64,000 nt of DNA from Erythrobacter insulae (GTDB lineage: Bacteria; Pseudomonadota; Alphaproteobacteria; Sphingomonadales; Sphingomonadaceae): positions 1,492,501-1,556,500 of the forward strand of contig NZ_VHJK01000001.1 in assembly GCF_007004095.1 (NCBI RefSeq). Reading direction: 5' to 3'. Both the position numbers and the translations under genes were made by a program. This document shows positions 1-64,000 of this stretch, in pieces. The stretch's first letter is position 1, and each line of letters starts with the position of its first letter. The notes beneath the pieces were generated by a model that saw nothing but the letters and a program-made list of their open reading frames with translations, was not told where the DNA came from and searched no databases.

Positions 1-713
1 CGGCGCGCTTTATCGAAAATTTGCGCCGGGATATCGGGCTTTATGGTGTGCGGTCCGCGGTGCCATTTGCAATCCGCAAGCTGATGTTGTCTGCTCTGCC
101 AGACCCGTTGCGGCTGGCTCTTAAACGGTCACGCCCGGATTACGCTCGATTACACTATGAAGGCGTCCAATTCCTGAACGATGAATTCGCAGAGAAAGTT
201 CGTGCTGCGAAACGGCGATATCTCGCGGATCTTCCTGTCGATGAAGTGCACACTGCCAATGTCAGGACGCTCGATTCCCTGCCGAACCAGCGGGCTTTTG
301 ATTTGATGTATCGCCAGCGGGCCAACATCGGATTGGAAGGGCGCAGCCCTATGTTCACGCGGCAATTCATCGAGTTTTGTTGCTCTGTGCCGGAAGATCT
401 CAAATTTCGCGGTGGGCGGACCAAGTGGCTGCATAGGGAGGCTATGCGCGGATTGATGCCCGACTGCGTGACAGACCGGGAAGACAAAGCGAGCTTTCCC
501 GAGCGAAAGCACGATGCGTCCATACGATCCCTATGCGAGAAAGCAGCGGGTGAAGAGCTCGCCCCCATAATAGATGCCAAACGGTTCACCGCATTCTGCG
601 CTCTGCGCGAGGGTGAAAACATTGACGATTCATGGGGTCGGCCGTATTGGGGAGCCTATTCGGTAGCGCAATTCTTAAAGAATATTTCGTACATTCCGAC
701 CACCAAAGGCTGA
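1..713 (+). CDS. Asparagine-synthetase-like lasso cyclase (C protein), C-terminal part, cut by left edge
   Basis: The reading frame is open from the first base, so this is the C-terminal ~237 residues of a larger protein. The segment YRQRANIGLEGRSPMFTRQF followed by K-W-L-H-R-E and EDKASFPERKH matches the C-terminal synthetase domain of asparagine synthase (R..P..D..F, then K..LR.A). In lasso peptide clusters the C protein activates the ring-closing Asp/Glu with ATP and forms the macrolactam with Gly1. The stop overlaps the start of the precursor gene (TGATG), so the two are translationally coupled. The N-terminal part and PP-loop lie outside the window. Lasso assignment rests on the neighbours; by itself it is only asparagine-synthase-like. 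Confidence 0.85.
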   Translation, partial: ARFIENLRRDIGLYGVRSAVPFAIRKLMLSALPDPLRLALKRSRPDYARLHYEGVQFLNDEFAEKVRAAKRRYLADLPVDEVHTANVRTLDSLPNQRAFDLMYRQRANIGLEGRSPMFTRQFIEFCCSVPEDLKFRGGRTKWLHREAMRGLMPDCVTDREDKASFPERKHDASIRSLCEKAAGEELAPIIDAKRFTAFCALREGENIDDSWGRPYWGAYSVAQFLKNISYIPTTKG

Positions 714-853
714 TGATCTTGCAAAAGAAAACAACTTACGCTTCACCAAAGCTGACAGATTATGGCTCCGTTCGCAATTTGACCGGCGGCAGCGTTGGCG
801 GGACAAATGATTCCGGCGGAAGTCTGGATGGCGGCAAATCTACAATGATGTGA
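713..853 (+). CDS. Lasso-peptide-type RiPP precursor, 46 residues
   Basis: Starts at the ATG that overlaps the stop of the cyclase gene (TGATG, 711-715), with a weak AAAGG about 5 bases upstream. An in-frame upstream start at 632 would overlap the cyclase and is less likely. The N-terminal part carries the lasso leader pattern Y-x2-P-x-L-x3-G: Y9, P12, L14, G18, then V20-R-N-L-T24. Thr24 fits the conserved penultimate leader Thr, giving a leader of residues 1-25 and a 21-residue core from Gly26, beginning GSVGGTNDSGG. Asp33 would then be core position 8, a usual ring-closing position (8-membered G1-D8 ring). The tail has Lys42 and ends STMM, with no aromatic residue. Leader, length and neighbours are seen; cleavage site and ring are inferred. 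Confidence 0.8.
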   Translation: MILQKKTTYASPKLTDYGSVRNLTGGSVGGTNDSGGSLDGGKSTMM

Positions 854-899
854 GTGGATCTTTCAGGTTCGCTATTACTGCCACCGCAGAGGGCTTAGT

Positions 900-924
900 C
901 ATTGAAATTAAGTGATTTTCAATG
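900..924 (+). promoter_or_regulatory. Hairpin burying the start codon of the methyltransferase gene
   Basis: CATTGAAA (900-907) and TTTCAATG (917-924) form a perfect 8-bp stem with a 9-base loop. The 3' arm contains the ATG (922-924) of the next gene, which also lacks a good ribosome binding site. This could lower translation of the enzyme relative to the precursor upstream. Functional role is inferred. Confidence 0.4.
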
Positions 925-2052
925 GTAGGCTATCTTTCGGAACATATTCAATATCTCCGCCTGCCGCACCGCAGCGATCTGTATCGCGCGGCCATATCGC
1001 GCTCCCTCCCAGTTGGCAGCACGGTCGCAGATCTCGGCTGCGGCGTGGGTGTTTTAGGCATCTTTTGTCTTGAGGCTGGTGCAGCGCATGTGTGGGGCAT
1101 CGACAGCAGCGACGCGATCCATCTTGCAAAAGAGACCGTTCGCAAAGCCGGCCTAAGCGAGCGCTATACCTGCGTCGCGGATACAACATTTTACACAGAC
1201 CTCCATGAACCGGTCGATGCGCTGATCTGCGATCATATCGGATATTTCGGCATTGATTACGGCATCGTTGATATGATGCGTGACGCCGCCAGCCGGATGC
1301 TGAAGCCGGGCGGTGTTTTGATGCCAGACCGGATCCGGTTGCACCTCGCAGGGGTGTCATCTGACACGTGTTTGGACGAGGCCTCTGCTTGGTCCAAAGA
1401 CGGCATTCCTGATCCTTTTCACTGGATCGATGAGCAGGCGAGAAATTCCAAATACGCGCACGATTTTGCGGCGGAGGAATTGTGCAGCGATAGCTTCGAA
1501 TTGGGCGAGATAGAGTTGAGTGATGCCGTATCGGATTACTTCTCTTTCACAGCTGAGCTGCTCGCGGCACGCGCTTGCCGATTTGATGGCTTGGCAGGAT
1601 GGTTTAGCGCCCATCTCGGCGGCGGCGTGTGGATGACGAACTCACCATTAGATGCGCAAAGCATAAAACGATCGCAGGCATTCTTTCCAGTTACAGAGCC
1701 ATTCCAGGTCGAACAAGGCGACCGGATAGGCATCGCTTTTCGGGCGCGATCTGACGGGCAATTTCTTGCCTGGAATGTTACGCCTCCCGGCGGCGCGCCG
1801 GTTCAAAAACAGTCGACTTGGGCAAATGCGGCCCTTGCGAAACGTGATCTGACATCTGCCGGGAACGCACCGATTGAGCTTAGCGAGAAAGGCACCGCAT
1901 TTGCCTATATCGTGTCGCTGGTCGACGGTCAGCGCACAGCTGCGGAAATAGAGGCAGAGGTCATGCGGGACCGGCCAGATCTGATGCCAAGCGATCAGGC
2001 GACGCGGGATTTTGTTCGCAGCGTCCTAAGGCGTTATGCGGTTCATGACTAA
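922..2052 (+). CDS. PRMT-fold SAM methyltransferase with C-terminal PqqD-like domain
   Basis: 376 residues. SAM-binding motif I VADLGCGVG is at 35-43 with the acidic motif II residue Asp61. The segment CDHIGYFGIDYG (103-114) followed by MLKPGGVLMPDR (126-137) has the layout of protein arginine methyltransferases, but the two glutamates of the PRMT double-E loop (S-E-x-M-G-Y ... E) are not conserved, so arginine is a doubtful substrate. A beta-barrel-like region follows. The last ~65 residues (I-E-L-S-E-K-G-T-A-F ... VDGQRTAAEI ... F-V-R-S-V-L) look like a PqqD/RRE domain, which would bind the precursor leader. The gene sits between the precursor and kinase genes, so a RiPP tailoring role is likely. 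Target residue unknown. Confidence 0.72.
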   Translation: MVGYLSEHIQYLRLPHRSDLYRAAISRSLPVGSTVADLGCGVGVLGIFCLEAGAAHVWGIDSSDAIHLAKETVRKAGLSERYTCVADTTFYTDLHEPVDALICDHIGYFGIDYGIVDMMRDAASRMLKPGGVLMPDRIRLHLAGVSSDTCLDEASAWSKDGIPDPFHWIDEQARNSKYAHDFAAEELCSDSFELGEIELSDAVSDYFSFTAELLAARACRFDGLAGWFSAHLGGGVWMTNSPLDAQSIKRSQAFFPVTEPFQVEQGDRIGIAFRARSDGQFLAWNVTPPGGAPVQKQSTWANAALAKRDLTSAGNAPIELSEKGTAFAYIVSLVDGQRTAAEIEAEVMRDRPDLMPSDQATRDFVRSVLRRYAVHD

Positions 2053-2905
2053 TCTGAAAGTCTGCTCCCCCAGACCTCAGGCTGCGCTTGGGACTGCTGC
2101 CTATGACAGGTGGCTGTCTCCGGATCATGAATGTCTGTGTGAGTTCCACCGGGAAGCCTCAGGGTTTTTGCTGCGCTTCCCCGGAGAAGCTGATTTTCTG
2201 ATCGATAACGCTTTGACCACGGCCGTGGCTTGGCCGGTGCCGGACGCGCAAAGAGGCATCGAGCGCAGGCTGTTTGAAAATTCGATCCAGCCGCTCTTGG
2301 GAAATCACGCTGGTGGCCTGTTTCTTCATGGCAGCGGGGTTCGCACCGATTTCGGCGCAGCTGTGATGCTGGGCAATTCACGCAGCGGCAAAACGACGCT
2401 TGCGGGCTTTCTTGCCAAACACGGCAATCCGTACATGACTGAAGACGTCGTCGATCTTGCCCAGAGCGGAGATGAATTCCGGCTGCGATCCAAAGCCTCT
2501 GCGCTCCGCCTGTTCAGGGATAGCGCCGAACACTTGCTGGGGGAAACCATTGAGATTTCGGTCGAGGGCGGCAAGCAACCTTTGAAAGCAACCGAAGGTC
2601 TGCCGTTTTCAAGCGGTTCGCAGCGTGTATCAGCCATTTTTTTGCTCGGCGATGATCATGGCGCTGAGATTTCGGTCCATCGATTACGATCCGCTGCTGC
2701 TTTGCCAGCCTTGATGCCTCATGCTTTTATTCTTGATGTTGAGGATCGGCCAAGGCTCCGCGGGCATTTTGATCGGCTCGCGGATCTGGCTGACAGAGTG
2801 CCGGTATATACCCTCGATTACCCCCGCGAATATTCGGCTTTGCCGCAGGTTCGGGCTGCGATATTGGAAGCGTTAGAAGGGATGTCTGCCGATGCAACTG
2901 AATGA
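2036..2905 (+). CDS. HPr-kinase-like P-loop protein, candidate lasso peptide kinase
   Basis: 289 residues, overlapping the end of the methyltransferase gene. The Walker A motif GNSRSGKTT is at 113-121, and MTEDVVDL at 134-141 matches the acidic motif after the P-loop of HPr kinase (HprK) C-terminal domains. The N-terminal HprK domain is absent, as in HprK-like proteins of RiPP loci. Homologues in paeninodin- and syanodin-type lasso clusters phosphorylate a Ser near the precursor C-terminus; here the tail offers Ser43 and Thr44. An alternative start is the ATG at 2045; the TAAGG at 2027-2031 lies close to the first one. The kinase role is inferred from family and context. Confidence 0.75.
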   Translation: MRFMTNLKVCSPRPQAALGTAAYDRWLSPDHECLCEFHREASGFLLRFPGEADFLIDNALTTAVAWPVPDAQRGIERRLFENSIQPLLGNHAGGLFLHGSGVRTDFGAAVMLGNSRSGKTTLAGFLAKHGNPYMTEDVVDLAQSGDEFRLRSKASALRLFRDSAEHLLGETIEISVEGGKQPLKATEGLPFSSGSQRVSAIFLLGDDHGAEISVHRLRSAAALPALMPHAFILDVEDRPRLRGHFDRLADLADRVPVYTLDYPREYSALPQVRAAILEALEGMSADATE

Positions 2906-3173
2906 CCGATTTGCCGCTTCAGATGATGTGGTCGCCAAACAGGTTGGCGGTGAGACTGTGTTGCTCGATTTGGCGAGCGGCCAATATTTTGGCCTTGATC
3001 TGGTTGGTGGGCGCATTTGGGAATTGTTTGGCGAGGCATCGCAAAGCCTATCAAGCCTGTCCGACGCCATCGAAGCAGAATTTGACGCGCCGCGCAGTGT
3101 TATCGAAACAGACATCCGCGCGCTGCTGGTTGATCTGAAAGACCGAGAATTGATCGCGCCGCAGCCGGAGTGA
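2892..3173 (+). CDS. PqqD-family RRE protein (lasso B1)
   Basis: 93 residues with the PqqD pattern: V-L-L-D-L-x-S-G-Q-Y-F-G-L-D near residues 24-37, then G-G-R-I-W-E-L-F, and a helical C-terminal part with D-x-E-x3-D-I-R-A-L-L-V-D-L. PqqD-like domains (RiPP recognition elements) bind the leader of the precursor and bring it to the B2 protease and the tailoring enzymes. It overlaps the end of the kinase gene by 14 bases and has AGAAGGG about 10 bases upstream of the ATG. It is the last gene of the rightward cluster and converges on the ABC exporter gene. Confidence 0.85.
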   Translation: MQLNDRFAASDDVVAKQVGGETVLLDLASGQYFGLDLVGGRIWELFGEASQSLSSLSDAIEAEFDAPRSVIETDIRALLVDLKDRELIAPQPE

Positions 3174-3188
3174 AACGTCAACCGCCGA

Positions 3189-4856
3189 TCACAGCGCTCC
3201 GGTTACATCGGTCACAGCATCCGCCGAAACCTTGAGCACTCTGTCAGCCAGTGCGAGGCTGGCTGGCCGGTGGGTTATGATGATGACCGTGCGGCCTTTC
3301 AGAGCCTCGATACAATCTTCGACAAATGCGGCTTCGCTATCGAGATCGTACATGCTGGTCGCTTCATCCAGAATGTAGATTGGCGGATCGCGGTATAGCG
3401 CACGGGCCAGCGCCACGCGCTGGCCTTGGCCGCCTGACAAACGGATGCCGTGATCGCCGATTTCTGTTTCCAATCCTTGTGGCAAATCGGAAATGAAGCG
3501 TTCTGCCTGGGCAAGCCTGACCGCGCGAGCGATGGCCGCTGCGCTGTTGTCGTCAGAATGCCGGTCTTGCCCGAATGCGATATTGTCAGCAATTGTACCG
3601 TTAAACAGCAGTGCACGTTGCGGGACATAGCCAAATTGGCGACGCAGGCTTTGAATTTGCAGCGCGCCGATATCTTGCCCGTCGAGCAGAATCTGGCCGC
3701 TGTCAGGTGCATAAAATCGCAACAGCAATTTCACGAGGGTTGATTTGCCAACGCCGTTATCGCCGGTAAGTGCGATGATCTCACCCGGTTGAATTTGCAG
3801 ATCCAGACCGCAGAGCACGGCGGGGCGCCCTGGATATGTGAAATGGACGTTTTGCAATTCAATCCGCCCGTTTGCCCGATCCGGCGTGATGCCTGAATTG
3901 TGGCCGCTTTCCAATTCCATTTCGAGCACAGATTGGAGCCTGGAAAGAGTGCCGCGCGCTGTTTGGTATCGCCCGTAAATATCGGCCAATCCGCCCACTG
4001 GACGCGTGAGCAATGCGGCGTAAAGCAAGAACGCAAACAATTCGCCGGGGCTTTGTTCCCCGCTCGCAAGCGCGGTGCTGCCAAGAGCAAGCACGGCGAT
4101 AGCGGCCAATGCAGAAATCAGTGCGACGATGGGGGATATGAACGCTCTGATCCGGGCTTTTCGAAAGGCGATCGCCTGCGATGTCAGAACAGTTTTCGAA
4201 TACCGTGTCCGATGATCTTCTTCGCTTGCGAATGCCTTGATCGCGGGGATCATCGCAAGGTCGCTTTCCGCAGTCGCAAAAACAGCGACTTCGGCTCTGC
4301 GGGCTTGGCGTGCAAGGATACGCAGGCGGCGGCCGACAAGCTTCATGGCAACGAAAAACAACGGGAGGAGAATAGGGATCAAGACTGCGACGTAAGGGTT
4401 AATCAGGAACAATACGATTACAGCACCGCCCGCCGTCAGCAGCATCGACGGTGCGGTAGCGAGTGTCGTTGCCAAAAAGCTGCTGAGATTGCCGACCTCG
4501 TATGTCATCAGCGCGAGCAGATCGCCGCTGCTGCGCTTTTCATGAAAAGACATCGGCATGAGACTGACGTGATCGTAGATTTCTTGGCGCAAGCCGGTGA
4601 GGATTCTGAGCGACGCCGCAGATGACGCGATTGTTGAGAGGATGCTTAATCCTGTCATGGCGACCAGCGCGAGGATCAGCAGATAAAGGGTTTGATCTAG
4701 GCTTTGGCTTTGGCCCGTCACCATGCCGCCGATCACCTGTCCAGCGAGCCAAGGAATTGCCAAGGTCGCAAGTGAGCCGAGCAGAGTGAGGCCGCTGATC
4801 AATAGCAATTCGGCGCGAAACTGCTTTGCGCGCTGCCAGAGGAACTCAAATGTCAT
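3189..4856 (-). CDS. ABC exporter with fused membrane and ATPase domains (lasso D-like)
   Basis: 555 residues. The first ~310 hold six predicted membrane helices of an ABC type I exporter. The ATPase domain has Walker A GDNGVGKST (around residue 365), the Q-loop GYVPQ, signature LSGGQ, Walker B IYILDEATS and the H-loop THRPAS. It would form a homodimer in the inner membrane. In lasso clusters such a transporter exports the mature peptide and gives immunity. Its start overlaps the stop of the nucleotidyltransferase gene (ATGA), so the two are one operon converging on the biosynthetic genes. A general lipid or drug exporter is possible, but the location favours peptide export. Confidence 0.82.
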   Translation of the reverse strand: MTFEFLWQRAKQFRAELLLISGLTLLGSLATLAIPWLAGQVIGGMVTGQSQSLDQTLYLLILALVAMTGLSILSTIASSAASLRILTGLRQEIYDHVSLMPMSFHEKRSSGDLLALMTYEVGNLSSFLATTLATAPSMLLTAGGAVIVLFLINPYVAVLIPILLPLFFVAMKLVGRRLRILARQARRAEVAVFATAESDLAMIPAIKAFASEEDHRTRYSKTVLTSQAIAFRKARIRAFISPIVALISALAAIAVLALGSTALASGEQSPGELFAFLLYAALLTRPVGGLADIYGRYQTARGTLSRLQSVLEMELESGHNSGITPDRANGRIELQNVHFTYPGRPAVLCGLDLQIQPGEIIALTGDNGVGKSTLVKLLLRFYAPDSGQILLDGQDIGALQIQSLRRQFGYVPQRALLFNGTIADNIAFGQDRHSDDNSAAAIARAVRLAQAERFISDLPQGLETEIGDHGIRLSGGQGQRVALARALYRDPPIYILDEATSMYDLDSEAAFVEDCIEALKGRTVIIITHRPASLALADRVLKVSADAVTDVTGAL

Positions 4857-6172
4857 CGTGATCGGCCCAGCAACATTCTTGCCGCTGCGTCAAGCATTCT
4901 GCGCAAGTGCAGGGCGGCCAAAGGCAGGTGATCACTTTCGGGATAGCGCTCGCCCATAAATGTCCGGTCGGGCAGCACCCGCTCTGTGATCAGTTTCAGC
5001 TTTGCCGAAAATGTCGGCGCAGCGGCAAAGTCCATTTTGAACCGGTGCACAGTGGAAGTGGAGGACGCGTAATAAATGCAAATGATCCCGTCCTCGTTGG
5101 CGGCTTCCTCCAGCTTGCCAAGGCCGTCCGGCGGGCATTGGGTGCCTAGCATCTGACTGGCGAAATCCAGTGCCGAGGCAACCGCTTTTGCCGCCCCCCA
5201 ATTTTTGGAAATGCGGGCCAGATTTTGCCAGTCCTGCGGCGTGAAGTCTGCGGCCAGATAATGGAGATCAAGCGCCCAGATCAACCTGTCGCCGTCCAAC
5301 ACCTTGCCGTCTTCGATATGATAGCCGAACGCCTCGTGCCCGGTCCGATTGATGCAGATTTGAATAAAGCTGTCGATGGGCCCTGTGCCCACAGCTTGCG
5401 AGGATAATCGCGGCAAGGGCATCGTCCGTTGGCGTGGGTGATCGCGCCCGATGGCTGCTGCAATCGCCATGCTGGAGCTGGCATCCCAATGCAGATCGAC
5501 TTGATGCGTGAAGCCTGATCGCGAATGACAGACCCACGTTTCCTGCAAGGCGCGCTTGTCGCGGCCAGATTGAAAGCCGCATTGGAGGAAGATACGCCGC
5601 ACATTTTCGCGGCTCATGCTCTCAATCAACAAGTCGGTATCGCCGCGTCGGCGCAAGGCTGGATCTTGATACACAGAATAGGCGAGCGCGGTGCCCTTCA
5701 TCATGATTGTCTGAAAGTCTGCGTGATGAAGACGATCAATAAGCCGTGTGATTGCGGCCGCATGGTCGCTTTCCCAAATCGCCTGCAAGCGTGCCTGATC
5801 GGACAAGGCCTTTGAAAGAGGTGAGGGCCAATTGGGTGCCTTTGTGTCGCTTTGTGCGATCAACAGCGCGATGCCGTGATATTCCAGCCGCTGTGTCGCA
5901 AGGGCGATGACATCCGCACCGGTCAGATCATCAGGCCACGCGGGGATAGGCGCACCTGCCAATATACCGCGCACACATAGCGCGAAATAGCGATCAATGG
6001 CTTCGGCCTGTGTCATAATACGATACGCTGGTTTGATACCCCGAAGCTGCGGACGCAAGTATGCGGGATTGAGCCGATTTTGGCCAGTGCCCGCATCAAC
6101 AAAACGGCTATCGCGGGCTTTTTGGTCACAAGGAGCCTGCGGGCGGTGTCTAGGCGCGGTCATGATAGCCAT
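4853..6172 (-). CDS. Nucleotidyltransferase family protein (NTP_transf_5 type), lasso cluster accessory
   Basis: About 439 residues. The central motif IMMKGTALAYSVYQDPALRR then G-D-T-D-L-L-I is the signature of the uncharacterised nucleotidyltransferase family PF14907 (G..L.....RR.GDTDLL, with two metal-binding Asp). The family recurs in lasso clusters that carry an HprK-like kinase, where its role is not settled. The start at 6172 is preferred because AAGGGG lies just upstream; ATGs at 6205 and 6163 are alternatives. It is co-transcribed with the ABC exporter (ATGA overlap) and diverges from rfbD. Confidence 0.72.
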   Translation of the reverse strand: MAIMTAPRHRPQAPCDQKARDSRFVDAGTGQNRLNPAYLRPQLRGIKPAYRIMTQAEAIDRYFALCVRGILAGAPIPAWPDDLTGADVIALATQRLEYHGIALLIAQSDTKAPNWPSPLSKALSDQARLQAIWESDHAAAITRLIDRLHHADFQTIMMKGTALAYSVYQDPALRRRGDTDLLIESMSRENVRRIFLQCGFQSGRDKRALQETWVCHSRSGFTHQVDLHWDASSSMAIAAAIGRDHPRQRTMPLPRLSSQAVGTGPIDSFIQICINRTGHEAFGYHIEDGKVLDGDRLIWALDLHYLAADFTPQDWQNLARISKNWGAAKAVASALDFASQMLGTQCPPDGLGKLEEAANEDGIICIYYASSTSTVHRFKMDFAAAPTFSAKLKLITERVLPDRTFMGERYPESDHLPLAALHLRRMLDAAARMLLGRSR

Positions 6173-6252
6173 TGACCCCTTAAGACGGTGCTGCAATGCC
6201 ATCATCCTGTCAGCGGATTGGCTCTGACGCTGACCGGTGTGGTGGAGTGTTC

Positions 6253-7122
6253 ATGAAAGTTCTTATCACAGGTGCAAAGGGGCAGCTGGGCGGCGCTTTA
6301 CAGCGGACCGCGCCGGATCACGCAACCATTGTAGCGGTCGATCGCGAAGGTTGTGATCTGACCGACACGGCTGCTTTGCGGGCTCTGATTATGTCACAGG
6401 CCCCCGATATAGTGATCAATGCGGCTGCATACACCGCCGTTGATAAAGCCGAAAGTGATGAACCACTGGCCCGTGCCATAAACGCAGATGCTGTGGGCGT
6501 TATGGCAAAAACTCTGGATGATACGGGCGGCAAGCTGGTGCATGTGTCGACCGATTTTGTGTTCGATGGCCAGTCTGCACGTGCGTATCGGCCTGATGAT
6601 GAGCGGGCGCCGCTATCGGTTTATGGCCGAACCAAAGCCGCGGGTGAAGATCATTTGCGCGCCAGTGATGTGCTCGTTCGCACAGGCTGGGTTTACGAAG
6701 CGGGCGGGGCTAATTTCGTGCTCACCATGACCCGCCTCATGAATGAGCGTGATGAGATTGGCGTTGTGGCAGACCAAATCGGCGCGCCGACTTGGGCAAC
6801 AGGTTTGGCGCGTGTGATTTGGGGTCTGATTGGGCGCGAGGCGCAAGGCACATTCCATCACAGCGACGCGGGTGTCGCCAGCTGGTATGATTTTGCCGTT
6901 GCGATTGCCGAAGAAGCGTCAGAGATTGGCCTTATTCAAAACCTGCCCCGCATCAATCCGATAACAACGAGCGATTACCCCACACCGGCAAAGCGACCGT
7001 CATTCTCATTGCTAGATTGCAGCACAACCCGCGCTGCACTGGCGGATGACCCGGCGCACGGTACGGCCCACTGGCGCACTCATCTTCGCATGATGCTGAA
7101 AGAGGAAAAAGCCCTTGGCTAA
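6253..7122 (+). CDS. rfbD: dTDP-4-dehydrorhamnose reductase
   Basis: 289 residues. It catalyses the NAD(P)H-dependent last step to dTDP-L-rhamnose. The N-terminal Rossmann motif GAKGQLGG, the V-S-T-D-F-V-F-D-G segment and the catalytic Y-G-R-T-K (YxxxK) are visible. The ATG at 6253 is chosen because GGTGGAG precedes it by about 5 bases; an upstream ATG at 6196 would add an unlikely 19-residue tail. It overlaps rfbB by 8 bases. rfbA and rfbC, needed for the full pathway, are not in the window. Confidence 0.93.
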   Translation: MKVLITGAKGQLGGALQRTAPDHATIVAVDREGCDLTDTAALRALIMSQAPDIVINAAAYTAVDKAESDEPLARAINADAVGVMAKTLDDTGGKLVHVSTDFVFDGQSARAYRPDDERAPLSVYGRTKAAGEDHLRASDVLVRTGWVYEAGGANFVLTMTRLMNERDEIGVVADQIGAPTWATGLARVIWGLIGREAQGTFHHSDAGVASWYDFAVAIAEEASEIGLIQNLPRINPITTSDYPTPAKRPSFSLLDCSTTRAALADDPAHGTAHWRTHLRMMLKEEKALG

Positions 7123-8182
7123 TCTACTTGTGACCGGAGGCGCTGGCTTTATTGGCGGCAACTTCGTGCATTTCTGGAATGCAAAGCATCCCGATGATGT
7201 TGTTATCGTGCTGGATGCGCTGACCTATGCGGGCAACCGTTCGACCCTCGATGGCGCGCCGCGATGCGAGCTTGTCGTTGGCGATATTCGCGATACGGAT
7301 TTGGTTAAGAAGCTGCTGCGCGAACAGGCGATCGACACGATCGTTCATTTCGCGGCCGAGAGCCACGTTGATCGTTCAATCACCGGACCTGATGCGTTCA
7401 TCGACACCAATATCCTTGGCACGAACAGCCTATTGAAAGCGGCGCGGGCGGTGTGGATTGATGGTGATGGCCGCGATCATCGTTTTCACCATATCTCGAC
7501 CGACGAGGTGTTCGGTTCGCTATCGATGGATGATCCTGCGTTCAGCGAAACTACGCCCTATGCCCCCAATTCCCCGTATTCTGCATCGAAAGCGGCATCT
7601 GATCATCTGGTCCGCGCGTACCACCACACATATGGTCTGAATGTGACAACCAGCAATTGTTCCAACAATTACGGTCCTTATCAATATCCGGAAAAGCTGA
7701 TTCCGCTGTTCTTCTTGAATGCGTTATCGGGCAAGCCGCTGCCGATATATGGCGATGGTATGAATGTCCGCGATTGGCTGCACGTCGAAGACCATTGCCG
7801 CGGTATCGAGGCATGCCTTGAAAAAGGGGTGCCGGGCGAAACCTACAATATTGGCGGCGGCGCAGAATTGCCCAATATGGCCGTAATCGATGCGGTTTGC
7901 AGAGAAGTTGATCTCGCGTTTGCGGACATTGATGGGCTTGATGCGCGATATCCGTCTGCCCCGGCGGCGAAAGGGCAAAACAGCGACAGTCTGAAAACCT
8001 TTGTCACTGATCGCGCCGGGCACGACAGGCGTTATGCAATAGATGAAAGCAAGGCGCGATCCGAGCTCGGCTATAGCGCGTCACACAGTTTCGATGACGG
8101 CCTGCATCAAACGCTGCGCTGGTATCTTGATAATGAACACTGGTGGCGGCCGCTGATGTCTGACCAATCTGGCACGCGATAG
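7115..8182 (+). CDS. rfbB: dTDP-glucose 4,6-dehydratase
   Basis: 355 residues. It converts dTDP-glucose to dTDP-4-keto-6-deoxyglucose, the precursor of dTDP-rhamnose. NAD-binding GGAGFIGG is at the N-terminus, followed by S-T-D-E-V-F-G, the catalytic Y-S-A-S-K, and N-N-Y-G-P-Y-Q-Y-P-E-K-L-I-P, all diagnostic. The start codon is TTG at 7115, with AGAGGA 9 bases upstream, inside the end of rfbD. Length is normal for the family. Confidence 0.95.
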   Translation: MANLLVTGGAGFIGGNFVHFWNAKHPDDVVIVLDALTYAGNRSTLDGAPRCELVVGDIRDTDLVKKLLREQAIDTIVHFAAESHVDRSITGPDAFIDTNILGTNSLLKAARAVWIDGDGRDHRFHHISTDEVFGSLSMDDPAFSETTPYAPNSPYSASKAASDHLVRAYHHTYGLNVTTSNCSNNYGPYQYPEKLIPLFFLNALSGKPLPIYGDGMNVRDWLHVEDHCRGIEACLEKGVPGETYNIGGGAELPNMAVIDAVCREVDLAFADIDGLDARYPSAPAAKGQNSDSLKTFVTDRAGHDRRYAIDESKARSELGYSASHSFDDGLHQTLRWYLDNEHWWRPLMSDQSGTR

Positions 8183-8186
8183 AATC

Positions 8187-9182
8187 ATGGCTTTGCCGAA
8201 AAGCGTGCATGCCGATCGGTTCGTTGACCAGACGCAATGCCTCTTTTGCGGCTCAACCGAACTGTCTGCGTTTATTGACGGAGTGCAGGATTGGTATTTT
8301 CGCGCCAGCGACAAAACCTTCGCGTTTTCTCGCTGTGATGAATGCGCTTCGCTGGTGCTTGATAAGCGACCTGATGGTGATGCCATCGCGCAGGCTTATG
8401 CCGGCTATTATACTCATGATACGTCAATTCAGCCGATCAGACATTCAGGCCTGCTCCAAAAGTTGTGGGGAAGGGCACGTAACGGCTACATAAATGCGCG
8501 CTTTTCATGCTCGCCATCGTTGGTAGATCGAGTGGGTGCCCATTTGATCTCGGCGTTTCCCGTACGCCGGGAGCGGTTGGAAATGGAGTATCGCAGATTG
8601 CCAGAAACTCGGTCTGCGGTGCTCGATTATGGATGCGGTAATGGAGATTTTCTGGCCAAGGCGAGATCGCTGGGGCACGAGGTGATGGGCGTCGATTTCG
8701 ACCCTGAAGCGGTGGATCTGGTGCGGTCACGGGGTCTGCCCGCCTGCCTGGTCGATGCGATTGAAGATAAGGCATTTAGCCGGTCTTTTGATCATATCAC
8801 AGCCAATCATGTGATTGAGCATGTTTCTGATCCGCGTGCTTTAATCGCCAATTTCGCCAAGTGGCTTAAGCCGGGGGGCAGCATTTTTATGGAGCTACCG
8901 AACGCGCGCGCGCGCGGAATTGCGGAGCATGGCAATTTCTGGCGCGGGTTCGAAGCGCCGAGGCATTTTGCTCTTCCGACATTCGATGCTCTAAAGACTG
9001 CACTGGTCAATGCTGGCTTTGCAAATGTGAGCCGCATTGTGAGGAAAGACGTGCGAAAGAGCATGGATCAGATTGCGCTGTCCATGATCGCTGAAGTTGG
9101 CTCTCAATCGAAAAACTTGCCAGTCGATCTTTCATTGGATGAAGAGGAATTCATCACAATCACCGCCGTGTCAGGTGATTGA
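8187..9182 (+). CDS. Class I SAM methyltransferase with N-terminal zinc-binding segment
   Basis: 331 residues. Two CxxC pairs (C-L-F-C near residue 14 and C-D-E-C near 51) form a likely zinc site in the first 60 residues. The SAM motif V-L-D-Y-G-C-G-N-G-D-F is near residue 150, and F-D-H-I-T-A-N-H-V-I-E-H-V is the post-I region of the Methyltransf_11/23 type. Enzymes of this layout methylate sugars or sugar nucleotides in polysaccharide and antibiotic clusters. It lies 4 bases after rfbB in the same direction, so a 6-deoxyhexose or its glycan is the plausible substrate. The exact acceptor cannot be read from sequence. Confidence 0.8.
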   Translation: MALPKSVHADRFVDQTQCLFCGSTELSAFIDGVQDWYFRASDKTFAFSRCDECASLVLDKRPDGDAIAQAYAGYYTHDTSIQPIRHSGLLQKLWGRARNGYINARFSCSPSLVDRVGAHLISAFPVRRERLEMEYRRLPETRSAVLDYGCGNGDFLAKARSLGHEVMGVDFDPEAVDLVRSRGLPACLVDAIEDKAFSRSFDHITANHVIEHVSDPRALIANFAKWLKPGGSIFMELPNARARGIAEHGNFWRGFEAPRHFALPTFDALKTALVNAGFANVSRIVRKDVRKSMDQIALSMIAEVGSQSKNLPVDLSLDEEEFITITAVSGD

Positions 9183-9209
9183 TATTCTTTTCTTTAGGAG
9201 GGCGATCCT

Positions 9210-10103
9210 GTGAAACTTTTCATTCATCCAGGCTTTCACAAGACTGCCACGACATTCCTGCAAAAATCGGTTTTTTCGGATGCGGCAATATTTAACAGCC
9301 TAGGTACGCCAGAGCAGATTTCGCACCTGATCGAGAGGCCACATCCTCTGGTGTTTGACTGTGATTTGGTACGCCGCGACCTGGACCGAGTGATGCCGCT
9401 GTCGAGTGACCGGATCAACATTCTGAGCTCTGAAACCCTATGCGGAAATCCGTTCTTCGGTTCACGAGACGCAGTCGAAACCGCCGCGCGTCTCTGTAAT
9501 ATTTATCCCGAGGCGCACATCCTATTCACGGTCCGCCACCAACGCAGCGCAGCGTCCTCTTTGTACAAGCAATATATCAAGATGGGCGGAAACGCATCGC
9601 CGCAAGACTTCTTCGACCCAGACGAGGTTCCGCAATTTTATTTCTTTGACCCGATCACCCTCGATTATGGCCGAACCGTTGAGGCATATGCCAACCTTTT
9701 TGGTGGGCGCGTCTGTGTTCTGCCATACGAATTGCTGAAGCAAAGACCTGCCGAATTCTTTGACCAGCTGGGCGAATATATGGGGTTTTACCGAACCGAT
9801 CTGGATGCGCCCGCAGCGACGCAAAGCGTCAGCCCATCATCCAGACAAGTGGCTGCATATCGGTACGCCAATCTGTTCTCACACAGCCCGATTAACCCCG
9901 ATATGAAAATAGGCCCGCAAGTGCTTGGCCGCGCGATCAGGTTCGCCGCAAACCGTTTCTTGACTGGGTCAAAGCCTGCCACATGCCCCATTTCAGACGC
10001 CTTTGAGAAGGTGAACAGACATGATTTCGCCGCTGGCAATCGCACCTTGCAAAAATTCTGTCCGGTGCCTTTGGATCAATTCGGATATCACGTCAGCTCG
10101 TGA
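9210..10103 (+). CDS. Sulfotransferase-like protein
   Basis: 297 residues. The start IHPGFHKTATTFLQ is the 5'-phosphosulfate-binding loop of PAPS-dependent sulfotransferases (consensus P-K-S/T-G-T-T). I-L-F-T-V-R-H-Q-R-S-A-A-S-S-L matches the 3'-phosphate-binding R...S region. AGGAGG at 9196-9201 is an excellent ribosome binding site for the GTG start. It lies in the polysaccharide locus behind the methyltransferase gene and converges on wzx. It probably sulfates the surface glycan, as in several marine bacteria. Acceptor unknown. Confidence 0.78.
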   Translation: MKLFIHPGFHKTATTFLQKSVFSDAAIFNSLGTPEQISHLIERPHPLVFDCDLVRRDLDRVMPLSSDRINILSSETLCGNPFFGSRDAVETAARLCNIYPEAHILFTVRHQRSAASSLYKQYIKMGGNASPQDFFDPDEVPQFYFFDPITLDYGRTVEAYANLFGGRVCVLPYELLKQRPAEFFDQLGEYMGFYRTDLDAPAATQSVSPSSRQVAAYRYANLFSHSPINPDMKIGPQVLGRAIRFAANRFLTGSKPATCPISDAFEKVNRHDFAAGNRTLQKFCPVPLDQFGYHVSS

Positions 10104-10114
10104 ATTGGTGCCTT

Positions 10115-11452
10115 TTAGATACGCGGCGAAATCACCTGCCCCGTCCAGATATTGATGCGTTCCTTGCGTAGCACCGTAACATATGCGGCCAGGTTGCGCA
10201 GCAGCATCACACACGGGACGCAGATTGCGATCCCCAACAGCCCGCCTGCATGCGCGGCGATCGGCAGGATCAACAGCAGCGTCAAAGTGCTCGTGATTGT
10301 GATCCAAAGATTGGCGCGTTCATTCCCGGACATTGCGAGTATCATTCCGGATGGACCGGTAAGGATGAGCGCCAGTTGCCCAATCAGAAGAACAGCAAGA
10401 ATTGGCCAAGCTGCAACGAATTCGGGACCAATCTGCGCAAGCAGGAATTCACCGCCGAACAGCAGGATGATGACCAATGGCGCCGCAGTCAAACTGCTGA
10501 TTATCAAAGCCGCGCGGGCCAATCTGGCGGCCAGTTTGCGGTCATCAGCATGAAAGGCTGCGCTGATCTTTGCCGAATACACCGCGAAAATCGCGAGCGA
10601 AACGATTTGCAATGCCCCTGCAATCTGCACGCTCACACGGTACAGGCCGGCATCGACAGTGCCGAACATCTGGGCCGATACGGCAAGCCCGTACCAGTCT
10701 CCGATGTTTTGCGCGATCCCGACACCCCAAAGCGGTAGAGAGGTTGCGAAAACCGTCCTCATCCCGATCTGAGCGGCGTCTGTTCGCCGGCTGATATAGC
10801 GCATCATTGCCCCGACACCGAAAGCCGCCGCGATCAATCCTGCCAGTGCCGCAGCCCAAAGCGCCTCGTAAACTGTGGCCGCTATACCGCTTACCAGCGC
10901 TAGAGATGTCGCCAGTGGTATGGCGAGCGCCGAGATTATCTGCCCCAAAGTAAAGCTATGCTGAGAGCGCAGCAGTGCGCCAAGCAATTGGACGCCGCCT
11001 CGAGCTACCAAGAGCGCGCATAATACGCCTAACATTTCGAGAGGGACGGCTATCCCGAACAGCGGTTCCCAAATGTGTTCTCCGCCGAGCCACAGGACCA
11101 TTACGAGAATGCACATCAAGCCAAAACCTGATGCCAACACTTTGGCGAATGCGCTGAACGCCACAGATGTCTTGTCCGCGACGGTTTTTGAAAAATGGCG
11201 AACAACGCTCACATCAAGCCCGAACAGGCCAATGACCGACAAAATCATGGCGGTTTGACTGACAAGCGCGAACTGCCCGGTCGCCGCCGCGCCAAGATTA
11301 TGCCCGATCAGATATGTGACTGCAAAGCCGGCCAGTACCGTCGCGCCGCGAACTGCGAGAGATAGCAGGACGTCTGAATTTTCATTGACCATGCGCCGCA
11401 CGTTCGTGGCTGGCCAAGACGAACCAGTTTCATGTTGATCCCGAGCGGTCAT
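10115..11452 (-). CDS. Oligosaccharide flippase (Wzx/MOP family)
   Basis: 445 residues with about 12 to 14 hydrophobic helices spread over the whole length, starting with SLAVRGATVLAGFAVTYLIG. This is typical of polysaccharide biosynthesis proteins of the MOP superfamily. It would move undecaprenyl-linked repeat units to the periplasmic face. It is divergent from the polymerase-like gene at 11592, with a 139-base shared promoter region, and converges on the sulfotransferase gene. Family members are too variable to predict the substrate. Confidence 0.82.
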   Translation of the reverse strand: MTARDQHETGSSWPATNVRRMVNENSDVLLSLAVRGATVLAGFAVTYLIGHNLGAAATGQFALVSQTAMILSVIGLFGLDVSVVRHFSKTVADKTSVAFSAFAKVLASGFGLMCILVMVLWLGGEHIWEPLFGIAVPLEMLGVLCALLVARGGVQLLGALLRSQHSFTLGQIISALAIPLATSLALVSGIAATVYEALWAAALAGLIAAAFGVGAMMRYISRRTDAAQIGMRTVFATSLPLWGVGIAQNIGDWYGLAVSAQMFGTVDAGLYRVSVQIAGALQIVSLAIFAVYSAKISAAFHADDRKLAARLARAALIISSLTAAPLVIILLFGGEFLLAQIGPEFVAAWPILAVLLIGQLALILTGPSGMILAMSGNERANLWITITSTLTLLLILPIAAHAGGLLGIAICVPCVMLLRNLAAYVTVLRKERINIWTGQVISPRI

Positions 11453-11591
11453 CGGGATTGCAATGCCGTTTTTCTGGCTATTTCGCGAGCGCTAATTCAA
11501 AACCCATCTCAAACGCCCGCGCAGGCCCTATCAAACGGCAGAATTGGTGTTTCGTTATTGAACTCAACGCCAAGCAGGCTACACCACGGCC

Positions 11592-12920
11592 ATGGCGACG
11601 GTTCCAAATTCATTTCCGAACTCTTTGGACGTGTCCAATCCTTCGTCGATGAACTATGCGCACAGCGTATCAGACAAGCTGGCCTATTTCGCGGCGATGC
11701 TGGGCTACGTTCTGTTATTGCCGCCACAACTTAACCTGGTGGTGATGGGGTCAACAGTTCCGCCCTACCGGATTTTCTTGATTGTGGCCGCAGTCTTTAT
11801 CGCGCTGAGCATGATCAAAGGGGCATTTCGATTTCGATGGCCGGACATCGCGATGATCGCTGCAATTGGCTGGATATGTCTGGCCATGTCTATGACATCG
11901 GAAACCGATGAAGCGATAACCGGCAGTGCTGCGCACGCGATTGATATCGGTTTCGCGTATTTCTTTGCCCGCTTGACCATCTCAAGCCCGCGCGCGTTGC
12001 GGGTGTTCTTGCTCCTGATCCTACCGGGTTTGCTAGCACTGGGCATTCTCTTGGCAGTAGAGGCGGTGACCCATACCCATATTCTTCAACCGATTTTCGC
12101 GAATATAACTGGTGCACCATTTCATTATGGCTCGACACCAAGGCTTGGACTGCTGCGCGCGCAGGGCCCGTTTGCCCATCCTATTCTTGCGGGTATTTTC
12201 CTTGCGAGCTTTTTGCCATTATATTGGCTGGCAGGATTAAGAGATCGAGCCAAATTCTCTGGTGTTTTTGCGGCAATTTGCAGCATTGTAACGGTCAGCT
12301 CTGCGACTTTTTTGGCGCTGGCTGCTGGGGGTTTTTTGCTGGCCTATAATTGGGCGACCGAGCGCGTTGAGAACATTTCCTGGCGGTTCCTGTTCATGCT
12401 TGCCGCGTTCGGTTTGTTTGCAGCGGAAATTGGCACAAAATCGGGTAGCTTTAGCCTTCTGGTCAGGTTTGCATCCTTGAATGCCATGAGTGCATACAAC
12501 AGAGTGATGATCTGGGAGCACGGATCGCAGAACGTGATCGATAATCCATGGTTTGGGATTGGATATTCTGACTGGGCCCGGCCAGTCTGGATGGGCGATT
12601 CGCTTGACAATTTCTGGCTGCTGACCGCGGTGCGCTTTGGCGTGGTCCCGGTTCTGCTTTTCACTTTTATGGTTGGTTCGGCGCTGATTGTGCTGGTTTT
12701 GAGATCGCTTCGCTCAAGCCCCTTGGATGCTCGTCTAGAGCGCGGTGTTGCCATTGCGTTGGCTGTGTTCGCGCTGGGACTGATCTCGGTATCGATCTGG
12801 CTTTCACCTTTGGTCTGGTTCTTTATGCTGCTTGGCATCGCGGTGAGTCTGGGCGGCACCTCTGCGAATGCGCTGATGGGATCTGCGCCGTACGAACTGC
12901 CTGAAGCGAAGCCCGCTTGA
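11592..12920 (+). CDS. O-antigen/exopolysaccharide polymerase-like membrane protein (Wzy type)
   Basis: 442 residues with about 10 to 12 membrane helices and a larger periplasmic loop. The region R-V-M-I-W-E-H-G-S-Q-N-V-I-D-N-P-W-F-G-I-G-Y-S-D-W matches the conserved W..g...i..nP..GiG signature of the O-antigen ligase/polymerase family (PF04932). With Wzx upstream and Wzc/Wza downstream it completes a Wzx/Wzy-type assembly set. The start at 11592 gives a ~28-residue hydrophilic N-terminus; an ATG at 11649 is a possible alternative. Confidence 0.8.
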   Translation: MATVPNSFPNSLDVSNPSSMNYAHSVSDKLAYFAAMLGYVLLLPPQLNLVVMGSTVPPYRIFLIVAAVFIALSMIKGAFRFRWPDIAMIAAIGWICLAMSMTSETDEAITGSAAHAIDIGFAYFFARLTISSPRALRVFLLLILPGLLALGILLAVEAVTHTHILQPIFANITGAPFHYGSTPRLGLLRAQGPFAHPILAGIFLASFLPLYWLAGLRDRAKFSGVFAAICSIVTVSSATFLALAAGGFLLAYNWATERVENISWRFLFMLAAFGLFAAEIGTKSGSFSLLVRFASLNAMSAYNRVMIWEHGSQNVIDNPWFGIGYSDWARPVWMGDSLDNFWLLTAVRFGVVPVLLFTFMVGSALIVLVLRSLRSSPLDARLERGVAIALAVFALGLISVSIWLSPLVWFFMLLGIAVSLGGTSANALMGSAPYELPEAKPA

Positions 12921-12939
12921 CCGGTTGGAACTTGTGAAA

Positions 12940-14352
12940 ATGGAACTTGCTGACTGGCAATATGCAATCGACGTCGATGACGATCAGATCGCAATCAGTC
13001 ATGGGTCTGGCATCGGATGTTTTGACGTAACCAGCGCAAATGGTCAGCGGATCGGTTCGTTGATCGGATTTCCTATCGATCTGAAAAGCAGGAGCGTTGT
13101 CAATCGGACGCTTCAATCTGATTTTCTTGCCGGTGAGGATATTGATCGTTTCGCCAAACGGTTTCTGGCTGGATTGGCGGGCCGGTTTATCTGGCTTCTC
13201 GATGTTCCGCACTGCCGCCGCATCTACACCGATATCCTGGCCAATATCCCTTGCGTTTACGCGCTCGACGAACGCCGGATCGCGTTAACAGCGCCGGGCC
13301 TGTTGGATTGCGATACGGCCAAAAGGCGCTTTGATGCCGAGCTTGTGCGCCACATGGGTACGGAAGCCTCGGGCTGGTTTCCGGCGGGTCTCACTGCGCA
13401 TCGCGGCGCCTTACGGCTTATGCCGAACCATTACCTCGATCTTGATGACTGGTCTGTTCAACGTTTTCGCGGGGCCAAAGATCTATTCGTTCCGGTGGAG
13501 TTAGGCGCCGCGGCGAAGATCGTAACGGAATCAGTCGAAGCGCAAATAGAAGCGCTTTTGAACAGCGACCAAAAGCCGGCATTGGCTCTTACAGCGGGGC
13601 TCGATACCCGCATGGTGGCGGCTGCATCGGCTTCGTTCAAAAATGAAGTCACCTTTTTCACACTGACTACCGATGAAGTGCTCGATTTTGACACAGTGAT
13701 ACCGCGGCAGATCGCGCAGGAGCTGGGCCTGAGGCATATCGAATTGCCGCGCAGGTACGCCGGCGATCCAGAGCGCGAGGCCTATATCGCTCGCGGGGGG
13801 CACTGCGTCTCTGGGCAGAATGCGCGGCTTCACATCAGCACTGCACCGTTACAGGGTGACTATACGATTGTAGGCGGGCTTGGCGGCGAGAATTGTCGCG
13901 GCTGTATGTGGAACCCTGGCGATGACGGCTCGCTGCCAAGCGCGCCTGAACTGATCGCGAGATTCGGTCTTCCGCAACATGAACTGGCAATCAAACAGAT
14001 CGAGGCGTGGCTTGCAAATGTTGACACGCAAGACGCCCGCCAGCTCTATGAAATGGCATATATCGAGGTGATGCTTGCCTGTTGGGCATCGGCGCAATTC
14101 CCTTGCGACCCGACTGTTATACGCCAAAATCCGCTTCTGACAGTGCCAGCAATCACCGCGATGCTGGGACTGTCAGCGCCAGACAAAATTGCCAAGCGTT
14201 TGCCTGACGAAATGATCAAGCTGTCTTGGCCGGAACTGGGCAATTACTCCGTCAATTCACTTGGTCCAGTCGGAGATTTTCTGGCCAAGATCAAACGCGT
14301 TGCCCGGGACCCGGCAGTGCTTATCCGGCGCGCTCGCAGACTTCGCAGCTGA
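12940..14352 (+). CDS. Asparagine-synthase-related protein of the polysaccharide locus
   Basis: About 470 residues. The segment ALALTAGLDTRMVAAAS is a modified PP-loop of the asparagine synthase/ATP-pyrophosphatase fold (usual S-G-G-x-D-S), followed by F-D-T-V-I-P-R-Q-I-A-Q-E-L-G-L. The N-terminus lacks the M-C-G start and so the catalytic Cys of the glutaminase domain. Such proteins occur in exopolysaccharide clusters and may amidate a glycan or be structural relatives only. The ATG at 12940 is preferred over the TTG at 12925, with GGAA about 10 bases upstream. It follows the polymerase gene closely. Function not assigned. Confidence 0.7.
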   Translation: MELADWQYAIDVDDDQIAISHGSGIGCFDVTSANGQRIGSLIGFPIDLKSRSVVNRTLQSDFLAGEDIDRFAKRFLAGLAGRFIWLLDVPHCRRIYTDILANIPCVYALDERRIALTAPGLLDCDTAKRRFDAELVRHMGTEASGWFPAGLTAHRGALRLMPNHYLDLDDWSVQRFRGAKDLFVPVELGAAAKIVTESVEAQIEALLNSDQKPALALTAGLDTRMVAAASASFKNEVTFFTLTTDEVLDFDTVIPRQIAQELGLRHIELPRRYAGDPEREAYIARGGHCVSGQNARLHISTAPLQGDYTIVGGLGGENCRGCMWNPGDDGSLPSAPELIARFGLPQHELAIKQIEAWLANVDTQDARQLYEMAYIEVMLACWASAQFPCDPTVIRQNPLLTVPAITAMLGLSAPDKIAKRLPDEMIKLSWPELGNYSVNSLGPVGDFLAKIKRVARDPAVLIRRARRLRS

Positions 14353-14362
14353 GATTGCGCAA

Positions 14363-17023
14363 TCACGCCGCCATTACCAGCTTTGCCGCATTGACTGCCG
14401 AGGTCAGATCACTGCCCAGAGCAGCCTGATCCAACACAGCTATTTCATGATAACGGCCGCGAACGTTCGAGGTGCCTCTGCCAATGGCAAGCCCGGCTTT
14501 ACCCGACATATCAAGGCTATCGACCACAATTATCATTCGACCTGCAATTTGATCCATGGCCGTGAACAACTCGCCGCGCGTGGTGCAAACGGTTTCGTTA
14601 TTGTCGCTGGTATCGATGATCGTGGTGGTGGCCGCCAGAAGGCTTGACGATCCGCTTGTCGGAGCAATCAAGACTGCTGCTGCCTCATCGGAAATCATTG
14701 TCTTTCCGCTTATCGCAAAGCCGCCTTTGGTAAAGGCGAAGACGACTGTAAACACCCCGCCAGCGATCGCTTGCGTAATCTTGTCACCACCATCCAGCTC
14801 AATCCCGTCGGCTTCGATAACGGGCTGTTTTTCAGGGCCCGCCTGGGTGAACGCGTTGTTGTTGGCGCTATCATCAATTGCAATGAATGTTCCATCATTC
14901 ACAGCTTTGGAAAGATCGTTATAGCTACCTGTGCCCGACGCGTTGAGGGCGCTGATCAATGTGTCACGCGCTCCTTGCGCCGGATCTGGCGACGGGGGCG
15001 GTCCCTCGACAATAGGCCAATCGCCAGCATAGGGACCGATGCCCGGCGCAGATGGATCCCAATCGCGTCCTGCGATATCTTTGCGAAAGCTTTCGCCTGG
15101 GAAAACCGTTTCGAGATCGGTGATGAGCCCGTTTATATTGAGACCGGTCATTGAATTGAGCGCCGATCCCAGTTCAGCTTCGAACTGATATTTATCAGGA
15201 TTGGTGTGCAGATCGGTGCGGTTTACGGTCACCTCGCTTACATTTCCTGCGACGCTCGCATTGGTCAGGATATTGTTGCTGCGATTAATGGTCCCGCCCG
15301 TCTCGTTTATAAACGGGATGACGCAATTCGCGATGGTCCAATCCATTACATCTCGGCCAAGCGAAACACCTCCCTGATCCATGATCGGGAGCCGTTCTGC
15401 GATGTGCGGCACCCAGCAATTAATGAAGTGACTTTCATTACCCGGTTTGGCCACTGGCAAGGCGACAGCGTTGGCGTTTTGGTCGACATAGCCGCGGCCC
15501 GTATTTGTATTGGGCGGAAAGATGCAGTGCAGAAAATGGAGGCGGCTTGATAGTTGGTTGGCGCCGTATCCTGTGTAAAGCTGTGTGTTTTCGGTGAAAC
15601 CTCCAATGAAGCGCTGCACCACGACATTATCGGAATTGTTATAGATGTTGAGCGCGTTGGCATGCCCGCCCGCGCTGGTGCGGTATGCAACGACATCCTC
15701 GATAATTGTGTCGCGGACCCCGAATAACCGCATCCCGGTTCCAGAGATGTCCTGAAAGCGCAGACGCCTGTAACGGTTTGCGTAATTGTACGCGTTCGAG
15801 ACCGTCGACGGGCTGGTTTGCAATCCAAAGGAAACGCTGTCGCGGAAGGTGCAATCCTCCAGCACCACGCCTTGTTCGCAAATGTTCTGCATTAGCGCGC
15901 GGCCATCTGCGATATGGCGGAACAAACACTGTCTGATGACCGCGCCGCATCCTGAAAGACCGGCCGCATTGTTGATCCGCAGGGCGCTATCCTGTGCGTT
16001 CTGGCCTCTCGTCAGTTCAAAGGTGATGCCTTCGACTGTGATCGCGCAACTGTTGGTATTGCGTGACAGATCGAGGCCGCGCGATCGCACGGAGATTTCC
16101 ACATCGTGGATCGGCAGGCTGTGCGGCCAGACGTAGAAAGTGACAGTGCCATCATCATTGTCTTTCCAGCCCCACTGGCCGCTTTGGATTGATGGCAGGA
16201 CATTGAGAAGCGCGTAGGCGCCTTGTCCGCTGGGCTCGACATCGATTGCGTTATCCAGATTGAGCACGCCATCAGACACGCCGACTACATCCAGAAAGGC
16301 CTCATTGTTGCCGCTTTCATAAAGCGCAGCGACTGTTTGTTCCAACTGGGCGTCGCTATATTGGTCGATGACGCCGGAATGGCTAATCGTATCGTAAAAA
16401 CCCGCGCGTAGAGAAATCGATAAATCGGGAAAATCTTCGGGCGATTGTAGCTGGTCGATATTATCATAGAAGAGGTCAGGAACCGTGCGTTCCGGTCTGC
16501 GAATCCCGCATAGTGAAAGCGCGCTCCCGTCCTGTCGCATGATTGTGCGGTGCATGGCTTGGATGGGATAGTCGCCTACCGGGACAGTCGCTTTCCATAT
16601 TTGATCGAAATTGCCGCCAATCGCTGGCTCATCATCGGAAACACATCGGGTGAAACCCGGGATCAGATTCGCGCCGCTGATCACAGGAACCTCGCTGCCA
16701 TAGCGCTTTATTGTCAGGTTATTGAGTGAACTGGTGAGCGTCGGCTGCTCCCGATATGTCCCTTCGCGCAGGGCTATGGTCTGGTCACCTCCGGCGGCCT
16801 GTGCAGCATTGAGCGCAGTCTGGATCGTGGCAAATGGTGCAGTTAGTGACCCGACTTGTGAATCGTCCCCATCCGGCGCGACGTAAAAGTCTGCGTCAAC
16901 GCCCGCATCATAGCCAAAGGTCTGGCCCGCAGATGGTATCATCGTGCTTAGCGGAAGGCCTCTAGACCCGATTGTTCCGCCGCGCAGCGCGGTGGCAAAG
17001 ATATCCAAACCACACTGCAACAT
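14363..17023 (-). CDS. Large right-handed beta-helix protein, probable spike/carbohydrate-binding tip
   Basis: 886 residues. D-F-Y-V-A-P-D-G-D-D-S-Q-V-G-S ... P-F-A-T-I-Q-T-A-L-N near residue 45 is the DUF1565-type opening of right-handed parallel beta-helix proteins. Many short N/G/V-rich rungs follow, and the last ~200 residues look like a separate beta-sandwich. No signal peptide is visible. Its ATG overlaps the stop of the small upstream gene (TGATG), so the two are coupled. The small protein is of the rcc01079 spike-base type, which suggests this is its spike partner; a polysaccharide lyase of the locus is the alternative. Catalytic residues cannot be assigned by eye. Confidence 0.7.
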   Translation of the reverse strand: MLQCGLDIFATALRGGTIGSRGLPLSTMIPSAGQTFGYDAGVDADFYVAPDGDDSQVGSLTAPFATIQTALNAAQAAGGDQTIALREGTYREQPTLTSSLNNLTIKRYGSEVPVISGANLIPGFTRCVSDDEPAIGGNFDQIWKATVPVGDYPIQAMHRTIMRQDGSALSLCGIRRPERTVPDLFYDNIDQLQSPEDFPDLSISLRAGFYDTISHSGVIDQYSDAQLEQTVAALYESGNNEAFLDVVGVSDGVLNLDNAIDVEPSGQGAYALLNVLPSIQSGQWGWKDNDDGTVTFYVWPHSLPIHDVEISVRSRGLDLSRNTNSCAITVEGITFELTRGQNAQDSALRINNAAGLSGCGAVIRQCLFRHIADGRALMQNICEQGVVLEDCTFRDSVSFGLQTSPSTVSNAYNYANRYRRLRFQDISGTGMRLFGVRDTIIEDVVAYRTSAGGHANALNIYNNSDNVVVQRFIGGFTENTQLYTGYGANQLSSRLHFLHCIFPPNTNTGRGYVDQNANAVALPVAKPGNESHFINCWVPHIAERLPIMDQGGVSLGRDVMDWTIANCVIPFINETGGTINRSNNILTNASVAGNVSEVTVNRTDLHTNPDKYQFEAELGSALNSMTGLNINGLITDLETVFPGESFRKDIAGRDWDPSAPGIGPYAGDWPIVEGPPPSPDPAQGARDTLISALNASGTGSYNDLSKAVNDGTFIAIDDSANNNAFTQAGPEKQPVIEADGIELDGGDKITQAIAGGVFTVVFAFTKGGFAISGKTMISDEAAAVLIAPTSGSSSLLAATTTIIDTSDNNETVCTTRGELFTAMDQIAGRMIIVVDSLDMSGKAGLAIGRGTSNVRGRYHEIAVLDQAALGSDLTSAVNAAKLVMAA

Positions 17024-17289
17024 CAGGCGAGGCCTACAAGATCGGATGCGGTGCTGGATTCGCGGACAGCTTGTACGCGAACCGGGAGAATTGAGCCCGA
17101 AGGCACATTCGTAAATGTCACGTCGGCATCGGCATCGACTGCGCGCAAAGTTACCGCTCCTCCGCTTCCGACATAAACGGCCTTGGTGGCGGTGGGCAGG
17201 TCAGTTGTGTCGTTTGGAATGATCGCAAACGCCGTTTTCGCCGGTGTGAGCAGACTGTCGCTGGAATTCTTGAACGGATCAGGTTGCAT
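17023..17289 (-). CDS. Spike base protein, RCAP_rcc01079 type
   Basis: 88 residues from the ATG at 17289, which has AAGGAG 6 bases upstream; an ATG at 17337 has no such site. The pattern D-P-F ... I-P-N-D-T-T-D-L ... A-V-Y-V-G-S-G-G-A-V ... V-T-F-T-N-V-P-S-G-S-I-L-P-V-R-V-Q-A-V fits the small family named after Rhodobacter capsulatus rcc01079 (GhsA). That protein is the base of the RcGTA head spike that binds the host capsule. It is translationally coupled to the beta-helix gene. The family call is from pattern recognition, not a search. No other GTA or phage gene is in the window. Confidence 0.72.
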   Translation of the reverse strand: MQPDPFKNSSDSLLTPAKTAFAIIPNDTTDLPTATKAVYVGSGGAVTLRAVDADADVTFTNVPSGSILPVRVQAVRESSTASDLVGLA

Positions 17290-17401
17290 TATTGGCTCCT
17301 TGGCAAATGAAACACCGAGATAACCAAACCGGTTCATGTAGGAAAACGGTTTATCCTCAAACGCATTTTTAGCGGATCAATATCGGCTGAACCAATGCTT
17401 T

Positions 17402-18085
17402 TCATCTTGTCTCACGGACGAACACACAGTTTTCTTTCTCACGTTGAGCGAGCACATAGCCTGCATTTTTCAGAGCTTTCACCGTCTTTCTGACCCGAGG
17501 AAGCGGCGCGGGCGAATCAAATTCGACACAGACGATTCGCGGAAAGATACGATCCACCAGCATGCGGCCCAGGACTTGCCCCCAGCTGCCTTCGATGTCG
17601 ATTTTCAGAAGCTCGATCTGTTCATGACCCAGCTTCTCCATGATTGTTGCAACAGTGAATACGTGGGCCTCGATAAAGATGTCGCTTGCGTGGAGGTTCT
17701 CAACGAACCAGATTTTGTCTGCCGGGTTATGTGAGCTGTAAAACCGGATCACATGATCGCGATCGAGCATTCCCCATGGGTGGAACCGGATACGCCCTTG
17801 GTTCTCTGCTTCCATATATTCGATCGAACTCGGCGTCGGATCGAAGGCATGAACGTCCATCCCCTTGCGCTCTGCCAGTTCGAAATCGAACGTCGCATCG
17901 CGGCCAACCCCGCCGCAATAGGCGACTTTGCCTGCCTGAATATCGGCTAACGTCCACCACGCATTATGGCCTTTGCCAAAGCGTTCGAACCGATAGTCAT
18001 TGGGTTCAACCTGCGTGCTCAGCCATGCTCGCGAAATTAACCGGTTCGTGCGGCGCCACACACGGCCAAGGGTCATCAAAAACAT
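17402..18085 (-). CDS. FkbM-family methyltransferase
   Basis: 227 residues. G-G-V-G-R-D-A-T-F-D is the SAM motif I region, and I-E-L-L-K-I-D-I-E-G-S-W is the hallmark L-K-I-D-I-E-G of the FkbM family (PF05050/Methyltransf_21). These enzymes O-methylate sugars in exopolysaccharides, lipopolysaccharides and natural products. It is encoded 17 bases after the fucosyltransferase-like gene on the same strand, so it probably modifies the same glycan. Product and position of methylation cannot be read. Confidence 0.82.
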   Translation of the reverse strand: MFLMTLGRVWRRTNRLISRAWLSTQVEPNDYRFERFGKGHNAWWTLADIQAGKVAYCGGVGRDATFDFELAERKGMDVHAFDPTPSSIEYMEAENQGRIRFHPWGMLDRDHVIRFYSSHNPADKIWFVENLHASDIFIEAHVFTVATIMEKLGHEQIELLKIDIEGSWGQVLGRMLVDRIFPRIVCVEFDSPAPLPRVRKTVKALKNAGYVLAQREKENCVFVRETR

Positions 18086-18102
18086 TCGTGTCCTTTCGAG
18101 CT

Positions 18103-19095
18103 TCAGGTTCGGGCCTGAAGGAAGTGTTTGATCGCAACCTTGGGGTTGAAACGGTCAACATCGATTTGCCGTGATCGCGGTATCCGCCCTGCGAGAGCGG
18201 CGGTGCAAGAGAATGTCGAATGGCTGCTATGAATAAGGCAGTCGCACCGGGCGAGAGCCATCATATCAATCACCGCGTTGCGTGCCTCGCCGAGCGGATC
18301 GGTGAACTTGTTGGATGCGACATGAAGTGCTGCGTCATTATCGGCCAGTGTCTTCTGGATCGAAAGGGTATGCGGAAAGCGGTCCAGGATTGTATCCTGC
18401 GCTTCTTTGCTATCTGTGGCGAGAAAGATGTTTGCGGCTGGTAAAGCATCTTTCAACGCGCCAATCCGCTTTACGATTTTGTGCAGCGGCACTTTGCGAT
18501 CAGTGAAACGGATGTGGACGCCAATCGTGGGGCCATCGAGGTTAAGGAATAACTGGTCAACCGCGCCTGTAATCTCCGGTCGGGGAACAAAAAACCTGTC
18601 CAGCATCTCGCGCGTGATCTGGGCCGACGAGCGACCGGCGAAGTCTGGGTGCGTTGCGATCCTTCGTCTGATGCGCTCCAATTTGGGCAGATATGACCAG
18701 AACACGGCGACATCCTGCGGCGGATCGGGGCGCAAAAGATCAATCGACAACTTCCTGTAGATGAATGGGTTTTTGTGATGGGCCGGGTATTCGCGGTGGA
18801 TCACATCGGTCGGATGCAACGCCATTCTGCCAGACCAGACGGCCGGCCACACGTCTGTGCAATCGTCAAGCTGGCCAACATCACCCATCCAATCTGCATC
18901 AAACAACATCGGATACAGATTTTCGCCAGCGGGCACGTACATACCGTCGCGCCAATCGATGTAGGCTGTGCGATTGTTCAACCTCGCCAAGACAAGACCG
19001 GTTATCGCTGACAGCATCCGATTGCCCAAACCGCCCTTTGCCTTGATCGCGAGCGCTTTGGTGGGGTGACCTTCAATATCTGCGTTCCCGGTCAC
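18103..19095 (-). CDS. NodZ/alpha-fucosyltransferase-like glycosyltransferase
   Basis: 330 residues. The N-terminal KAKGGLGNRMLSAITGLVLA and the central T-I-G-V-H-I-R-F-T-D-R-K are the GDP-fucose-binding motifs of NodZ and alpha-1,6/alpha-1,2 fucosyltransferase-like enzymes (consensus H-x-R-R-x-D). D-M-M-A-L-A-R-C-D-C-L-I-H-S-S-H-S-T-F-S is a further conserved block. It probably adds a deoxyhexose to the repeat unit in the cytoplasm. Start and stop overlap neighbours in ATGA fashion, so it is in one operon with the GT2 genes upstream. Donor sugar is inferred. Confidence 0.72.
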   Translation of the reverse strand: MTGNADIEGHPTKALAIKAKGGLGNRMLSAITGLVLARLNNRTAYIDWRDGMYVPAGENLYPMLFDADWMGDVGQLDDCTDVWPAVWSGRMALHPTDVIHREYPAHHKNPFIYRKLSIDLLRPDPPQDVAVFWSYLPKLERIRRRIATHPDFAGRSSAQITREMLDRFFVPRPEITGAVDQLFLNLDGPTIGVHIRFTDRKVPLHKIVKRIGALKDALPAANIFLATDSKEAQDTILDRFPHTLSIQKTLADNDAALHVASNKFTDPLGEARNAVIDMMALARCDCLIHSSHSTFSCTAALAGRIPRSRQIDVDRFNPKVAIKHFLQART

Positions 19096-20063
19096 AGATC
19101 GTCCTTTGATATGCTGCCAATTTTTGAGAGCAATCCCCGCTCCTGATCATACCCGTAACGCCAAAGGTCCGGCTTTAAGGCAACAAGCCGATATCCGTCG
19201 CTCATCGCTTTGAGTCGCGGACTAAAGCCGCCGAATAGGCGACCGGCTAAATACCGTTCTATCGCTGCAATCCAGGTGAGGAATGCCGCCAAATACCAAC
19301 CGGGCCTGGACCAGTGTGTCCGTGTAAACTCCATCGTTCCGGCTGCTCTATAAAGCAAGCGCATCGCTCCGACATCATCTCCATGGCCCGCCTTGTGATG
19401 CCCGCGTGCCGATGCGATGCGCCAGAATGTATAGCCACGCTGGGCCAGCCTGAAAAACAGATCGACCTCTTCGCAATAGAGAAAATAACGCTCGTCAAAG
19501 CCGCCGGCCACGTCCCATGCAGCCTTGTCGAACATGACGTAGGCACCGCTCAAGATTGATACGGGTGCATCGCTTTGCGCGCCTTTGATTGGCCGGATGC
19601 CAACCAGTGATCGGCCAAGTGCAACGCTGAAAAATTCGAGGATTGATGGCATTGCAATAGCGTTGCCGGAATCGGGCTGTCCCTGTGCATTGGTGGTTAC
19701 GCCGCCCCATGCCGCAGCATCGGGGTGATCCCGGCTGCCTTGTAGCAAGGCTTCGATCGAGCCCGAGGGTAAAACCATGTCAGGATTGACCAAAAGGTAT
19801 TTGGCGCCCCTCGCTTTGCTTGCCAGCAGATTGTTAGCGGGGCCAAAACCAATATTGCCGCGGCTTTGAACAATCGAAACGTCGGGAAACTTTTCGCGGA
19901 CCAATTCTTCGGTTGAACCATCACCATTGTCGATCAGCAGAATTTCATGGCTGATATCGGCGCAGGCGTGCGCGATAGAGTCCAGACAATCGCCAATGAA
20001 CGCATTTGAATTGTAGCCCACGATCAGGATGCTGATGCACGGTTCCAAAACGCTGCTATTCAT
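19092..20063 (-). CDS. GT2 glycosyltransferase (rhamnosyltransferase-like)
   Basis: 323 residues from the ATG at 20063, which overlaps the stop of the upstream gene (ATGA). S-I-L-I-V-G-Y-N-S opens the GT-A fold, V-N-P-D-M-V is the DxD-like site, and G-G-F-D-E-R-Y-F-L-Y-C-E-E-V-D-L-F-F-R is the typical acceptor-side motif of WbbL/RfbN-like rhamnosyltransferases. Given rfbB and rfbD in the same locus, transfer of rhamnose is plausible but not proven. It acts on the lipid-linked repeat unit at the inner membrane. Confidence 0.83.
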   Translation of the reverse strand: MNSSVLEPCISILIVGYNSNAFIGDCLDSIAHACADISHEILLIDNGDGSTEELVREKFPDVSIVQSRGNIGFGPANNLLASKARGAKYLLVNPDMVLPSGSIEALLQGSRDHPDAAAWGGVTTNAQGQPDSGNAIAMPSILEFFSVALGRSLVGIRPIKGAQSDAPVSILSGAYVMFDKAAWDVAGGFDERYFLYCEEVDLFFRLAQRGYTFWRIASARGHHKAGHGDDVGAMRLLYRAAGTMEFTRTHWSRPGWYLAAFLTWIAAIERYLAGRLFGGFSPRLKAMSDGYRLVALKPDLWRYGYDQERGLLSKIGSISKDDL

Positions 20064-20941
20064 CTCTTTCTCGAACTCTGATCGCGGGTCCATTGCGTGG
20101 TCCGGCCTTGCAACCTTTGCCATAGGGCCCGCAGGCGCGCAGCGAATTTGATGCCGAAAAACGCAATCAGATCGAAAGCAGAGGCACCATTTGTAAGCGC
20201 ATGACCCAATCCGGCCGAGCCGCCAGAGTGCAAATTGTAAGGGCTGGGATGGTCACGTAAGACTTCGGCATTCCCCAGACGCCGCCGCGCCTCGACTTTG
20301 ATTTGTTCCCATGCGGTTCGGGGGGGAAAGACGACAGTGCAAACAGGCTCACCCGCTGCGTTGTGCCGTAGATACCGTTTTTGCGCGTCGGGGAAACGCG
20401 TGTGGATCCATATATCATCCGCGATGATGGCGGGAAATTCTCCGATCGTTTCTATCGCCGCGCGGGATAAGCCATAACATCCGGCGCCGCCTTTGCCTGC
20501 TATTGCGTAAGGCTGGCGCAGCCACACCCTGTAATAGGCCTGCATCATTCGGGTTGCGCCTTGGAGGTTCAGCGAGATGGCCGGTGATGCTGTCATGACT
20601 CCCGGCTCATGCAGCGCATCTGCCAGGGCGGCGGCTGTAAGGTATGAGCACAGCACATCGGCATCCAGAACGATGCGAGGACAATGCCGTGCCGCTGCGC
20701 ATCCGGCGTTAATCGCTGCGGTCTTCGACCCTTCGGATAAGGTCAGGACTTTTGCTACAGCATCAAACCGCTCGGCAAATTCAGCCGTTCGGTCGTTACA
20801 GCCATTGGCAACGACCACAATGTCCATAGCGTGCTCCGCCGGCGCATCGGCGAGTAGAAATGTCAGGCAGCGCCCGATCACCGCCTCTTCATTGTGCGCA
20901 GGGATTATTACAGAAAAGGCTTTCGCTGTGGTCACACACAA
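20060..20941 (-). CDS. GT2 glycosyltransferase
   Basis: 293 residues. F-S-V-I-I-P-A-H-N-E-E-A-V-I-G-R-C-L at the N-terminus and V-L-D-A-D-V near residue 95 (the DxD) are the GT2 signature. A-D-D-I-W-I-H-T-R-F-P matches the catalytic E/D-D region. No long hydrophobic domain is present, so it is a soluble or peripheral enzyme. It is the first of four tightly packed minus-strand genes (GT2, GT2, fucosyltransferase-like, FkbM). Donor and acceptor unknown. Confidence 0.82.
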   Translation of the reverse strand: MCVTTAKAFSVIIPAHNEEAVIGRCLTFLLADAPAEHAMDIVVVANGCNDRTAEFAERFDAVAKVLTLSEGSKTAAINAGCAAARHCPRIVLDADVLCSYLTAAALADALHEPGVMTASPAISLNLQGATRMMQAYYRVWLRQPYAIAGKGGAGCYGLSRAAIETIGEFPAIIADDIWIHTRFPDAQKRYLRHNAAGEPVCTVVFPPRTAWEQIKVEARRRLGNAEVLRDHPSPYNLHSGGSAGLGHALTNGASAFDLIAFFGIKFAARLRALWQRLQGRTTQWTRDQSSRKR

Positions 20942-21044
20942 ACCTTAACCGGGATCGACAGCCTTAGCGACCAGTCTGGGCGAAAGATCGACAATGCCGC
21001 AGCTAAGGTAAAAGGGATCGCACCTTGCCGAACCATTGGTGGTT

Positions 21045-23249
21045 CTATTTGCTTTTGCCGTATTGGTAATAATCGTAATTGTAGTTGTACGACTGGCCAG
21101 CCTCCAGAGCCCGGTACTTTGTAAGCACCGTACCAAACACGTTGCCACCTGCGCTTTGCAGGCGGCGGATGGCAACTTTTGCCTGACTGAAGCGCACACG
21201 GTTTGCTTCGAGGACGAAGATCGACCCATCGACCATGCCAGCGAGCGCCGGTGCATCGGCCAGACCCAGGACAGGCGGCGCGTCAAAGATGATCAGGGAG
21301 TATTCTTCGCGGTATTTGTCGATGAAATCGCGCAATTGCTTTGAAGAGAGAATTTCAGACGGGTTGGTGGGCAGCTCGCGGATCGGCAGGATCTCTAGGT
21401 TTTCGTGCACGCCTTTGATTACGGCAGATTCCAGGTCTGTATGACCGAGCAACACCTCGACAAATCCGTATTCGGGGTCCTTTACGTCAATCAGGCCCGC
21501 GAGAGACGGGCGCCGCATATCGGCATCAATCAGCAAGGTTTTGCGCCCCAGGCTTGCAAACAATTCAGCAAGGATAATGGCTGTGGTCGATTTGCCTTCG
21601 GATGCTTCGCTGCTGGTAAGTTGAATGACATTCCGATCACGGGGCAGGGCGAAATCAATTGTCGACCGGATCGATGCATAGGATTCCATCAGAGAGCCAA
21701 AGCGATTGCGCCCTTCTGTCCCAATGTCTTCATCCTCAACAAAAGGCGTGTGGCCAAGCAGCGGGAGACCCAATCGTTCTTCCACATCATCAAGCGAGCG
21801 AACCCGGTCATCCAGCAACTCGCGAAGCACCGCCAAGGCACCGGCAAATGCAATTCCGAAGACAATCGACATCAGCATGTTGCGCAGCAGGTTAGGCGAA
21901 TAAGGTGAGCCGGGAGCTATCGCAGTGTCCAGCGGATTGATCGTCCCTGATTGAATGTCAGTCGCCGTGCTAACCTGGTTGAACCGTGCAAGCAGAGCCT
22001 GCAATTGCAAGCGTAAGGCACCGGCTTCTCGTTCGAGAACGCTGTATTCAACCTGCCGGTCCTGCTCGGCCAAAGTTGCCCCTGTCAGATCGCTCAGCTC
22101 CTGACGCAAAGCGTTCTCTCTGTTCCGGGCGACAATATATTCGTTGCGGACACTCGCTTTGATATCCGAGCTGCTGCGGTTGATTTGGCGGTTAAGTGTT
22201 TCGATCTGCGCCCGTACATTCCCGATCTGGGGGAATTCGTCGTTGTAACGTTGCCGCAAGTCGGTCAATTCAGTCTCTTTAAGCGTCCGATCACTTATCA
22301 AGGTTTGCAGGGCCTGATTGCTCTGAACTTCGGGCAATTGCGATGCCGGTACGCTTTGAACAGATCGCCATCTTTGTTCGGCTGCAATACGGTCAGCAGT
22401 TGCAGCTGCCACACGCGTGTTGATACTCGCAAGATTGCTCGACGTAAGCGTCTGTCCGCTCGCGCCGAATTCATCCTGACCGGTCTGGACAATGATCCCG
22501 CTGCGCCGCGCATAGCCATTGGCTGCCTGCTCTGCTTCTTCAAGCCGGCCCCGAACTAGCTGAATCTGCTCTCTCAGATATTCCTTGGCATATTCATTTT
22601 CGGCAATGGTATCTTTGGTGTCGGACGCAACAAACGCATCGGAATAAGCATTCGCCATCTCCGCTGCGATTTGCGGATCTTCGGAACGATACACTATCGT
22701 AATGATCCAGTTGTTGGTCGGAAATTCCGAGCTGACCGAGCGGTGAAGTTTGGCCGCTGCCATCTTCTGTTTGGCATCAAGCCATTGTGCATCAGACATA
22801 TTCTCGGGCCGAGATTCGTCGATGTTCGGGCCGAGAAAATCTGTTCGCTCACCCAGGTTTTTCTGCTCGGCCACGACATTGGCAAGGTTGCGGCTGGTGA
22901 TGATACCGACATAGGTATTCAGCTGTTGAAAAACCTGGCTCGGTGCGATGCCCTGATCAACATTTTGACCTTCCACGATATACGATGCGTAAGGCTCCAC
23001 CCGAACCGTCGATCGGGCCTCGTACATCGGCGTGGCAAGCAATGTTACGATCAGCCCGGTGACTACCGCAGCGATGATAATCCCTGCGATCAGCCAGCGT
23101 TGCCTGAAGATGACACCGCGAACGGCCGCCATATCAATCAGTTTTTGGCGCGGTTGATGATGCACCATTTGATTTTGCGGCAGATAGCTGTCGATCCACG
23201 ATCTTGATCCGCGCGGTTCGGGAGCTTGAAAAATTTGAGGATCGTTCAT
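21045..23249 (-). CDS. Exopolysaccharide co-polymerase with BY-kinase domain (Wzc/ExoP type)
   Basis: 734 residues. One membrane helix is near residue 52-72 and a second near 455, framing a periplasmic Wzz domain with long coiled-coil stretches. The cytoplasmic tyrosine autokinase domain has the P-loop region S-S-E-A-S-E-G-K-S-T-T, the Walker A' T-L-L-I-D-A-D-M-R-R-P and the Walker B I-I-F-D-A-P-P-V. The C-terminus is a tyrosine cluster (Y-N-Y-N-Y-D-Y-Y-Q-Y), the usual autophosphorylation tail. It controls chain length and export in the Wzx/Wzy pathway together with Wza, encoded 6 bases downstream. Confidence 0.92.
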   Translation of the reverse strand: MNDPQIFQAPEPRGSRSWIDSYLPQNQMVHHQPRQKLIDMAAVRGVIFRQRWLIAGIIIAAVVTGLIVTLLATPMYEARSTVRVEPYASYIVEGQNVDQGIAPSQVFQQLNTYVGIITSRNLANVVAEQKNLGERTDFLGPNIDESRPENMSDAQWLDAKQKMAAAKLHRSVSSEFPTNNWIITIVYRSEDPQIAAEMANAYSDAFVASDTKDTIAENEYAKEYLREQIQLVRGRLEEAEQAANGYARRSGIIVQTGQDEFGASGQTLTSSNLASINTRVAAATADRIAAEQRWRSVQSVPASQLPEVQSNQALQTLISDRTLKETELTDLRQRYNDEFPQIGNVRAQIETLNRQINRSSSDIKASVRNEYIVARNRENALRQELSDLTGATLAEQDRQVEYSVLEREAGALRLQLQALLARFNQVSTATDIQSGTINPLDTAIAPGSPYSPNLLRNMLMSIVFGIAFAGALAVLRELLDDRVRSLDDVEERLGLPLLGHTPFVEDEDIGTEGRNRFGSLMESYASIRSTIDFALPRDRNVIQLTSSEASEGKSTTAIILAELFASLGRKTLLIDADMRRPSLAGLIDVKDPEYGFVEVLLGHTDLESAVIKGVHENLEILPIRELPTNPSEILSSKQLRDFIDKYREEYSLIIFDAPPVLGLADAPALAGMVDGSIFVLEANRVRFSQAKVAIRRLQSAGGNVFGTVLTKYRALEAGQSYNYNYDYYQYGKSK

Positions 23250-23255
23250 CTGAGC

Positions 23256-23990
23256 CTACAGAACAGCTGGACTAAAAATGCCGAACGCAGGAATTGCGCG
23301 CAGGAAATCTTGCCAAAATACGGACAGGCCATCTGTGCCCATCACAATGCGGTCGCCGGGTTCAAGGATTGGGTCCAGCATCGTACCGCGCGCCATTTGT
23401 TGGTAATCGAATTTGGCGACCATTATGCCGGTCGAATGTTCGCGGAAAACCGCAACCTGTTGCGTGTCTGCTGTTCGGCTTGGCCCTGATGCCATCGCAA
23501 GTGCAGACGACAGGCGAGCGCCCGGCTGGAATGGATAAACGCCGGGTTTCTCCACCGAGCCTTCGACTGTCACCAGATGCGACGCATATTCGGATATGTT
23601 GACGCTAACCATGGGGCTTTTGACGCCCGCCGCCGATAGGCGCTGTGTCACGTCGCGCTCGAATTGCTCGGCACTCATGCCAGCAGCGGGAATGGACCCC
23701 AAAAACGGAAGCGAAACATGGCCTTCGACCCCGATTTGCACCGATTCCATTGAAAAATCAGGCTCACGAAAGACAGTGACTGAAATTTTATCCGAGGGGC
23801 GCAATTGGTACAGCGTCGAGCGCGCAAAAGAATAGCCTGTCTGACCCAGATCGGTGCGCGGTTCGATAACAGATGCGCCAATCACCGGCTCTGGCGAGGA
23901 GGCGCAGCCAACCAAACCGGTGGCGGCAAAAAGAGCAATGCACGCTAAAACGCGACCTTGTGAAATTTCAAACGTCACGCCAAACTCCAT
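23256..23990 (-). CDS. Polysaccharide export outer-membrane lipoprotein (Wza/OPX type)
   Basis: 244 residues from the ATG at 23990; a GTG at 23978 with GGAG in front is an alternative. A signal sequence ends in a lipobox (L-V-G-C). Y-Q-L-R-P-S-D-K-I-S-V-T-V-F-R-E-P-D-F-S opens the Poly_export (PES) domain, followed by SLBB domains (H-L-V-T-V-E-G-S-V-E-K-P-G-V-Y-P). It would form the outer-membrane channel for the capsule or exopolysaccharide and work with the Wzc-type protein. It is transcribed with the co-polymerase gene and divergent from the membrane-protein gene at 24212. An orthologous lipoprotein is shorter than E. coli Wza, as usual in alphaproteobacteria. Confidence 0.88.
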   Translation of the reverse strand: MEFGVTFEISQGRVLACIALFAATGLVGCASSPEPVIGASVIEPRTDLGQTGYSFARSTLYQLRPSDKISVTVFREPDFSMESVQIGVEGHVSLPFLGSIPAAGMSAEQFERDVTQRLSAAGVKSPMVSVNISEYASHLVTVEGSVEKPGVYPFQPGARLSSALAMASGPSRTADTQQVAVFREHSTGIMVAKFDYQQMARGTMLDPILEPGDRIVMGTDGLSVFWQDFLRAIPAFGIFSPAVL

Positions 23991-24211
23991 CCCGATGCAT
24001 AGGAGGTTAGACTTTACTGCACCGCAGCGCAACACGCGCCGCGCGGCCAAAAGTCCAATCGGGCAAGTTTTTACGATTGCCAAACCTTTGGCTTTGTTGG
24101 CCGGCGATGATCCATTGCAAGGTGTAGATACGCAAAAGTTGCACGCTTGAAGCCAGCGACTAATCCGATATTTGGACAGAGGCGTGCTAATTTGAGGAGA
24201 ATGAAGGCCCG

Positions 24212-24757
24212 ATGATGACTGGCGCGTCCAATCTTAGCCTGATTGCCAGTGCGATTTACGGGATTGTGTTTCTGACAACGCTTCTTGCGGCGGTGGCAGC
24301 TGCGAAGACACATCAAAAACAATGGCATATCCTGAGCTGGGTATGGCTTGCGGCGGTGTTCGCTGCGATGGCGGCAGCGCGGATTTATCAGGTCGAAGAC
24401 GTGATGCGTGACGAATTGCGGGAAATGCTTCGTGCGCAGGGCAATTATAACACGAGGCGCGTTTTCCAAGGCGCGATTGCCGTGGCATTGGCAGGCGTCA
24501 TTGCGGCATTATGTGCCTGGTGGTTCGTTCGCCGTGGCCGCTATCTTCACGGAAAGCGGAACGTTGCTGTCGCTCTTGCAAATGCAGCAGGGGCGGGTCT
24601 GATCATGCTGGTCATGATGCGATTGATATCGCTTAGCCAGATTGACTGGTTTTTGTTTGGCCCGCTCAAGTTGAACTGGATCGCCGATCTGGGGTTCAGT
24701 TTTGCTGTTTCAGGAGCGTCAATCTCCTACGTCTGGTGGGTGAGCAGGCGTTTTTAG
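24212..24757 (+). CDS. Uncharacterised inner-membrane protein
   Basis: 181 residues with about five hydrophobic helices (residues ~7-28, 40-60, 88-110, 121-140, 155-175). Between the second and third lies a charged loop with E-D-V-M-R-D-E-L-R-E-M-L-R-A-Q. No known domain is recognised. It is the only plus-strand gene between the wza and wecB genes, starts at ATG 24212 (GAAGG 5 bases upstream), and its end overlaps the wecB stop on the other strand by 4 bases. A role in surface polysaccharide assembly is possible from location only. Confidence 0.65.
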   Translation: MMTGASNLSLIASAIYGIVFLTTLLAAVAAAKTHQKQWHILSWVWLAAVFAAMAAARIYQVEDVMRDELREMLRAQGNYNTRRVFQGAIAVALAGVIAALCAWWFVRRGRYLHGKRNVAVALANAAGAGLIMLVMMRLISLSQIDWFLFGPLKLNWIADLGFSFAVSGASISYVWWVSRRF

Positions 24758-25890
24758 TGTGCTTTGCCGATAATCTGCGCGATCTGTTCGCTCGCGGTGC
24801 CATCACCATATGGATTGTGTGCTTTGGCCATAGCTTCATATGCGTCTGCACTATCGAGCAACCGGGTGACCTCGCGAATAATTGATACCTCGTTCGCGCC
24901 GGTTAGCAGGGCAGTGCCCGCTGAAACCCCTTCGGGACGTTCGGTTGTATCACGCATCACCAACACCGGCTTGCCCAGGCTTGGAGCCTCTTCCTGAATG
25001 CCGCCGCTATCGGTCAGCACAATATCCGATGCTTCCATCATCGCGACAAAACCGAGGTAATCGAGCGGTTCGATCAAAGCGATATTTGCGATACCCGATA
25101 AAGCTGGCTGCATCACTTCGAGCACGTTGGGATTGGGGTGCATCGGATAGATAATGGCGATATCGCCGCGCTGGGCCAGCTGTTTGAGCGCGGCAGCGAT
25201 CTGGCGCATGCCTTCGCCGAAATTTTCGCGGCGATGCGCGGTCACCGCGATGATCCGTTTTCCGGCAAAACGCTCTTTCAAAGGCGCCAAGGCAGGCACC
25301 AATGAAGGATCGGCGGCGACTTTCGAACGAGCGGTAAGCAGTGCATCAATCACCGTATTGCCGGTGACATGGATAGCGCTTTCGGTGATGTTTTCTGCGC
25401 GCAGAGCGGCAGCGGCATTTGCGGTTGGGGCAAAGTGCAGATCGGCCACTGCGCCTGTGACTTTGCGGTTCACTTCTTCTGGCCAGGGCGAATAGATATC
25501 CCCGCTGCGCAGGCCGGCTTCGACGTGCCCGACCGGGATGCGCCGGAAATAACAGGCCAGCGTCGCCATCATCGTGGTCAGCGTATCGCCATGGACAAGC
25601 ACCCGATCCGGCTGCTCTGCATCCAGCGTTTCACCAAAGCGCGTGATTATACGCGCTGAAAGAGCATCCAGGCTCTGCCCAGGCTGCATCAGATCGAGGT
25701 CGATATCCGGTGTGATGCCCGCGATATCCATGACCTGATCCAGCATTTCGCGATGCTGCGCGGTAACAGCGACCCGAACATCAAACCGGTCGGTCTTGCG
25801 CAGGGCCTGAACCACGGGAAACATCTTGATTGCTTCGGGACGGGTCCCGAACGTGACCAAGATACGTGGCCGCGATCCAGTTTTGGTCAT
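24754..25890 (-). CDS. wecB: UDP-N-acetylglucosamine 2-epimerase (non-hydrolysing)
   Basis: 378 residues. F-G-T-R-P-E-A-I-K-M at the N-terminus, V-H-G-D-T-L-T-T, H-V-E-A-G-L-R-S-G-D and L-T-D-S-G-G-I-Q-E-E-A are the conserved blocks of WecB/MnaA. It interconverts UDP-GlcNAc and UDP-ManNAc in the cytoplasm. Its start overlaps the stop of wecC (ATGA), so the two are a unit making UDP-ManNAcA for the glycan. Length is normal. Confidence 0.95.
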   Translation of the reverse strand: MTKTGSRPRILVTFGTRPEAIKMFPVVQALRKTDRFDVRVAVTAQHREMLDQVMDIAGITPDIDLDLMQPGQSLDALSARIITRFGETLDAEQPDRVLVHGDTLTTMMATLACYFRRIPVGHVEAGLRSGDIYSPWPEEVNRKVTGAVADLHFAPTANAAAALRAENITESAIHVTGNTVIDALLTARSKVAADPSLVPALAPLKERFAGKRIIAVTAHRRENFGEGMRQIAAALKQLAQRGDIAIIYPMHPNPNVLEVMQPALSGIANIALIEPLDYLGFVAMMEASDIVLTDSGGIQEEAPSLGKPVLVMRDTTERPEGVSAGTALLTGANEVSIIREVTRLLDSADAYEAMAKAHNPYGDGTASEQIAQIIGKAH

Positions 25891-27191
25891 CGGTTAAGCA
25901 TTCCGCGCGTATCGAGAGTGATCTTGTTGGCGAGATCGGACGGGGTGAGATGTTTGAAGGCGGTGTGATCCACCAGAACCACAACAATCTCGGCTGCCAA
26001 GAGCGCTTCGTCAAGCGTCGTGAGCTTTGCGCCCGTGCCGGAGAACCCATGCGGCAAGGTATCGGTAAAAGGTTCAACCACCAGCATCCTATCGCCGCAA
26101 TCTTTCGCGAGATTCTCCGCTATTTCCAGCGCCGGGCTCTCCCGGAAATCATCGATATCCGGTTTAAACGCGAGGCCCAGAACCGCGATTTTTGAGTCGG
26201 CGGTTACGCTTAAGAGACCGCGGATGCGCTGTTCTGTATGCTGTGCCTTGTGATCGTTGACTTCGCGAGCGGTGCGCACAAGCTTTGCTGTCTTGGGCGC
26301 GCCCGCCACGAGAAACCACGGGTCAACGGCGATGCAATGGCCGCCGACGCCGGGGCCCGGTTGCAGGATGTTCACACGAGGGTGGCGATTGGCGAGCCGG
26401 ATCACGTCCCACACATCAACACCAATTTCGTCGGCGATCATCGACAGTTCGTTGGCGAAAGCGATGTTCACATCACGAAAGCTGTTTTCGACCAGCTTTA
26501 CGGTCTCCGCAATGCGAGAGTTTGTCATCAGGCAGTCGCCTTCGACGAAGCTCTTGTAAAGACCAACTGCACGCTCGGCGCAGGCCGGTGTCATGCCGCC
26601 AATTACCCGGTCATTGGCGACGAGTTCATGGACAATCTTACCCGGCAGAACGCGCTCCGGGCAATAGGCCAGAGCAATGTCGCCGCCCGAGGCATCGCCG
26701 AACGCGGGGACTTTGATATCTGGCCGCATTCCGGCAATGATATCAGCGACTTTTTCTGTTGTGCCGACGGGAGAAGTGCTTTCGATAATGATGCATGCGC
26801 CCGGCAAAATCTGCGGCGCGATCGCGCGCGCGGCGGCTTCGACATAGCCGATATCGGGGGTGTTGTTATCGCTTAGCGGTGTCGGGACAGCTATCATGTA
26901 ATAGTGCGCGGTCGGGACCGTGGTCGAAGCGGTCAGACGCCCCGTTTCGGTCGCGCTGCGGACCAGTTGATCGAGGTCGCGCTCTTCGATGTGAACGCCG
27001 CCCGCATTGACAGTTTCAACAACCTTTTCAGACACATCGACGCCGCATACGTTCCAGCCATAGCTGGCGAGAACGGCGGCAGTCGGAAGGCCGATATAGC
27101 CCAGCCCTATCACGGCGATCTGGTGATCGGGTGACGGTTGGCTCGTGGCATCAGCGCCAATCGCTGTGGAGGTATCAAAAGGTGCGTTCAT
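25887..27191 (-). CDS. wecC: UDP-N-acetyl-D-mannosamine dehydrogenase
   Basis: 434 residues. I-A-V-I-G-L-G-Y-I-G-L-P is the NAD-binding loop, E-S-T-S-P-V-G-T-T-E-K-V follows, and G-P-G-V-G-G-H-C-I-A-V-D-P contains the catalytic Cys. These fit the UDP-ManNAc dehydrogenase branch of the UDP-glucose/GDP-mannose dehydrogenase family. It oxidises UDP-ManNAc to UDP-ManNAcA with two NAD+. Paired with wecB by a 4-base overlap. A different hexosamine substrate cannot be excluded, but the wecB partner makes ManNAc the likely one. Confidence 0.9.
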   Translation of the reverse strand: MNAPFDTSTAIGADATSQPSPDHQIAVIGLGYIGLPTAAVLASYGWNVCGVDVSEKVVETVNAGGVHIEERDLDQLVRSATETGRLTASTTVPTAHYYMIAVPTPLSDNNTPDIGYVEAAARAIAPQILPGACIIIESTSPVGTTEKVADIIAGMRPDIKVPAFGDASGGDIALAYCPERVLPGKIVHELVANDRVIGGMTPACAERAVGLYKSFVEGDCLMTNSRIAETVKLVENSFRDVNIAFANELSMIADEIGVDVWDVIRLANRHPRVNILQPGPGVGGHCIAVDPWFLVAGAPKTAKLVRTAREVNDHKAQHTEQRIRGLLSVTADSKIAVLGLAFKPDIDDFRESPALEIAENLAKDCGDRMLVVEPFTDTLPHGFSGTGAKLTTLDEALLAAEIVVVLVDHTAFKHLTPSDLANKITLDTRGMLNR

Positions 27192-27240
27192 GGTCTTACA
27201 ATTCCCGAATTTACGCGGGTTTCATGCGACCAAAGCCCTT

Positions 27241-27275
27241 AAAATCGCGTTATCCTTGATGCGATTTTTACTCTT
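27241..27275. terminator. Weak hairpin with T-rich tail between pssE-like gene and wecC
   Basis: AAAATCGC (27241-27248) and GCGATTTT (27261-27268) pair over a 12-base loop, followed on the plus strand by T-A-C-T-C-T5. On the minus strand the arm also ends in a short T run. It lies in the 126-base gap between the pssE-like gene and the wecC start, both on the minus strand. It could be a terminator of the pssE-like gene or an operator for wecC. Low confidence because the stem is AT-rich. Confidence 0.3.
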
Positions 27276-27317
27276 TTTACAAAAGGGGCTGAAAAGCACC
27301 TAAAGGAACAAAGCGCC

Positions 27318-27800
27318 CTATAACTGCCCGGTTTCAATGAATTTCGTCACAGCAGCGTGCAATTGTCGCGCGCTTTCGGAAGGCGTCACCGGAAATGATT
27401 TCATCGCCAAACCATCGTCAATCCGGCTGGCCAATTGTGTTTCATCCATCGCCACAAGCACCCCGGCTCTATTCGCCAGTTTGGATACTGTCGCAATCTG
27501 ATGATCGTTGCGATGCTCACCCAGGTCGGCGCGGCGAGGCACAAGGACAACCGGTTTCCCGAACCTTTGCGCGGTCAGCACTGCGCCGATCCCGGCATGG
27601 CTTATGATCAGCTGCGATTGCCGGACGAGTTCTTCGAAATCGGCGGCGGCAATCCTGTTATGCGCTTCCATGTTTTCGGGTTTGTAGGTGCCCGCACCGA
27701 TCTGCGCGACCACCCGCATCCCGAGCGTCGGTGCAAGCGCATCCATAGCCCGGATGAGCCGGTCAAAACCCAGCTGCATACCGACCGTGACAAGGATCAC
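27318..27800 (-). CDS. PssE/Alg13-like glycosyltransferase catalytic subunit
   Basis: 160 residues from the GTG at 27800, which overlaps the stop of the upstream gene (GTGA) and follows a GGGGGGCGG. I-L-V-T-V-G-M-Q-L-G-F-D-R-L is the N-terminal motif of Alg13/EpsF/PssE, and I-I-S-H-A-G-I-G-A-V-L with V-V-L-V-P-R is the UDP-sugar-binding C-terminal part of a GT-B half (GT28 C-domain). It needs the PssD-like partner for activity and would add the second sugar of the repeat unit at the inner membrane. An ATG at 27863 exists but lies deep in the partner gene. Confidence 0.85.
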   Translation of the reverse strand: MILVTVGMQLGFDRLIRAMDALAPTLGMRVVAQIGAGTYKPENMEAHNRIAAADFEELVRQSQLIISHAGIGAVLTAQRFGKPVVLVPRRADLGEHRNDHQIATVSKLANRAGVLVAMDETQLASRIDDGLAMKSFPVTPSESARQLHAAVTKFIETGQL

Positions 27801-28273
27801 AGCACCGCCCCCCGATACGAGGGCTGCGGATCGCCGCAAAGGCTTTCCCACTGGGTCAGGCATTCATGCGCGAATGTTTTGGACAGCCTGCCGCACATCG
27901 ACAATTCCTCCCCATTGGCGACACTATCGATCCATAGCGTTTTGGCGCCAATCAGACGGCCTGCAACAATGCAGAAGAAACCGGGCGCTGCCCCGGTGGA
28001 GATAACCACATCCGGACGCAGCCGTGCTACGGTCCATAGCGCGGCCATAGCGCACAGCGCAGCGCGAAAAGGTGTGTCCTGATTGCAATCGGGCAATATC
28101 GATGCGTTCTTCACCTGATGCTGTTCTGCCAGGCTGGTATCGGTCGTGGCAAAGCGGACATCGTATTTTTCCAAAGTCCCGCGCAGCAGCATGAGCTGTT
28201 CCCAGTGCCCGCCTCCAGATGCCGCTGCCAAGACCCGTTTTGTGGCTTTGCCCACGATTTGCTTACCTGCCAT
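27797..28273 (-). CDS. PssD/Alg14-like glycosyltransferase membrane-anchoring subunit
   Basis: About 158 residues from the ATG at 28273; an ATG at 28345 is an alternative and no ribosome binding site decides it. V-L-A-A-A-S-G-G-G-H-W-E-Q-L-M-L-L opens the Alg14 family (PF08660), and D-V-V-I-S-T-G-A-A-P-G-F-F with L-W-I-D-S-V-A-N complete it. The acceptor-binding half of a split GT-B enzyme, it recruits the Alg13-like subunit encoded next to it. It is divergent from the racemase gene at 28428. Confidence 0.83.
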   Translation of the reverse strand: MAGKQIVGKATKRVLAAASGGGHWEQLMLLRGTLEKYDVRFATTDTSLAEQHQVKNASILPDCNQDTPFRAALCAMAALWTVARLRPDVVISTGAAPGFFCIVAGRLIGAKTLWIDSVANGEELSMCGRLSKTFAHECLTQWESLCGDPQPSYRGAVL

Positions 28274-28427
28274 TTGCACCGCAAGATTGCGGGATTTCAG
28301 GCAGTATTGCGCGGGTTGCCCCGCTGTCAATTCATACCCTTGCACAAATCAGACTGACGATCGCCGGGCGCCTCTTGCCCTCCCGCGCGTCTCGCGTCAG
28401 AAGCTCCAGCCAAGAGGAGAGCATGAT

Positions 28428-29507
28428 ATGAGCACACCCGCAGGTCCGCTTACCGGACTTAAAGTCATCGAATTTGCCGGGATTGGTCCGGGGCCGCATG
28501 TTGCCATGCTGCTGGCTGATCTGGGCGCGGAGGTGGTGCGGATTGATCGGCCCGGTGGCGGCGTGATGAATCCGGTGGTGGAACGTGCGCGCAACCGCGT
28601 AACGGCGGATCTCAAAAGCGAAGAAGGCAAAGCGTTTTGCCGTGAAGCCGCAAGCAAGGCCGATGTGCTGATCGAGGGATTGCGCCCCGGCGTGATGGAG
28701 CGGTTGGGGCTTGGCCCGGATGAGCTGCTGGCGGATAATCCGCGCCTTATCTATGCCCGTATGACCGGCTGGGGTCAGGATGGGCCGCTGGCTCAGGCGG
28801 CGGGCCACGATATCAATTACATCGCGCTGACCGGTGCGCTCGATGCGATTGGCAAGGCAGGCGAAACCGCGGTTCCGCCGCAAAATCTGGTCGGCGATTT
28901 TGGCGGCGGTTCCATGTATTGCGCATTCGGGATTATGGCCGCGCTGTATGAACGCGAACGATCCGGCAAAGGCCAGGTCGTCGATGCCGCGATTGTCGAT
29001 GGCACAACCAGCCTGATGAGTTTCTTTTTCGGATTGCCCAAATCTGCAGTGCGCACCACAGAGCGCGGCAAAGGCTTGCTGGGCGGGGCATCGCATTTCT
29101 ATCGCTGTTTCAAATGTGCAGACGGCAAAGAAATCTCGCTGGGCGCGATCGAACCGCAATTCTATGCCGAATTGCTCGCCAGATCGGGCGCTCCGGCAGA
29201 GCTTGCCGAAGGGCAGATGAACCCGGCCAATTGGGATGAATATGCACAGAAAATGGCGGCTTTGTTCGTAACCAAAACGCGCGATGAATGGTGCGAATTG
29301 CTAGAGGGGACAGACGCCTGTTTTGCGCCTGTCATGCAATTGGATGAAGCGCGCGAGCATCCGCATATGAAAGCACGCGGCGCTTTTGTGGAACATGATG
29401 GGGCGTGGCATACGGCGCCGGCACCGCGTTTCAGCCGGACGCCCGGCGCAGTGCGATCAAGCGCGGATAACGGCGCCGATGTGGTCGCCGGCTGGACGAA
29501 AGGCTAA
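28428..29507 (+). CDS. Alpha-methylacyl-CoA racemase (CaiB/BaiF CoA-transferase family)
   Basis: 359 residues from the ATG at 28428 with AGAGGAGA just upstream; the frame stays open upstream to 28146, but that part is not conserved-looking. G-L-K-V-I-E-F-A-G-I-G-P-G-P-H-V-A-M-L-L is the family N-terminus. The AMACR catalytic His sits in G-H-D-I-N-Y-I-A-L-T-G and the Asp in G-D-F-G-G-G-S-M, so racemase rather than CoA-transferase activity is expected. It would invert 2-methylacyl-CoA in branched lipid or sterol breakdown. The MaoC gene starts 4 bases after its stop. Confidence 0.9.
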   Translation: MSTPAGPLTGLKVIEFAGIGPGPHVAMLLADLGAEVVRIDRPGGGVMNPVVERARNRVTADLKSEEGKAFCREAASKADVLIEGLRPGVMERLGLGPDELLADNPRLIYARMTGWGQDGPLAQAAGHDINYIALTGALDAIGKAGETAVPPQNLVGDFGGGSMYCAFGIMAALYERERSGKGQVVDAAIVDGTTSLMSFFFGLPKSAVRTTERGKGLLGGASHFYRCFKCADGKEISLGAIEPQFYAELLARSGAPAELAEGQMNPANWDEYAQKMAALFVTKTRDEWCELLEGTDACFAPVMQLDEAREHPHMKARGAFVEHDGAWHTAPAPRFSRTPGAVRSSADNGADVVAGWTKG

Positions 29508-29510
29508 ACC

Positions 29511-29960
29511 ATGGCAGGCAAATTCTTTGACGAATGGCAGGTTGGCGACCGGGTCGAACACGAAATCCGGCGCACAGTGACAGAAACCGACAATCTGCTG
29601 TTTTCCACCATGACCCACAATCCGCAGCCGCTGCATCTGGATATAGAAGCCGCCAAGGAAAGCGGCTTTGGCCAGATTCTGGTGAATTCGACTTTCACAT
29701 TCTCGCTGCTTGTCGGATTGTCAGTTGGCGATACGACGCTGGGCACTCTGATTGCCAATCTTGGATTTGATAAAGTGGTGACGCCGAAACCGGTTTTTAT
29801 CGGCGATACGATGCGTGCGCAAAGCGAAGTGAAAGAGCTTCGGGCAAGCAAATCACGGCCCGAAGCAGGCATCGTTACCTTTACGCATGAACTGCTTAAT
29901 CAGCGCGATGAGGTGGTTTGCCGGTGCGAAAGGTCGGCTCTGCTGCGCCGTTCTGCTTGA
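29511..29960 (+). CDS. MaoC-family (hot-dog) enoyl-CoA hydratase/dehydratase
   Basis: 149 residues. D-E-W-Q-V-G-D-R-V-E-H is the opening of MaoC dehydratases, and M-T-H-N-P-Q-P-L-H-L-D-I-E-A-A is the R-hydratase motif (N/D..P.H.D). It probably hydrates an enoyl-CoA in the same acyl-CoA pathway as the racemase upstream (operon, 3-base gap). AAAGG at 29499-29503 precedes the ATG. Related proteins also act on mesaconyl-CoA, so the exact acyl group is open. Confidence 0.85.
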   Translation: MAGKFFDEWQVGDRVEHEIRRTVTETDNLLFSTMTHNPQPLHLDIEAAKESGFGQILVNSTFTFSLLVGLSVGDTTLGTLIANLGFDKVVTPKPVFIGDTMRAQSEVKELRASKSRPEAGIVTFTHELLNQRDEVVCRCERSALLRRSA

Positions 29961-30018
29961 CGAACGGTAAGTTTAAGGCGCACACTCCGCGACAGAGAGA
30001 AAAGGGGAGAGGCGCATA

Positions 30019-31923
30019 ATGCGTGGTTGGACCAGGCTTGCACTTGCAGGCATTTCGGCATTGGCAGTGACAGCGTGCGATAGCTTGGTCGCGGTTGACG
30101 AAGCGCAGAGCGGCGATGGGACAGGCACCATCGAGCTCGCCGAATTTCCTGACCGTCCCTATTGGGGCGACACGCATCTTCACACTGACAATTCGGTTGA
30201 TGCGTTCGGTTTCGGAGTGCGGCTTGGCCCGGAAGAGGCTTTGAAGTTTGCTCGCGGTGATGCTGTCACCTCGACCACGGGGGCAGAGGCGAAACTGGCC
30301 CGCCCGCTCGATTTTCTGGTGATCGCGGACCACTCCGATGGCCTTGGCGCGACGCGGCGGCTGTATGATGCGCCGCGCTTTTTGATTCAGGATGAAACGC
30401 TGCTGCGCTGGCATGACATGATGCATGAAAGCCCGGAGCAATCTCAGCTGGCGATTGCCGAGCTGATCACCGCTGCGGCGGATGGCACGCTGCCCGAAGC
30501 ATTCGCCGATCCTGAAGCCAATGCAGAGAATACGCGGGACATCTGGACCACGCATCTGAATACCCTTGACCGGTATAACAAGCCGGGTGAATTCACCGCT
30601 TTGGCCGGTTTTGAATGGACACGGATGCCGGATGGCAACAACCTGCACCGGGTTGTGATGTTCCGGGATGGCAGCGCCCAAACCAGCCAGGTTATCCCGT
30701 TTCGCGGACAGACCACCACAGCGGAACAATTGTGGGATTACATGGCCGCTTATTCCGAGGCGACCGGTGGCAAGGTTCTGGCCATTCCGCACAATTCGAA
30801 CCTGTCCAACGGGCTGATGTTTGAAATGACGATGCCCGATGGTTCGCCCATGACGGCGGCCTATGCGGCCAAACGCGCGCAGGCCGAGCCAGTGGTCGAA
30901 GTGACCCAGATCAAAGGTGACAGCGAGACGCATCCGTTCCTTTCGCCGAATGATGAGATGGCGGGATTTGGCGTTGCGGGCTGGGAATTGGGCAATCTGC
31001 CGCTGACTGCGCGGCGGACTGATGAAATGCTCGGCGGCAGCTATGTCCGTGAGGCGTTGAAACGCGGTCTTTCGCTCGAAGAACAGCTGGGCGTGAACCC
31101 CTACGCTTTCGGGATGGTCGGATCGACAGACAGCCACACGGCGCTGGCCACGGGCGATGAAGACAATTTCTGGGGCAAGCACACCGGCAATGAGCCCGCC
31201 ATCACAGACCGGGCTGTTACTGCGCAAAACCTTGGCACGCGGCAGGGCCGGTTTGGCTGGAATTACCTTGCTGGCGGATACGCAGCGGCATGGGCGCGGG
31301 GCAATACGCGCGCGGAAATCTTCGACGCGTTCCAGCGGCGCGAAGTGTATGCCACCACCGGCCCGCGCATGAGCGTGCGGGTGTTTGGCGGCTTTGGCTT
31401 TGAAGATGCCGATTGGGACGCCGACTGGGTGCGTAAAGGCTACAGCGAAGGCGTACCGATGGGCGGTGAGCTTACAGATGGCGGTGAGGCGCCGCGCTTT
31501 ATGATCAGCGCGCTTAAAGATCCCGATGGGGCCAATCTGGACCGGGTGCAGATCGTGAAAGGTTATCTCGATAGCGCGGGCGACATGCGCGAACAGGTCT
31601 ATGATGTCGTGTGGAGCGATATGGATAGCCGCGCGCGTTCCGGCGGAAAGGTTCCGGCGGTCGGAGACACCGTTGACCGGGCAAATGCGACCTACACGAA
31701 TGATATCGGGGCAGCGGAACTGCGCAGTGTTTGGACCGATCCCGATTATACGCCGGGCGCGCGCGCGTTTTATTATGTCCGTGTGCTCGAAATTCCGACG
31801 CCGCGCTGGTCATTGTTCGATGCAGTGCGCTTTGGCTTGACGCTCAGCGAAGAGGCCATGGCTGACAGCGTCGCGCAGGAACGCGCTTACACTTCGCCGA
31901 TCTGGCTCAAACCGAGCGCCTGA
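30019..31923 (+). CDS. DUF3604 lipoprotein (PHP-like metal-dependent family)
   Basis: 634 residues. A signal peptide with lipobox A-V-T-A-C (Cys20) predicts a lipoprotein. F-P-D-R-P-Y-W-G-D-T-H-L-H-T-D-N-S opens DUF3604, with F-L-V-I-A-D-H-S-D-G-L and G-S-T-D-S-H-T-A-L further on. These are the H-x-H and D-H/D-x-H metal-ligand blocks of the PHP-like fold, so a hydrolase is likely, but no substrate is established. GGGGAGAGG is upstream of the ATG. It leads a three-gene unit with a parvulin and a HupE-like protein. Confidence 0.88.
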   Translation: MRGWTRLALAGISALAVTACDSLVAVDEAQSGDGTGTIELAEFPDRPYWGDTHLHTDNSVDAFGFGVRLGPEEALKFARGDAVTSTTGAEAKLARPLDFLVIADHSDGLGATRRLYDAPRFLIQDETLLRWHDMMHESPEQSQLAIAELITAAADGTLPEAFADPEANAENTRDIWTTHLNTLDRYNKPGEFTALAGFEWTRMPDGNNLHRVVMFRDGSAQTSQVIPFRGQTTTAEQLWDYMAAYSEATGGKVLAIPHNSNLSNGLMFEMTMPDGSPMTAAYAAKRAQAEPVVEVTQIKGDSETHPFLSPNDEMAGFGVAGWELGNLPLTARRTDEMLGGSYVREALKRGLSLEEQLGVNPYAFGMVGSTDSHTALATGDEDNFWGKHTGNEPAITDRAVTAQNLGTRQGRFGWNYLAGGYAAAWARGNTRAEIFDAFQRREVYATTGPRMSVRVFGGFGFEDADWDADWVRKGYSEGVPMGGELTDGGEAPRFMISALKDPDGANLDRVQIVKGYLDSAGDMREQVYDVVWSDMDSRARSGGKVPAVGDTVDRANATYTNDIGAAELRSVWTDPDYTPGARAFYYVRVLEIPTPRWSLFDAVRFGLTLSEEAMADSVAQERAYTSPIWLKPSA

Positions 31924-31946
31924 AGCCCGAGCAACGGAAAGCGCCT

Positions 31947-32756
31947 GTGACCCTTCCACGCTGGACCCGTGAACCTCTCGTCCATTTCATGATCGCAGGT
32001 GCGCTGGTCTATGCGTTCTTCGCGTGGACCGGCGGGACCGCTGTCGATCCGTCTTCCCGCGTGATCCAAGTGGACCGCGAAGCGCAGGCGCAATTGTCAT
32101 TGCAATTCGAACGCACGATGGGCCGCGCACCAACGGATGCCGAACTTGACGCGCAGATCGACCAATTCATTCGCGATGAAGTGCTGTACCGCGAAGCGTT
32201 GCGGCTGGGGCTTGATCAGGGCGATACAATCGTGCGGCAGCGATTGGTGTCCAAGATGGATATGGCAGCCGCAGCCGCAGCAGAGAATGCGGAACCGGAT
32301 GACGCGGCGTTGCGCGCGTTTCTTAAGGATAACAGCGAGCGGTATCAGACCGCCCTCGATACCGATTTTGATCAGGTGTATTTCCGCAGTTCTGCCGCGG
32401 CGCGCGCGGCTTTAAACCGGATCAATGACACGCAAGACTGGCAAGGCATTGGCCAACCCATCAGCTTGCCTGCCAGCATGGAAGCCGCCTCGCAGCGGGT
32501 TATCCGTGACCGGTTTGGCGAGGAATTTGGCACCGGTATCGCAGCGCTCGATACAGGTGCCCGCTGGCAAGGGCCATTGCGCTCCGGTTTTGGTTGGCAC
32601 TTGGTTCGGATCCGCGCGCGCGTTTCTGGCGGTGCGGGCTTTGACGCGCTCCGCCAGCAACTCGCCAATGACTGGCGCAGCGCCGAAATCGCCGAGCGCA
32701 AACAGCGCGCATTCGGCGTCCTGCGCGAGGCCTATCGGGTCGAGATTGATCGGTGA
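31947..32756 (+). CDS. Parvulin-type peptidyl-prolyl cis-trans isomerase, membrane-anchored
   Basis: 269 residues from a GTG at 31947. A membrane helix at ~14-30 is followed by a SurA/PpiD-like N-terminal helical region (I-D-Q-F-I-R-D-E-V-L-Y-R-E-A-L-R-L-G-L) and a parvulin domain (W-Q-G-P-L-R-S-G-F-G-W-H-L-V-R-I near 210-225). It would assist folding in the periplasm. The stop overlaps the GTG of the HupE-like gene (GTGA). It probably serves the other two products of the unit. Confidence 0.83.
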   Translation: MTLPRWTREPLVHFMIAGALVYAFFAWTGGTAVDPSSRVIQVDREAQAQLSLQFERTMGRAPTDAELDAQIDQFIRDEVLYREALRLGLDQGDTIVRQRLVSKMDMAAAAAAENAEPDDAALRAFLKDNSERYQTALDTDFDQVYFRSSAAARAALNRINDTQDWQGIGQPISLPASMEAASQRVIRDRFGEEFGTGIAALDTGARWQGPLRSGFGWHLVRIRARVSGGAGFDALRQQLANDWRSAEIAERKQRAFGVLREAYRVEIDR

Positions 32757-33754
32757 AACACGCATGGCGCGTCATCCTGATGGCGGTGCTCGCATCGCTT
32801 GCAGCGCCGCTGCTGGCGGATGAGCTGCGCCCGGCGATTGTCGAACTGACCGAACGAGAGCCGGGGCAATGGGCGCTGGAATGGAAAATACCCGTGGCGG
32901 CAAATGCGCGCGGCACTGCGCCGCGATTGGCGCAGCCGGTTATCCCGCAAAACTGCGAATTCAAGGTCGAACCGGTTCAGCGCGCCGCGCCTCTGGCATT
33001 GCTCGGGACTGCGCAGCTCGATTGCAACGGCGATCTGGGAAAGGCGACGTTTGGCCTGAGCGAGCTTATCGGCAGTGCTGATGCGATTGCCCGCGTCGCC
33101 CCGCTGGCACAGCCCGTCCAGACTTTTCGGCTTACGGCGCAAACGCCCACGGCAACCATCGCCGCAAAGCCGGACAGATGGGCTGTGGCACGCGATTATT
33201 TCGTCATCGGGGCCGAACATATCCTGTTCGGGTGGGATCACCTGCTGTTCGTCATCGCGCTGGTCCTGTTGGTGCGCCGGGGCTGGGCTGTGGTGAAAGC
33301 GGCGACGGCATTTACCGCAGCGCATTCCATCACACTGGTCGCGACTACGCTTGGCTATGCGGGTCTGCCGAGCCGTCCGGTCGAAGCGCTCATCGCGCTT
33401 TCGATCGTGTTTCTCGCGGTTGAGGTTATCCGCGCAATCCGTGCACCTGACCAACCAACATGGACACGCCGGATGCCGTGGGTGGCCGCGTTCGCATTTG
33501 GTCTGCTGCACGGGTTTGGGTTTGCCGGTGCGCTTTCCGATATCGGCTTACCCCAAGGCGAAATTGCCAGCGCTTTGGTGGCTTTTAATGTCGGGGTCGA
33601 AGCGGGGCAATTGCTGGTCATCGCTGCGCTTATGGCGGTCCTTGCCGCCATGAAGCGGGGACTGCCCGGCGCAGAAATTCCTGCGATCCGCGCGGCGACT
33701 TACGCCATCGGGATCACCGGCAGTTTCTGGGTGTTCGAACGGTTGCTTGGTTAG
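32753..33754 (+). CDS. HupE/UreJ-family membrane protein
   Basis: 333 residues from a GTG at 32753 that overlaps the upstream stop. A signal peptide precedes a ~130-residue periplasmic domain, then comes the C-terminal HupE_UreJ_2-type domain: F-V-I-G-A-E-H-I-L-F-G-W-D-H-L-L-F-V-I-A-L, A-H-S-I-T-L, and L-L-H-G-F-G-F-A-G-A-L, with about six membrane helices and conserved His that could bind a metal. HupE relatives are nickel permeases, but in this DUF3604-linked form the cargo is unknown. Its end overlaps the end of the OMF gene on the other strand by 4 bases. Confidence 0.85.
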   Translation: MKHAWRVILMAVLASLAAPLLADELRPAIVELTEREPGQWALEWKIPVAANARGTAPRLAQPVIPQNCEFKVEPVQRAAPLALLGTAQLDCNGDLGKATFGLSELIGSADAIARVAPLAQPVQTFRLTAQTPTATIAAKPDRWAVARDYFVIGAEHILFGWDHLLFVIALVLLVRRGWAVVKAATAFTAAHSITLVATTLGYAGLPSRPVEALIALSIVFLAVEVIRAIRAPDQPTWTRRMPWVAAFAFGLLHGFGFAGALSDIGLPQGEIASALVAFNVGVEAGQLLVIAALMAVLAAMKRGLPGAEIPAIRAATYAIGITGSFWVFERLLG

Positions 33755-35157
33755 TTCGCGGGATTATCCCCGCCGAGCGCTTGCCATAGCAGGATGCGCG
33801 CGCGCTGTGCCCGTCCCAAAGCGGCCGCTGTGCGTTCTCCGCTGGCATCGGCTGCGCGGCGGGCTTCGAGCACTTCGAGAAAATTGGAAAGGCCCGCGCG
33901 GTAGCGTGTGTCGGCCAATCTCGCCGCACGCTGCAATTCGCTTTGCTCTTTTTCGGCAAGGGCTGCTTCGGCATCGCTCGCCCCGATCAATCCGTATGCT
34001 GCCTCTGTATCGCCCAAAGCCTGAAAGACAGCGCCTCGATACGCGGCAAAAGCGGTCTTTTTATTGGCGGCGGCGCCATCAATTTCTGCCTCTATCCGGC
34101 CAAAGTCGATCAGCGGTCCGGCCACACCTGCTGCCAACGTGCCGACAATTGAATCCTCGTTAAAGAAATCGCCGGGATTGAAAGCGAGCAAGCCAAGGAC
34201 ACCCGATAGCGTCAGGCTGGGGAAACGCGAGCGGGCCGCGGCGGCAAGCTCGGCATCGGTCGCCGCGAGCTCACTGGCAGCGGCCAGCACATCGGGGCGA
34301 TTGGTCAGCAAATCGGATGGCAGCGTTGCAGGTGCAGGGGCGGCGGATAGCTGCGGCGCTGCTGCGCCAAGCGCGGCGGTAACTTCTGCCGCGCTTTGAC
34401 CGGTCAATGTGATCAAACGCCCGACAATCCGCACGCGCTCGCTTTGCAAGGCGGCAAGACGCGATCGGGATGCGCTGGCGGCGGCCTCTGCGCGAACGCG
34501 GTCAAAGCCCGGAGCGATGCCCGAATCTGCGCGTTTTTTGGCAAGCGAGGCCAGCTGACTTGCCGCATCGACGTCGCTCTGGATGGCCGCCCCGCGGGCC
34601 TCGATCACGCGCCAATCGGTCACGCTGCCCGCTATCTCTGCCAGCAAGGCAATGCGCACTGCACTGGCCGATGCGCTTGCGCTGTCGATGCGGGCAATGG
34701 CGGCGCGTTCCTGTGCCTTTAACCGGCCAAACAGATCGGCATCCCAACTGGCGATCAGGTTTGCGCCGTATGACACTTGCTCTGTTTCGATAAACCCTGC
34801 GGCTCCGGCGGCATCGCCGAACTGGTTCGGGTTGATGCGCGTCCCGGTGACCGCACCATCAACACCGACATTGGGCAATCGCTGTGCGCCTGAACGGCGT
34901 GCGCCTGCACGCGCCGCCTCTACGCGGGCAAGCGCTTCGGCGAGGCTGGGGCCATTGGCCAGCGCGGCGCTTGAAAGGGATTGATAGGCGGGGTCTGCAA
35001 CCGGCAGCAATGCTGCGATGCGGGCACTGGTCGCCGCATCGCCCTTATAGGTGAAATCCTGCGGCAGTTCGGGCGCGGGGGTTGCGATTTCAGGCGGCGG
35101 TCCGGCGACGCAGGCCCCCAATGTCACGGCTATCGATAAAGCAAGCAGCTGGCGCAT
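33751..35157 (-). CDS. Outer-membrane factor of an efflux system (NodT/TolC-like lipoprotein)
   Basis: 468 residues. A signal peptide with lipobox L-G-A-C at Cys16 is followed by two OEP repeats rich in Ala/Glu/Leu coiled coil (L-A-E-A-L-A-R-V-E-A-A-R-A-G-A-R-R-S-G near 70-90 and a matching one near 390-440). L-L-T-N-R-P-D-V-L-A-A is the hallmark R-P-D-V motif of the NodT family. It would form the outer-membrane exit duct. It is the last gene of the four-gene export operon, 6 bases after the adaptor gene. Confidence 0.9.
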   Translation of the reverse strand: MRQLLALSIAVTLGACVAGPPPEIATPAPELPQDFTYKGDAATSARIAALLPVADPAYQSLSSAALANGPSLAEALARVEAARAGARRSGAQRLPNVGVDGAVTGTRINPNQFGDAAGAAGFIETEQVSYGANLIASWDADLFGRLKAQERAAIARIDSASASASAVRIALLAEIAGSVTDWRVIEARGAAIQSDVDAASQLASLAKKRADSGIAPGFDRVRAEAAASASRSRLAALQSERVRIVGRLITLTGQSAAEVTAALGAAAPQLSAAPAPATLPSDLLTNRPDVLAAASELAATDAELAAAARSRFPSLTLSGVLGLLAFNPGDFFNEDSIVGTLAAGVAGPLIDFGRIEAEIDGAAANKKTAFAAYRGAVFQALGDTEAAYGLIGASDAEAALAEKEQSELQRAARLADTRYRAGLSNFLEVLEARRAADASGERTAAALGRAQRARILLWQALGGDNPAN

Positions 35158-35163
35158 CTGTGC

Positions 35164-36183
35164 CTACTCCTGACCGTCTGAATTGGCGGATTGCGCCGCT
35201 GGTGCAGGGTCATTGCCAACCGCCGGGATAAAGGCATCAACCTGTTGACCAACGCGGAATGCGTCGCTTTCGGGTAGGGCATAGATCACCTGAAGCACCC
35301 GGACATCGACGCGTTCGGCGGCGCTGTTTGTCAGCTGGCGTTTGGGCACAACTTGCGGCTCGGCGCGGACAAATCTGGCTTTCACCTGAACTTGTGCTGC
35401 GCCGCGCGGCGAAACTGCGGCATCGGCGCCCATCTGGACCCGTACGGCTTCGTTTTCGTCAATATCGACCCGCACATGCAGGGGATTGGTTTCCCCCATC
35501 TGGATAAAAGGAGCGGCATTGCCGCCGCCCTGCGTCGCAACGAATTCGCCGGGCCGGATGTTCACGGCGAGGATTTCGCCGCTGATCGGTGCGCGCACGG
35601 TCAACCGTTCAATTTCGGTACGGGCGCTGGATGCGGACGCTTGTGCAGCCGCGAGCCGCGCGCGCGCGACGCTAAGCCGGCTTTTGGCCGCATTCGCCTC
35701 ACCCTCGGCGCGGATGACTTCGGAACGGCTGACAGCGGCTGGATCATCGATGGATTGAAACAGGGCAAGCTGCTGGCTCGCAGTGGTTTGTGCGGTTCGG
35801 GCTTCGGTGATGGCCGCGCGCGCTTCGGCGATGGCTGCGTTGGCTTCGGACAGGCGGGCGCGGGCGGCTCTGCTATCGACGAGGAACAGCGGCTGCCCTT
35901 TCTCAACCCGGTCACCCGGCTGAACACGCAAATCAGTGACAAGGCCCGAGAGGGCAGAGCCAATGTCGATAATTTCGCTCGATGGCTCTACCAGACCGGT
36001 GCCGGCGACACGGGGGTTTTCGGCCAGCTCACCGGTTGCCTTGGGGGGCTGCTGCTCAGGTTCGCTGGTGGATCGATCGGGCAGCGAGCCAAAGATATAA
36101 AACGCCGCGATCACTAAACCGATCAGCGCGAGAACCGGCAAAATCTGCCGTGAAAAGCTCACATTTTGGGGAAGCAGGGCCAT
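35164..36183 (-). CDS. Membrane-fusion (periplasmic adaptor) protein, DevB/HlyD type
   Basis: 339 residues. One N-terminal membrane helix (~15-33), a lipoyl half (L-V-T-D-L-R-V-Q-P-G-D-R-V-E-K-G-Q-P-L-F), a long alpha hairpin (residues ~115-200, very Ala/Arg/Glu rich), then the second lipoyl half V-R-A-P-I-S-G-E-I-L-A-V-N-I-R-P-G and a beta-barrel. It bridges the inner-membrane DevAC-like ABC unit and the outer-membrane factor. Same operon as both. Confidence 0.88.
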   Translation of the reverse strand: MALLPQNVSFSRQILPVLALIGLVIAAFYIFGSLPDRSTSEPEQQPPKATGELAENPRVAGTGLVEPSSEIIDIGSALSGLVTDLRVQPGDRVEKGQPLFLVDSRAARARLSEANAAIAEARAAITEARTAQTTASQQLALFQSIDDPAAVSRSEVIRAEGEANAAKSRLSVARARLAAAQASASSARTEIERLTVRAPISGEILAVNIRPGEFVATQGGGNAAPFIQMGETNPLHVRVDIDENEAVRVQMGADAAVSPRGAAQVQVKARFVRAEPQVVPKRQLTNSAAERVDVRVLQVIYALPESDAFRVGQQVDAFIPAVGNDPAPAAQSANSDGQE

Positions 36184-36218
36184 GGTTTCCTCGGGTTCCA
36201 GTCTAAGTTCGGGGGCAA

Positions 36219-36926
36219 TTAATGGTCGTCCGGCATATCAGTGCCGTCATGGGTGACACGGCCATCCTCAAGCACAAGGATGCGGTCGGCGAGATCGAAA
36301 ATACGGTTGTCGTGGGTGACGATGATGCAGGCACGGTCAGGCGCGACGGCGACATCGCGCAGCAAATCCATCACGCGGCGGCCAGAGCTCGCATCCAGCG
36401 CGGCGGTGGGTTCATCGCACACCACAAGCCGCGGTTGGTGAACCAGCGCACGGGCAATCGCCACGCGCTGCTGTTGCCCGCCAGATAGCTGGTTGGGCAG
36501 CTTGTTCGCCTGATCACCGATATTCAGTTTCTCGAGCAGCTCTTTCGCTTTTTCGCGGGCAGGACCTATTGCCATGCCTTGGGCGATCAGGGGGACGGCG
36601 GCATTTGCAGCGGCGTCAATCGAAGGGATCAGATTGTATTGCTGAAAGATAAAGCCGATATTGTTGAGGCGGAATTTCACCAGCTCGCTATCCGACAGAT
36701 TGTAGATGTCAGTGCCGAAAACTTGAACGTCGCCTTCGGTCGGCCACAGGATGCCGCACATGATCGAAATCAGAGTCGTTTTGCCTGAACCGCTTTCGCC
36801 GACGACATAGGTCATCTCGCCCGCTTTGATATCGGTGTCGATGCCGTGCAGCACCCGAATGGTCGATTGGCCGGCCTGAAAATCGCGGACGATCCCGCGT
36901 GCGCTGATCGCGCTTTCCGCGTTCAC
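36219..36926 (-). CDS. ABC transporter ATPase, DevA/MacB/LolD type
   Basis: 235 residues. Walker A G-E-S-G-S-G-K-T-T, the Q-loop Q-Q, signature L-S-G-G-Q-Q-Q-R-V-A-I-A-R-A, Walker B L-V-V-C-D-E-P-T-A-A-L-D and the H-loop T-H-D are complete. The class is the LolD/MacB/DevA group that powers mechanotransmission-type transporters. Its start overlaps the stop of the permease gene (ATGA). It energises export of an unknown small molecule or lipid. Confidence 0.9.
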   Translation of the reverse strand: MNAESAISARGIVRDFQAGQSTIRVLHGIDTDIKAGEMTYVVGESGSGKTTLISIMCGILWPTEGDVQVFGTDIYNLSDSELVKFRLNNIGFIFQQYNLIPSIDAAANAAVPLIAQGMAIGPAREKAKELLEKLNIGDQANKLPNQLSGGQQQRVAIARALVHQPRLVVCDEPTAALDASSGRRVMDLLRDVAVAPDRACIIVTHDNRIFDLADRILVLEDGRVTHDGTDMPDDH

Positions 36927-38059
36927 CGGAACACCGCCGCCGGCTCTGTTTTAAGGACGCTGCGAAGTGCGATCCAACCGGTCATGGCGAGGATGATGAT
37001 CACGGCAGCCAGGCTGATCAGAGGGATCTGCCATGGGATATAAAACCCTTTGAAAAACGGGTTGCCGCTGAATGCCCAGATAAAGGTCACGGTTCCGATC
37101 ACACCCAGCGCATATCCAATCAATCCGACCAGAGCGGCCTGTGCGCTGACCATGCCGACGATTTTGGAATTGGTGACTCCGATGGCTTTCAGCGCGCCGA
37201 ATTGTTTGATGTTGTCGCGGATAAAAAGGCTGAAGGTCAGGCCGACAATCGCCACGCCGACTACAAATCCCAAAACGACAGTGATGCCGAAATTGGTCGG
37301 GATGCCGGTGTTCTGGATGATGAAATTGACGCCTGCTTCGGCAAATTCCTCGCGTGTCTCGGCTTTTAGGCCGGTCTGTTTTTCGATCCGGTTGGCCACG
37401 GCCGCTGCGGTTTCGCCTTCGGTGATGCCTGCCAGCACGAAAGTTAGCCGATTGCGCGTGCCCGGCACGTAATTCAGCGCCTGCGAATACTTTGTATATA
37501 GCGTCACCTGACTGGTGAAGCTGGGGATCGCGTCCGCTACGCCGCGGATGACAGCGCGCTGGTCATTGAGCTCTAGCCGCGCTCCGATCGGGTCTTCACC
37601 GTTTTCGAACAGGTTGAAGACCCCGCCATCGTCGATCACTACGGAATCGGGCTGTGCGAGGACATCTTTGGTGCCCACCACCATGTTTTGCGGCATACCG
37701 ATCAAAGTCGCATCGTCGACGCCGATAATCGCAACCCCTTCCAGATCGCCGGTGCTGGTGCGGACCGATGCAACGGCACGCAGAAACGGGCTGGCCCACT
37801 CCACACCGGGGACAGAGCGCACTTCATCAAGCGCGGTGGAGGGCATGGCGTAGTTCACATCTGTGGTGCGGCTGACCGGATCCATCACCCATACCTCGGC
37901 CTCGGGCGCATTATAGACGCCGCTGGCGCCGCGTTCGACAAGGTTCACAAAAATGGTGAGCTGCTGCGTTATGAGCAATGTCGAAAATGCAATTCCGAAC
38001 AACAGCCCATAAAACTTCTGGGCGTCTCCGGTGAGCATGCGGATGGCAATCCAGAGCAT
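36923..38059 (-). CDS. ABC transporter permease, DevC/FtsX type
   Basis: 378 residues with four membrane helices (N-terminal ~19-39 and three near 265-365) and one large periplasmic domain, the MacB/DevC layout. The C-terminal F-G-A-L-K-A-I-G-V-T-N-S-K-I-V is the FtsX-family coupling motif. It is the first gene of the operon permease-ATPase-adaptor-OMF. The promoter lies in the 94-base gap facing the TetR gene, which contains a strong palindrome, so TetR control of export is likely. In cyanobacteria the Dev exporter handles glycolipids; the cargo here is unknown. Confidence 0.87.
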   Translation of the reverse strand: MLWIAIRMLTGDAQKFYGLLFGIAFSTLLITQQLTIFVNLVERGASGVYNAPEAEVWVMDPVSRTTDVNYAMPSTALDEVRSVPGVEWASPFLRAVASVRTSTGDLEGVAIIGVDDATLIGMPQNMVVGTKDVLAQPDSVVIDDGGVFNLFENGEDPIGARLELNDQRAVIRGVADAIPSFTSQVTLYTKYSQALNYVPGTRNRLTFVLAGITEGETAAAVANRIEKQTGLKAETREEFAEAGVNFIIQNTGIPTNFGITVVLGFVVGVAIVGLTFSLFIRDNIKQFGALKAIGVTNSKIVGMVSAQAALVGLIGYALGVIGTVTFIWAFSGNPFFKGFYIPWQIPLISLAAVIIILAMTGWIALRSVLKTEPAAVFR

Positions 38060-38115
38060 CGGGGCGGAACCTTAAATTGGGGTAAGGGTTGATTACCCGA
38101 GACAATCGTATAATT

Positions 38116-38151
38116 ATTGAACGGTCGCGTTTAATTGAACGGAGCCGTTCA
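38116..38151. promoter_or_regulatory. Candidate TetR operator between the export operon and the TetR gene
   Basis: TGAACGG-AG-CCGTTCA at 38136-38151 is a perfect 7+7 inverted repeat. A second left half with the same A-T-T-G-A-A-C-G-G core occurs 18 bases upstream (38116-38124 against 38134-38142). Its position just before the TetR start and in the divergent promoter region is what an autorepressor site would show. Binding is inferred. Confidence 0.65.
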
Positions 38152-38153
38152 TT

Positions 38154-38831
38154 TTGTCAACTGTCATTCCGGAAAAGCGTTCCAAAGCGTCTGTAAAAAA
38201 GCAGGGGCGTCCGTCCGATCCTGTCAAACGACAGGCCATCGTCGCGGCGGCTGCGCGCAGTTTCTTCGATGCCGGGTTTGCCGCGAGCTCCATCGAACAG
38301 ATCGCTGCCGATGCAGGGGTCTCCAAAGTCACGATCTACAATCACTTTGGCGATAAACGCGCCCTGTTTACCGCTGCTGTTGAGCTCGAGTGTGAGAAGA
38401 TGCGCGGATATTTCTCTCTCGATGATATGCCGCGCGGCTCCATCCGCAACCGTTTGATGGCGATCGGCGAAGGAATGGCGGCATTCCTGTCTCGACCGGA
38501 AATGATCCAGTTCGAACGCCGCATCGCCGCAGAAACAGAGCGCGAGCCTGCCATTGGCGAGGCCTTTCTAAAGGCTGGCCCGTGGCGTATGAAAAATGCC
38601 TTTAGCGCGTTTCTGGCCCATGCCGCATCCATCGGTGAGCTGATCGTAGATGATCCGGATCTGGCTGCGGAACAGTTTGTCTCAATGTGCAAGGGCATGG
38701 GTGATCTGGAGCGCCGTTTCGGAGCCGACGTTTCGGAAGAAACAAGCCGCCATCGGATCAAGGGCGCGGTTGCCGTTTTTCTCAAGACCTACGGCGCAGA
38801 GGCCGATCATGGCGCTGCGCCTCGCGCTTGA
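38154..38831 (+). CDS. TetR-family transcriptional regulator
   Basis: 225 residues from a TTG at 38154, with GGAG 9 bases upstream. The helix-turn-helix is at ~23-65: A-A-R-S-F-F-D-A-G-F-A-A-S-S-I-E-Q-I-A-A-D-A-G-V-S-K-V-T-I-Y-N-H-F-G-D-K-R-A-L-F, a classic TetR_N domain. The C-terminal part resembles the AefR-like ligand-binding domain. Divergent from the Dev-type export operon, with a shared palindromic site, it probably represses that operon and itself and responds to the exported compound. Confidence 0.9.
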   Translation: MSTVIPEKRSKASVKKQGRPSDPVKRQAIVAAAARSFFDAGFAASSIEQIAADAGVSKVTIYNHFGDKRALFTAAVELECEKMRGYFSLDDMPRGSIRNRLMAIGEGMAAFLSRPEMIQFERRIAAETEREPAIGEAFLKAGPWRMKNAFSAFLAHAASIGELIVDDPDLAAEQFVSMCKGMGDLERRFGADVSEETSRHRIKGAVAVFLKTYGAEADHGAAPRA

Positions 38832-38942
38832 TCGAAAATTCGCACTACAGTGTTCGAAAATTAGCATCGAACGGCGTAGTGCACATTATCTTGTCATTCA
38901 CCCGCGCATTCCTACATTGTCCGGCATGAAAGGACTCCCTTT

Positions 38943-40907
38943 ATGAGCGACTCGAACGATCCACAGCAGCAGCCACCCGAAGGCCAAAATCCCTGGGTGA
39001 AGCAATTGATGATCTGGGGCGGTATTTTTCTCGCCCTGTTGTTGGTGGTTTCGCTGTTCAACAATGCCGGTCAGACACCGGGAACCCAGATCAATTATTC
39101 TGAATTCCGAAATCAGGTTGAACAAGGCGAAGTCGCAGAGGTTGCTCTGGGCGAAGATATCATCACGGGTGCCTATAACAATGGCAGCACGTTCCAGACG
39201 GTGCCGGTTCCCAATGATCCTGAAATCACAAAGATTCTTCAGGAGAACGATGTCAAATTCACCGGCAAGCCGCGCGAACAGCCCAACATGCTGCTTTATA
39301 TCTTGCTGAACTCGCTTCCCTTCCTGCTGATCCTAGGCATCGCGTTCTTTGCCCTGCGTCAGGTGCAAAAGGGCGGCGGCGGCGGCGCAATGGGCTTTGG
39401 CAAGTCCAAGGCAAAGATGCTGACCGAGCGTTCTGGCAAAGTGACCTTTGCCGATGTGGCCGGTATCGACGAAGCGCGTGAAGAACTGGAAGAGGTTGTT
39501 GAATTTCTGAAAGACCCGCAGCGTTTCTCCAAACTCGGCGGGCAAATCCCCAAGGGCGCATTGCTGGTCGGTTCGCCCGGTACCGGTAAAACGTTGCTGG
39601 CCCGCGCAATCGCTGGCGAAGCTGGCGTGCCGTTTTTCACGATTTCGGGCTCTGACTTTGTCGAAATGTTCGTGGGCGTCGGCGCAAGCCGCGTGCGCGA
39701 TATGTTTGAACAGGCCAAGAAAAACGCGCCGTGTATCGTCTTTATTGACGAAATCGACGCGGTGGGCCGTTCGCGTGGCGGTGGCCTTGGCAACTCCAAC
39801 GACGAACGCGAACAGACATTGAACCAGCTGCTGGTCGAGATGGATGGTTTCGAAGCCAATGAAGGCATCATCATCGTCGCGGCAACCAACCGTCCAGACG
39901 TTCTTGACCCTGCGCTGCTGCGTCCAGGCCGGTTTGACCGTCAGGTCGTGGTGCCGATCCCCGATATTGATGGCCGCGAGAAGATTCTCGGCGTCCACAT
40001 GAAAAAAGTACCGCTGGCTCCTGATGTAAACTCGCGCACGATTGCACGGGGCACACCCGGATTCTCCGGTGCGGATCTCGCCAACCTGGTGAACGAAGCC
40101 GCATTGCTTGCCGCGCGCCGGAACAAACGTCTGGTGGCGATGCAAGAATTCGAAGACGCCAAGGACAAAGTCATGATGGGGGCGGAGCGCCGCTCCATGG
40201 TCATGACCGACGATGAAAAGAAAATGACCGCCTATCACGAAGCAGGCCACGCGCTTGTCAGTGTAAACGAGCCCGCATCCGATCCGATCCATAAGGCGAC
40301 GATCATTCCGCGCGGGCGGGCATTGGGCATGGTCATGCGTCTGCCGGAGCGTGATAATTATTCGTATCACCGCGATAAAATGCACGCCAACCTGGCGGTT
40401 GCGATGGGCGGACGCGTGGCCGAAGACATTATCTTTGGTCACGACAAGGTATCGTCGGGCGCATCGGGCGATATCCAGTATGCGACCGATCTTGCGCGCA
40501 ACATGGTCACCAAATGGGGCATGTCTGAAAAGCTCGGCCCGCTGCAATACGAAGACCAGCAAGAAGGCTATCTCGGCATGGGGCAAACTTCACGCACGAT
40601 GGCCGGTGCCGAAACCAACAAGCTGATCGATGCGGAAATCCGCGAGCTGGTTGAAGGCGGTCTAAAACGCGCGACCGAAATTCTGACGGAGCAGGAGGAT
40701 AAACTCCACCTGCTTGCTCAGGCCATGCTGGAATACGAAACGCTGACCGGTGACGAAATCAACCAGCTGCTCGAAAACGGCAAGATTGATCGTCCTGATG
40801 AGCCAAAAGGCCCCGTGAAAGTGCAGCCAACCCATGGCAGCGCAATTCCCAAGGCGGGCAAACGGTTTGGCGGGTCTAGCAGCGGAGAAGCCCCGCAAGG
40901 CGCTTAA
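38943..40907 (+). CDS. ftsH: ATP-dependent zinc metalloprotease FtsH
   Basis: 654 residues. Two membrane helices (~20-40 and ~118-138) flank a periplasmic domain. The AAA+ ATPase has Walker A G-S-P-G-T-G-K-T (Ser replaces the usual first Pro), Walker [12 protein letters not shown] and the second region of homology [20 protein letters not shown]. The protease has the zinc motif H-E-A-G-H. It degrades misfolded membrane proteins and regulators from the inner membrane as a hexamer. AAAGGA precedes the ATG. A strong terminator follows. Confidence 0.97.
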
Positions 40908-40936
40908 GCTTCCGCTAAAAGATCAAACCCTAACGC

Positions 40937-40974
40937 AAACGGGCGCGCAGATTTTTTGATCTGCGCGCCCGTTT
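40937..40974. terminator. Strong bidirectional rho-independent terminator after ftsH
   Basis: A 16-bp perfect stem (40937-40952 with 40959-40974, arms A-A-A-A-C-G-G-G-C-G-C-G-C-A-G-A-T type) has a 6-base loop. The 3' arm ends in a T run on the plus strand and the 5' arm starts with an A run, giving a T run on the minus strand. It separates ftsH from the converging DUF3667 gene and should end both transcripts. Confidence 0.88.
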
Positions 40975-40985
40975 TGTATCGGGTT

Positions 40986-42074
40986 TCAGAATGCGCCGAG
41001 TATCAGCAGCGCCTGAAGAAAGAAAAGCAGCACGAAAAGCACGGAAAACATCAGCAGCAAAAATCGCCAGATGGTTGAGAAGCGTCTCAGATCATAAGCA
41101 TAGCGCAGATGTTTGTAGATGTGCAGCGGCGCGATCACCGCGAACAGGACGAACACGCAATCCAGCGGCATACCCGCCGTGCCCAGCAACGAAAGGGCGA
41201 TGAACAGCAGCGACATGAAGGCGAGGGAATAGGTGACGAAGATCGCATGATCATAGGCTTTGAAACGCCGCTTCCATGCAAATAACAGCCATACGAATGG
41301 GATCGAGAGCGGGATCAAGAGCCAGCTGAATTTATAAGCGTTGGCCTGCATCTTATACAGCATCAGCCCGGGATTATCGTTCCACTTTTGCAGGACGCCT
41401 TTATCGAATGCTTCAAAACCGGTCGGATTGATCTCCATGTTCAAGCTTTCATCGGCGTTCGCATCACTCGCCTTACCCAGACTGTTCAACCCCGCTTCGA
41501 GTGCGGCAAGCTGCGCAGCAAGCTCTTCGCGTTCAGGATCATCGGCATCCATCGCGTCCAATTGAGCCTGAATCTCTGCCCGGCCAATTTCGGCTTCGGA
41601 TCGGACTTCGCTGGCTGTTTTCTCGACAGCGCCGCTTAAATCAATGTCGGATGGGGCGGTGATGCCCACCATCTGGAACACTGCAAACATTGCAAAAATA
41701 CTGAACAGGAACATCGCCATCGGGCTGACGAATTTGGCGCGTTCTCCTTCGATATAGCGGCGCGTAAGCTTGCCCGGTTTAAACGCGAGCAGCGGCAGCG
41801 TGCTCCAGAATTTGCCATCAAGATGCAGCACACCGTGGAGCAGATCGTGGCCGATCGCTGATAGAGTGCGGTGGACGTGGACCTTTTGCCCGCAATTCTG
41901 ACAATAATTGCCAACCAGATCGGCGCCGCAATTCAGGCACGCACTTTCACGAGTCCCGTCGCGGGCACTGGCGCGGGCACCGGCGACCGTGCCTTCACCA
42001 TGTTCAGGTTCAACTGCGCGGCTGGTGAGCGCGCCTTCAATGGCCGCGCCCATACCCTCGGTGATATCGCTCAT
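40986..42074 (-). CDS. DUF3667 membrane protein with zinc ribbon
   Basis: 362 residues. C-L-N-C ... Y-C-Q-N-C-G-Q near residues 46-60 is a zinc ribbon, followed by the DUF3667 block H-R-T-L-S-A-I-G-H-D-L-L-H-G-V-L-H-L-D-G-K-F-W and T-L-P-L-L-A-F-K-P-G. Five hydrophobic helices (one near 117-137, four in the last ~110 residues) frame a central coiled-coil region rich in Glu/Ala (~150-195). Function of the family is unknown. The terminator after ftsH also ends this transcript. Confidence 0.85.
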   Translation of the reverse strand: MSDITEGMGAAIEGALTSRAVEPEHGEGTVAGARASARDGTRESACLNCGADLVGNYCQNCGQKVHVHRTLSAIGHDLLHGVLHLDGKFWSTLPLLAFKPGKLTRRYIEGERAKFVSPMAMFLFSIFAMFAVFQMVGITAPSDIDLSGAVEKTASEVRSEAEIGRAEIQAQLDAMDADDPEREELAAQLAALEAGLNSLGKASDANADESLNMEINPTGFEAFDKGVLQKWNDNPGLMLYKMQANAYKFSWLLIPLSIPFVWLLFAWKRRFKAYDHAIFVTYSLAFMSLLFIALSLLGTAGMPLDCVFVLFAVIAPLHIYKHLRYAYDLRRFSTIWRFLLLMFSVLFVLLFFLQALLILGAF

Positions 42075-42123
42075 AAATTCTCCGCCGGCCCGTCGATGAT
42101 TGCGGACCTTACCGTAGAGAGAA

Positions 42124-42861
42124 CTACTTTGTCTTGGAAGCCAGCTTGCGTTCTATGGCGGTCCACATCTGTGCAAAGGCCCGCGCTCCGGGGGATCGGG
42201 GGGCAAACGCGCCGACCGGTTGGCGCTCTACCGCGCATTGTTCAATCGCGCTTGCCAGCGGGATGACGGGCCAGTTCGGATTGGCCGCGCGCGCTTCCTT
42301 ATGCAGTGTCCGCCGCATATCCAGCATCGACAGGACCGGCAGGATTGGCGGATGCCCCTTGCCGCTGCCGCGCACTTCCTCGACCACGGCATCAAATGCC
42401 CGCGCCGATAATGGCGACGGGGGGAGCGGCACAATAACCAGATCGGCGGCGCGCATCACTTGCGCGCTGATTTCATTAAGCACGGGCGGACAATCAAAGA
42501 TAATCCGGTCGTAATCCTTGCTGAGCGCCTGTGTCAGTTTGGCCAGTCGTTTTTTCTTGCCGATCCGATCAAATTGCCGGTCAAGCGTGCGGATGCTTTC
42601 ATCGGCGGGAAGCAGATCGAGGTTCGGATAGGCTGTTTTCTGGATCACCTTTGCCGCGTTGCGCTCGGCTGTGAAAATGGATTGGGCGGCGCGCTTTTTC
42701 TTGGGGTTGATACCCAGCAGAAAGCCCGAGCCATTGGCGGGGTCCAGGTCCCACAGCAGGGTTTGACGGCGGGATATTGTCGCTGCGCACCAGGCGAGGT
42801 TTGTCGCGAAGGTGGTTTTCCCGACTCCGCCTTTGACACTGTAAACCGCTATCGAAGCCAT
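42124..42861 (-). CDS. ParA-family ATPase
   Basis: 245 residues. S-V-K-G-G-V-G-K-T-T-F-A-T-N-L-A is the deviant Walker A of ParA/MinD proteins, T-L-L-W-D-L-D-P-A is the Walker A' region, and I-I-F-D-C-P-P is Walker B. No parB-like gene is adjacent, so this is an orphan family member. Such proteins position cargo such as chemoreceptors, carboxysomes or cellulose synthase machinery, or act in regulation. It lies 49 bases before the DUF3667 gene on the same strand. Confidence 0.88.
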   Translation of the reverse strand: MASIAVYSVKGGVGKTTFATNLAWCAATISRRQTLLWDLDPANGSGFLLGINPKKKRAAQSIFTAERNAAKVIQKTAYPNLDLLPADESIRTLDRQFDRIGKKKRLAKLTQALSKDYDRIIFDCPPVLNEISAQVMRAADLVIVPLPPSPLSARAFDAVVEEVRGSGKGHPPILPVLSMLDMRRTLHKEARAANPNWPVIPLASAIEQCAVERQPVGAFAPRSPGARAFAQMWTAIERKLASKTK

Positions 42862-42940
42862 GGTTTGTAACGCATTCTCTTTTGAAGGGGCCGCCGCGAC
42901 GCTGCCAGATTACCGTTAATGGCGTCAGGATATAGAACGC

Positions 42941-42969
42941 AAAAGAAAAAGGCCGCCAAACTGGCGGCC
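42941..42969 (-). terminator. Rho-independent terminator of rpoZ
   Basis: On the minus strand an 8-bp stem GGCCGCCA/TGGCGGCC (42951-42958 with 42962-42969) closes a 3-base loop and is followed by T5-C-T4 (42941-42950). It lies 54 bases after the rpoZ stop. Confidence 0.8.
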
Positions 42970-43022
42970 CTTATCAAAACGGGACAGGTTTCTGCCCGGT
43001 GTATCGCGTGTGCTTGCGGCGA

Positions 43023-43367
43023 TTACCCTTCGTAATCGGCCCCGATCGAGGTCGAACGGGTTGGCGCGCTCGCGGTGATCCGCAGAGCTTCTGCCGACTG
43101 GCTGAGCGAGCCGATTTCATCGGCATCATCTTCATCGTCAGGCAGGATTTTCTGCAGGCTGGTAACGAGCGCTTCTTTGAGGTCTTTCGGTTTGAGGTTC
43201 TGCTCGGCAATCTCGCGCAAAGCCACAACCGGGTTCTTGTCCCGGTCACGCTCAAGAGTGAGTTCGGCACCGCCGGAGATCTCGCGCGCACGCTGTGCGG
43301 CAAGCAATACAAGGTCGAAACGATTAGGAATCTTGTCGACGCAATCTTCAACGGTAACGCGTGCCAT
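43023..43367 (-). CDS. rpoZ: RNA polymerase omega subunit
   Basis: 114 residues. [28 protein letters not shown] is the diagnostic omega N-terminus, and [11 protein letters not shown] is the second conserved block. The acidic, less conserved C-terminal tail is usual in alphaproteobacteria. It helps assemble the beta-prime subunit. A terminator follows, and a 14-bp palindrome lies in the upstream divergent region. Confidence 0.96.
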
Positions 43368-43405
43368 CTGCGGGCCTCATAACTTCTGGTTTTCTGAAAG
43401 AGCAT

Positions 43406-43419
43406 CGCACTTAAGTGCG
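43406..43419. promoter_or_regulatory. 14-bp perfect palindrome in the rpoZ / phospholipase D-like promoter region
   Basis: CGCACTTAAGTGCG is a perfect palindrome with no spacer, about 40 bases before the rpoZ start and 57 before the divergent gene. It could be an operator for a dimeric regulator. No regulator is assigned. Confidence 0.35.
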
Positions 43420-43475
43420 CGCTGCCGCAGAGTCAAGAATTTGCAACTTAAACAGACCCGCTGCATTGGTGATCT

Positions 43476-44660
43476 ATGACGCAAAAAAGACCTCTCGATC
43501 CGGCGCAAACGCCAACCAGCAATTATGAGGATGCGGAAAGCTTTCAATTCAGCGTTCAGGACCATGCATTCACATTCTACCCTCGCGGATCGGACCGGCT
43601 GGCCGCCTTGATAGACCATATCGAGAAGGCGCGGCACACGCTCGCGATCTTCTATTACATGTTTCAGCATGACAAATCAGGTACACAAATCCGCGATGCG
43701 TTGGTGGAGGCGGCAAATCGCGGCGTCGATGTCCGTTTGATCATCGATGCATTCGGCAGCGATGCACCAGACCATTTTTTTGATCCCATCGTCGAGGCGG
43801 GCGGCCAGTTCAACACCTTCTCCGCCAAATGGAGCGTGCGTTATCTGATCCGCAACCATCAAAAGTTCGTGATCGCCGATAATGCGCGGGTTTTGACCGG
43901 CGGCAGCAACATCTCCGATCATTATTTCGAGACGCCATCCAACAATGGCTGGTGCGATTTGGGCATTGCGATCGAAGGGCCGGTTGTCGAGCGGTTTACG
44001 AACTGGTTCGAATTGCTACGCGATTGGGTTCAAAGCGACAGTTCACAGCTTCGGCGGATGCGCAGCATGGTCAAGGACTGGGACGGCGGCGATGGTCCTG
44101 TCCGATTGCTGGTTGGCGGTCCGCTGGTCCGCAAAAGCCACTGGGCGTGGCAGTTCAAATCGGATCTTATCGGCGCGAAAAGACTGGATACGGTAAGCGC
44201 CTATTTCTCTCCGCCGCGCAGTATGCGCCGTTTGATGACCAGAATCGCCCGGCGCGGGGAAATGCGGATGGTCATGGCGGGCAAATCAGATATTCGTGCG
44301 ACAATCGACGTTGCGCGCCTGCTTTATAAAAACCTGTTGCACGCCGGTGCGCACATTTTTGAATTCCAGCCGTGCAAATTGCACATGAAATTGATGATCG
44401 CGGACGGCGTAAGCTATTTTGGCAGCGCCAATCTGGATAAACGATCAGCGCGGATCAATGTCGAATTGATGGTGCGGGTGGAGGATGATGCACTGGCCGA
44501 GCGTCTGCGTGAATTTGTCACCCATCTCGAAGGCGCAAGTATGCGCGTCACGCCCAAATGGTACACCCAAGAGGCAAGTTTCTGGAACCGGATGCGTTGG
44601 CGGTTTGAATACTGGATCGCGCTGGCCGATTACCGGATGGCGCGCGGGCTCAACAATTAG
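43476..44660 (+). CDS. Phospholipase D-like protein (cardiolipin synthase type)
   Basis: 394 residues. Two HKD motifs are present: H-Q-K-F-V-I-A-D (with G-G-S-N-I-S-D) near residue 128 and H-M-K-L-M-I-A-D (with G-S-A-N-L-D-K-R-S) near 302. These fit cardiolipin synthase ClsB-like members without N-terminal membrane helices. It would join two phosphatidylglycerols, or a PG and a PE, to make cardiolipin at the inner membrane. Its end overlaps the end of dnaB on the other strand by 4 bases. Confidence 0.86.
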   Translation: MTQKRPLDPAQTPTSNYEDAESFQFSVQDHAFTFYPRGSDRLAALIDHIEKARHTLAIFYYMFQHDKSGTQIRDALVEAANRGVDVRLIIDAFGSDAPDHFFDPIVEAGGQFNTFSAKWSVRYLIRNHQKFVIADNARVLTGGSNISDHYFETPSNNGWCDLGIAIEGPVVERFTNWFELLRDWVQSDSSQLRRMRSMVKDWDGGDGPVRLLVGGPLVRKSHWAWQFKSDLIGAKRLDTVSAYFSPPRSMRRLMTRIARRGEMRMVMAGKSDIRATIDVARLLYKNLLHAGAHIFEFQPCKLHMKLMIADGVSYFGSANLDKRSARINVELMVRVEDDALAERLREFVTHLEGASMRVTPKWYTQEASFWNRMRWRFEYWIALADYRMARGLNN

Positions 44661-46165
44661 CCTTCGCCCCAAGCGGAATAATCCTTCGTCACGGGCGAGG
44701 TGAATTTGGTGAACTCGCTGTGGAAATGCAGCGGCACAATCCCTGTTGAGCCATGGCGCTGTTTGGCGACATTCACTGCGGCCTTGTTCTTGACCTGCTC
44801 GTATTGCTCTTCCCAGGCGCGGTATTTTTCGACAGCATCGGGCGGGCTTGTTTCGGTCGGGAAATCTGGCCGGATTGCTTCGAGATAATAGTCGTCGCGG
44901 TACACAAACCAGACCATATCTGCGTCTTGTTCGATTGAGCCGGATTCCCTGAGATCGGATAGGATCGGGCGTTTGTCTTCGCGTTGTTCCACTGCGCGGC
45001 TAAGCTGTGACAGCGCGATAACGGGCACAGACAATTCTTTCGCCAGCGTTTTGAGCCCGCGGCTGATTTCCGATATTTCGTTCACGCGGTTGTCATTGGC
45101 GCGGCCGGAACCCTGCAGCAATTGCAGGTAGTCCACGATAATCAGCCCGATATCATGCCGGCGTTTAAGCCGCCTTGCGCGGGTGCGAAGGCCGCCAATC
45201 GTAAGCGCGGGAGTATCATCAATATACAGCGGCAATTCCGAAAGCCGTTGGCTGGCAAAGCTCAATTGCTGAAAATCTTCGCGGGACAGTTTACCACTGC
45301 GGAGCGCCTCGGAACTGATCTCTGCCTGCTCTGCCAGAATACGGGTCGCGAGCTGATCCGCGCTCATTTCCAGACTGAAAAAGGCAGCGGGCGCGCCGTA
45401 ATTGAACTCACCGCCATCTCGCTCCCAGTTAAGATGCGCTTCGGCACAATTGAATGCGATGTTGGTCGCCAAAGAAGTTTTGCCCATGCCCGGACGACCG
45501 GCGAGGATCACAAGGTCGGAATCGTGCAAGCCTGCGGTTTTTTGATCCATTGTGGACAGGCCGGTTGTCTTGCCGGACAGCCCGCCGCCCGAATTCATCG
45601 CGGCTTCGACCATTTTGATCGCGGTTAGCGCGGCATCCCGAAAACTGGACGCTTCATTGCCGGATGCGGCGCCTTCTGCCACTTTGAAAAGCGCGGCTTC
45701 GGCTTGGGAAATCCGGTCCATCGGATTGGTTTCTTCGGACGTGTCCAGCGCGCCTTCGACCAGACCGCGGCCCACGCTGACCAATTCGCGCAGCAGCGCG
45801 AGATCATATATTTGCTGGGCCAGTTCGCGCGGCGCGAGCAGCCCGGCTCCATTGGCCGTCAACTGTGCGAGATATGTGGTCCCGCCCAATTCCTTCAACG
45901 CTTCATCCGCCTCAAAATACGGGCGCAGCGTTACCGGCGATGCGGTTGCGTTGCGTTCGATCAGGGTAAGGATGCGTTCGTAAATGCGTTCATGCAGCGG
46001 TTCAAAGAAATGATGCGGCTGGATCGGGGTAGGCAATTCCTCGATCACCCGATTATCAATCAGGACAGCGCCCAGAAAAGCGGCTTCTGCATCCAGATTG
46101 GATGGCAGTTTGCGTGCGGTATCCGAATCTGAGTCGACGAGTGAAAGAGGTGTGGGTTCGGCCAT
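44657..46165 (-). CDS. dnaB: Replicative DNA helicase
   Basis: 502 residues from the ATG at 46165, with AGGG upstream; an ATG at 46201 would add 12 residues. The N-terminal domain starts P-S-N-L-D-A-E-A-A-F-L-G-A-V-L. The RecA-like domain has Walker A L-A-G-R-P-G-M-G-K-T-S and, further on, I-I-V-D-Y-L-Q-L-L, I-A-L-S-Q-L-S-R-A-V-E-Q-R and D-L-R-E-S-G-S-I-E-Q-D-A-D. It unwinds DNA at the replication fork as a hexamer. Length is normal and no intein is seen. Confidence 0.96.
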   Translation of the reverse strand: MAEPTPLSLVDSDSDTARKLPSNLDAEAAFLGAVLIDNRVIEELPTPIQPHHFFEPLHERIYERILTLIERNATASPVTLRPYFEADEALKELGGTTYLAQLTANGAGLLAPRELAQQIYDLALLRELVSVGRGLVEGALDTSEETNPMDRISQAEAALFKVAEGAASGNEASSFRDAALTAIKMVEAAMNSGGGLSGKTTGLSTMDQKTAGLHDSDLVILAGRPGMGKTSLATNIAFNCAEAHLNWERDGGEFNYGAPAAFFSLEMSADQLATRILAEQAEISSEALRSGKLSREDFQQLSFASQRLSELPLYIDDTPALTIGGLRTRARRLKRRHDIGLIIVDYLQLLQGSGRANDNRVNEISEISRGLKTLAKELSVPVIALSQLSRAVEQREDKRPILSDLRESGSIEQDADMVWFVYRDDYYLEAIRPDFPTETSPPDAVEKYRAWEEQYEQVKNKAAVNVAKQRHGSTGIVPLHFHSEFTKFTSPVTKDYSAWGEG

Positions 46166-46311
46166 GAGGCCCTGATGACCTGTGATCGGGCCTGCTTGCA
46201 AGCATCAAGCGAGGTAAAATCGCCTCACTTGGCAAGATTAGGCTGTGGATAGCGGGGATGGAATCGCGAAGTGCTTGAATAGTTACCCCGCGATCTGCGA
46301 AGGCAGTCTGG

Positions 46312-46818
46312 ATGGTCAACCAGCCCACCGATTCCGCGAACACGTTTCGCATTGCCCACATCGCTCTTGATGAAGAGACGATCCTGTGGCGCAATGCCGA
46401 TGTCGAACAGGAACGCCGTGTCGCGATCTATGATCTGATCGAGGAAAACACATTCAAACCGGTGCGAAGTGTAGAGCGCGGGGCCAATGGGCCTTACCGG
46501 TTGGAGCTGGGTGTGCGGGATGGCCGGTTGGTGATGCAGATCAGGGATGAGGCCGAACAAGAGCTGGAGACGCTGTTGATCGGCCTTGCCCGGTTCCGCC
46601 GGCCGATTCGCGAATATTTCGCCATTTGCGACAGCTATTATCAGGCAATCCGCAAGGCGACCCCGGCCGAGATCGAGACGATTGATATGGCGCGCCGCGG
46701 CATTCACAACAACGCGGCCGAAATGCTTCAGGAACGGCTCGAAGGGAAAGTCGAAACCGATTTTGCCACGGCCCGCCGGTTGTTCACGCTGATCTGCGTG
46801 CTCCACATTAAAGGATAA
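46312..46818 (+). CDS. UPF0262 family protein
   Basis: 168 residues. E-R-R-V-A-I-Y-D-L-I-E-E-N-T-F-K-P and I-R-E-Y-F-A-I-C-D-S-Y-Y-Q-A-I-R-K-A-T-P together with I-D-M-A-R-R-G-I-H-N-N-A-A-E are the conserved blocks of UPF0262, a family largely confined to alphaproteobacteria. Soluble, function unknown. It is followed 7 bases later by the GH25-like gene and then cdd, so the three form an operon divergent from dnaB. Confidence 0.92.
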   Translation: MVNQPTDSANTFRIAHIALDEETILWRNADVEQERRVAIYDLIEENTFKPVRSVERGANGPYRLELGVRDGRLVMQIRDEAEQELETLLIGLARFRRPIREYFAICDSYYQAIRKATPAEIETIDMARRGIHNNAAEMLQERLEGKVETDFATARRLFTLICVLHIKG

Positions 46819-46825
46819 ATACTGC

Positions 46826-47557
46826 ATGGCGCGCGCCAAAACTGCCGCTCGCTCACAGCGAAGCAAAGGCGGCGCATCGCGCTGGATGCTGCGATTGGCC
46901 GCTTTGGCCGCGCTGATCGGGATCGTGTTTACGGGGTGGTTCTGGTGGGACATGCGTGAATGGCGTCCAGATGAGGCGCTTTATCCGGAACAAGGCGCGG
47001 TGATCGCAAGCGGTGCGGCCGGCACCCGGTTCGAAACGATCAAGGCGCTTGGGGGGGATTTCGTGTATCTCGAACTGGCGCCGGTTGGCGGCGCGCCCGA
47101 TCCCGGCTTTGCCGCGCGATTGAAAGCCGCCTTTGCCGCCGATTTGCAAGTCGGGATAATTTACCCGTTCGATCCATGCCTGCGCGCTGATCCGCAAAGT
47201 GCGCGATTTACCCGCATGGTGCCGCGCAGCGCGGATCAATTGCCGCCTGCAATCGCGCTAAACCGCCTGGCGGATGGCTGTGATCCCAAGGTCAGCGATG
47301 CCGCTGTCGAAAGCGAACTTCTGACGCTGGTCAATCAGATTGAAATGCATTCGGGCAAATCGGTGATCCTTAAATTGAGCGAGAGTTTCGAGAACCGTCA
47401 TGGCACCGCCTTGAGCATGGCGCGTGACCTATGGCTGAGCCGTGATCGAGCGCGCCCCGATTACGCGCCGCGACCATGGCTGTTATGGAGTGCGAACAGT
47501 CAGCTTGAAAGCGAAGCGTCTTCAGAACCAATCGAATGGGTGGTGGTACAGAAATGA
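46826..47557 (+). CDS. Degenerate GH25 (lysozyme)-like membrane-anchored protein
   Basis: 243 residues. A basic N-terminus and one membrane helix (~21-42) precede a periplasmic domain with G-A-V-I-A-S-G ... F-V-Y-L-E-L-A-P-V ... L-Q-V-G-I-I-Y-P-F-D, which follows the fold order of GH25 lysozymes. The usual D-x-S opening and the catalytic D-x-E pair are not evident, so hydrolase activity is doubtful. Two Cys (in P-C-L-R and G-C-D-P) could form a disulfide. Its stop overlaps the cdd start. Confidence 0.6.
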   Translation: MARAKTAARSQRSKGGASRWMLRLAALAALIGIVFTGWFWWDMREWRPDEALYPEQGAVIASGAAGTRFETIKALGGDFVYLELAPVGGAPDPGFAARLKAAFAADLQVGIIYPFDPCLRADPQSARFTRMVPRSADQLPPAIALNRLADGCDPKVSDAAVESELLTLVNQIEMHSGKSVILKLSESFENRHGTALSMARDLWLSRDRARPDYAPRPWLLWSANSQLESEASSEPIEWVVVQK

Positions 47558-47970
47558 GTGATGCAAAACTGATCGAGGCCGCGCGCGAGGCGGCAACCCA
47601 TTCATGGTCGCCTTATTCCGATTATGCTGTTGGCGCGGCTCTGCGTTTTGATGATGGGGCGGTGATCACCGGAACCAATGTCGAAAATGCGAGCTATGGC
47701 CTGGCTCTGTGCGCAGAGACGGTCGCGGTCGCCAAAGCCTTGGGAGAGGGGCGTCGCGGCGGCCTGATCGAAGTCGCGGTGGTCGGCCCGTTGGATAAAG
47801 GTGACGGCGCACCCATTACGCCGTGCGGGCGGTGCCGACAGGTGCTCAACGAAATCGCGCAGCTTGGCGGCACGGACCCGCGGGTACTATGTGTTGGCTC
47901 GGATGAAGTGCGCGAGATCAGATTATCAGCTCTGCTGCCGCACGCTTTTGGGCCTGCGCATCTGGACTAG
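47554..47970 (+). CDS. cdd: Cytidine deaminase
   Basis: 138 residues from the ATG at 47554, which overlaps the upstream stop (ATGA). Y-S-D-Y-A-V-G-A-A-L, N-V-E-N-A-S-Y-G-L-A-L-C-A-E-T and T-P-C-G-R-C-R-Q-V-L-N-E hold the active-site Glu and the three zinc-binding Cys of the small tetrameric cytidine deaminases. It converts cytidine and deoxycytidine to uridine forms in pyrimidine salvage. Confidence 0.95.
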   Translation: MSDAKLIEAAREAATHSWSPYSDYAVGAALRFDDGAVITGTNVENASYGLALCAETVAVAKALGEGRRGGLIEVAVVGPLDKGDGAPITPCGRCRQVLNEIAQLGGTDPRVLCVGSDEVREIRLSALLPHAFGPAHLD

Positions 47971-47973
47971 GGC

Positions 47974-48684
47974 TTATTGCCCCAGAAGATCGCCCAGTGC
48001 GCCGCCCAGATTGCCGGCCGGATTCTTGCGGAAAGTCCGCTCTTCGCTGCCGATATAAGAGAAAATCCCGTCGAGCCCCTGATCGGTTACGGATCGGTTG
48101 ATGCTGGCCCGGTTCAATCCGGCGTTGCTGATAAAATCATAATTTTGAGCCAGACTATCGAAACTGGAATACACGCCGAGTTTCTCCAGAGCGGTGTCGA
48201 CGAGCGGTTCAAACCGGGAATGCAGGCGCTCATTCGAAGAACTGCGCAGATATTGCGTGCCGCCATCGGCTTGCCTGATGATTCCCGGCGCGTCCTCAAA
48301 AGACAAATCGTTGATCGCGTCCCGGAAAATCGGCTTTGCCTCGCCGGCGGCAAGCCCGGCGGCATCATTGATCGTGCGTGTGATATCTCCCAGCACGCCC
48401 ATACGGTTTCCGGCATTCAACAATGATCCAAGCAATCCGCCGCTGCGCCCGCCCAGATTGCCAACGATCGGCAGCCCGATGCGCACTTCTTCATCGTCGT
48501 AAAACGCGCCCGGCTGCGCGAGTTTATCGAGTGCGCCGTCGGTTGCTTTGCCAAGGATGGAGGACAGACCGAGCGCTTTGGTCAAACCTTGCGCATTTGC
48601 CTGAGCCGGTAACAGGCCGGCGACGCCAAGCGCCCCCGCGCCAGCCAAAATCCCGCGCCTGTTCCAAGTAAACTGCTGTGTCAT
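47974..48684 (-). CDS. DUF4197 secreted protein
   Basis: 236 residues from the ATG at 48684, where GGGAG lies 7 bases upstream; an ATG 6 bases further up lies too close to it. The N-terminus N-R-R-G-I-L-A-G-A-G-A-L-G-V-A-G resembles a twin-arginine signal ending A-N-A-Q. The rest follows DUF4197: long Leu/Gly-rich helices, F-R-D-A-I-N-D-L-S-F-E-D-A, and Q-G-L-D-G-I-F-S-Y-I-G-S-E-E-R near the end. Periplasmic protein of unknown function. Converges on cdd. Confidence 0.85.
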   Translation of the reverse strand: MTQQFTWNRRGILAGAGALGVAGLLPAQANAQGLTKALGLSSILGKATDGALDKLAQPGAFYDDEEVRIGLPIVGNLGGRSGGLLGSLLNAGNRMGVLGDITRTINDAAGLAAGEAKPIFRDAINDLSFEDAPGIIRQADGGTQYLRSSSNERLHSRFEPLVDTALEKLGVYSSFDSLAQNYDFISNAGLNRASINRSVTDQGLDGIFSYIGSEERTFRKNPAGNLGGALGDLLGQ

Positions 48685-48778
48685 ATGCATTCTCCCGTCC
48701 TGTGCCGTTTCGCACCCTATAGCACGGTTGGACGCTGTCGCTTTACTGAACTCGGTGTAAAATCATGTTTAGCGTGCG

Positions 48779-49912
48779 CTATTCGGTTTCCAGCCATTCA
48801 AGCAAAGCAGCAAGGCAATCCCGCGCCAGCCCTTTGCAGCGTTCCGGCGACCAGCCCTGTTCGGGCTCGGGGAAATCCGCGAGGTCTTTGTAAGGCATTT
48901 CAAGCGTCATAGCGCAGGCACCATAACGCTGCGCGACCAGATTGGTGCTGATCCCCAGATTGGCTTTGCCCGCAGGTGCTTTGGGATAGCCAAGCTTGGT
49001 CTGAAAATCAGGCGTGCGGCGATCAAGGATGCGCTGATAGCGATAGAATTGTTCGCCATGCGCATCGGTCCAATCGGGGATGCCTTCATATCCGGCGAGG
49101 AATACGGCGGGAATCGCTTCGTCTCCGTGGACATCCATCGCATAATCGACGCCCGTTTCATCCATCTTCGCCCGGATCGCGAGCACTTCTGGCGATTTTT
49201 CCGCGCTCGGATCGGACCATTCACGGTTGAGATTGGTGCCCACGCCATTGGTCCGCAAATGACCGCGCTGTGATCCATCAGGATTGCAATTGGGGACAAT
49301 ATGCAGCCGGCAGCGTTTCAAAAGGCCGCGCGCCACCGGATCACTCGGATCGGTCAGGCATTCCAGCGCGCCTTCCATCCACCATTCCGCCTGCGTTTCG
49401 CCGGGATGCTGGCGGGCATAGAGCCAGACCTGTTTGTCGCCTTCGCCCATTTCCAGCATGTCGAGCGGCTGTCCGTCGAGCGTCTGGGTCAGGCGGACAA
49501 GGTCAACCCCTTCACAAGATGCGGCCTCTGCCACCAGATCATGATGCCGCTCCATGGAATAAGGCGCGAAATAGGCGAACCATGCCGTGTTGGATGCCGG
49601 CGTGTACCGGATGGTGAGCGTGCCGCCTTCTTCGTTTTCATCGTAAGAGCTTGCCGCCCGTGCCCAATATTCCCGATCTTCGGAAACGCAGGCATCGTAA
49701 TTTGGCCAGCCGCCGGGGAACGCACTGCTGCCCAGGCCAGTGATTTTAAGCTGCACCTCTTGTCCAGAGGGCGCTGTCAGCCGGAAATGAAACCATTGCG
49801 CAAACTCGGCCATGCGGTCTTTCCGAATGGCAAGGCGCGCGCTGTGTCCTTCGATAGCGAGAATTTCGATATTGCCGCTGTCAAAAGCGGCGTCGATTGC
49901 GATGGCGGTCAT
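48779..49912 (-). CDS. M14-family zinc carboxypeptidase (AGBL/CCP-like)
   Basis: 377 residues. An N-terminal beta domain (~1-125) precedes the peptidase domain. R-Q-H-P-G-E-T-Q is the H-x-x-E zinc motif, V-P-N-C-N-P-D-G-S and N-L-N-R-E-W follow, D-V-H-G-D-E-A carries the third ligand, and the C-terminal T-L-E-M-P holds the catalytic Glu. This is the M14 subfamily related to cytosolic carboxypeptidases, often cytoplasmic in bacteria. No signal peptide is visible. The start overlaps the stop of the lipoprotein gene (ATGA). Confidence 0.9.
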
Positions 49913-50604
49913 GGGGTCCTTTCGAGTTCATCGACCGATAGCTGTACCGTCTCGCCATTACCACCGGGGAAATCCTTAAATAGAGCCGCCGCGAGCGCGC
50001 GGGCATTCTCGGTGGAAACGCTGTATTTGGAATCGACGCTGGCGATGATCTCGGCGCGGCCCTCCCATAAGGCTTTACCGGTTTCGGCAGAGGTAATGCG
50101 CACTTCCATTGTTGTGGCCTCGCGGTCTTTGTTGCCGCCGCCCAGTGCCAGGCCAAGACCGATTCCCAGGCCAGAGCCAAACGAACCTGTCTGCCCGCCA
50201 ATGCTGACACCGGCGGCTGAATTGCCACCAGACCGGATGATCTGGCGCACAGATACGGTGGCAAATGCTTGCTGGGCGGGCTTTTCGTCGAGGCTGACGG
50301 TGTAGCCGAGGTTTTGAAGTTCGCTCACAATGGCATTGCTGTAAATCGTATCCAGAATTTCGCTGTCAGCATCCTCGCCCGTTCTGATTGCCACCGCGAT
50401 AGAGCCCTTGCCAAGCTGGCTGGTGTCCTCTGCGACAAAGCGCGTGACCTCGACCGGGCCGGTATATGTGCCCGCGCACGCCACCAGCGACAGCGCCGCA
50501 AACGGCACGAATGCGCGCTGAAAACGGCGCTGAAAACTGCTGTGAACAGGGCGGTGAAATGGGCGATCAACGGGGTGGGGCGAAACCTGATAAAGCTTTG
50601 GCAT
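49909..50604 (-). CDS. DUF4136-like lipoprotein
   Basis: 231 residues. An unusually long Arg/His/Phe-rich N-region (~35 residues, with repeated F-x-R-x-x-H/Q units) precedes a signal sequence with lipobox L-V-A-C. The start is supported by AGAGGAC upstream. The body ([19 protein letters not shown] and a Gly-rich stretch ~140-160, then G-K-A-L-W-E-G-R-A) is typical of DUF4136-type outer-membrane lipoproteins. Function unknown. Shares a divergent promoter region with galE. Confidence 0.7.
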
Positions 50605-50708
50605 GAAACTGTCCTCTCTGGTGCGCAGCTTACATTGGGTGGGTGCGGCTGTCCAAAATCATGATGTAAACTTGCGTGTTTGCGTTTGCCTGTTCGCAAA
50701 GGGAAGTT

Positions 50709-51746
50709 ATGGATGCCGCTATGACTGAAACAGCTTCTCAATCTGATAGGCCGTGCGTGCTGGTTACGGGCGGCGCAGGCTATATCGGCAGCCACGCGGT
50801 TCTGGCGCTAAAAGATGCGGGCTGGCATGTGGCGGTGATCGACAATCTGACCACCGGTTTTCGGTTTGCGGTGCCGGACGATGTCCCGCTTTACGAAGGC
50901 GATATCGAAGATGGCGAGCTTGTCTCGCGGATCATCGCTGAACAGTCGATTGGTGCGATCATGCATTTTGCAGGCTCCATCGTGGTGCCTGAAAGCGTCG
51001 AGAACCCGCTTAAATATTATCACAACAATACGGTAAAAAGCCGTGCCTTGCTTGAATCAGCGGTTGCCGCAGGGGTGCCGCATTTCATTTTTTCCTCGAC
51101 CGCGGCGACCTATGGCACGCCCGATGTTTCGGCGGTGACAGAGGATACGCCCCGAGTTCCGATCAATCCGTATGGTTGGTCGAAATTGATGACCGAGCAG
51201 ATGTTGGGCGATACGGCCGCTGCGCACCCGATCAATTATTGCGCGCTGCGATACTTCAATGTTGCCGGAGCCGATCCGCGCGCGCGGACCGGCCAATCCA
51301 CCGCCGGTGCAACGCATTTGATCAAGGTCGCGGTCGAAGCGGCGCTGGGCAAGCGCGAATTTGTGGGCGTGTTTGGAACGGATTTCGATACGCCAGATGG
51401 CACGGGCGTGCGCGATTACATCCATGTCAGCGATCTGGCTGCGGCGCATGTTTTGGCACTGGAGGCTTTGATCGCTCAGCCAGAGCGGTCGCTGACGATG
51501 AATTGCGGGTATGGCAGGGGTTTCTCCGTTACCGAAGTCCTCGACGCGGTAGACCGCGTTACCAATCGCAAGATTGATCGCCGGTTTGAAGGGCGCCGGG
51601 CCGGTGATCCCGCGTCGCTGATATCGGATCCGTCGCGCATCCGCGCTACGCTACCATGGAAGCCGCAACATGCCGATTTGGACGAGATTATTGGCCATGC
51701 GCTCGCGTGGGAACGGAAACTTACCGAAATCAGGGGTAACGGTTGA
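50709..51746 (+). CDS. galE: UDP-glucose 4-epimerase
   Basis: 345 residues from the ATG at 50709, with AAAGGGAAG just upstream; an ATG at 50721 is an alternative. V-T-G-G-A-G-Y-I-G-S-H is the NAD-binding motif, S-S-T-A-A-T-Y-G follows, and the catalytic Y-G-W-S-K is near residue 158. It interconverts UDP-glucose and UDP-galactose and could feed the polysaccharide locus, although it lies about 22 kb from it. A terminator-like hairpin follows. Confidence 0.93.
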   Translation: MDAAMTETASQSDRPCVLVTGGAGYIGSHAVLALKDAGWHVAVIDNLTTGFRFAVPDDVPLYEGDIEDGELVSRIIAEQSIGAIMHFAGSIVVPESVENPLKYYHNNTVKSRALLESAVAAGVPHFIFSSTAATYGTPDVSAVTEDTPRVPINPYGWSKLMTEQMLGDTAAAHPINYCALRYFNVAGADPRARTGQSTAGATHLIKVAVEAALGKREFVGVFGTDFDTPDGTGVRDYIHVSDLAAAHVLALEALIAQPERSLTMNCGYGRGFSVTEVLDAVDRVTNRKIDRRFEGRRAGDPASLISDPSRIRATLPWKPQHADLDEIIGHALAWERKLTEIRGNG

Positions 51747-51771
51747 CGAATCGCGTTTGTCCGCTTAGGCG
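51743..51771 (+). promoter_or_regulatory. Possible rpmJ promoter overlapping the end of galE
   Basis: TTGACG (51743-51748) and TAGGCG (51766-51771) are spaced by 17 bases, as -35 and -10 elements would be. If used, transcription would begin just ahead of the hairpin at 51788, placing it in the rpmJ leader. Weak -10; tentative. Confidence 0.3.
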
Positions 51772-51787
51772 CGGCCCTTGAAATTCC

Positions 51788-51818
51788 GGCATCGGAGACA
51801 ACCTCCGGTGCCTTTTTA
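51788..51818 (+). terminator. Rho-independent terminator after galE / in the rpmJ leader
   Basis: GGCATCGGAG (51788-51797) and CTCCGGTGCC (51803-51812) form a 10-bp stem with one G-T wobble and a 5-base loop, followed by T5-A. It ends 17 bases before the rpmJ start, so it either terminates galE or attenuates rpmJ. Confidence 0.75.
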
Positions 51819-51834
51819 TTCGCAGGAACCTGAA

Positions 51835-51960
51835 ATGAAGATCCGCAACAGCCTCAAGTCGCTGAAAAACCGTCACCGTGATTGCCGCGTAATCCGCCGT
51901 CGCGGGCGTACATATGTGATCAACAAAACCAACCGTCGTTTCAAAGCCCGTCAGGGATAA
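51835..51960 (+). CDS. rpmJ: 50S ribosomal protein L36
   Basis: 41 residues: [25 protein letters not shown] and [10 protein letters not shown]. This is the longer L36 form (YkgO-like) that lacks the full zinc-binding set, common in alphaproteobacteria. The ATG at 51835 is preceded by AGGAACC; the in-frame ATG at 51778 would add a tail that lies in the terminator hairpin. A strong GC-rich stem-loop follows the gene. Confidence 0.95.
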
Positions 51961-52006
51961 AACACGCAATTGGCCGGTCGCCCGATGGTGATCGAGCAAA
52001 ACGCAA

Positions 52007-52038
52007 GCGGCCCGCCTCCATACAGGAGTGCGGGCCGC
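52007..52038 (+). terminator. Strong stem-loop after rpmJ, no T run
   Basis: GCGGCCCGC (52007-52015) pairs with GCGGGCCGC (52030-52038), and CTCC with GGAG inside, with one bulged T and a 5-base loop. There is no T run after it, so it may stabilise the short rpmJ mRNA end rather than terminate by itself. Confidence 0.5.
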
Positions 52039-52062
52039 AGCCGTTTATAACAGGATAAAGTG

Positions 52063-52674
52063 ATGAACGATCTCGGAAAAGCCGTTGTTTTCGATGTTGG
52101 GCGGGTGTTGGTGCAATGGGACCTGCGCAATCTGTTTGAAAAAATGATTTCCGATCCGGACGAGCTGGATTGGTTTCTGACCAATGTGGTCACGGAGGAA
52201 TGGCATTTTCAGCATGATCGCGGAGTCGCGCTTGCCGATATGGTGCCTGCGCGCATCGCCGAATTCCCGAAATATGAACCGCATATCCGTGCCTATGCCG
52301 ATCGCTTCAACGAAACGGTGCCCGGACCGGTCGCCGGAACGCACCAGCTGGTCAAGCGGCTGCACGCAAACAAGGTCCCGCTATATTGCCTCACCAATTT
52401 CGGTGAGGAATTCTGGGAAGGCTTTCGTCCGGTCTATCCAATTTTCGATCTGTTCGATGACATTATCGTTTCCGGCACCGAAAAGGTCGCGAAGCCTGAT
52501 CCGCGCATTTACGAGATAACAGAACAGCGTGCTGGCCGCCCCGGCTCCCGTTTGTTCTTTACTGATGACAATCCGGCCAACATCGCCGCTGCCAGATCAC
52601 GCGGATGGGATGCCCATCTGTTCACTGATGCGGAAACGCTCGAAGCGCAATTGGCAGCGTCCGGCTTTCTTTGA
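52063..52674 (+). CDS. HAD-superfamily hydrolase (YihX-like phosphatase)
   Basis: 203 residues. V-F-D-V-G-R-V-L-V-Q-W-D holds the nucleophile region (D-x-G-x-V, as in YihX-like members), Y-C-L-T-N-F is motif II, K-P-D-P-R-I-Y carries the Lys, and F-T-D-D-N-P-A-N-I-A-A-A is motif III/IV. Probably a sugar-phosphate phosphatase in the cytoplasm. The ATG at 52063 has AGGA 7 bases upstream. Confidence 0.86.
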   Translation: MNDLGKAVVFDVGRVLVQWDLRNLFEKMISDPDELDWFLTNVVTEEWHFQHDRGVALADMVPARIAEFPKYEPHIRAYADRFNETVPGPVAGTHQLVKRLHANKVPLYCLTNFGEEFWEGFRPVYPIFDLFDDIIVSGTEKVAKPDPRIYEITEQRAGRPGSRLFFTDDNPANIAAARSRGWDAHLFTDAETLEAQLAASGFL

Positions 52675-52685
52675 TCGAATTGAAA

Positions 52686-52727
52686 AGCCCCCCGAAACCA
52701 TGCTGGGGAACATGGGTTTCGAGGGGC
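52686..52727 (-). terminator. Minus-strand terminator of the small secreted protein gene
   Basis: On the minus strand, C-C-C-C-T-C-G-A-A-A-C-C-C-A-T-G pairs with C-A-T-G-G-T-T-T-C-G-G-G-G-G-G over a loop of about 8 bases, followed by CTTTTC. It lies between the converging HAD gene and the gene at 52808. Confidence 0.65.
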
Positions 52728-52807
52728 AATGGTATCCGTCCGTGGTGGAGAGTATAGGACGGAGGGGAACGCGGGGGATCATCCGCGTATAAGGTAATTC
52801 CGCCGGT

Positions 52808-53152
52808 TCAGTTGCCGTTGCACTTTGCCAGCTTGTCATCGCTCAGCTCTTTGCCTTTGGCGGTGAAGCTGGTGATCTCGCCAAATTTACGAGCCAGACC
52901 GCGGCAAACATTAACGGGGCGCGATGTGCCCTTGTTCGCAACACATTCTGTGTCTTTGCACGCCCAAGCAACACCGCCGGCAACGGCGCGGTCTTCATCC
53001 GTCGATTGCGCGAGGCTCGCCGAATAATACGGGCCGCTTTGCGCAGCGGCGAGAGGGGCAGGCGCAATCGCGGTTCCAAGCATGAGACCGGTATAGACCA
53101 GCGCGGAGGCGAAAATTGAAAGACGACTTGTACGGGAAAGGGAGGAGGTCAT
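52808..53152 (-). CDS. Small secreted protein, CC_3452-like family
   Basis: 114 residues. A signal peptide (~1-37, ending A-L-A/A-A-A-Q) precedes a small domain with four Cys: W-A-C-K-D-T-E-C-V-A, then V-N-V-C-R-G-L-A-R-K-F-G and K-L-A-K-C-N. The W-x-C-x5-C ... C-R-x-L-A-R-K pattern fits the CC_3452 family of alphaproteobacteria, function unknown. It is divergent from the HxlR gene. Two disulfides in the periplasm are likely. Confidence 0.72.
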   Translation of the reverse strand: MTSSLSRTSRLSIFASALVYTGLMLGTAIAPAPLAAAQSGPYYSASLAQSTDEDRAVAGGVAWACKDTECVANKGTSRPVNVCRGLARKFGEITSFTAKGKELSDDKLAKCNGN

Positions 53153-53224
53153 CGTCGGTATCCTTGTATGAGCAAATTCAAGAAAGAGGCTATTATTGTG
53201 CGGTGCAAAGTTTCATATTGAAAC

Positions 53225-53284
53225 CAGTTGCGAATCACTACCTAAATGATCCGATATTCAGTTGCAACTAAAAACCTAAATTAT
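53225..53284. promoter_or_regulatory. 26-bp imperfect direct repeat ahead of the HxlR gene
   Basis: Two copies 34 bases apart (53225-53250 and 53259-53284) share CAGTTGC at the left end and ACCTAAAT in the middle, 20 of 26 positions identical. HxlR of Bacillus subtilis binds a pair of 25-bp direct repeats, so this is a good operator candidate for the adjacent regulator. It lies between that gene and the divergent secreted protein gene. Confidence 0.55.
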
Positions 53285-53369
53285 TTTGCGGCGAACCCGA
53301 ACTTTGGTGGCGGGCCGATTTGCGATTGAGCCAAAACGCGCTAGAAAGGTTGCACGGAAGGGACCGAAT

Positions 53370-53924
53370 ATGGGCGAATTAAGAGAACCACTGCGCGAGC
53401 TTATTGATTGCGGCCTGCCGCAAGCTCTTGAAGTCATGGGCGAACGCTGGTCATTCATGATCCTGCGCGCCAGTTTCAACGGGCTGAAGCATTTCGAGGA
53501 ATTCCTCACCGAACTGGGGATCGCGCGGAACATTCTTTCCAACCGTCTGGCCAAACTGGTCGAGCATGGCATTCTTAAACGTGAACCGTGCGCAGATGAT
53601 CGCCGCAAGATCGAATACCGCCTCACGGACAAGGGATTTGATCTGCTTCCTGCCATGGTTGCACTGCGGCAGTGGGGTCAGAAATATGGCGGCGAGTTTG
53701 TAACCGAAGACCCGGTTCTGGTTGACGAGCGGGATCGCTTGCCGGTCGGTCCGGTGTCGATGCTGGCCCATGACGGCCGCATTCTAAGCCATCTTGATCT
53801 ATGGTTGGTAAAGCGCGGTGATCTGGGCAAGCGCGCTGACGGAACTGTGGCAATTGCGGGTAGCGGCCTTGGCACAGGCGATATTGTTGATATCGAAGCG
53901 GCTAAGAAACGGGCTGCCGGGTAA
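53370..53924 (+). CDS. HxlR-family transcriptional regulator
   Basis: 184 residues from the ATG at 53370, with GGAAGGGA upstream; the open frame begins at 53286 but that part has no support. C-G-L-P-Q-A-L-E-V-M-G-E-R-W-S-F-M-I-L-R is the HxlR opening (Cys and G-x-x-W conserved), then F-N-G-L-K-H-F-E-E-F and I-A-R-N-I-L-S-N-R-L-A-K-L-V-E-H-G-I-L form the winged helix. A C-terminal extension of ~70 residues follows. It may sense redox or electrophile stress. It could act on itself and the divergent gene. Confidence 0.9.
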   Translation: MGELREPLRELIDCGLPQALEVMGERWSFMILRASFNGLKHFEEFLTELGIARNILSNRLAKLVEHGILKREPCADDRRKIEYRLTDKGFDLLPAMVALRQWGQKYGGEFVTEDPVLVDERDRLPVGPVSMLAHDGRILSHLDLWLVKRGDLGKRADGTVAIAGSGLGTGDIVDIEAAKKRAAG

Positions 53925-53980
53925 CTTTACTACCGGGCGGCGCTTCCCCGCTATACAATCCACCAAGGGTCAAACCAGCC

Positions 53981-55759
53981 ATGACGGTCGATGACCGCGC
54001 AGACTTGCATTCAATCCTGCGTACGACATTCGGCTTCACCGAATTCCGGGGCAAGCAGGAAGAAGTTATCGATCGCGTAATGGCTGGTCATAACACCTGC
54101 GCATTGATGCCAACCGGCGCGGGCAAATCGCTGTGCTATCAAATTCCTGCGCTGGCCCGGTCAGGCACGGCCATTGTCGTCTCCCCGCTGATCGCGTTGA
54201 TGCATGATCAAATTCGTGCGGCCAATGCGGTCGGCATCCGCGCAGCCTCCATGACATCTGCCGATTCGGATAATGCTGCGACAGCGCAAGCTTTGCTGGC
54301 AGGCGAACTGGACCTGCTTTATGTCGCGCCCGAACGCGCGAACACCGGCGGCTTTCAATCACTTCTGACGCAAACCGACATCTCGCTTTTCGCGATTGAC
54401 GAGGCGCATTGCGTTTCAGAGTGGGGTCACGATTTCAGACCCGATTATCGCCAATTGCGCCCGATGCTCGACCGGTTTGAACATGTCCCACGGCTTGCTC
54501 TGACAGCAACAGCAGACGAGACGACTCGCCGCGATATTGTGCGCCAACTGGGTATTCCCGATGAAGGGTTGATCGTAGCCGGATTTGACCGTCCCAACAT
54601 CCGGTACGCAATCAGCGCGCGCGGGAATACGGGAAAACAGATCACTGATTTTGTGACGCGGAACCCCGGCGCCGGGATCGTTTACGCCACGAGCCGCGCC
54701 GCCACGGAAAAACTCGCTGCGACTATCGCTGACACGGGCCGGCAAGCGGGCTTTTACCACGCAGGATTGCCACCTGAGCAGCGGGCCGCTGTTCAGGCCG
54801 AATTTGTCCGTTCAGACGATATGGTCATGGTTGCGACAATCGCGTTCGGCATGGGCATTGATAAACCTGATGTGCGCTTTGTCATCCATGCGGGACTGCC
54901 AAAATCCATCGAGGCTTATTATCAGGAAACAGGCCGGGCCGGCCGCGATGGCGATCCTGCGGAAGCCCAGATGTTCTGGAGCGCCAATGATTTCGCCAAG
55001 GCCCGCCAGCGCCTTGACGAAGTAGAGCCCGAACGCCTGCCCAGCGAACAGGCGCGCTTGAACGCATTGGCGGGATTGGTCGAGGCACCCACCTGCAGGC
55101 GGGCCATTTTGTTGCGGCATTTTGGCGAACAACCCGATGCAGCCTGCGGAGCGTGCGACAATTGCGAAAATCCGCCGCAAGTGATCGATGTGACAGAGAC
55201 CGCTCGAAAATTGCTTTCTGCGGTGTATCGCACCGGTCAAAGTTACGGACTTGGCCACATTGAAAAGGTTCTGCTTGGCCGCGGCGATGACCGCGTCAGC
55301 CAGCGCGGCCATGATCAGCTTTCGGTGTTTGGCATTCTGGGCGAGGAAGAGGCTCCTATGTTGCGCCCGGTCATGCGCAATCTGATGGCGCATGAAATGC
55401 TGATCACTACCGATCATGGCGGTATGGCACTCGGCCCGGCAGCGCGCGAGGTGCTGCGTGATGAACGCGCTGTCCTCATCGCGGAGCCTCCGCAGAAAGC
55501 GCGGCGTGGGCGCAAGACGAACGTTGCCAATCCGGTCGGCAATCCTTTGTTTGAAGCACTCAGGGCCAAACGCAAGGAGCTAGCCAGCGAACGCGGCATC
55601 CCGGCCTACATCATATTTCACGATAGCGTGCTGCGCGCGATGGCCCATGAATGTCCGACTACCATGGACGCGCTTGGATCGATCCAAGGCGTGGGCGCAC
55701 GTAAGCTGGAAACGTATGGCGAGGATTTTTGCGCCGTTGTGCGCGAATTTGAACGCTGA
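53981..55759 (+). CDS. recQ: ATP-dependent DNA helicase RecQ
   Basis: 592 residues. F-G-F-T-E-F-R-G-K-Q-E-E-V-I is motif 0, M-P-T-G-A-G-K-S-L-C-Y-Q-I-P is motif I, A-I-D-E-A-H-C-V-S-E-W-G-H-D-F is motif II with the aromatic loop, and Q-E-T-G-R-A-G-R-D-G is motif VI. The zinc site (C-R-R-A-I-L-L ... C-G-A-C-D-N-C), winged helix and a C-terminal HRDC domain complete it. It acts in recombination repair and fork restart. Ends directly against the converging TonB-like gene. Confidence 0.96.
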   Translation: MTVDDRADLHSILRTTFGFTEFRGKQEEVIDRVMAGHNTCALMPTGAGKSLCYQIPALARSGTAIVVSPLIALMHDQIRAANAVGIRAASMTSADSDNAATAQALLAGELDLLYVAPERANTGGFQSLLTQTDISLFAIDEAHCVSEWGHDFRPDYRQLRPMLDRFEHVPRLALTATADETTRRDIVRQLGIPDEGLIVAGFDRPNIRYAISARGNTGKQITDFVTRNPGAGIVYATSRAATEKLAATIADTGRQAGFYHAGLPPEQRAAVQAEFVRSDDMVMVATIAFGMGIDKPDVRFVIHAGLPKSIEAYYQETGRAGRDGDPAEAQMFWSANDFAKARQRLDEVEPERLPSEQARLNALAGLVEAPTCRRAILLRHFGEQPDAACGACDNCENPPQVIDVTETARKLLSAVYRTGQSYGLGHIEKVLLGRGDDRVSQRGHDQLSVFGILGEEEAPMLRPVMRNLMAHEMLITTDHGGMALGPAAREVLRDERAVLIAEPPQKARRGRKTNVANPVGNPLFEALRAKRKELASERGIPAYIIFHDSVLRAMAHECPTTMDALGSIQGVGARKLETYGEDFCAVVREFER

Positions 55760-56620
55760 TCAGCGCCGGGCGTTGTTCGTGTAATCAATTCTTATCCGAA
55801 CCCACGATCCAACCTGGGACCGCCCGCCGATCAGGGCGGGCCTGACGCGGAATTGCCAGGCCGCGGCGAGCACCGCACGGCCAATCTGCGATCCTTGCGG
55901 ACTTTCGCCGATCAGTTCGCAATCATCGACATAGAAATCGGGCACAGTCCGACACGCGATCAGCGCGGTACTCGGGTTTGACGCCGTTGACAGATACCCT
56001 TGAAGTTCCTGCCGGGTGGGTTCGCGGTACCAGCGCGCAGCGTAAAGCGGTTCGCCATTGGGCGCGGTGCCGACCCGCTGGCTGTCGCTGCTGCGCGAAT
56101 TTGATCCTGTATTGGGCGGCCCATACGTGCGCGAGGGGGCGGCAACCGGAGGGGCTGTTTGCGGCGGTGCAGAGGTCGGCGCAGGAGCCGGTGCAGGCGG
56201 AGCTGCGGGCTGGGTGTTGATGTTGAGCGGATTGGGAACAGGCAAAGGCGGTTCCGGCAATGGTGCCGGTTGGGGTGGCGGGGGCGGCGTAACTGGCTGA
56301 ACCTGTTGCGGCTGCGGTTGCGTCTGGGCAGGCTCAGGGGCATCCTGCTGTGTCTCTGGTTCGGATGCTTCGGCAGAAAAATCTGATGCTTTAAACGTCG
56401 TAACCGTCTCGGCCATGTCGGTTTCTTCGCGCCAGGTCCAACCGATCATAAACAAAAGCAGAATGAGCAGAGCCTCTAGCCCTAATGCGATAGCAAGGCT
56501 GAGTGCGCGCGAGCCGGTTTTCCCCTCAAGGATGCGGCCCAGCCAGCCCGGTTGCTCGATCGCACCGCCGGGGCCGGCTCCATCATTTCGAGCCATCGGG
56601 TCAGTCATCTGGTCGGCCAT
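55760..56620 (-). CDS. TonB-like protein with proline-rich spacer
   Basis: About 286 residues from the ATG at 56620; earlier and later ATGs are possible. One membrane helix (~40-62) is followed by a Pro/Gln/Ala-rich spacer (~85-175) and a C-terminal domain (V-G-T-A-P-N-G-E-P-L ... I-G-R-A-V-L-A-A-A-W-Q-F-R-V-R-P-A-L-I-G-G) that resembles a TonB C-terminal fold. No exbB/exbD genes are adjacent. It could be an energy transducer or a cell-envelope protein of similar build. Confidence 0.6.
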   Translation of the reverse strand: MADQMTDPMARNDGAGPGGAIEQPGWLGRILEGKTGSRALSLAIALGLEALLILLLFMIGWTWREETDMAETVTTFKASDFSAEASEPETQQDAPEPAQTQPQPQQVQPVTPPPPPQPAPLPEPPLPVPNPLNINTQPAAPPAPAPAPTSAPPQTAPPVAAPSRTYGPPNTGSNSRSSDSQRVGTAPNGEPLYAARWYREPTRQELQGYLSTASNPSTALIACRTVPDFYVDDCELIGESPQGSQIGRAVLAAAWQFRVRPALIGGRSQVGSWVRIRIDYTNNARR

Positions 56621-56713
56621 GGATTTTTCGGTGACCCTGATTGGAAAGCTAAGACCAAAGGTGGATACGGCCATGCGTGTATATTTGTGAATGCGCGATT
56701 AGGCGCAGCACCA

Positions 56714-57436
56714 TCAATCAGATCGCTGGGCGTTTTCAAGCAAGCTTTCTGTGCGGTTGTCAGTGGAAATCGCATCATCAGGTGGACGATAACTCGCCCC
56801 GATTTTGCGCGCGAGATCACGGGTGAGTAATGCGTTCAGACCATTGCCAAGATTTGGATGTCGCTCGCTGAGTTTGCGTAGGGCTGCGCTGTCCCACTCC
56901 ACAAAACGCACGCCTTTAGGAGCGATGGTGGTTGCCGTAGTCTTACGTTTCAAAACAAACGCAACTTCTCCCACGAAATTGCCCTCCGGCAGTCGAAAAC
57001 GCTGTTCGCGCTTTTCTACCATGATGATCCCTTCAAAGATGAAGAAGAGCGAACCCGATGGCTCCTGTTCCCGCGTTAAAATAACCCCGTCTTCTTCGGC
57101 TGAAAGGCGCCACTTTGCCAGTTTTGCGATCCTGCGAAACTGGCCGGGGGTAAGGGTTTCAAACGCTTCGAATAGAGCTTTTTCATCCTCGCTCATGCGA
57201 AACCGTGTCCGCTCAAGCGTGATCTGCACCAGCACAACGATATTGATAACCACCATGAGCGCGCTTGTGATGATCGCATCCCAAAGCGGGGGGTCGGCCG
57301 CCAGATAATAATAGGCGATGTAGATGAAGGTCGACACGATGATGAGAACCCGCAGCTTTAGCTCATCACGGATCGCGTATGCGATCAACAGCAATGCGGC
57401 TCCGATGTGGATTAACCAGGATGGATCAAACGGCAT
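56714..57436 (-). CDS. Popeye-like membrane protein with cyclic-nucleotide-binding fold
   Basis: About 240 residues. Three membrane helices in the first ~80 residues are followed by a cNMP-binding-like domain (F-E-A-F-E-T-L-T-P-G-Q-F-R-R-I ... I-L-T-R-E-Q-E-P-S-G-S-L-F-F-I-F-E-G ... G-N-F-V-G-E-V-A-F-V-L ... T-T-A-T-T-I). The layout matches bacterial Popeye-domain-like proteins. The F-V-G-E part resembles the phosphate-binding cassette of CAP, but the expected Arg/Ser positions are weak, so ligand binding is uncertain. ATG 57436 is preferred; 57454 is possible. Confidence 0.68.
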   Translation of the reverse strand: MPFDPSWLIHIGAALLLIAYAIRDELKLRVLIIVSTFIYIAYYYLAADPPLWDAIITSALMVVINIVVLVQITLERTRFRMSEDEKALFEAFETLTPGQFRRIAKLAKWRLSAEEDGVILTREQEPSGSLFFIFEGIIMVEKREQRFRLPEGNFVGEVAFVLKRKTTATTIAPKGVRFVEWDSAALRKLSERHPNLGNGLNALLTRDLARKIGASYRPPDDAISTDNRTESLLENAQRSD

Positions 57437-57556
57437 AGAACGATGGGCTTTCATAGCGGCTGGCTGCCGCGATCCTATTGCTGCCCCTTACGCCAGCACA
57501 GGGGCAATATCCAGCCTTTCGGACAACAGCATTCGACGCTGAAATGGCCGCTGCTT

Positions 57557-59053
57557 TCAGCCGCGTCCCACGGTCTGTCTGTATGATAGCGCCTCTGCAA
57601 TATGTGCTCGCGCGATGCTTTGGGTGCCTGCCAGATCTGCGATAGTCCGGGCGACACGCAGCATCCGGGTATAACTGCGCGCGGAAAGCCGCAGTTTTTC
57701 TGCCGCCTGCATCAACAACGCTCGGCCGGCTTCGTCGGGTGCGGCAAAGCGTTCCAATCGCTCTCCATCCAGTTCCGCGTTGGAACGTACACCGCGCTCG
57801 CTGCACCGCGAACGCGCCGCGGCGACGCGGTTTGCGACAGCATGGCTCCCTTCGGCGGCGGGAGGCAGGCCCAGATCTGCCGCACTGACGGCGGCGACTT
57901 CGACATGCAGGTCAATCCGGTCCAGCAGCGGACCGGAAAGCCGCGCCTGATACTCGCTGGCGCAGCGCGGGCCTCTGGCGCAAACGTGTCCCGGTTCACC
58001 GGCATGACCGCAGCGGCACGGATTCATCGCCGCAATCAACTGTACCCGAGCCGGAAAGCTGACATGGGCATTGGCCCGCGCAACATCGACCTTCCCCGTT
58101 TCCAAAGGCTGGCGCAGGGAATCAAGCACTGACCTTTGAAACTCCGGCAGTTCGTCAAGAAACAAGACCCCCAGATGTGCGAGGCTCACTTCGCCGGGCC
58201 TTACTTTCAGGCCGCCCCCGGTTAACGCCGCCATGCTGGCCGAATGATGCGGCGCACGAAAGGGGCGGGCGCGGCTGATGCGGCCTGCATCGAGCATCCC
58301 GGCCACCGATTGCACCATCGACACTTCAAGCGCCTCGGACGGAGTAAGCTCTGGCAAAATTCCCGGGAGGCATGAGGCAAGCAGGCTTTTCCCCGATCCC
58401 GGCGGGCCGACCATCAGCAAATTGTGTCCGCCTGCTGCGGCGATTTCCAGCGCGCGTTTGGCCGTCTCCTGACCCTTTACCTGTTTCAGATCAGTGACCG
58501 GCGGCATGGCTGCAATCTCGCCGCGCGCGGGCTCTTCCAGAACTTGCGTGCCTTTCAGGTGCGCCAGCAAAGCGGAAAGATCGCGCGGCGCAAGAACAGG
58601 CACGCCGCTCGCCCATTTGGCTTCGGCGCCCTGTTCTGCAGGACAGATCAGACCGGCTTCAATCTCGCTTGCGTGGAGCGCCGCGATCAAGACGCCGGGG
58701 CTCGCCACGATCCGACCGTCGAGCGATAATTCGCCTACCGCGATCCAGTCACCCAGCTGCTCGGTATCGGTAACGCCCATCGCCGCCAACAAAGCCAGCG
58801 CAATCGGCAGATCATAATGCGACCCGTCTTTCGGCAGGTCGGCAGGCGACATGTTGATGGTGATGCGTTTGGGCGGCAGCGCGAGGCCCATTGCAGAGAG
58901 GGCCGCTTGCACGCGTTCGCGGCTTTCGCTTACGGCTTTGTCCGGCAAACCCACTATCGAAAAACGGGGCAGGCCAGAGGCGACTTGGCATTGCACTTCT
59001 ACGCGCCGGGCCTCGAGTCCGAGATAAGCAACCGTGCGCACCAATGCGACCAT
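57557..59053 (-). CDS. comM: Mg-chelatase-like AAA+ ATPase ComM/YifB
   Basis: 498 residues. V-E-C/V-Q-C-Q-V-A-S-G-L-P-R-F-S-I-V-G-L-P-D-K-A-V is the ComM N-terminus, with V-K-G-Q-E-T-A-K-R-A-L-E-I-A-A-A-G-G-H-N-L-L-M-V-G-P-P-G-S-G-K-S holding Walker A, F-L-D-E-L-P-E-F Walker B, and a C-terminal cap with cysteines (C-R-C-G-H, C-A-R-G). It promotes branch migration during natural transformation. A 10-bp inverted repeat lies in its upstream region. Confidence 0.94.
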   Translation of the reverse strand: MVALVRTVAYLGLEARRVEVQCQVASGLPRFSIVGLPDKAVSESRERVQAALSAMGLALPPKRITINMSPADLPKDGSHYDLPIALALLAAMGVTDTEQLGDWIAVGELSLDGRIVASPGVLIAALHASEIEAGLICPAEQGAEAKWASGVPVLAPRDLSALLAHLKGTQVLEEPARGEIAAMPPVTDLKQVKGQETAKRALEIAAAGGHNLLMVGPPGSGKSLLASCLPGILPELTPSEALEVSMVQSVAGMLDAGRISRARPFRAPHHSASMAALTGGGLKVRPGEVSLAHLGVLFLDELPEFQRSVLDSLRQPLETGKVDVARANAHVSFPARVQLIAAMNPCRCGHAGEPGHVCARGPRCASEYQARLSGPLLDRIDLHVEVAAVSAADLGLPPAAEGSHAVANRVAAARSRCSERGVRSNAELDGERLERFAAPDEAGRALLMQAAEKLRLSARSYTRMLRVARTIADLAGTQSIARAHIAEALSYRQTVGRG

Positions 59054-59099
59054 CGAACATTTCCCCCGCAGCAGGCACGCCGCTTACAAATTTATACGC

Positions 59100-59131
59100 G
59101 AATAGGGGGAAATCCCGATTGCCCCCTATTC
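59100..59131. repeat. Inverted repeat between comM and the ClpP-like gene
   Basis: GAATAGGGGG (59100-59109) and CCCCCTATTC (59122-59131) are perfect complements around a 12-base spacer. There is no T run after either arm, so a terminator is unlikely. It lies 47 bases before the comM start and could be a regulator site or leader hairpin. Confidence 0.45.
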
Positions 59132-59280
59132 TGCGCGAGGCCGCAGAAAAATGCCCCTCAGAGAGGCCAATTGTGCAAGGTTAATAGCGCCTTGTCGAGC
59201 GCATAGGTCCAACTACTAAAGAAAATCGCAAGCATAAACCTTGGCACTTTTTCAAGTGATGGAAACCTATTCCGGACGGC

Positions 59281-60351
59281 ATGAGAAAACTCGCCGCCCT
59301 GATTGCCTTGTTCCAGATGCTGTTATTGCCCGCCGCTGTTGTGGCTCAGGGTAACAGCGTGCAATCAAACGATGGCGCCGGATATGTCAGCGCGCGCACT
59401 GTTTCGACGATCAGTTGGACAGAAGAATGGGATCCGGTTGCTGAACGCTGGGTTCGCGTTGCCGATCGCGGAGGCCGCGCCTTAGAACCAGTAACCACCG
59501 TCACGACGAACATTGTAAATGGCAAAGTCGTATCGGAGACGGTGCAAACGGTGCCTGCCAATGCGGCTGCGCGATATGCGGTGCCGATGCGCGCTCAGCC
59601 GCAAGCGCAAGCGATCGCTCACTATGGTCCATTCCGTGTCATTGGGAACAAACGTGCGGCGATTATCGGAACAACCGGTCCGGACGCTCCGGCCCAGTTT
59701 GATGCGATGCTGCGCGATTTTCCGCGGATCTCGGTGCTTGAGATGGTCGATGCAGGCGGGACGAGCCACGATATTGCCAACCTCGAATTGGGCCGCCGCA
59801 TCCGCGCTGCGGGATTAAATACGCATGTGCCCGAAGGCGGCTCGGCTCGGTCAGGCGGGGTAGAGCTGTTTCTGGCGGGCCAAAACCGCACGATGGCGCC
59901 CGGCGCGCAGTTCGCAGTTCATTCATGGCTCGATAATTATGGCCGCCAGCCAGATGATTTTGCACCCGATGCGCCGGAAAATCGCCTGTATCTCGACTAT
60001 TATATCGAAATGGGAATGAGCGAGAGCCGCGCACGCGAATTCTACGCCATGACCAATTCCGTGCCGCACTCAGAGGCGCTGTGGCTGCGTGCGGATGATA
60101 TGCAGCCGTGGATCGCGGCGAACCGCGCCCGGCGCATCGCCAATACGCCTGCTGCGCGCCCCGTTCTGCAGCTTTTGATGAATGTGCCAGCATTACCGCA
60201 AATGCCGATCACGCCAGTTCCGGCGACCCCAATGCCGATCACACCGGCATCGGAAACCATCGCAACCAATGCCAAGCCCATGATTGACTATAGTGATGTG
60301 ACCCGGTTTACCTTCGCTGATGCGACACTTTTGCATGTCGCTGCGTCGTGA
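59281..60351 (+). CDS. ClpP-like periplasmic protein (COG3904 type)
   Basis: 356 residues. A signal peptide ends at about residue 22 (V-V-A-Q-G). The central part, D-A-G-G-T-S-H-D-I-A-N-L-E-L-G-R-R-I-R-A-A-G-L-N-T-H-V-P-E-G-G-S-A-R-S-G-G-V-E-L-F-L-A-G, then G-A-Q-F-A-V-H-S-W, follows the crotonase/ClpP fold of COG3904, with a possible Ser in S-A-R-S-G and His in V-H-S-W. The usual C-A-S-A-C is replaced, so activity is uncertain. A Pro-rich, M-P-I-T-P-repeat tail follows. Terminator at 60400. Confidence 0.65.
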   Translation: MRKLAALIALFQMLLLPAAVVAQGNSVQSNDGAGYVSARTVSTISWTEEWDPVAERWVRVADRGGRALEPVTTVTTNIVNGKVVSETVQTVPANAAARYAVPMRAQPQAQAIAHYGPFRVIGNKRAAIIGTTGPDAPAQFDAMLRDFPRISVLEMVDAGGTSHDIANLELGRRIRAAGLNTHVPEGGSARSGGVELFLAGQNRTMAPGAQFAVHSWLDNYGRQPDDFAPDAPENRLYLDYYIEMGMSESRAREFYAMTNSVPHSEALWLRADDMQPWIAANRARRIANTPAARPVLQLLMNVPALPQMPITPVPATPMPITPASETIATNAKPMIDYSDVTRFTFADATLLHVAAS

Positions 60352-60399
60352 GATCGCTTGACTCAAACACAGGGGCATCATAATAGCGCGCGCCTGACC

Positions 60400-60428
60400 C
60401 GGCTGCCTTTTGGGGTGGCCGCTTTTTA
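60400..60428 (+). terminator. Rho-independent terminator after the ClpP-like gene
   Basis: CGGCTGCC (60400-60407) pairs with GGTGGCCG (60414-60421), including two G-T wobbles, around a 6-base loop, followed by C-T5-A-T-T. It separates this gene from rpmH. Confidence 0.75.
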
Positions 60429-60493
60429 TTGGTGAGTGCCCGGCGAGGCTTAATTCGCAAGGCAGCTTACCTTATTAATTTATCGAGGACGAT

Positions 60494-60628
60494 ATGAAGC
60501 GGACTTTTCAGCCCAGCAATCTCGTGCGTGCCCGTCGGCACGGTTTCTTTGCACGCAAGGCAACTCCGGGTGGCCGCAAGGTAATCCGTGCGCGTCGCAA
60601 GCGCGGTCGTAAAAGCCTTTCGGCGTAA
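60494..60628 (+). CDS. rpmH: 50S ribosomal protein L34
   Basis: 44 residues, too short for routine gene calling: [34 protein letters not shown] and K-R-G-R-K-S-L-S-A. This is a textbook L34 (usual length 44-46). GAGGA lies just upstream of the ATG. It heads the conserved rpmH-rnpA-yidD-yidC block. Several hairpins fill the 148-base gap to rnpA. Confidence 0.98.
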
Positions 60629-60713
60629 TTTTCTGGCGCCTTTTGGCGCTGGACACGGGCTATCTGGCCCGTTTGGCTCCGCCGCAAATGCGGTGACGGG
60701 CAGTCGCCCATTG

Positions 60714-60738
60714 CGGGCTCCCTTGTGGGAGCCCGTTT
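60714..60738 (+). terminator. Strong hairpin between rpmH and rnpA
   Basis: CGGGCTCCC (60714-60722) and GGGAGCCCG (60727-60735) form a perfect 9-bp stem with a TTGT loop, followed by TTTGCGTTTC. It lies 38 bases before the rnpA start. Probably partial termination, giving much more rpmH than rnpA mRNA. Confidence 0.65.
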
Positions 60739-60776
60739 GCGTTTCTGCTTTCCGGGTTTGGCCGCTAGTTTAGCTT

Positions 60777-61166
60777 ATGATGCTGCACATTCTCACCAAA
60801 AGATCCGATTTCCTGTCCGCGAACAAAGGCCTGCGTAATGCGCGGGCCGGTTTCGTGCTGCTTACCCGACCCAATGATGGGAAGGGTATGCGATTCGGCA
60901 TCACCGTCACCAAAAAGATTGGCAATGCCGTGATCCGCAACCGGATGAAGCGCCGTTTTCGCGAGCTGATCAAAGAGGCTTTGCCGCAAAGCGGTTTGGC
61001 CGATCACGATCACGTTCTGATCGGCCGCGCAGGCGGAGTTGAGCGCGATTATCACACTATGGCTCAGGAGCTGGACAAGGCTCTTAGCCGGGCGCGAGAG
61101 GGCCGTTCCGATCCCCCACGGGGCCGCAGACCGCGCCGTGGGAATAGAAAAACGGGCTCTGCATGA
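60777..61166 (+). CDS. rnpA: Ribonuclease P protein component
   Basis: 129 residues. L-T-K-R-S-D-F-L is the N-terminal signature, [24 protein letters not shown] is the conserved R-N-R-x-K-R-R RNA-binding block. It binds the RNase P RNA for 5' maturation of tRNAs. A long basic C-terminal tail is present. Its stop overlaps the yidD start (ATGA). Confidence 0.96.
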
Positions 61167-61372
61167 AGTATGTTTTCATCTTTATCGCGCGGCTCTGGCA
61201 ACTGGGTCCGTCGGTCATTTTGCCTCCGACGTGTCGCTATGTCCCATCATGCAGCCAGTACGCGATTGAGGCTCTTACGAAATATGGTGCGCTCAAGGGT
61301 GGATGGCTGGCATTAAAACGGCTAGGGCGCTGCCATCCATGGGGTGGTCACGGGCACGATCCGGTCCCCTAG
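61163..61372 (+). CDS. yidD: Membrane protein insertion efficiency factor YidD
   Basis: 69 residues. [29 protein letters not shown] and [13 protein letters not shown] are the family signature with three conserved Cys. The amphipathic N-terminal helix would bind the inner membrane. It helps YidC insert proteins. Start overlaps the rnpA stop (ATGA). Normal length. Confidence 0.95.
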
Positions 61373-61380
61373 TAATAGAC

Positions 61381-61404
61381 AGTGTACTATCCATATAATA
61401 CACT
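61381..61404. promoter_or_regulatory. Inverted repeat between yidD and yidC
   Basis: AGTGTA-C-TAT and ATA-A-TACACT (61381-61390 and 61395-61404) pair at 9 of 10 positions around CCAT. It lies 27 bases before the yidC start, so an operator or an mRNA stem that affects yidC translation is possible. Confidence 0.35.
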
Positions 61405-61430
61405 AATTGAAGAATTGACGGGATTTCACT

Positions 61431-63218
61431 TTGGACAATCAGCGCAATCTCCTGCTCGCTGTCGCTCTTTCCGGCCTGCTGATCATCGGCTGGGATTTTG
61501 CGATGCGGACCTTTTATCCCGAGGCTGCGATCACCGCGCCGACAGAGCAAATAGAGCCCGCTGCGCAAACGAGCGCGGCTGGTGCTCCTGGCACATCGAC
61601 AGTCGCCGCCGATCTGCCGGATGGGGCGGAAATGCCGGCCGGTCCGGTCGACCTGTCTGCGGCGTTGGCCGATCCGAACCGGGTTGTGATTGATACGCCG
61701 AAACTGGCTGGATCGATCAATCTGGTAGGCGCGCAGATCGATGACATCGTGCTTAAAGATTACCGCCAGACAGTCGACAAGGACAGCGGCCCTGTCCGAC
61801 TGTTTGCGCCTGCGCGCACCGAAGACCAATATTTCGCGCAATTCGGCTTTGTCGTTGGCGGCGAGCGGATGCCGAGCAACGCCGTTTGGGAAGCCAATGG
61901 CGCGTCTCTGACACCGAGCACTCCTGTCACGCTGACCCGGACCGATGAGGCCGGCCTTACCTATTCGATCGCGCTGTCGATTGATGAAGAGTATATGATT
62001 TCGGCAACGCAGTCGGTTGCCAACGCATCCGAGGCTGCGGCGATTATCCAACCTTTCACGCTGATTGATCGCACCAGCAAGAATGCCTCGCCTGACGAAT
62101 TCATCGTTCACTCCGGTCCGATCGGAGTGTTTGGCGACACGTTGCATGACCCCAACAATTACGAAGAACTGGCCGAGATTGGCCGCGATATTCCCGAAGG
62201 CACAACCGATTGGCTTGGCTTTACAGACCGGTATTGGCTGTCTGCGCTCATTCCGGGTGAAGGCGAAACCGCCAGTTCAGGCTTTCGCGCGCTTGGCGGT
62301 GAAATGTTCCGCAGCGGCATCACCTATGAGGCCCAAACCATCCCGACGGGCGGTAGCCTGACCCAATCAACCCGTTTGTTTGCAGGCGCAAAAGACAGCA
62401 TCATCCTCGACGAATACGAGGAAAGCGGCATCACCTATTTCGGCAAGGCGATTTCGTGGGGCTGGTTTGAGTTTATTGAAAAGCCGTTCCTCTGGTTGCT
62501 TCGCACGCTGAACGGTCTTGTCGGCAATTTCGGCGTCGCAATCATTCTGCTTACGGTGATTATTCGCGGTTTGATGTTCCCGATTGCGCAAAAGCAATTT
62601 TCGAGCATGGCCGGAATGAAGGCATTGCAGCCCAAGATGAAAGCGCTGCAAGAACGATACAAAGACGATAAGCCGCAGCAGCAGCAAGAGATCATGAAGC
62701 TGTACAAGGAAGAAGGCGTCAATCCGCTTGCGGGGTGTCTGCCGATCCTGATCCAGATCCCGATCTTCTTTGCCCTCTATAAGGTCCTGATGCTCGCCAT
62801 TGAAATGCGGCACGAACCGTTCCTTTACATCCGTGACCTTTCCGGCCCTGATCCTGCGACAATTCTGAACCTGTTCGGATATTTGCCGTACGACGTTCCC
62901 GGTTTCCTCGGGATTGGCGTGCTCGCGGTCCTTTTGGGTGTGACCATGTGGCTCACATTTAAACTGAACCCTTCGGCGATGGACCCGATGCAGCAGCAGA
63001 TTTTCAATCTGATGCCGTGGATCCTCATGTTTGTGATGGCGCCATTTGCCGCAGGCTTGCTGATTTACTGGGTTACTTCGAACATTCTGACCGTGGCGCA
63101 GCAAAGCTATCTTTATTCCAAGCACCCGGCGCTGAAAGCGCAGGCGAAAAAGGATAAAGAGGAGATGGCGCGGAAAAAGGCCGAGGCAGACAAGGCGAAA
63201 AGCAAAGGTGAAGCGTGA
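61431..63218 (+). CDS. yidC: Membrane protein insertase YidC
   Basis: 595 residues from a TTG at 61431. An N-terminal membrane helix (L-L-L-A-V-A-L-S-G-L-L-I-I-G-W-D) is followed by a large periplasmic beta domain (~60-345) and the C-terminal YidC/Oxa1/Alb3 core with F-S-S-M-A-G-M-K-A-L-Q-P-K-M-K-A-L-Q-E-R-Y and G-C-L-P-I-L-I-Q-I-P-I-F-F-A-L-Y. The conserved Arg of the hydrophilic groove is in I-I-R-G. It inserts and folds inner-membrane proteins with and without SecYEG. The stop overlaps the yihA start (GTGA). Confidence 0.97.
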   Translation: MDNQRNLLLAVALSGLLIIGWDFAMRTFYPEAAITAPTEQIEPAAQTSAAGAPGTSTVAADLPDGAEMPAGPVDLSAALADPNRVVIDTPKLAGSINLVGAQIDDIVLKDYRQTVDKDSGPVRLFAPARTEDQYFAQFGFVVGGERMPSNAVWEANGASLTPSTPVTLTRTDEAGLTYSIALSIDEEYMISATQSVANASEAAAIIQPFTLIDRTSKNASPDEFIVHSGPIGVFGDTLHDPNNYEELAEIGRDIPEGTTDWLGFTDRYWLSALIPGEGETASSGFRALGGEMFRSGITYEAQTIPTGGSLTQSTRLFAGAKDSIILDEYEESGITYFGKAISWGWFEFIEKPFLWLLRTLNGLVGNFGVAIILLTVIIRGLMFPIAQKQFSSMAGMKALQPKMKALQERYKDDKPQQQQEIMKLYKEEGVNPLAGCLPILIQIPIFFALYKVLMLAIEMRHEPFLYIRDLSGPDPATILNLFGYLPYDVPGFLGIGVLAVLLGVTMWLTFKLNPSAMDPMQQQIFNLMPWILMFVMAPFAAGLLIYWVTSNILTVAQQSYLYSKHPALKAQAKKDKEEMARKKAEADKAKSKGEA

Positions 63219-63904
63219 GCAAGCCCGAGCTGACCGAAGCCGAGCTTGAAGAACGCGCGATCATGCGCCGCGAGAAAGCGGCCGCGCGCATGTTGTCGGG
63301 CCGCGTCGATTTCCTGTTGTCCGCGCCGCAGCTGAAATTTCTGCCAGAGCCAACGGTGCCTGAAATTGCATTTTGCGGCCGCAGCAATGTCGGAAAATCG
63401 TCGCTTTTGAATGCTTTGACACAGCGGCGTTCAATTGCGCGCGCTTCGGTAACGCCGGGCCGCACGCAAGAGCTCAATTTCTTTGAAGTGGGCGAGCCGA
63501 CGCAGTTCCGGCTGGTCGATATGCCCGGATACGGCTTTGCCAAGGCACCCGTCGCTGTCGTCGACAAATGGAAGAAGTTGGTGAGGTCATACCTGCGGGG
63601 CCGGGCGGTGCTGGCGCGCAATCTGGTGCTGATCGACAGCCGGCATGGCATGAAAGAAGTCGACCGCGAGATGATGAAAATGCTCGATGAGGCAGCCGTA
63701 GGGTACCGCATCGTTCTGACTAAGACTGACAAAATCAAAGCGAGCCATCTGGAGCGCGTCGCCAATCAGGTCGCCGATGAAGCGAAGAAGCATGTTGCCG
63801 CCTATCCCGAACTGCACCTGACGAGCAGCGAAAAAGGGATGGGAATCGATGCGCTGCGCGTCGCGGTGGTACAGGATGCTCTGGGAGCTGACGCGCTGGG
63901 GTAG
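63215..63904 (+). CDS. yihA: Ribosome biogenesis GTP-binding protein YihA/YsxC
   Basis: 229 residues from a GTG at 63215 that overlaps the yidC stop. F-C-G-R-S-N-V-G-K-S-S-L-L-N-A-L is the G1 motif, P-G-R-T-Q-E-L-N-F-F the G2 region, V-D-M-P-G-Y-G-F-A is G3, and L-T-K-T-D-K is G4. It is an essential GTPase for late assembly of the 50S subunit. The N-terminal ~50 residues are a variable extension. Confidence 0.96.
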   Translation: MSKPELTEAELEERAIMRREKAAARMLSGRVDFLLSAPQLKFLPEPTVPEIAFCGRSNVGKSSLLNALTQRRSIARASVTPGRTQELNFFEVGEPTQFRLVDMPGYGFAKAPVAVVDKWKKLVRSYLRGRAVLARNLVLIDSRHGMKEVDREMMKMLDEAAVGYRIVLTKTDKIKASHLERVANQVADEAKKHVAAYPELHLTSSEKGMGIDALRVAVVQDALGADALG

Positions 63905-63914
63905 GAAACGCGCA

Positions 63915-64000
63915 TCACCGCGCGAACAATTGCTCCGGATCGGCAAAGGCTTTGAATTCAAGCGCGTTGCCTGATGGATCGCGCAGGAACATCGTCGCCT
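63915..64000 (-). CDS. VOC/glyoxalase-family protein, C-terminal end, cut by right edge
   Basis: Only the last ~27 codons lie in the window: A-T-M-F-L-R-D-P-S-G-N-A-L-E-F-K-A-F, then stop. D-P-S-G-N-x-L-E-F-K is the C-terminal signature of VOC (glyoxalase/bleomycin resistance) proteins, with the metal-binding Glu in L-E-F. The rest of the gene extends beyond 64000. Which VOC subfamily it belongs to cannot be told from this piece. Confidence 0.75.
   Translation of the reverse strand, partial: ATMFLRDPSGNALEFKAFADPEQLFAR

Follow-up and report, generated by a model that had tools for sequence, protein, structure and literature searches.

What does a methyltransferase with a PRMT fold do inside a lasso-peptide gene cluster, where it stands between the precursor gene and a putative peptide kinase? 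The locus that raises this question lies at the left edge of the window, by which we mean the whole stretch of 64,000 nucleotides of Erythrobacter insulae DNA that was analysed. Window position 1 falls inside the cluster, which is complete and has the gene order X-B2-C-A-MT-K-B1-D-N; negative positions below lie to the left of the window.

-1723 to -1214 (G000:C1:1490777-1491286), minus strand: B2 protease (Transglut_core3 70 bits, cut-off 26; NCBIfam lasso_biosyn_B2 63.7 bits, cut-off 33), 1.2 kb left of window position 1
-1173 to 713, plus strand: full gene of the lasso cyclase C, Asn-synthetase type, 628 aa (whole-protein matches to Asn_synthase, 138.7 bits, GATase_7, 92.4 bits, and NCBIfam lass_lactam_cya, 254 bits, under the cut-off of 525)
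1 to 713 (3-713), plus strand: in-window part of C, its 3' third (Asn_synthase 61 bits; NCBIfam lasso cyclase model 47.7 bits, under cut-off)
713 to 853, plus strand: precursor A, 46 aa, its ATG overlapping the stop of C (NCBIfam lasso_leader_L3 23.1 bits, cut-off 19)
713 to 787, plus strand: leader of A, YxxPxL..GSVRNLTG with Thr(-2)
788 to 850, plus strand: core of A, GSVGGTNDSGGSLDGGKSTMM, with a predicted Gly1-Asp8 macrolactam ring
922 to 2052, plus strand: PRMT-fold methyltransferase MT, 376 aa (profile, Foldseek, VIA and AlphaFold)
1228 to 1260, plus strand: active-site segment of MT, C103-D-H-I-G-Y-F-G-I-D-Y113, in place of the PRMT double-Glu loop
1864 to 2049, plus strand: C-terminal three-helix domain of MT, possibly a PqqD-like (RRE) winged helix (predicted helices, weak matches)
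2036 to 2905, plus strand: HprK-like peptide kinase K (TIGR04352, E 8e-4, under cut-off)
2892 to 3173, plus strand: B1 (RRE), PqqD-like leader-binding protein (PF05402, PqqD, 59.7 bits, cut-off 23.4; NCBIfam lasso_PqqD_Bac 48.7 bits, under the cut-off of 80)
3189 to 4856, minus strand: ABC exporter D (ABC_membrane 145.5 bits, ABC_tran 119.1 bits)
4853 to 6205, minus strand: NTP_transf_5 nucleotidyltransferase N (PF14907 88.8 bits, cut-off 31.2, residues 105-354)

The B1, B2 and C genes by which a lasso cluster is recognised were all found, and, as judged by these profile matches, the gene set, B2 included, is that of a lasso-peptide cluster, which on the same sequence grounds is probably functional as well as complete. 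An earlier note on this DNA had named a lasso locus with C, A, MT, an HprK-like kinase, B1, an exporter and NTP_transf_5, each of which has a profile match, and had proposed looking to the left of position 1 for both the rest of the cyclase and B2, where both indeed lie; since B2 adjoins the window, the genome does not lack this gene, as that note had allowed that it might. Elsewhere in the genome a second Transglut_core3 match (G000:C1:1862358) has an internal stop and no other lasso gene in the 19 kb around it, and was set aside. Promoter and terminator searches gave counts not above those in shuffles. For N, we assumed a PsmN-like role, and its true start may lie inside the ORF given above.

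The precursor has the key residues of its class, namely Y(-17), P(-14), L(-12), T(-2) and D8, while its core has no Arg, keeps a Lys and ends in Met. Across the family, Thr(-2) occurs in 76/76 precursors, a conservation of leader letters that is partly due to selection because the precursors were picked with the leader model, and an acidic residue (Asp/Glu) is found at core position 7-9 in 75/75 cores. In the kinase, H98, the P-loop G118-K119, T121 and D137 are conserved in all 72 sequences, and in the window protein E136 precedes D137, so that the H, GK and D(E)-D motifs are all there. Such HprK-like kinases are described for the lasso clusters of paeninodin, pseudomycoidin and Sphingobium SyanA-SyanK, and pseudomycoidin also has a nucleotidyltransferase, PsmN, like N here; in the available parts of these sources (PMC9266682, PMC8498205) no PRMT-fold methyltransferase is named for them. 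The assignment of the window to a "paeninodin and syanodin type" stands as far as a kinase-bearing lasso cluster is concerned, whereas the implied phosphorylation of a C-terminal Ser, which those systems are described as carrying out, was rejected for this family, in which only 2 of 75 cores end in Ser. Ser or Thr is found at core positions 2-5 in 75/75 cores, and the kinase target that we predict from this comparison is probably a Ser/Thr near the core N-terminus, as for BsfK, which phosphorylates core Ser3. The bsf cluster of Bradymonas sediminis (BsfA/BsfK/BsfB1/BsfB2/BsfN), as described in the available part of PMC10368454, resembles the present one in its split B1/B2, kinase and nucleotidyltransferase, and its product in having a phosphorylated residue near the core start and no C-terminal Ser, but it comprises seven genes without a methyltransferase and has Ile(-2) in the leader instead of Thr(-2).

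The position of MT between precursor and kinase, which the earlier note considered unusual, is no isolated oddity: we found 40 relatives of MT, so that it is conserved across some 40 related loci, and the kinase is present in 39 of the 41 MT loci (the window's included), mostly as the next gene. The PRMT fold (Rossmann domain plus barrel) is clear. Profile comparison to the PDB retrieved PRMT entries (6cu3, E 9.4e-38; 8dur, PRMT1, E 1e-37), Foldseek retrieved PRMT6/PRMT3 (E 7e-29), and structure comparison with VIA of the AlphaFold model (mean pLDDT 89.8) gave Z 32-33 to CARM1/PRMT6/PRMT1, with the Rossmann domain and beta-barrel of PRMT1, PRMT6 and CARM1 shared over MT residues 1-303 (Z about 32). 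Unlike these enzymes, the window MT has replaced double-Glu and THW loops, a C-terminal winged helix and a bacterial RiPP context. In the profile alignment CDHIGYFGIDY of MT stands opposite SEWMGYFLLYE of the PRMT entries, so that SExMGxxLxxE is absent, and the THW segment aligns to S-I-K-R (I248, R250); by this alignment both catalytic motifs of PRMTs are lost, and it also rules out an "STW" near residue 298 as the THW loop. Thus the fold named in the earlier note holds, while the residues that arginine methyltransferases use for catalysis have not been kept. In their place D104, H105, G107, G110, D112 and Y113 (D-H..G..G-D-Y) are invariant in the 31 aligned members. The PqqD tail that had been attributed to MT is a winged-helix-like domain of three helices (residues 322-332, 340-350 and 358-372 in the model), but the PqqD label is weaker than claimed and was dropped as a firm one: at E up to 1 the NCBIfam PqqD model matches the tail of nine out of 15 members, with a best E of 0.0031, Pfam matches are to PqqD in 1/15 and to the winged helix PKMT_2nd in 5/15 (best E 0.028), and profile comparison of the tail with B1 (hhalign) gives a probability of 9%. 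The MT frame stops before this domain in 5 of the 40 relatives.

What tracks MT across related clusters is methionine. Of the 70 genomes with a kinase match among 397, the close ones were taken, eight weaker ones (L150-L157) were fetched and not used, and the rest fall outside the sample; the MT-less sister clusters were found through their kinase. The precursor search took in 102 loci, seven of which gave none at >=15 bits (L069, L160, L163 and L202-L205). L202-L205 are distant-MT loci with low-scoring precursors in L202-L204, all containing Met, and none in L205; L031 and L032, also with distant MTs, were outside the search, and no precursor was seen in L031. A further search yielded 11 loci, four of them new and added to the tree and seven with cores already in the set. 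In the resulting 76 clusters, with the orphan L145 and duplicate leader-core pairs excluded and L197 counted as lacking MT, a tail Met is present in 50/51 clusters with MT vs 1/25 without, and a tail Arg in 11/51 vs 22/25. Among distinct cores, Met occurs anywhere in 51/52 with MT vs 2/23 without; the L064 core entered this count with its S74 part still attached, which has no effect on Met, and its other letters inflate some of the MT-positive counts. On the C+K+B1 tree of the 76 clusters, obtained by quick searches without bootstrap, the MT label changes eight times, or nine with L197 coded absent, and Met is the sole amino acid to track MT, though over just six independent pairs. With L197 coded absent, tail Met changes in the same direction as MT in 5.4 of the 6 pairs and against it in 0.1, while none of the 19 other residues follows MT in more than 1.4 pairs; when MT is coded by the presence of its gene, the value for tail Met is 4.8 of 6. 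Median sign-test p over six independent pairs on well-supported branches was 0.0625 for tail Met and 0.031 for Met at any core position when L197 was recoded.

Individual loci fall on both sides. L197 has an in-frame loss of the catalytic segment (window-MT residues 100-193) and a core without Met. L038, left out of the trees for want of a kinase, consists of a precursor and an MT whose 15 kb surroundings contain neither a kinase nor a B or C gene, and its core ends in GMTMNP; the contigs that hold L038 and L172, an MT-less cluster without Met in its tail, are both 1,527,697 long. Counter-examples are L199, with a tail Met and no MT, and L050/L190, in which MT has no C-terminal domain and Met is in the ring only. 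The missing domain does not account for L050, since L046, L049 and L056 likewise have MTs without it and yet a tail Met. L172 and L176 have a ring Met without MT, L070 has MT split over two frames and a core still with Met, L032 has a distant MT (23% identity) and a core without Met, and L069 has an MT-like gene with no lasso genes within its 15 kb. The presence of MT is thus correlated with tail Met over just six independent pairs of the sampled sequences, and Met could be a recognition element instead of the acceptor.

Peptidase_S74 is a family known for self-cleavage and includes the chaperone domain of phage tail spikes. In several relatives, and in one orphan gene of the window's own genome (G000:C1:1691281-1691673), a lasso core is fused to such a domain. 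PF13884 (cut-off 22 bits) scores 37.7 bits in L044, 33.8 in L027, 31.2 in L070, 29.5 in L026, 24.9 in L053 and 31.1 in the own-genome orphan, and in alignment A4 all nine fused members match it at E up to 0.1, with an invariant Lys column in the Ser/Cys..Lys(+5) dyad and Ser in 8/9, Cys in 1/9. Foldseek gave MyRF ICA chains as its best three hits (E 0.08-0.1), and VIA gave 7dc3 (Z 4.4, rmsd 2.2 over 59), 3gud (3.1) and 3gw6 (2.8), followed by kinases (2.6); these scores are modest, and the assignment therefore rests more on Pfam and the Ser..Lys spacing than on structure. Fused cores contain Met in 15/15 cases from clusters with MT vs 0/4 from clusters without, the S74 start being located in this count by a pattern that demands D(+1) and K(+5), for which A4 is the unbiased check. 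The orphan core also has Met, with no MT beside it and one elsewhere in the genome. No report of a lasso peptide with S74 or an intramolecular chaperone was found in the open literature searched. In the lasso fusions the S74 domain measures 73-80 aa, and the model has no long C-terminal helix; S74 self-cleavage is described in the available part of PMC8326128 as needing a trimerising C-terminal coiled coil. The window's own precursor is unfused, so that both architectures occur in its genome, the plain one in the cluster and the fused one in the orphan.

Since Met is the only residue that tracks MT, we propose that MT is a peptidyl-methionine S-methyltransferase acting on the core tail, as the comparison suggests. 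B1, and perhaps the C-terminal domain of MT too, would bind the leader; in the linear precursor, Ser2 or another Ser/Thr close to it would be the target of the kinase, by analogy with Ser3 in the case of BsfK; and MT would transfer the methyl group of SAM to the thioether of Met20 and/or Met21, giving S-methylmethionine, a sulfonium whose fixed positive charge would occupy the region in which Arg is found in most sister cores without MT. Against this reading, the window core still has a Lys. B2 would cleave behind Thr(-2)-Gly(-1) to remove the leader, C would join Gly1 to Asp8, N would act on the phosphate and D would export the product. The calculated mass of the unmodified lasso is 1895.80 Da, to which one or two methyl groups would add 14.016 or 28.031 Da and a phosphate 79.966 Da. 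A functional lasso cluster with MT S-methylating the tail Met and the kinase acting near the core N-end is the best explanation overall, and we hold it with slightly less than even confidence. The joint reading in which, in addition to a PRMT-fold enzyme making a tail sulfonium that replaces Arg, the S74 fusions self-cleave and so shield and then free the core C-end, is possible but doubtful.

One may also consider that MT esterifies the C-terminal carboxylate, Met near the C-end being a recognition element only. Lassomycin and StspM-type lasso clusters, like this one, contain a SAM methyltransferase, and C-terminal methyl esters are the established lasso methylation (PMC9266682, available part), StspM forming one and LasF probably doing so in lassomycin-type clusters. 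The last Met lies <=5 residues from the C-end in 48/50 cores with MT, and the invariant His105 could act as general base. However, in 15 fused precursors of clusters with MT the S74 domain covers the core C-end unless cleaved first, every core has a carboxylate, which leaves the near-perfect loss of Met with MT unexplained, and StspM was modelled in the same source on mitomycin-7-O-methyltransferase, whereas the window MT matches PRMTs and belongs to a kinase-type cluster; we regard esterification as unlikely. Methylation of another group (Ser/Thr phosphate, ring Asp, Asn or backbone), with the Met-rich tail serving, for example, in copper binding (MxM), is also somewhat unlikely. It would fit the 34/52 cores with MT whose tail contains MxM or MM, and a phosphate methyl ester would require both of the enzymes that adjoin each other in most loci, yet only Met tracks MT, the MT-less sisters lose Met and keep the kinase (by which they were found), and L038 pairs MT with a precursor without a kinase beside it. 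That MT genuinely methylates arginine in the peptide, as fold and homology might imply, is hardly credible, and we rejected it: the catalytic Glu pair and THW are replaced and most cores with MT, the window's among them, have no Arg, which makes arginine methylation unlikely, and tail Arg is found mainly where MT is absent. Very improbable, too, is a cluster that has decayed or yields no lasso peptide; kinase and cyclase do score under their NCBIfam thresholds and there is no known product, but the frames are all intact, B2, C, B1 and D are present, and leader and ring residues are conserved.

To our knowledge, thioether methylation by an enzyme of PRMT fold is without precedent, as is a lasso peptide with a sulfonium, of which the open literature searched also gave no report. 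Longipeptin A is not a lasso peptide. In the available part of PMC11285071 it is described as a RiPP with a sulfonium methionine, for which the role of LopH, described as a possible new methyltransferase family, is predicted only. If MT acts on Met, its product would be, as far as known, the first lasso peptide to bear a sulfonium and MT the first enzyme of its fold to methylate a thioether, and there would be a family of about 40 loci for the study of RiPP S-methylation, for which there is so far only the LopH prediction. The S74 fusions raise the question of whether a lasso core can be made with its C-end under a folded domain and then released by autoproteolysis, and the sister clusters with and without MT constitute a ready natural experiment.

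The window's first 6.2 kb hold the 3' end of a lasso cyclase gene (C), a 46-aa precursor (A), a methyltransferase (MT), an HprK-like kinase and a PqqD-like leader-binding protein (B1), with an ABC exporter and an NTP_transf_5 protein (N) convergent to the other lasso genes. The lasso-type locus described there in an earlier note is thus borne out, every named gene being present, and reading the genome leftwards completes the gene set: the rest of C and the B2 protease both lie left of position 1, where that note had proposed to look for them. Negative positions run left of position 1.

G000:C1:1492501-1556500, the window in its own genome
-2148 to -1783 (8353-8718 of its locus entry, L003), protein X, small, adjoining B2, secreted or membrane-bound (signal peptide/TM) as judged by eye
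-1723 to -1214, divergent, B2 protease (Transglut_core3, 70 bits; NCBIfam lasso B2, 63.7 bits, cut-off 33)
-1173 to 713, lasso cyclase C, 628 aa
713-853, precursor A, MILQKKTTYASPKLTDYGSVRNLTG / GSVGGTNDSGGSLDGGKSTMM

Protein X recurs at 18 of 41 MT-bearing (MT+) loci among the matches listed, and at three of the four MT-less (MT-) sister loci checked.

In the window's precursor Y(-17), P(-14), L(-12) and T(-2) put the predicted cut just ahead of GSVGG, with a predicted ring closed from Gly1 to Asp8. Thr(-2) is found in 76/76 family leaders, and all 75 family cores have both an acidic residue at position 7-9 and a Ser or Thr within positions 2-5 (Ser at 2 in 56 of them). According to passages on BsfK, this kinase targets Ser3 of BsfA, with B1 helping (PMC10368454), whereas review passages describe the paeninodin and pseudomycoidin kinases as C-terminal Ser kinases (PMC9266682). 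The earlier note had likened the locus to paeninodin-type clusters; the HprK-like kinase is indeed there, but since only 2/75 cores end in Ser while all have Ser/Thr at 2-5, a BsfK-like kinase appears to be the better fit.

The MT has a PRMT fold. A profile of 31 members found the PRMT structures 6cu3 (E 9.4e-38) and 8dur (PRMT1, 1e-37). The AlphaFold model (mean pLDDT 89.8) matched PRMT6/PRMT3 in Foldseek at E 7e-29 and, in a separate structure comparison, CARM1, PRMT6 and PRMT1 at Z ~32 over ~298 residues. In the profile alignment, CDHVGYFGFDY of the MT aligns to SEWMGYFLLYE, and S-I-(K)-R stands in place of THW, both of which we take to be catalytic motifs of PRMT; the first catalytic Glu is thereby replaced by Asp104 and the second by Tyr113, adjoining Asp112. 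Invariant across the 31 aligned MTs are D104, H105, G107, G110, D112 and Y113. The last 60 residues form a predicted three-helix domain, weakly similar in profile searches to PqqD and other winged-helix proteins. This C-terminal domain is missing from the MT frame at L046, L049, L050, L056 and L069, and at L059 and L070 the MT is split in two frames, through either sequencing error or decay.

Matches to the METHYLTRANSFERASE occurred in 17 of 397 family genomes, nine of them close (40-100% identity, the window's own included). A scan of genome contigs listed at least 52 loci, of which at least 40 (L033-L072) are true relatives at 36-64% identity, some from the same species as the nine close genomes; the remaining 12 match weakly and over a short stretch. 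The relatives listed come from Erythrobacter, Aurantiacibacter, Novosphingobium and kin, Burkholderiales, Competibacter/Contendobacter, Cyanobium, Methylocystaceae and others. Among the matches listed, at least 41 MT loci including the window's, a kinase accompanies 39 (all except L038 and L069), B1 38 and C 35, usually in the order A-MT-kinase-B1, although at L068 other genes separate MT from kinase. A distant second PRMT-like MT lineage was seen in other kinase-bearing lasso clusters (L031, L032, L202-L205), at 23-24% identity in L031 and L032; at L032, L204 and L205 the MT gene follows that of the kinase. The low-scoring cores of L202-L204 contain Met, that of L032 does not.

Close sister clusters with and without MT were gathered through kinase searches of the family (matches in 70/397 genomes at E 1e-5) and three genera (39/114 and 20/40 at 1e-20, 13/195 at 1e-30). 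In raw counts, uncorrected for relatedness, Met occurs in 51/52 MT+ versus 2/23 MT- distinct cores. On a concatenated C+kinase+B1 tree of 76 clusters the MT state changes eight times, and tail Met was concordant with MT in 4.8 of 6 independent pairs when MT was scored present wherever its frame was found. The frame at L197 lacks residues 100-193, including the CDH..DYG segment; N is absent there and the core, GSGGTRGDGQLGQTRL, has no Met. With this MT coded as lost, concordance rises to 5.4/6 and tail Met to 50/51 MT+ versus 1/25 MT-, while any other residue reaches at most 1.4/6. The median sign-test p was 0.0625 for tail Met and, once L197 was recoded, 0.031 for Met anywhere in the core, so the tree support is suggestive, not conclusive. 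At L038 a precursor and MT form a pair (6703-8122) whose core ends in GMTMNP, among neighbours that look housekeeping-like by eye, and no kinase, B or C genes were found in the surrounding 15 kb. The MT-less cluster L172 (G497:C2; core GSGTMFRDGAVNNSRF) sits on a contig equal in length to that of L038 (1,527,697) and so appears to lie elsewhere in the same genome. Several loci break the link between MT and tail Met: L199 has tail Met and L172/L176 a ring Met without any MT, L050/L190 have an MT without C-terminal domain and Met restricted to the ring, L070 has Met in its core beside a split MT, and L032, with its distant MT, has no Met. L046, L049 and L056 keep tail Met with an MT lacking that domain. 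The MT-less kinase cluster L191 has two precursors with two Cys per core (GSAGRCHD...TCGG, GSAGNCTD...ICGPQ), possibly a disulfide-bearing branch with Cys at -1.

In 20 distinct precursors the core runs directly into a 73-80 aa domain beginning (S/C)DxxxK. Nine of nine aligned members match PF13884 (Peptidase_S74) at E up to 0.1, and all six scored singly exceed its cut-off, among them an orphan in the window's own genome.

G000:C1:1691281-1691673 (L145 8282-8674), orphan S74-fused precursor, ~198 kb from the window cluster
L026, L027, L044, L053, L054, L056, L062, L063, L064, L067, L070, L072, L149, L193, L194, L196, L198, L209, L212, other S74-fused loci

In these domains the catalytic Ser, replaced by Cys in one member, and the Lys at +5 agree with the dyads of MyRF (S587/K592) and endoNF (S911/K916) in the passages available (PMC8326128). 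Structurally, MyRF ICA and phage chaperone entries match best, with modest scores; we infer self-cleavage. The long C-terminal helix, which drives trimerisation in MyRF, is absent from the predicted S74 model. We found no relevant report of lasso peptides with S74 or an intramolecular chaperone in the open-access literature, where absence is unproven. At L052 a stop codon falls precisely at the Ser position, with the S74 frame behind it still open, which suggests from sequence that loss of the domain can give rise to short precursors like that of the window. The orphan's core, GSSGPGNDGFGGFSGLTGGGMDMGM, stands directly ahead of SDRRLK. No B, C or kinase genes were found in the 17 kb examined around it, which makes processing in trans by enzymes of the window cluster probable. 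Met is present in 15/15 fused precursors of MT+ clusters and 0/4 of MT- clusters; as S74 occurs in both settings, Met, to judge by these sequences, follows MT and not S74.

The MT would S-methylate the tail Met of the linear precursor, giving a sulfonium, a reading that we hold tentatively, at slightly short of an even chance, and weakened slightly by L070 and the MTs without the C-terminal domain. A precedent for such chemistry, in the review passages available, is the RiPP longipeptin A; its sulfonium Met is assigned to the enzyme LopH by prediction only (PMC11285071). Possibly the MT instead esterifies the C-terminus of the core, or it may methylate another group. Passages of two lasso peptide reviews (PMC9266682, PMC8498205) between them cover C-terminal carboxyl methylation and PIMT-linked aspartimides and name no PRMT-fold MT, "PRMT" is absent from the RiPP methyltransferase review (PMC11285071), and our search of the open-access literature, where absence is unproven, found no relevant report of lasso peptides with an arginine methyltransferase or a sulfonium. 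Tail Arg is inverse to MT (11/51 MT+ versus 22/25 MT- clusters), and this relation suggests that it is a positive charge that the tail conserves. The window cluster belongs among the kinase-bearing lasso clusters, to which it adds a new tailoring enzyme.
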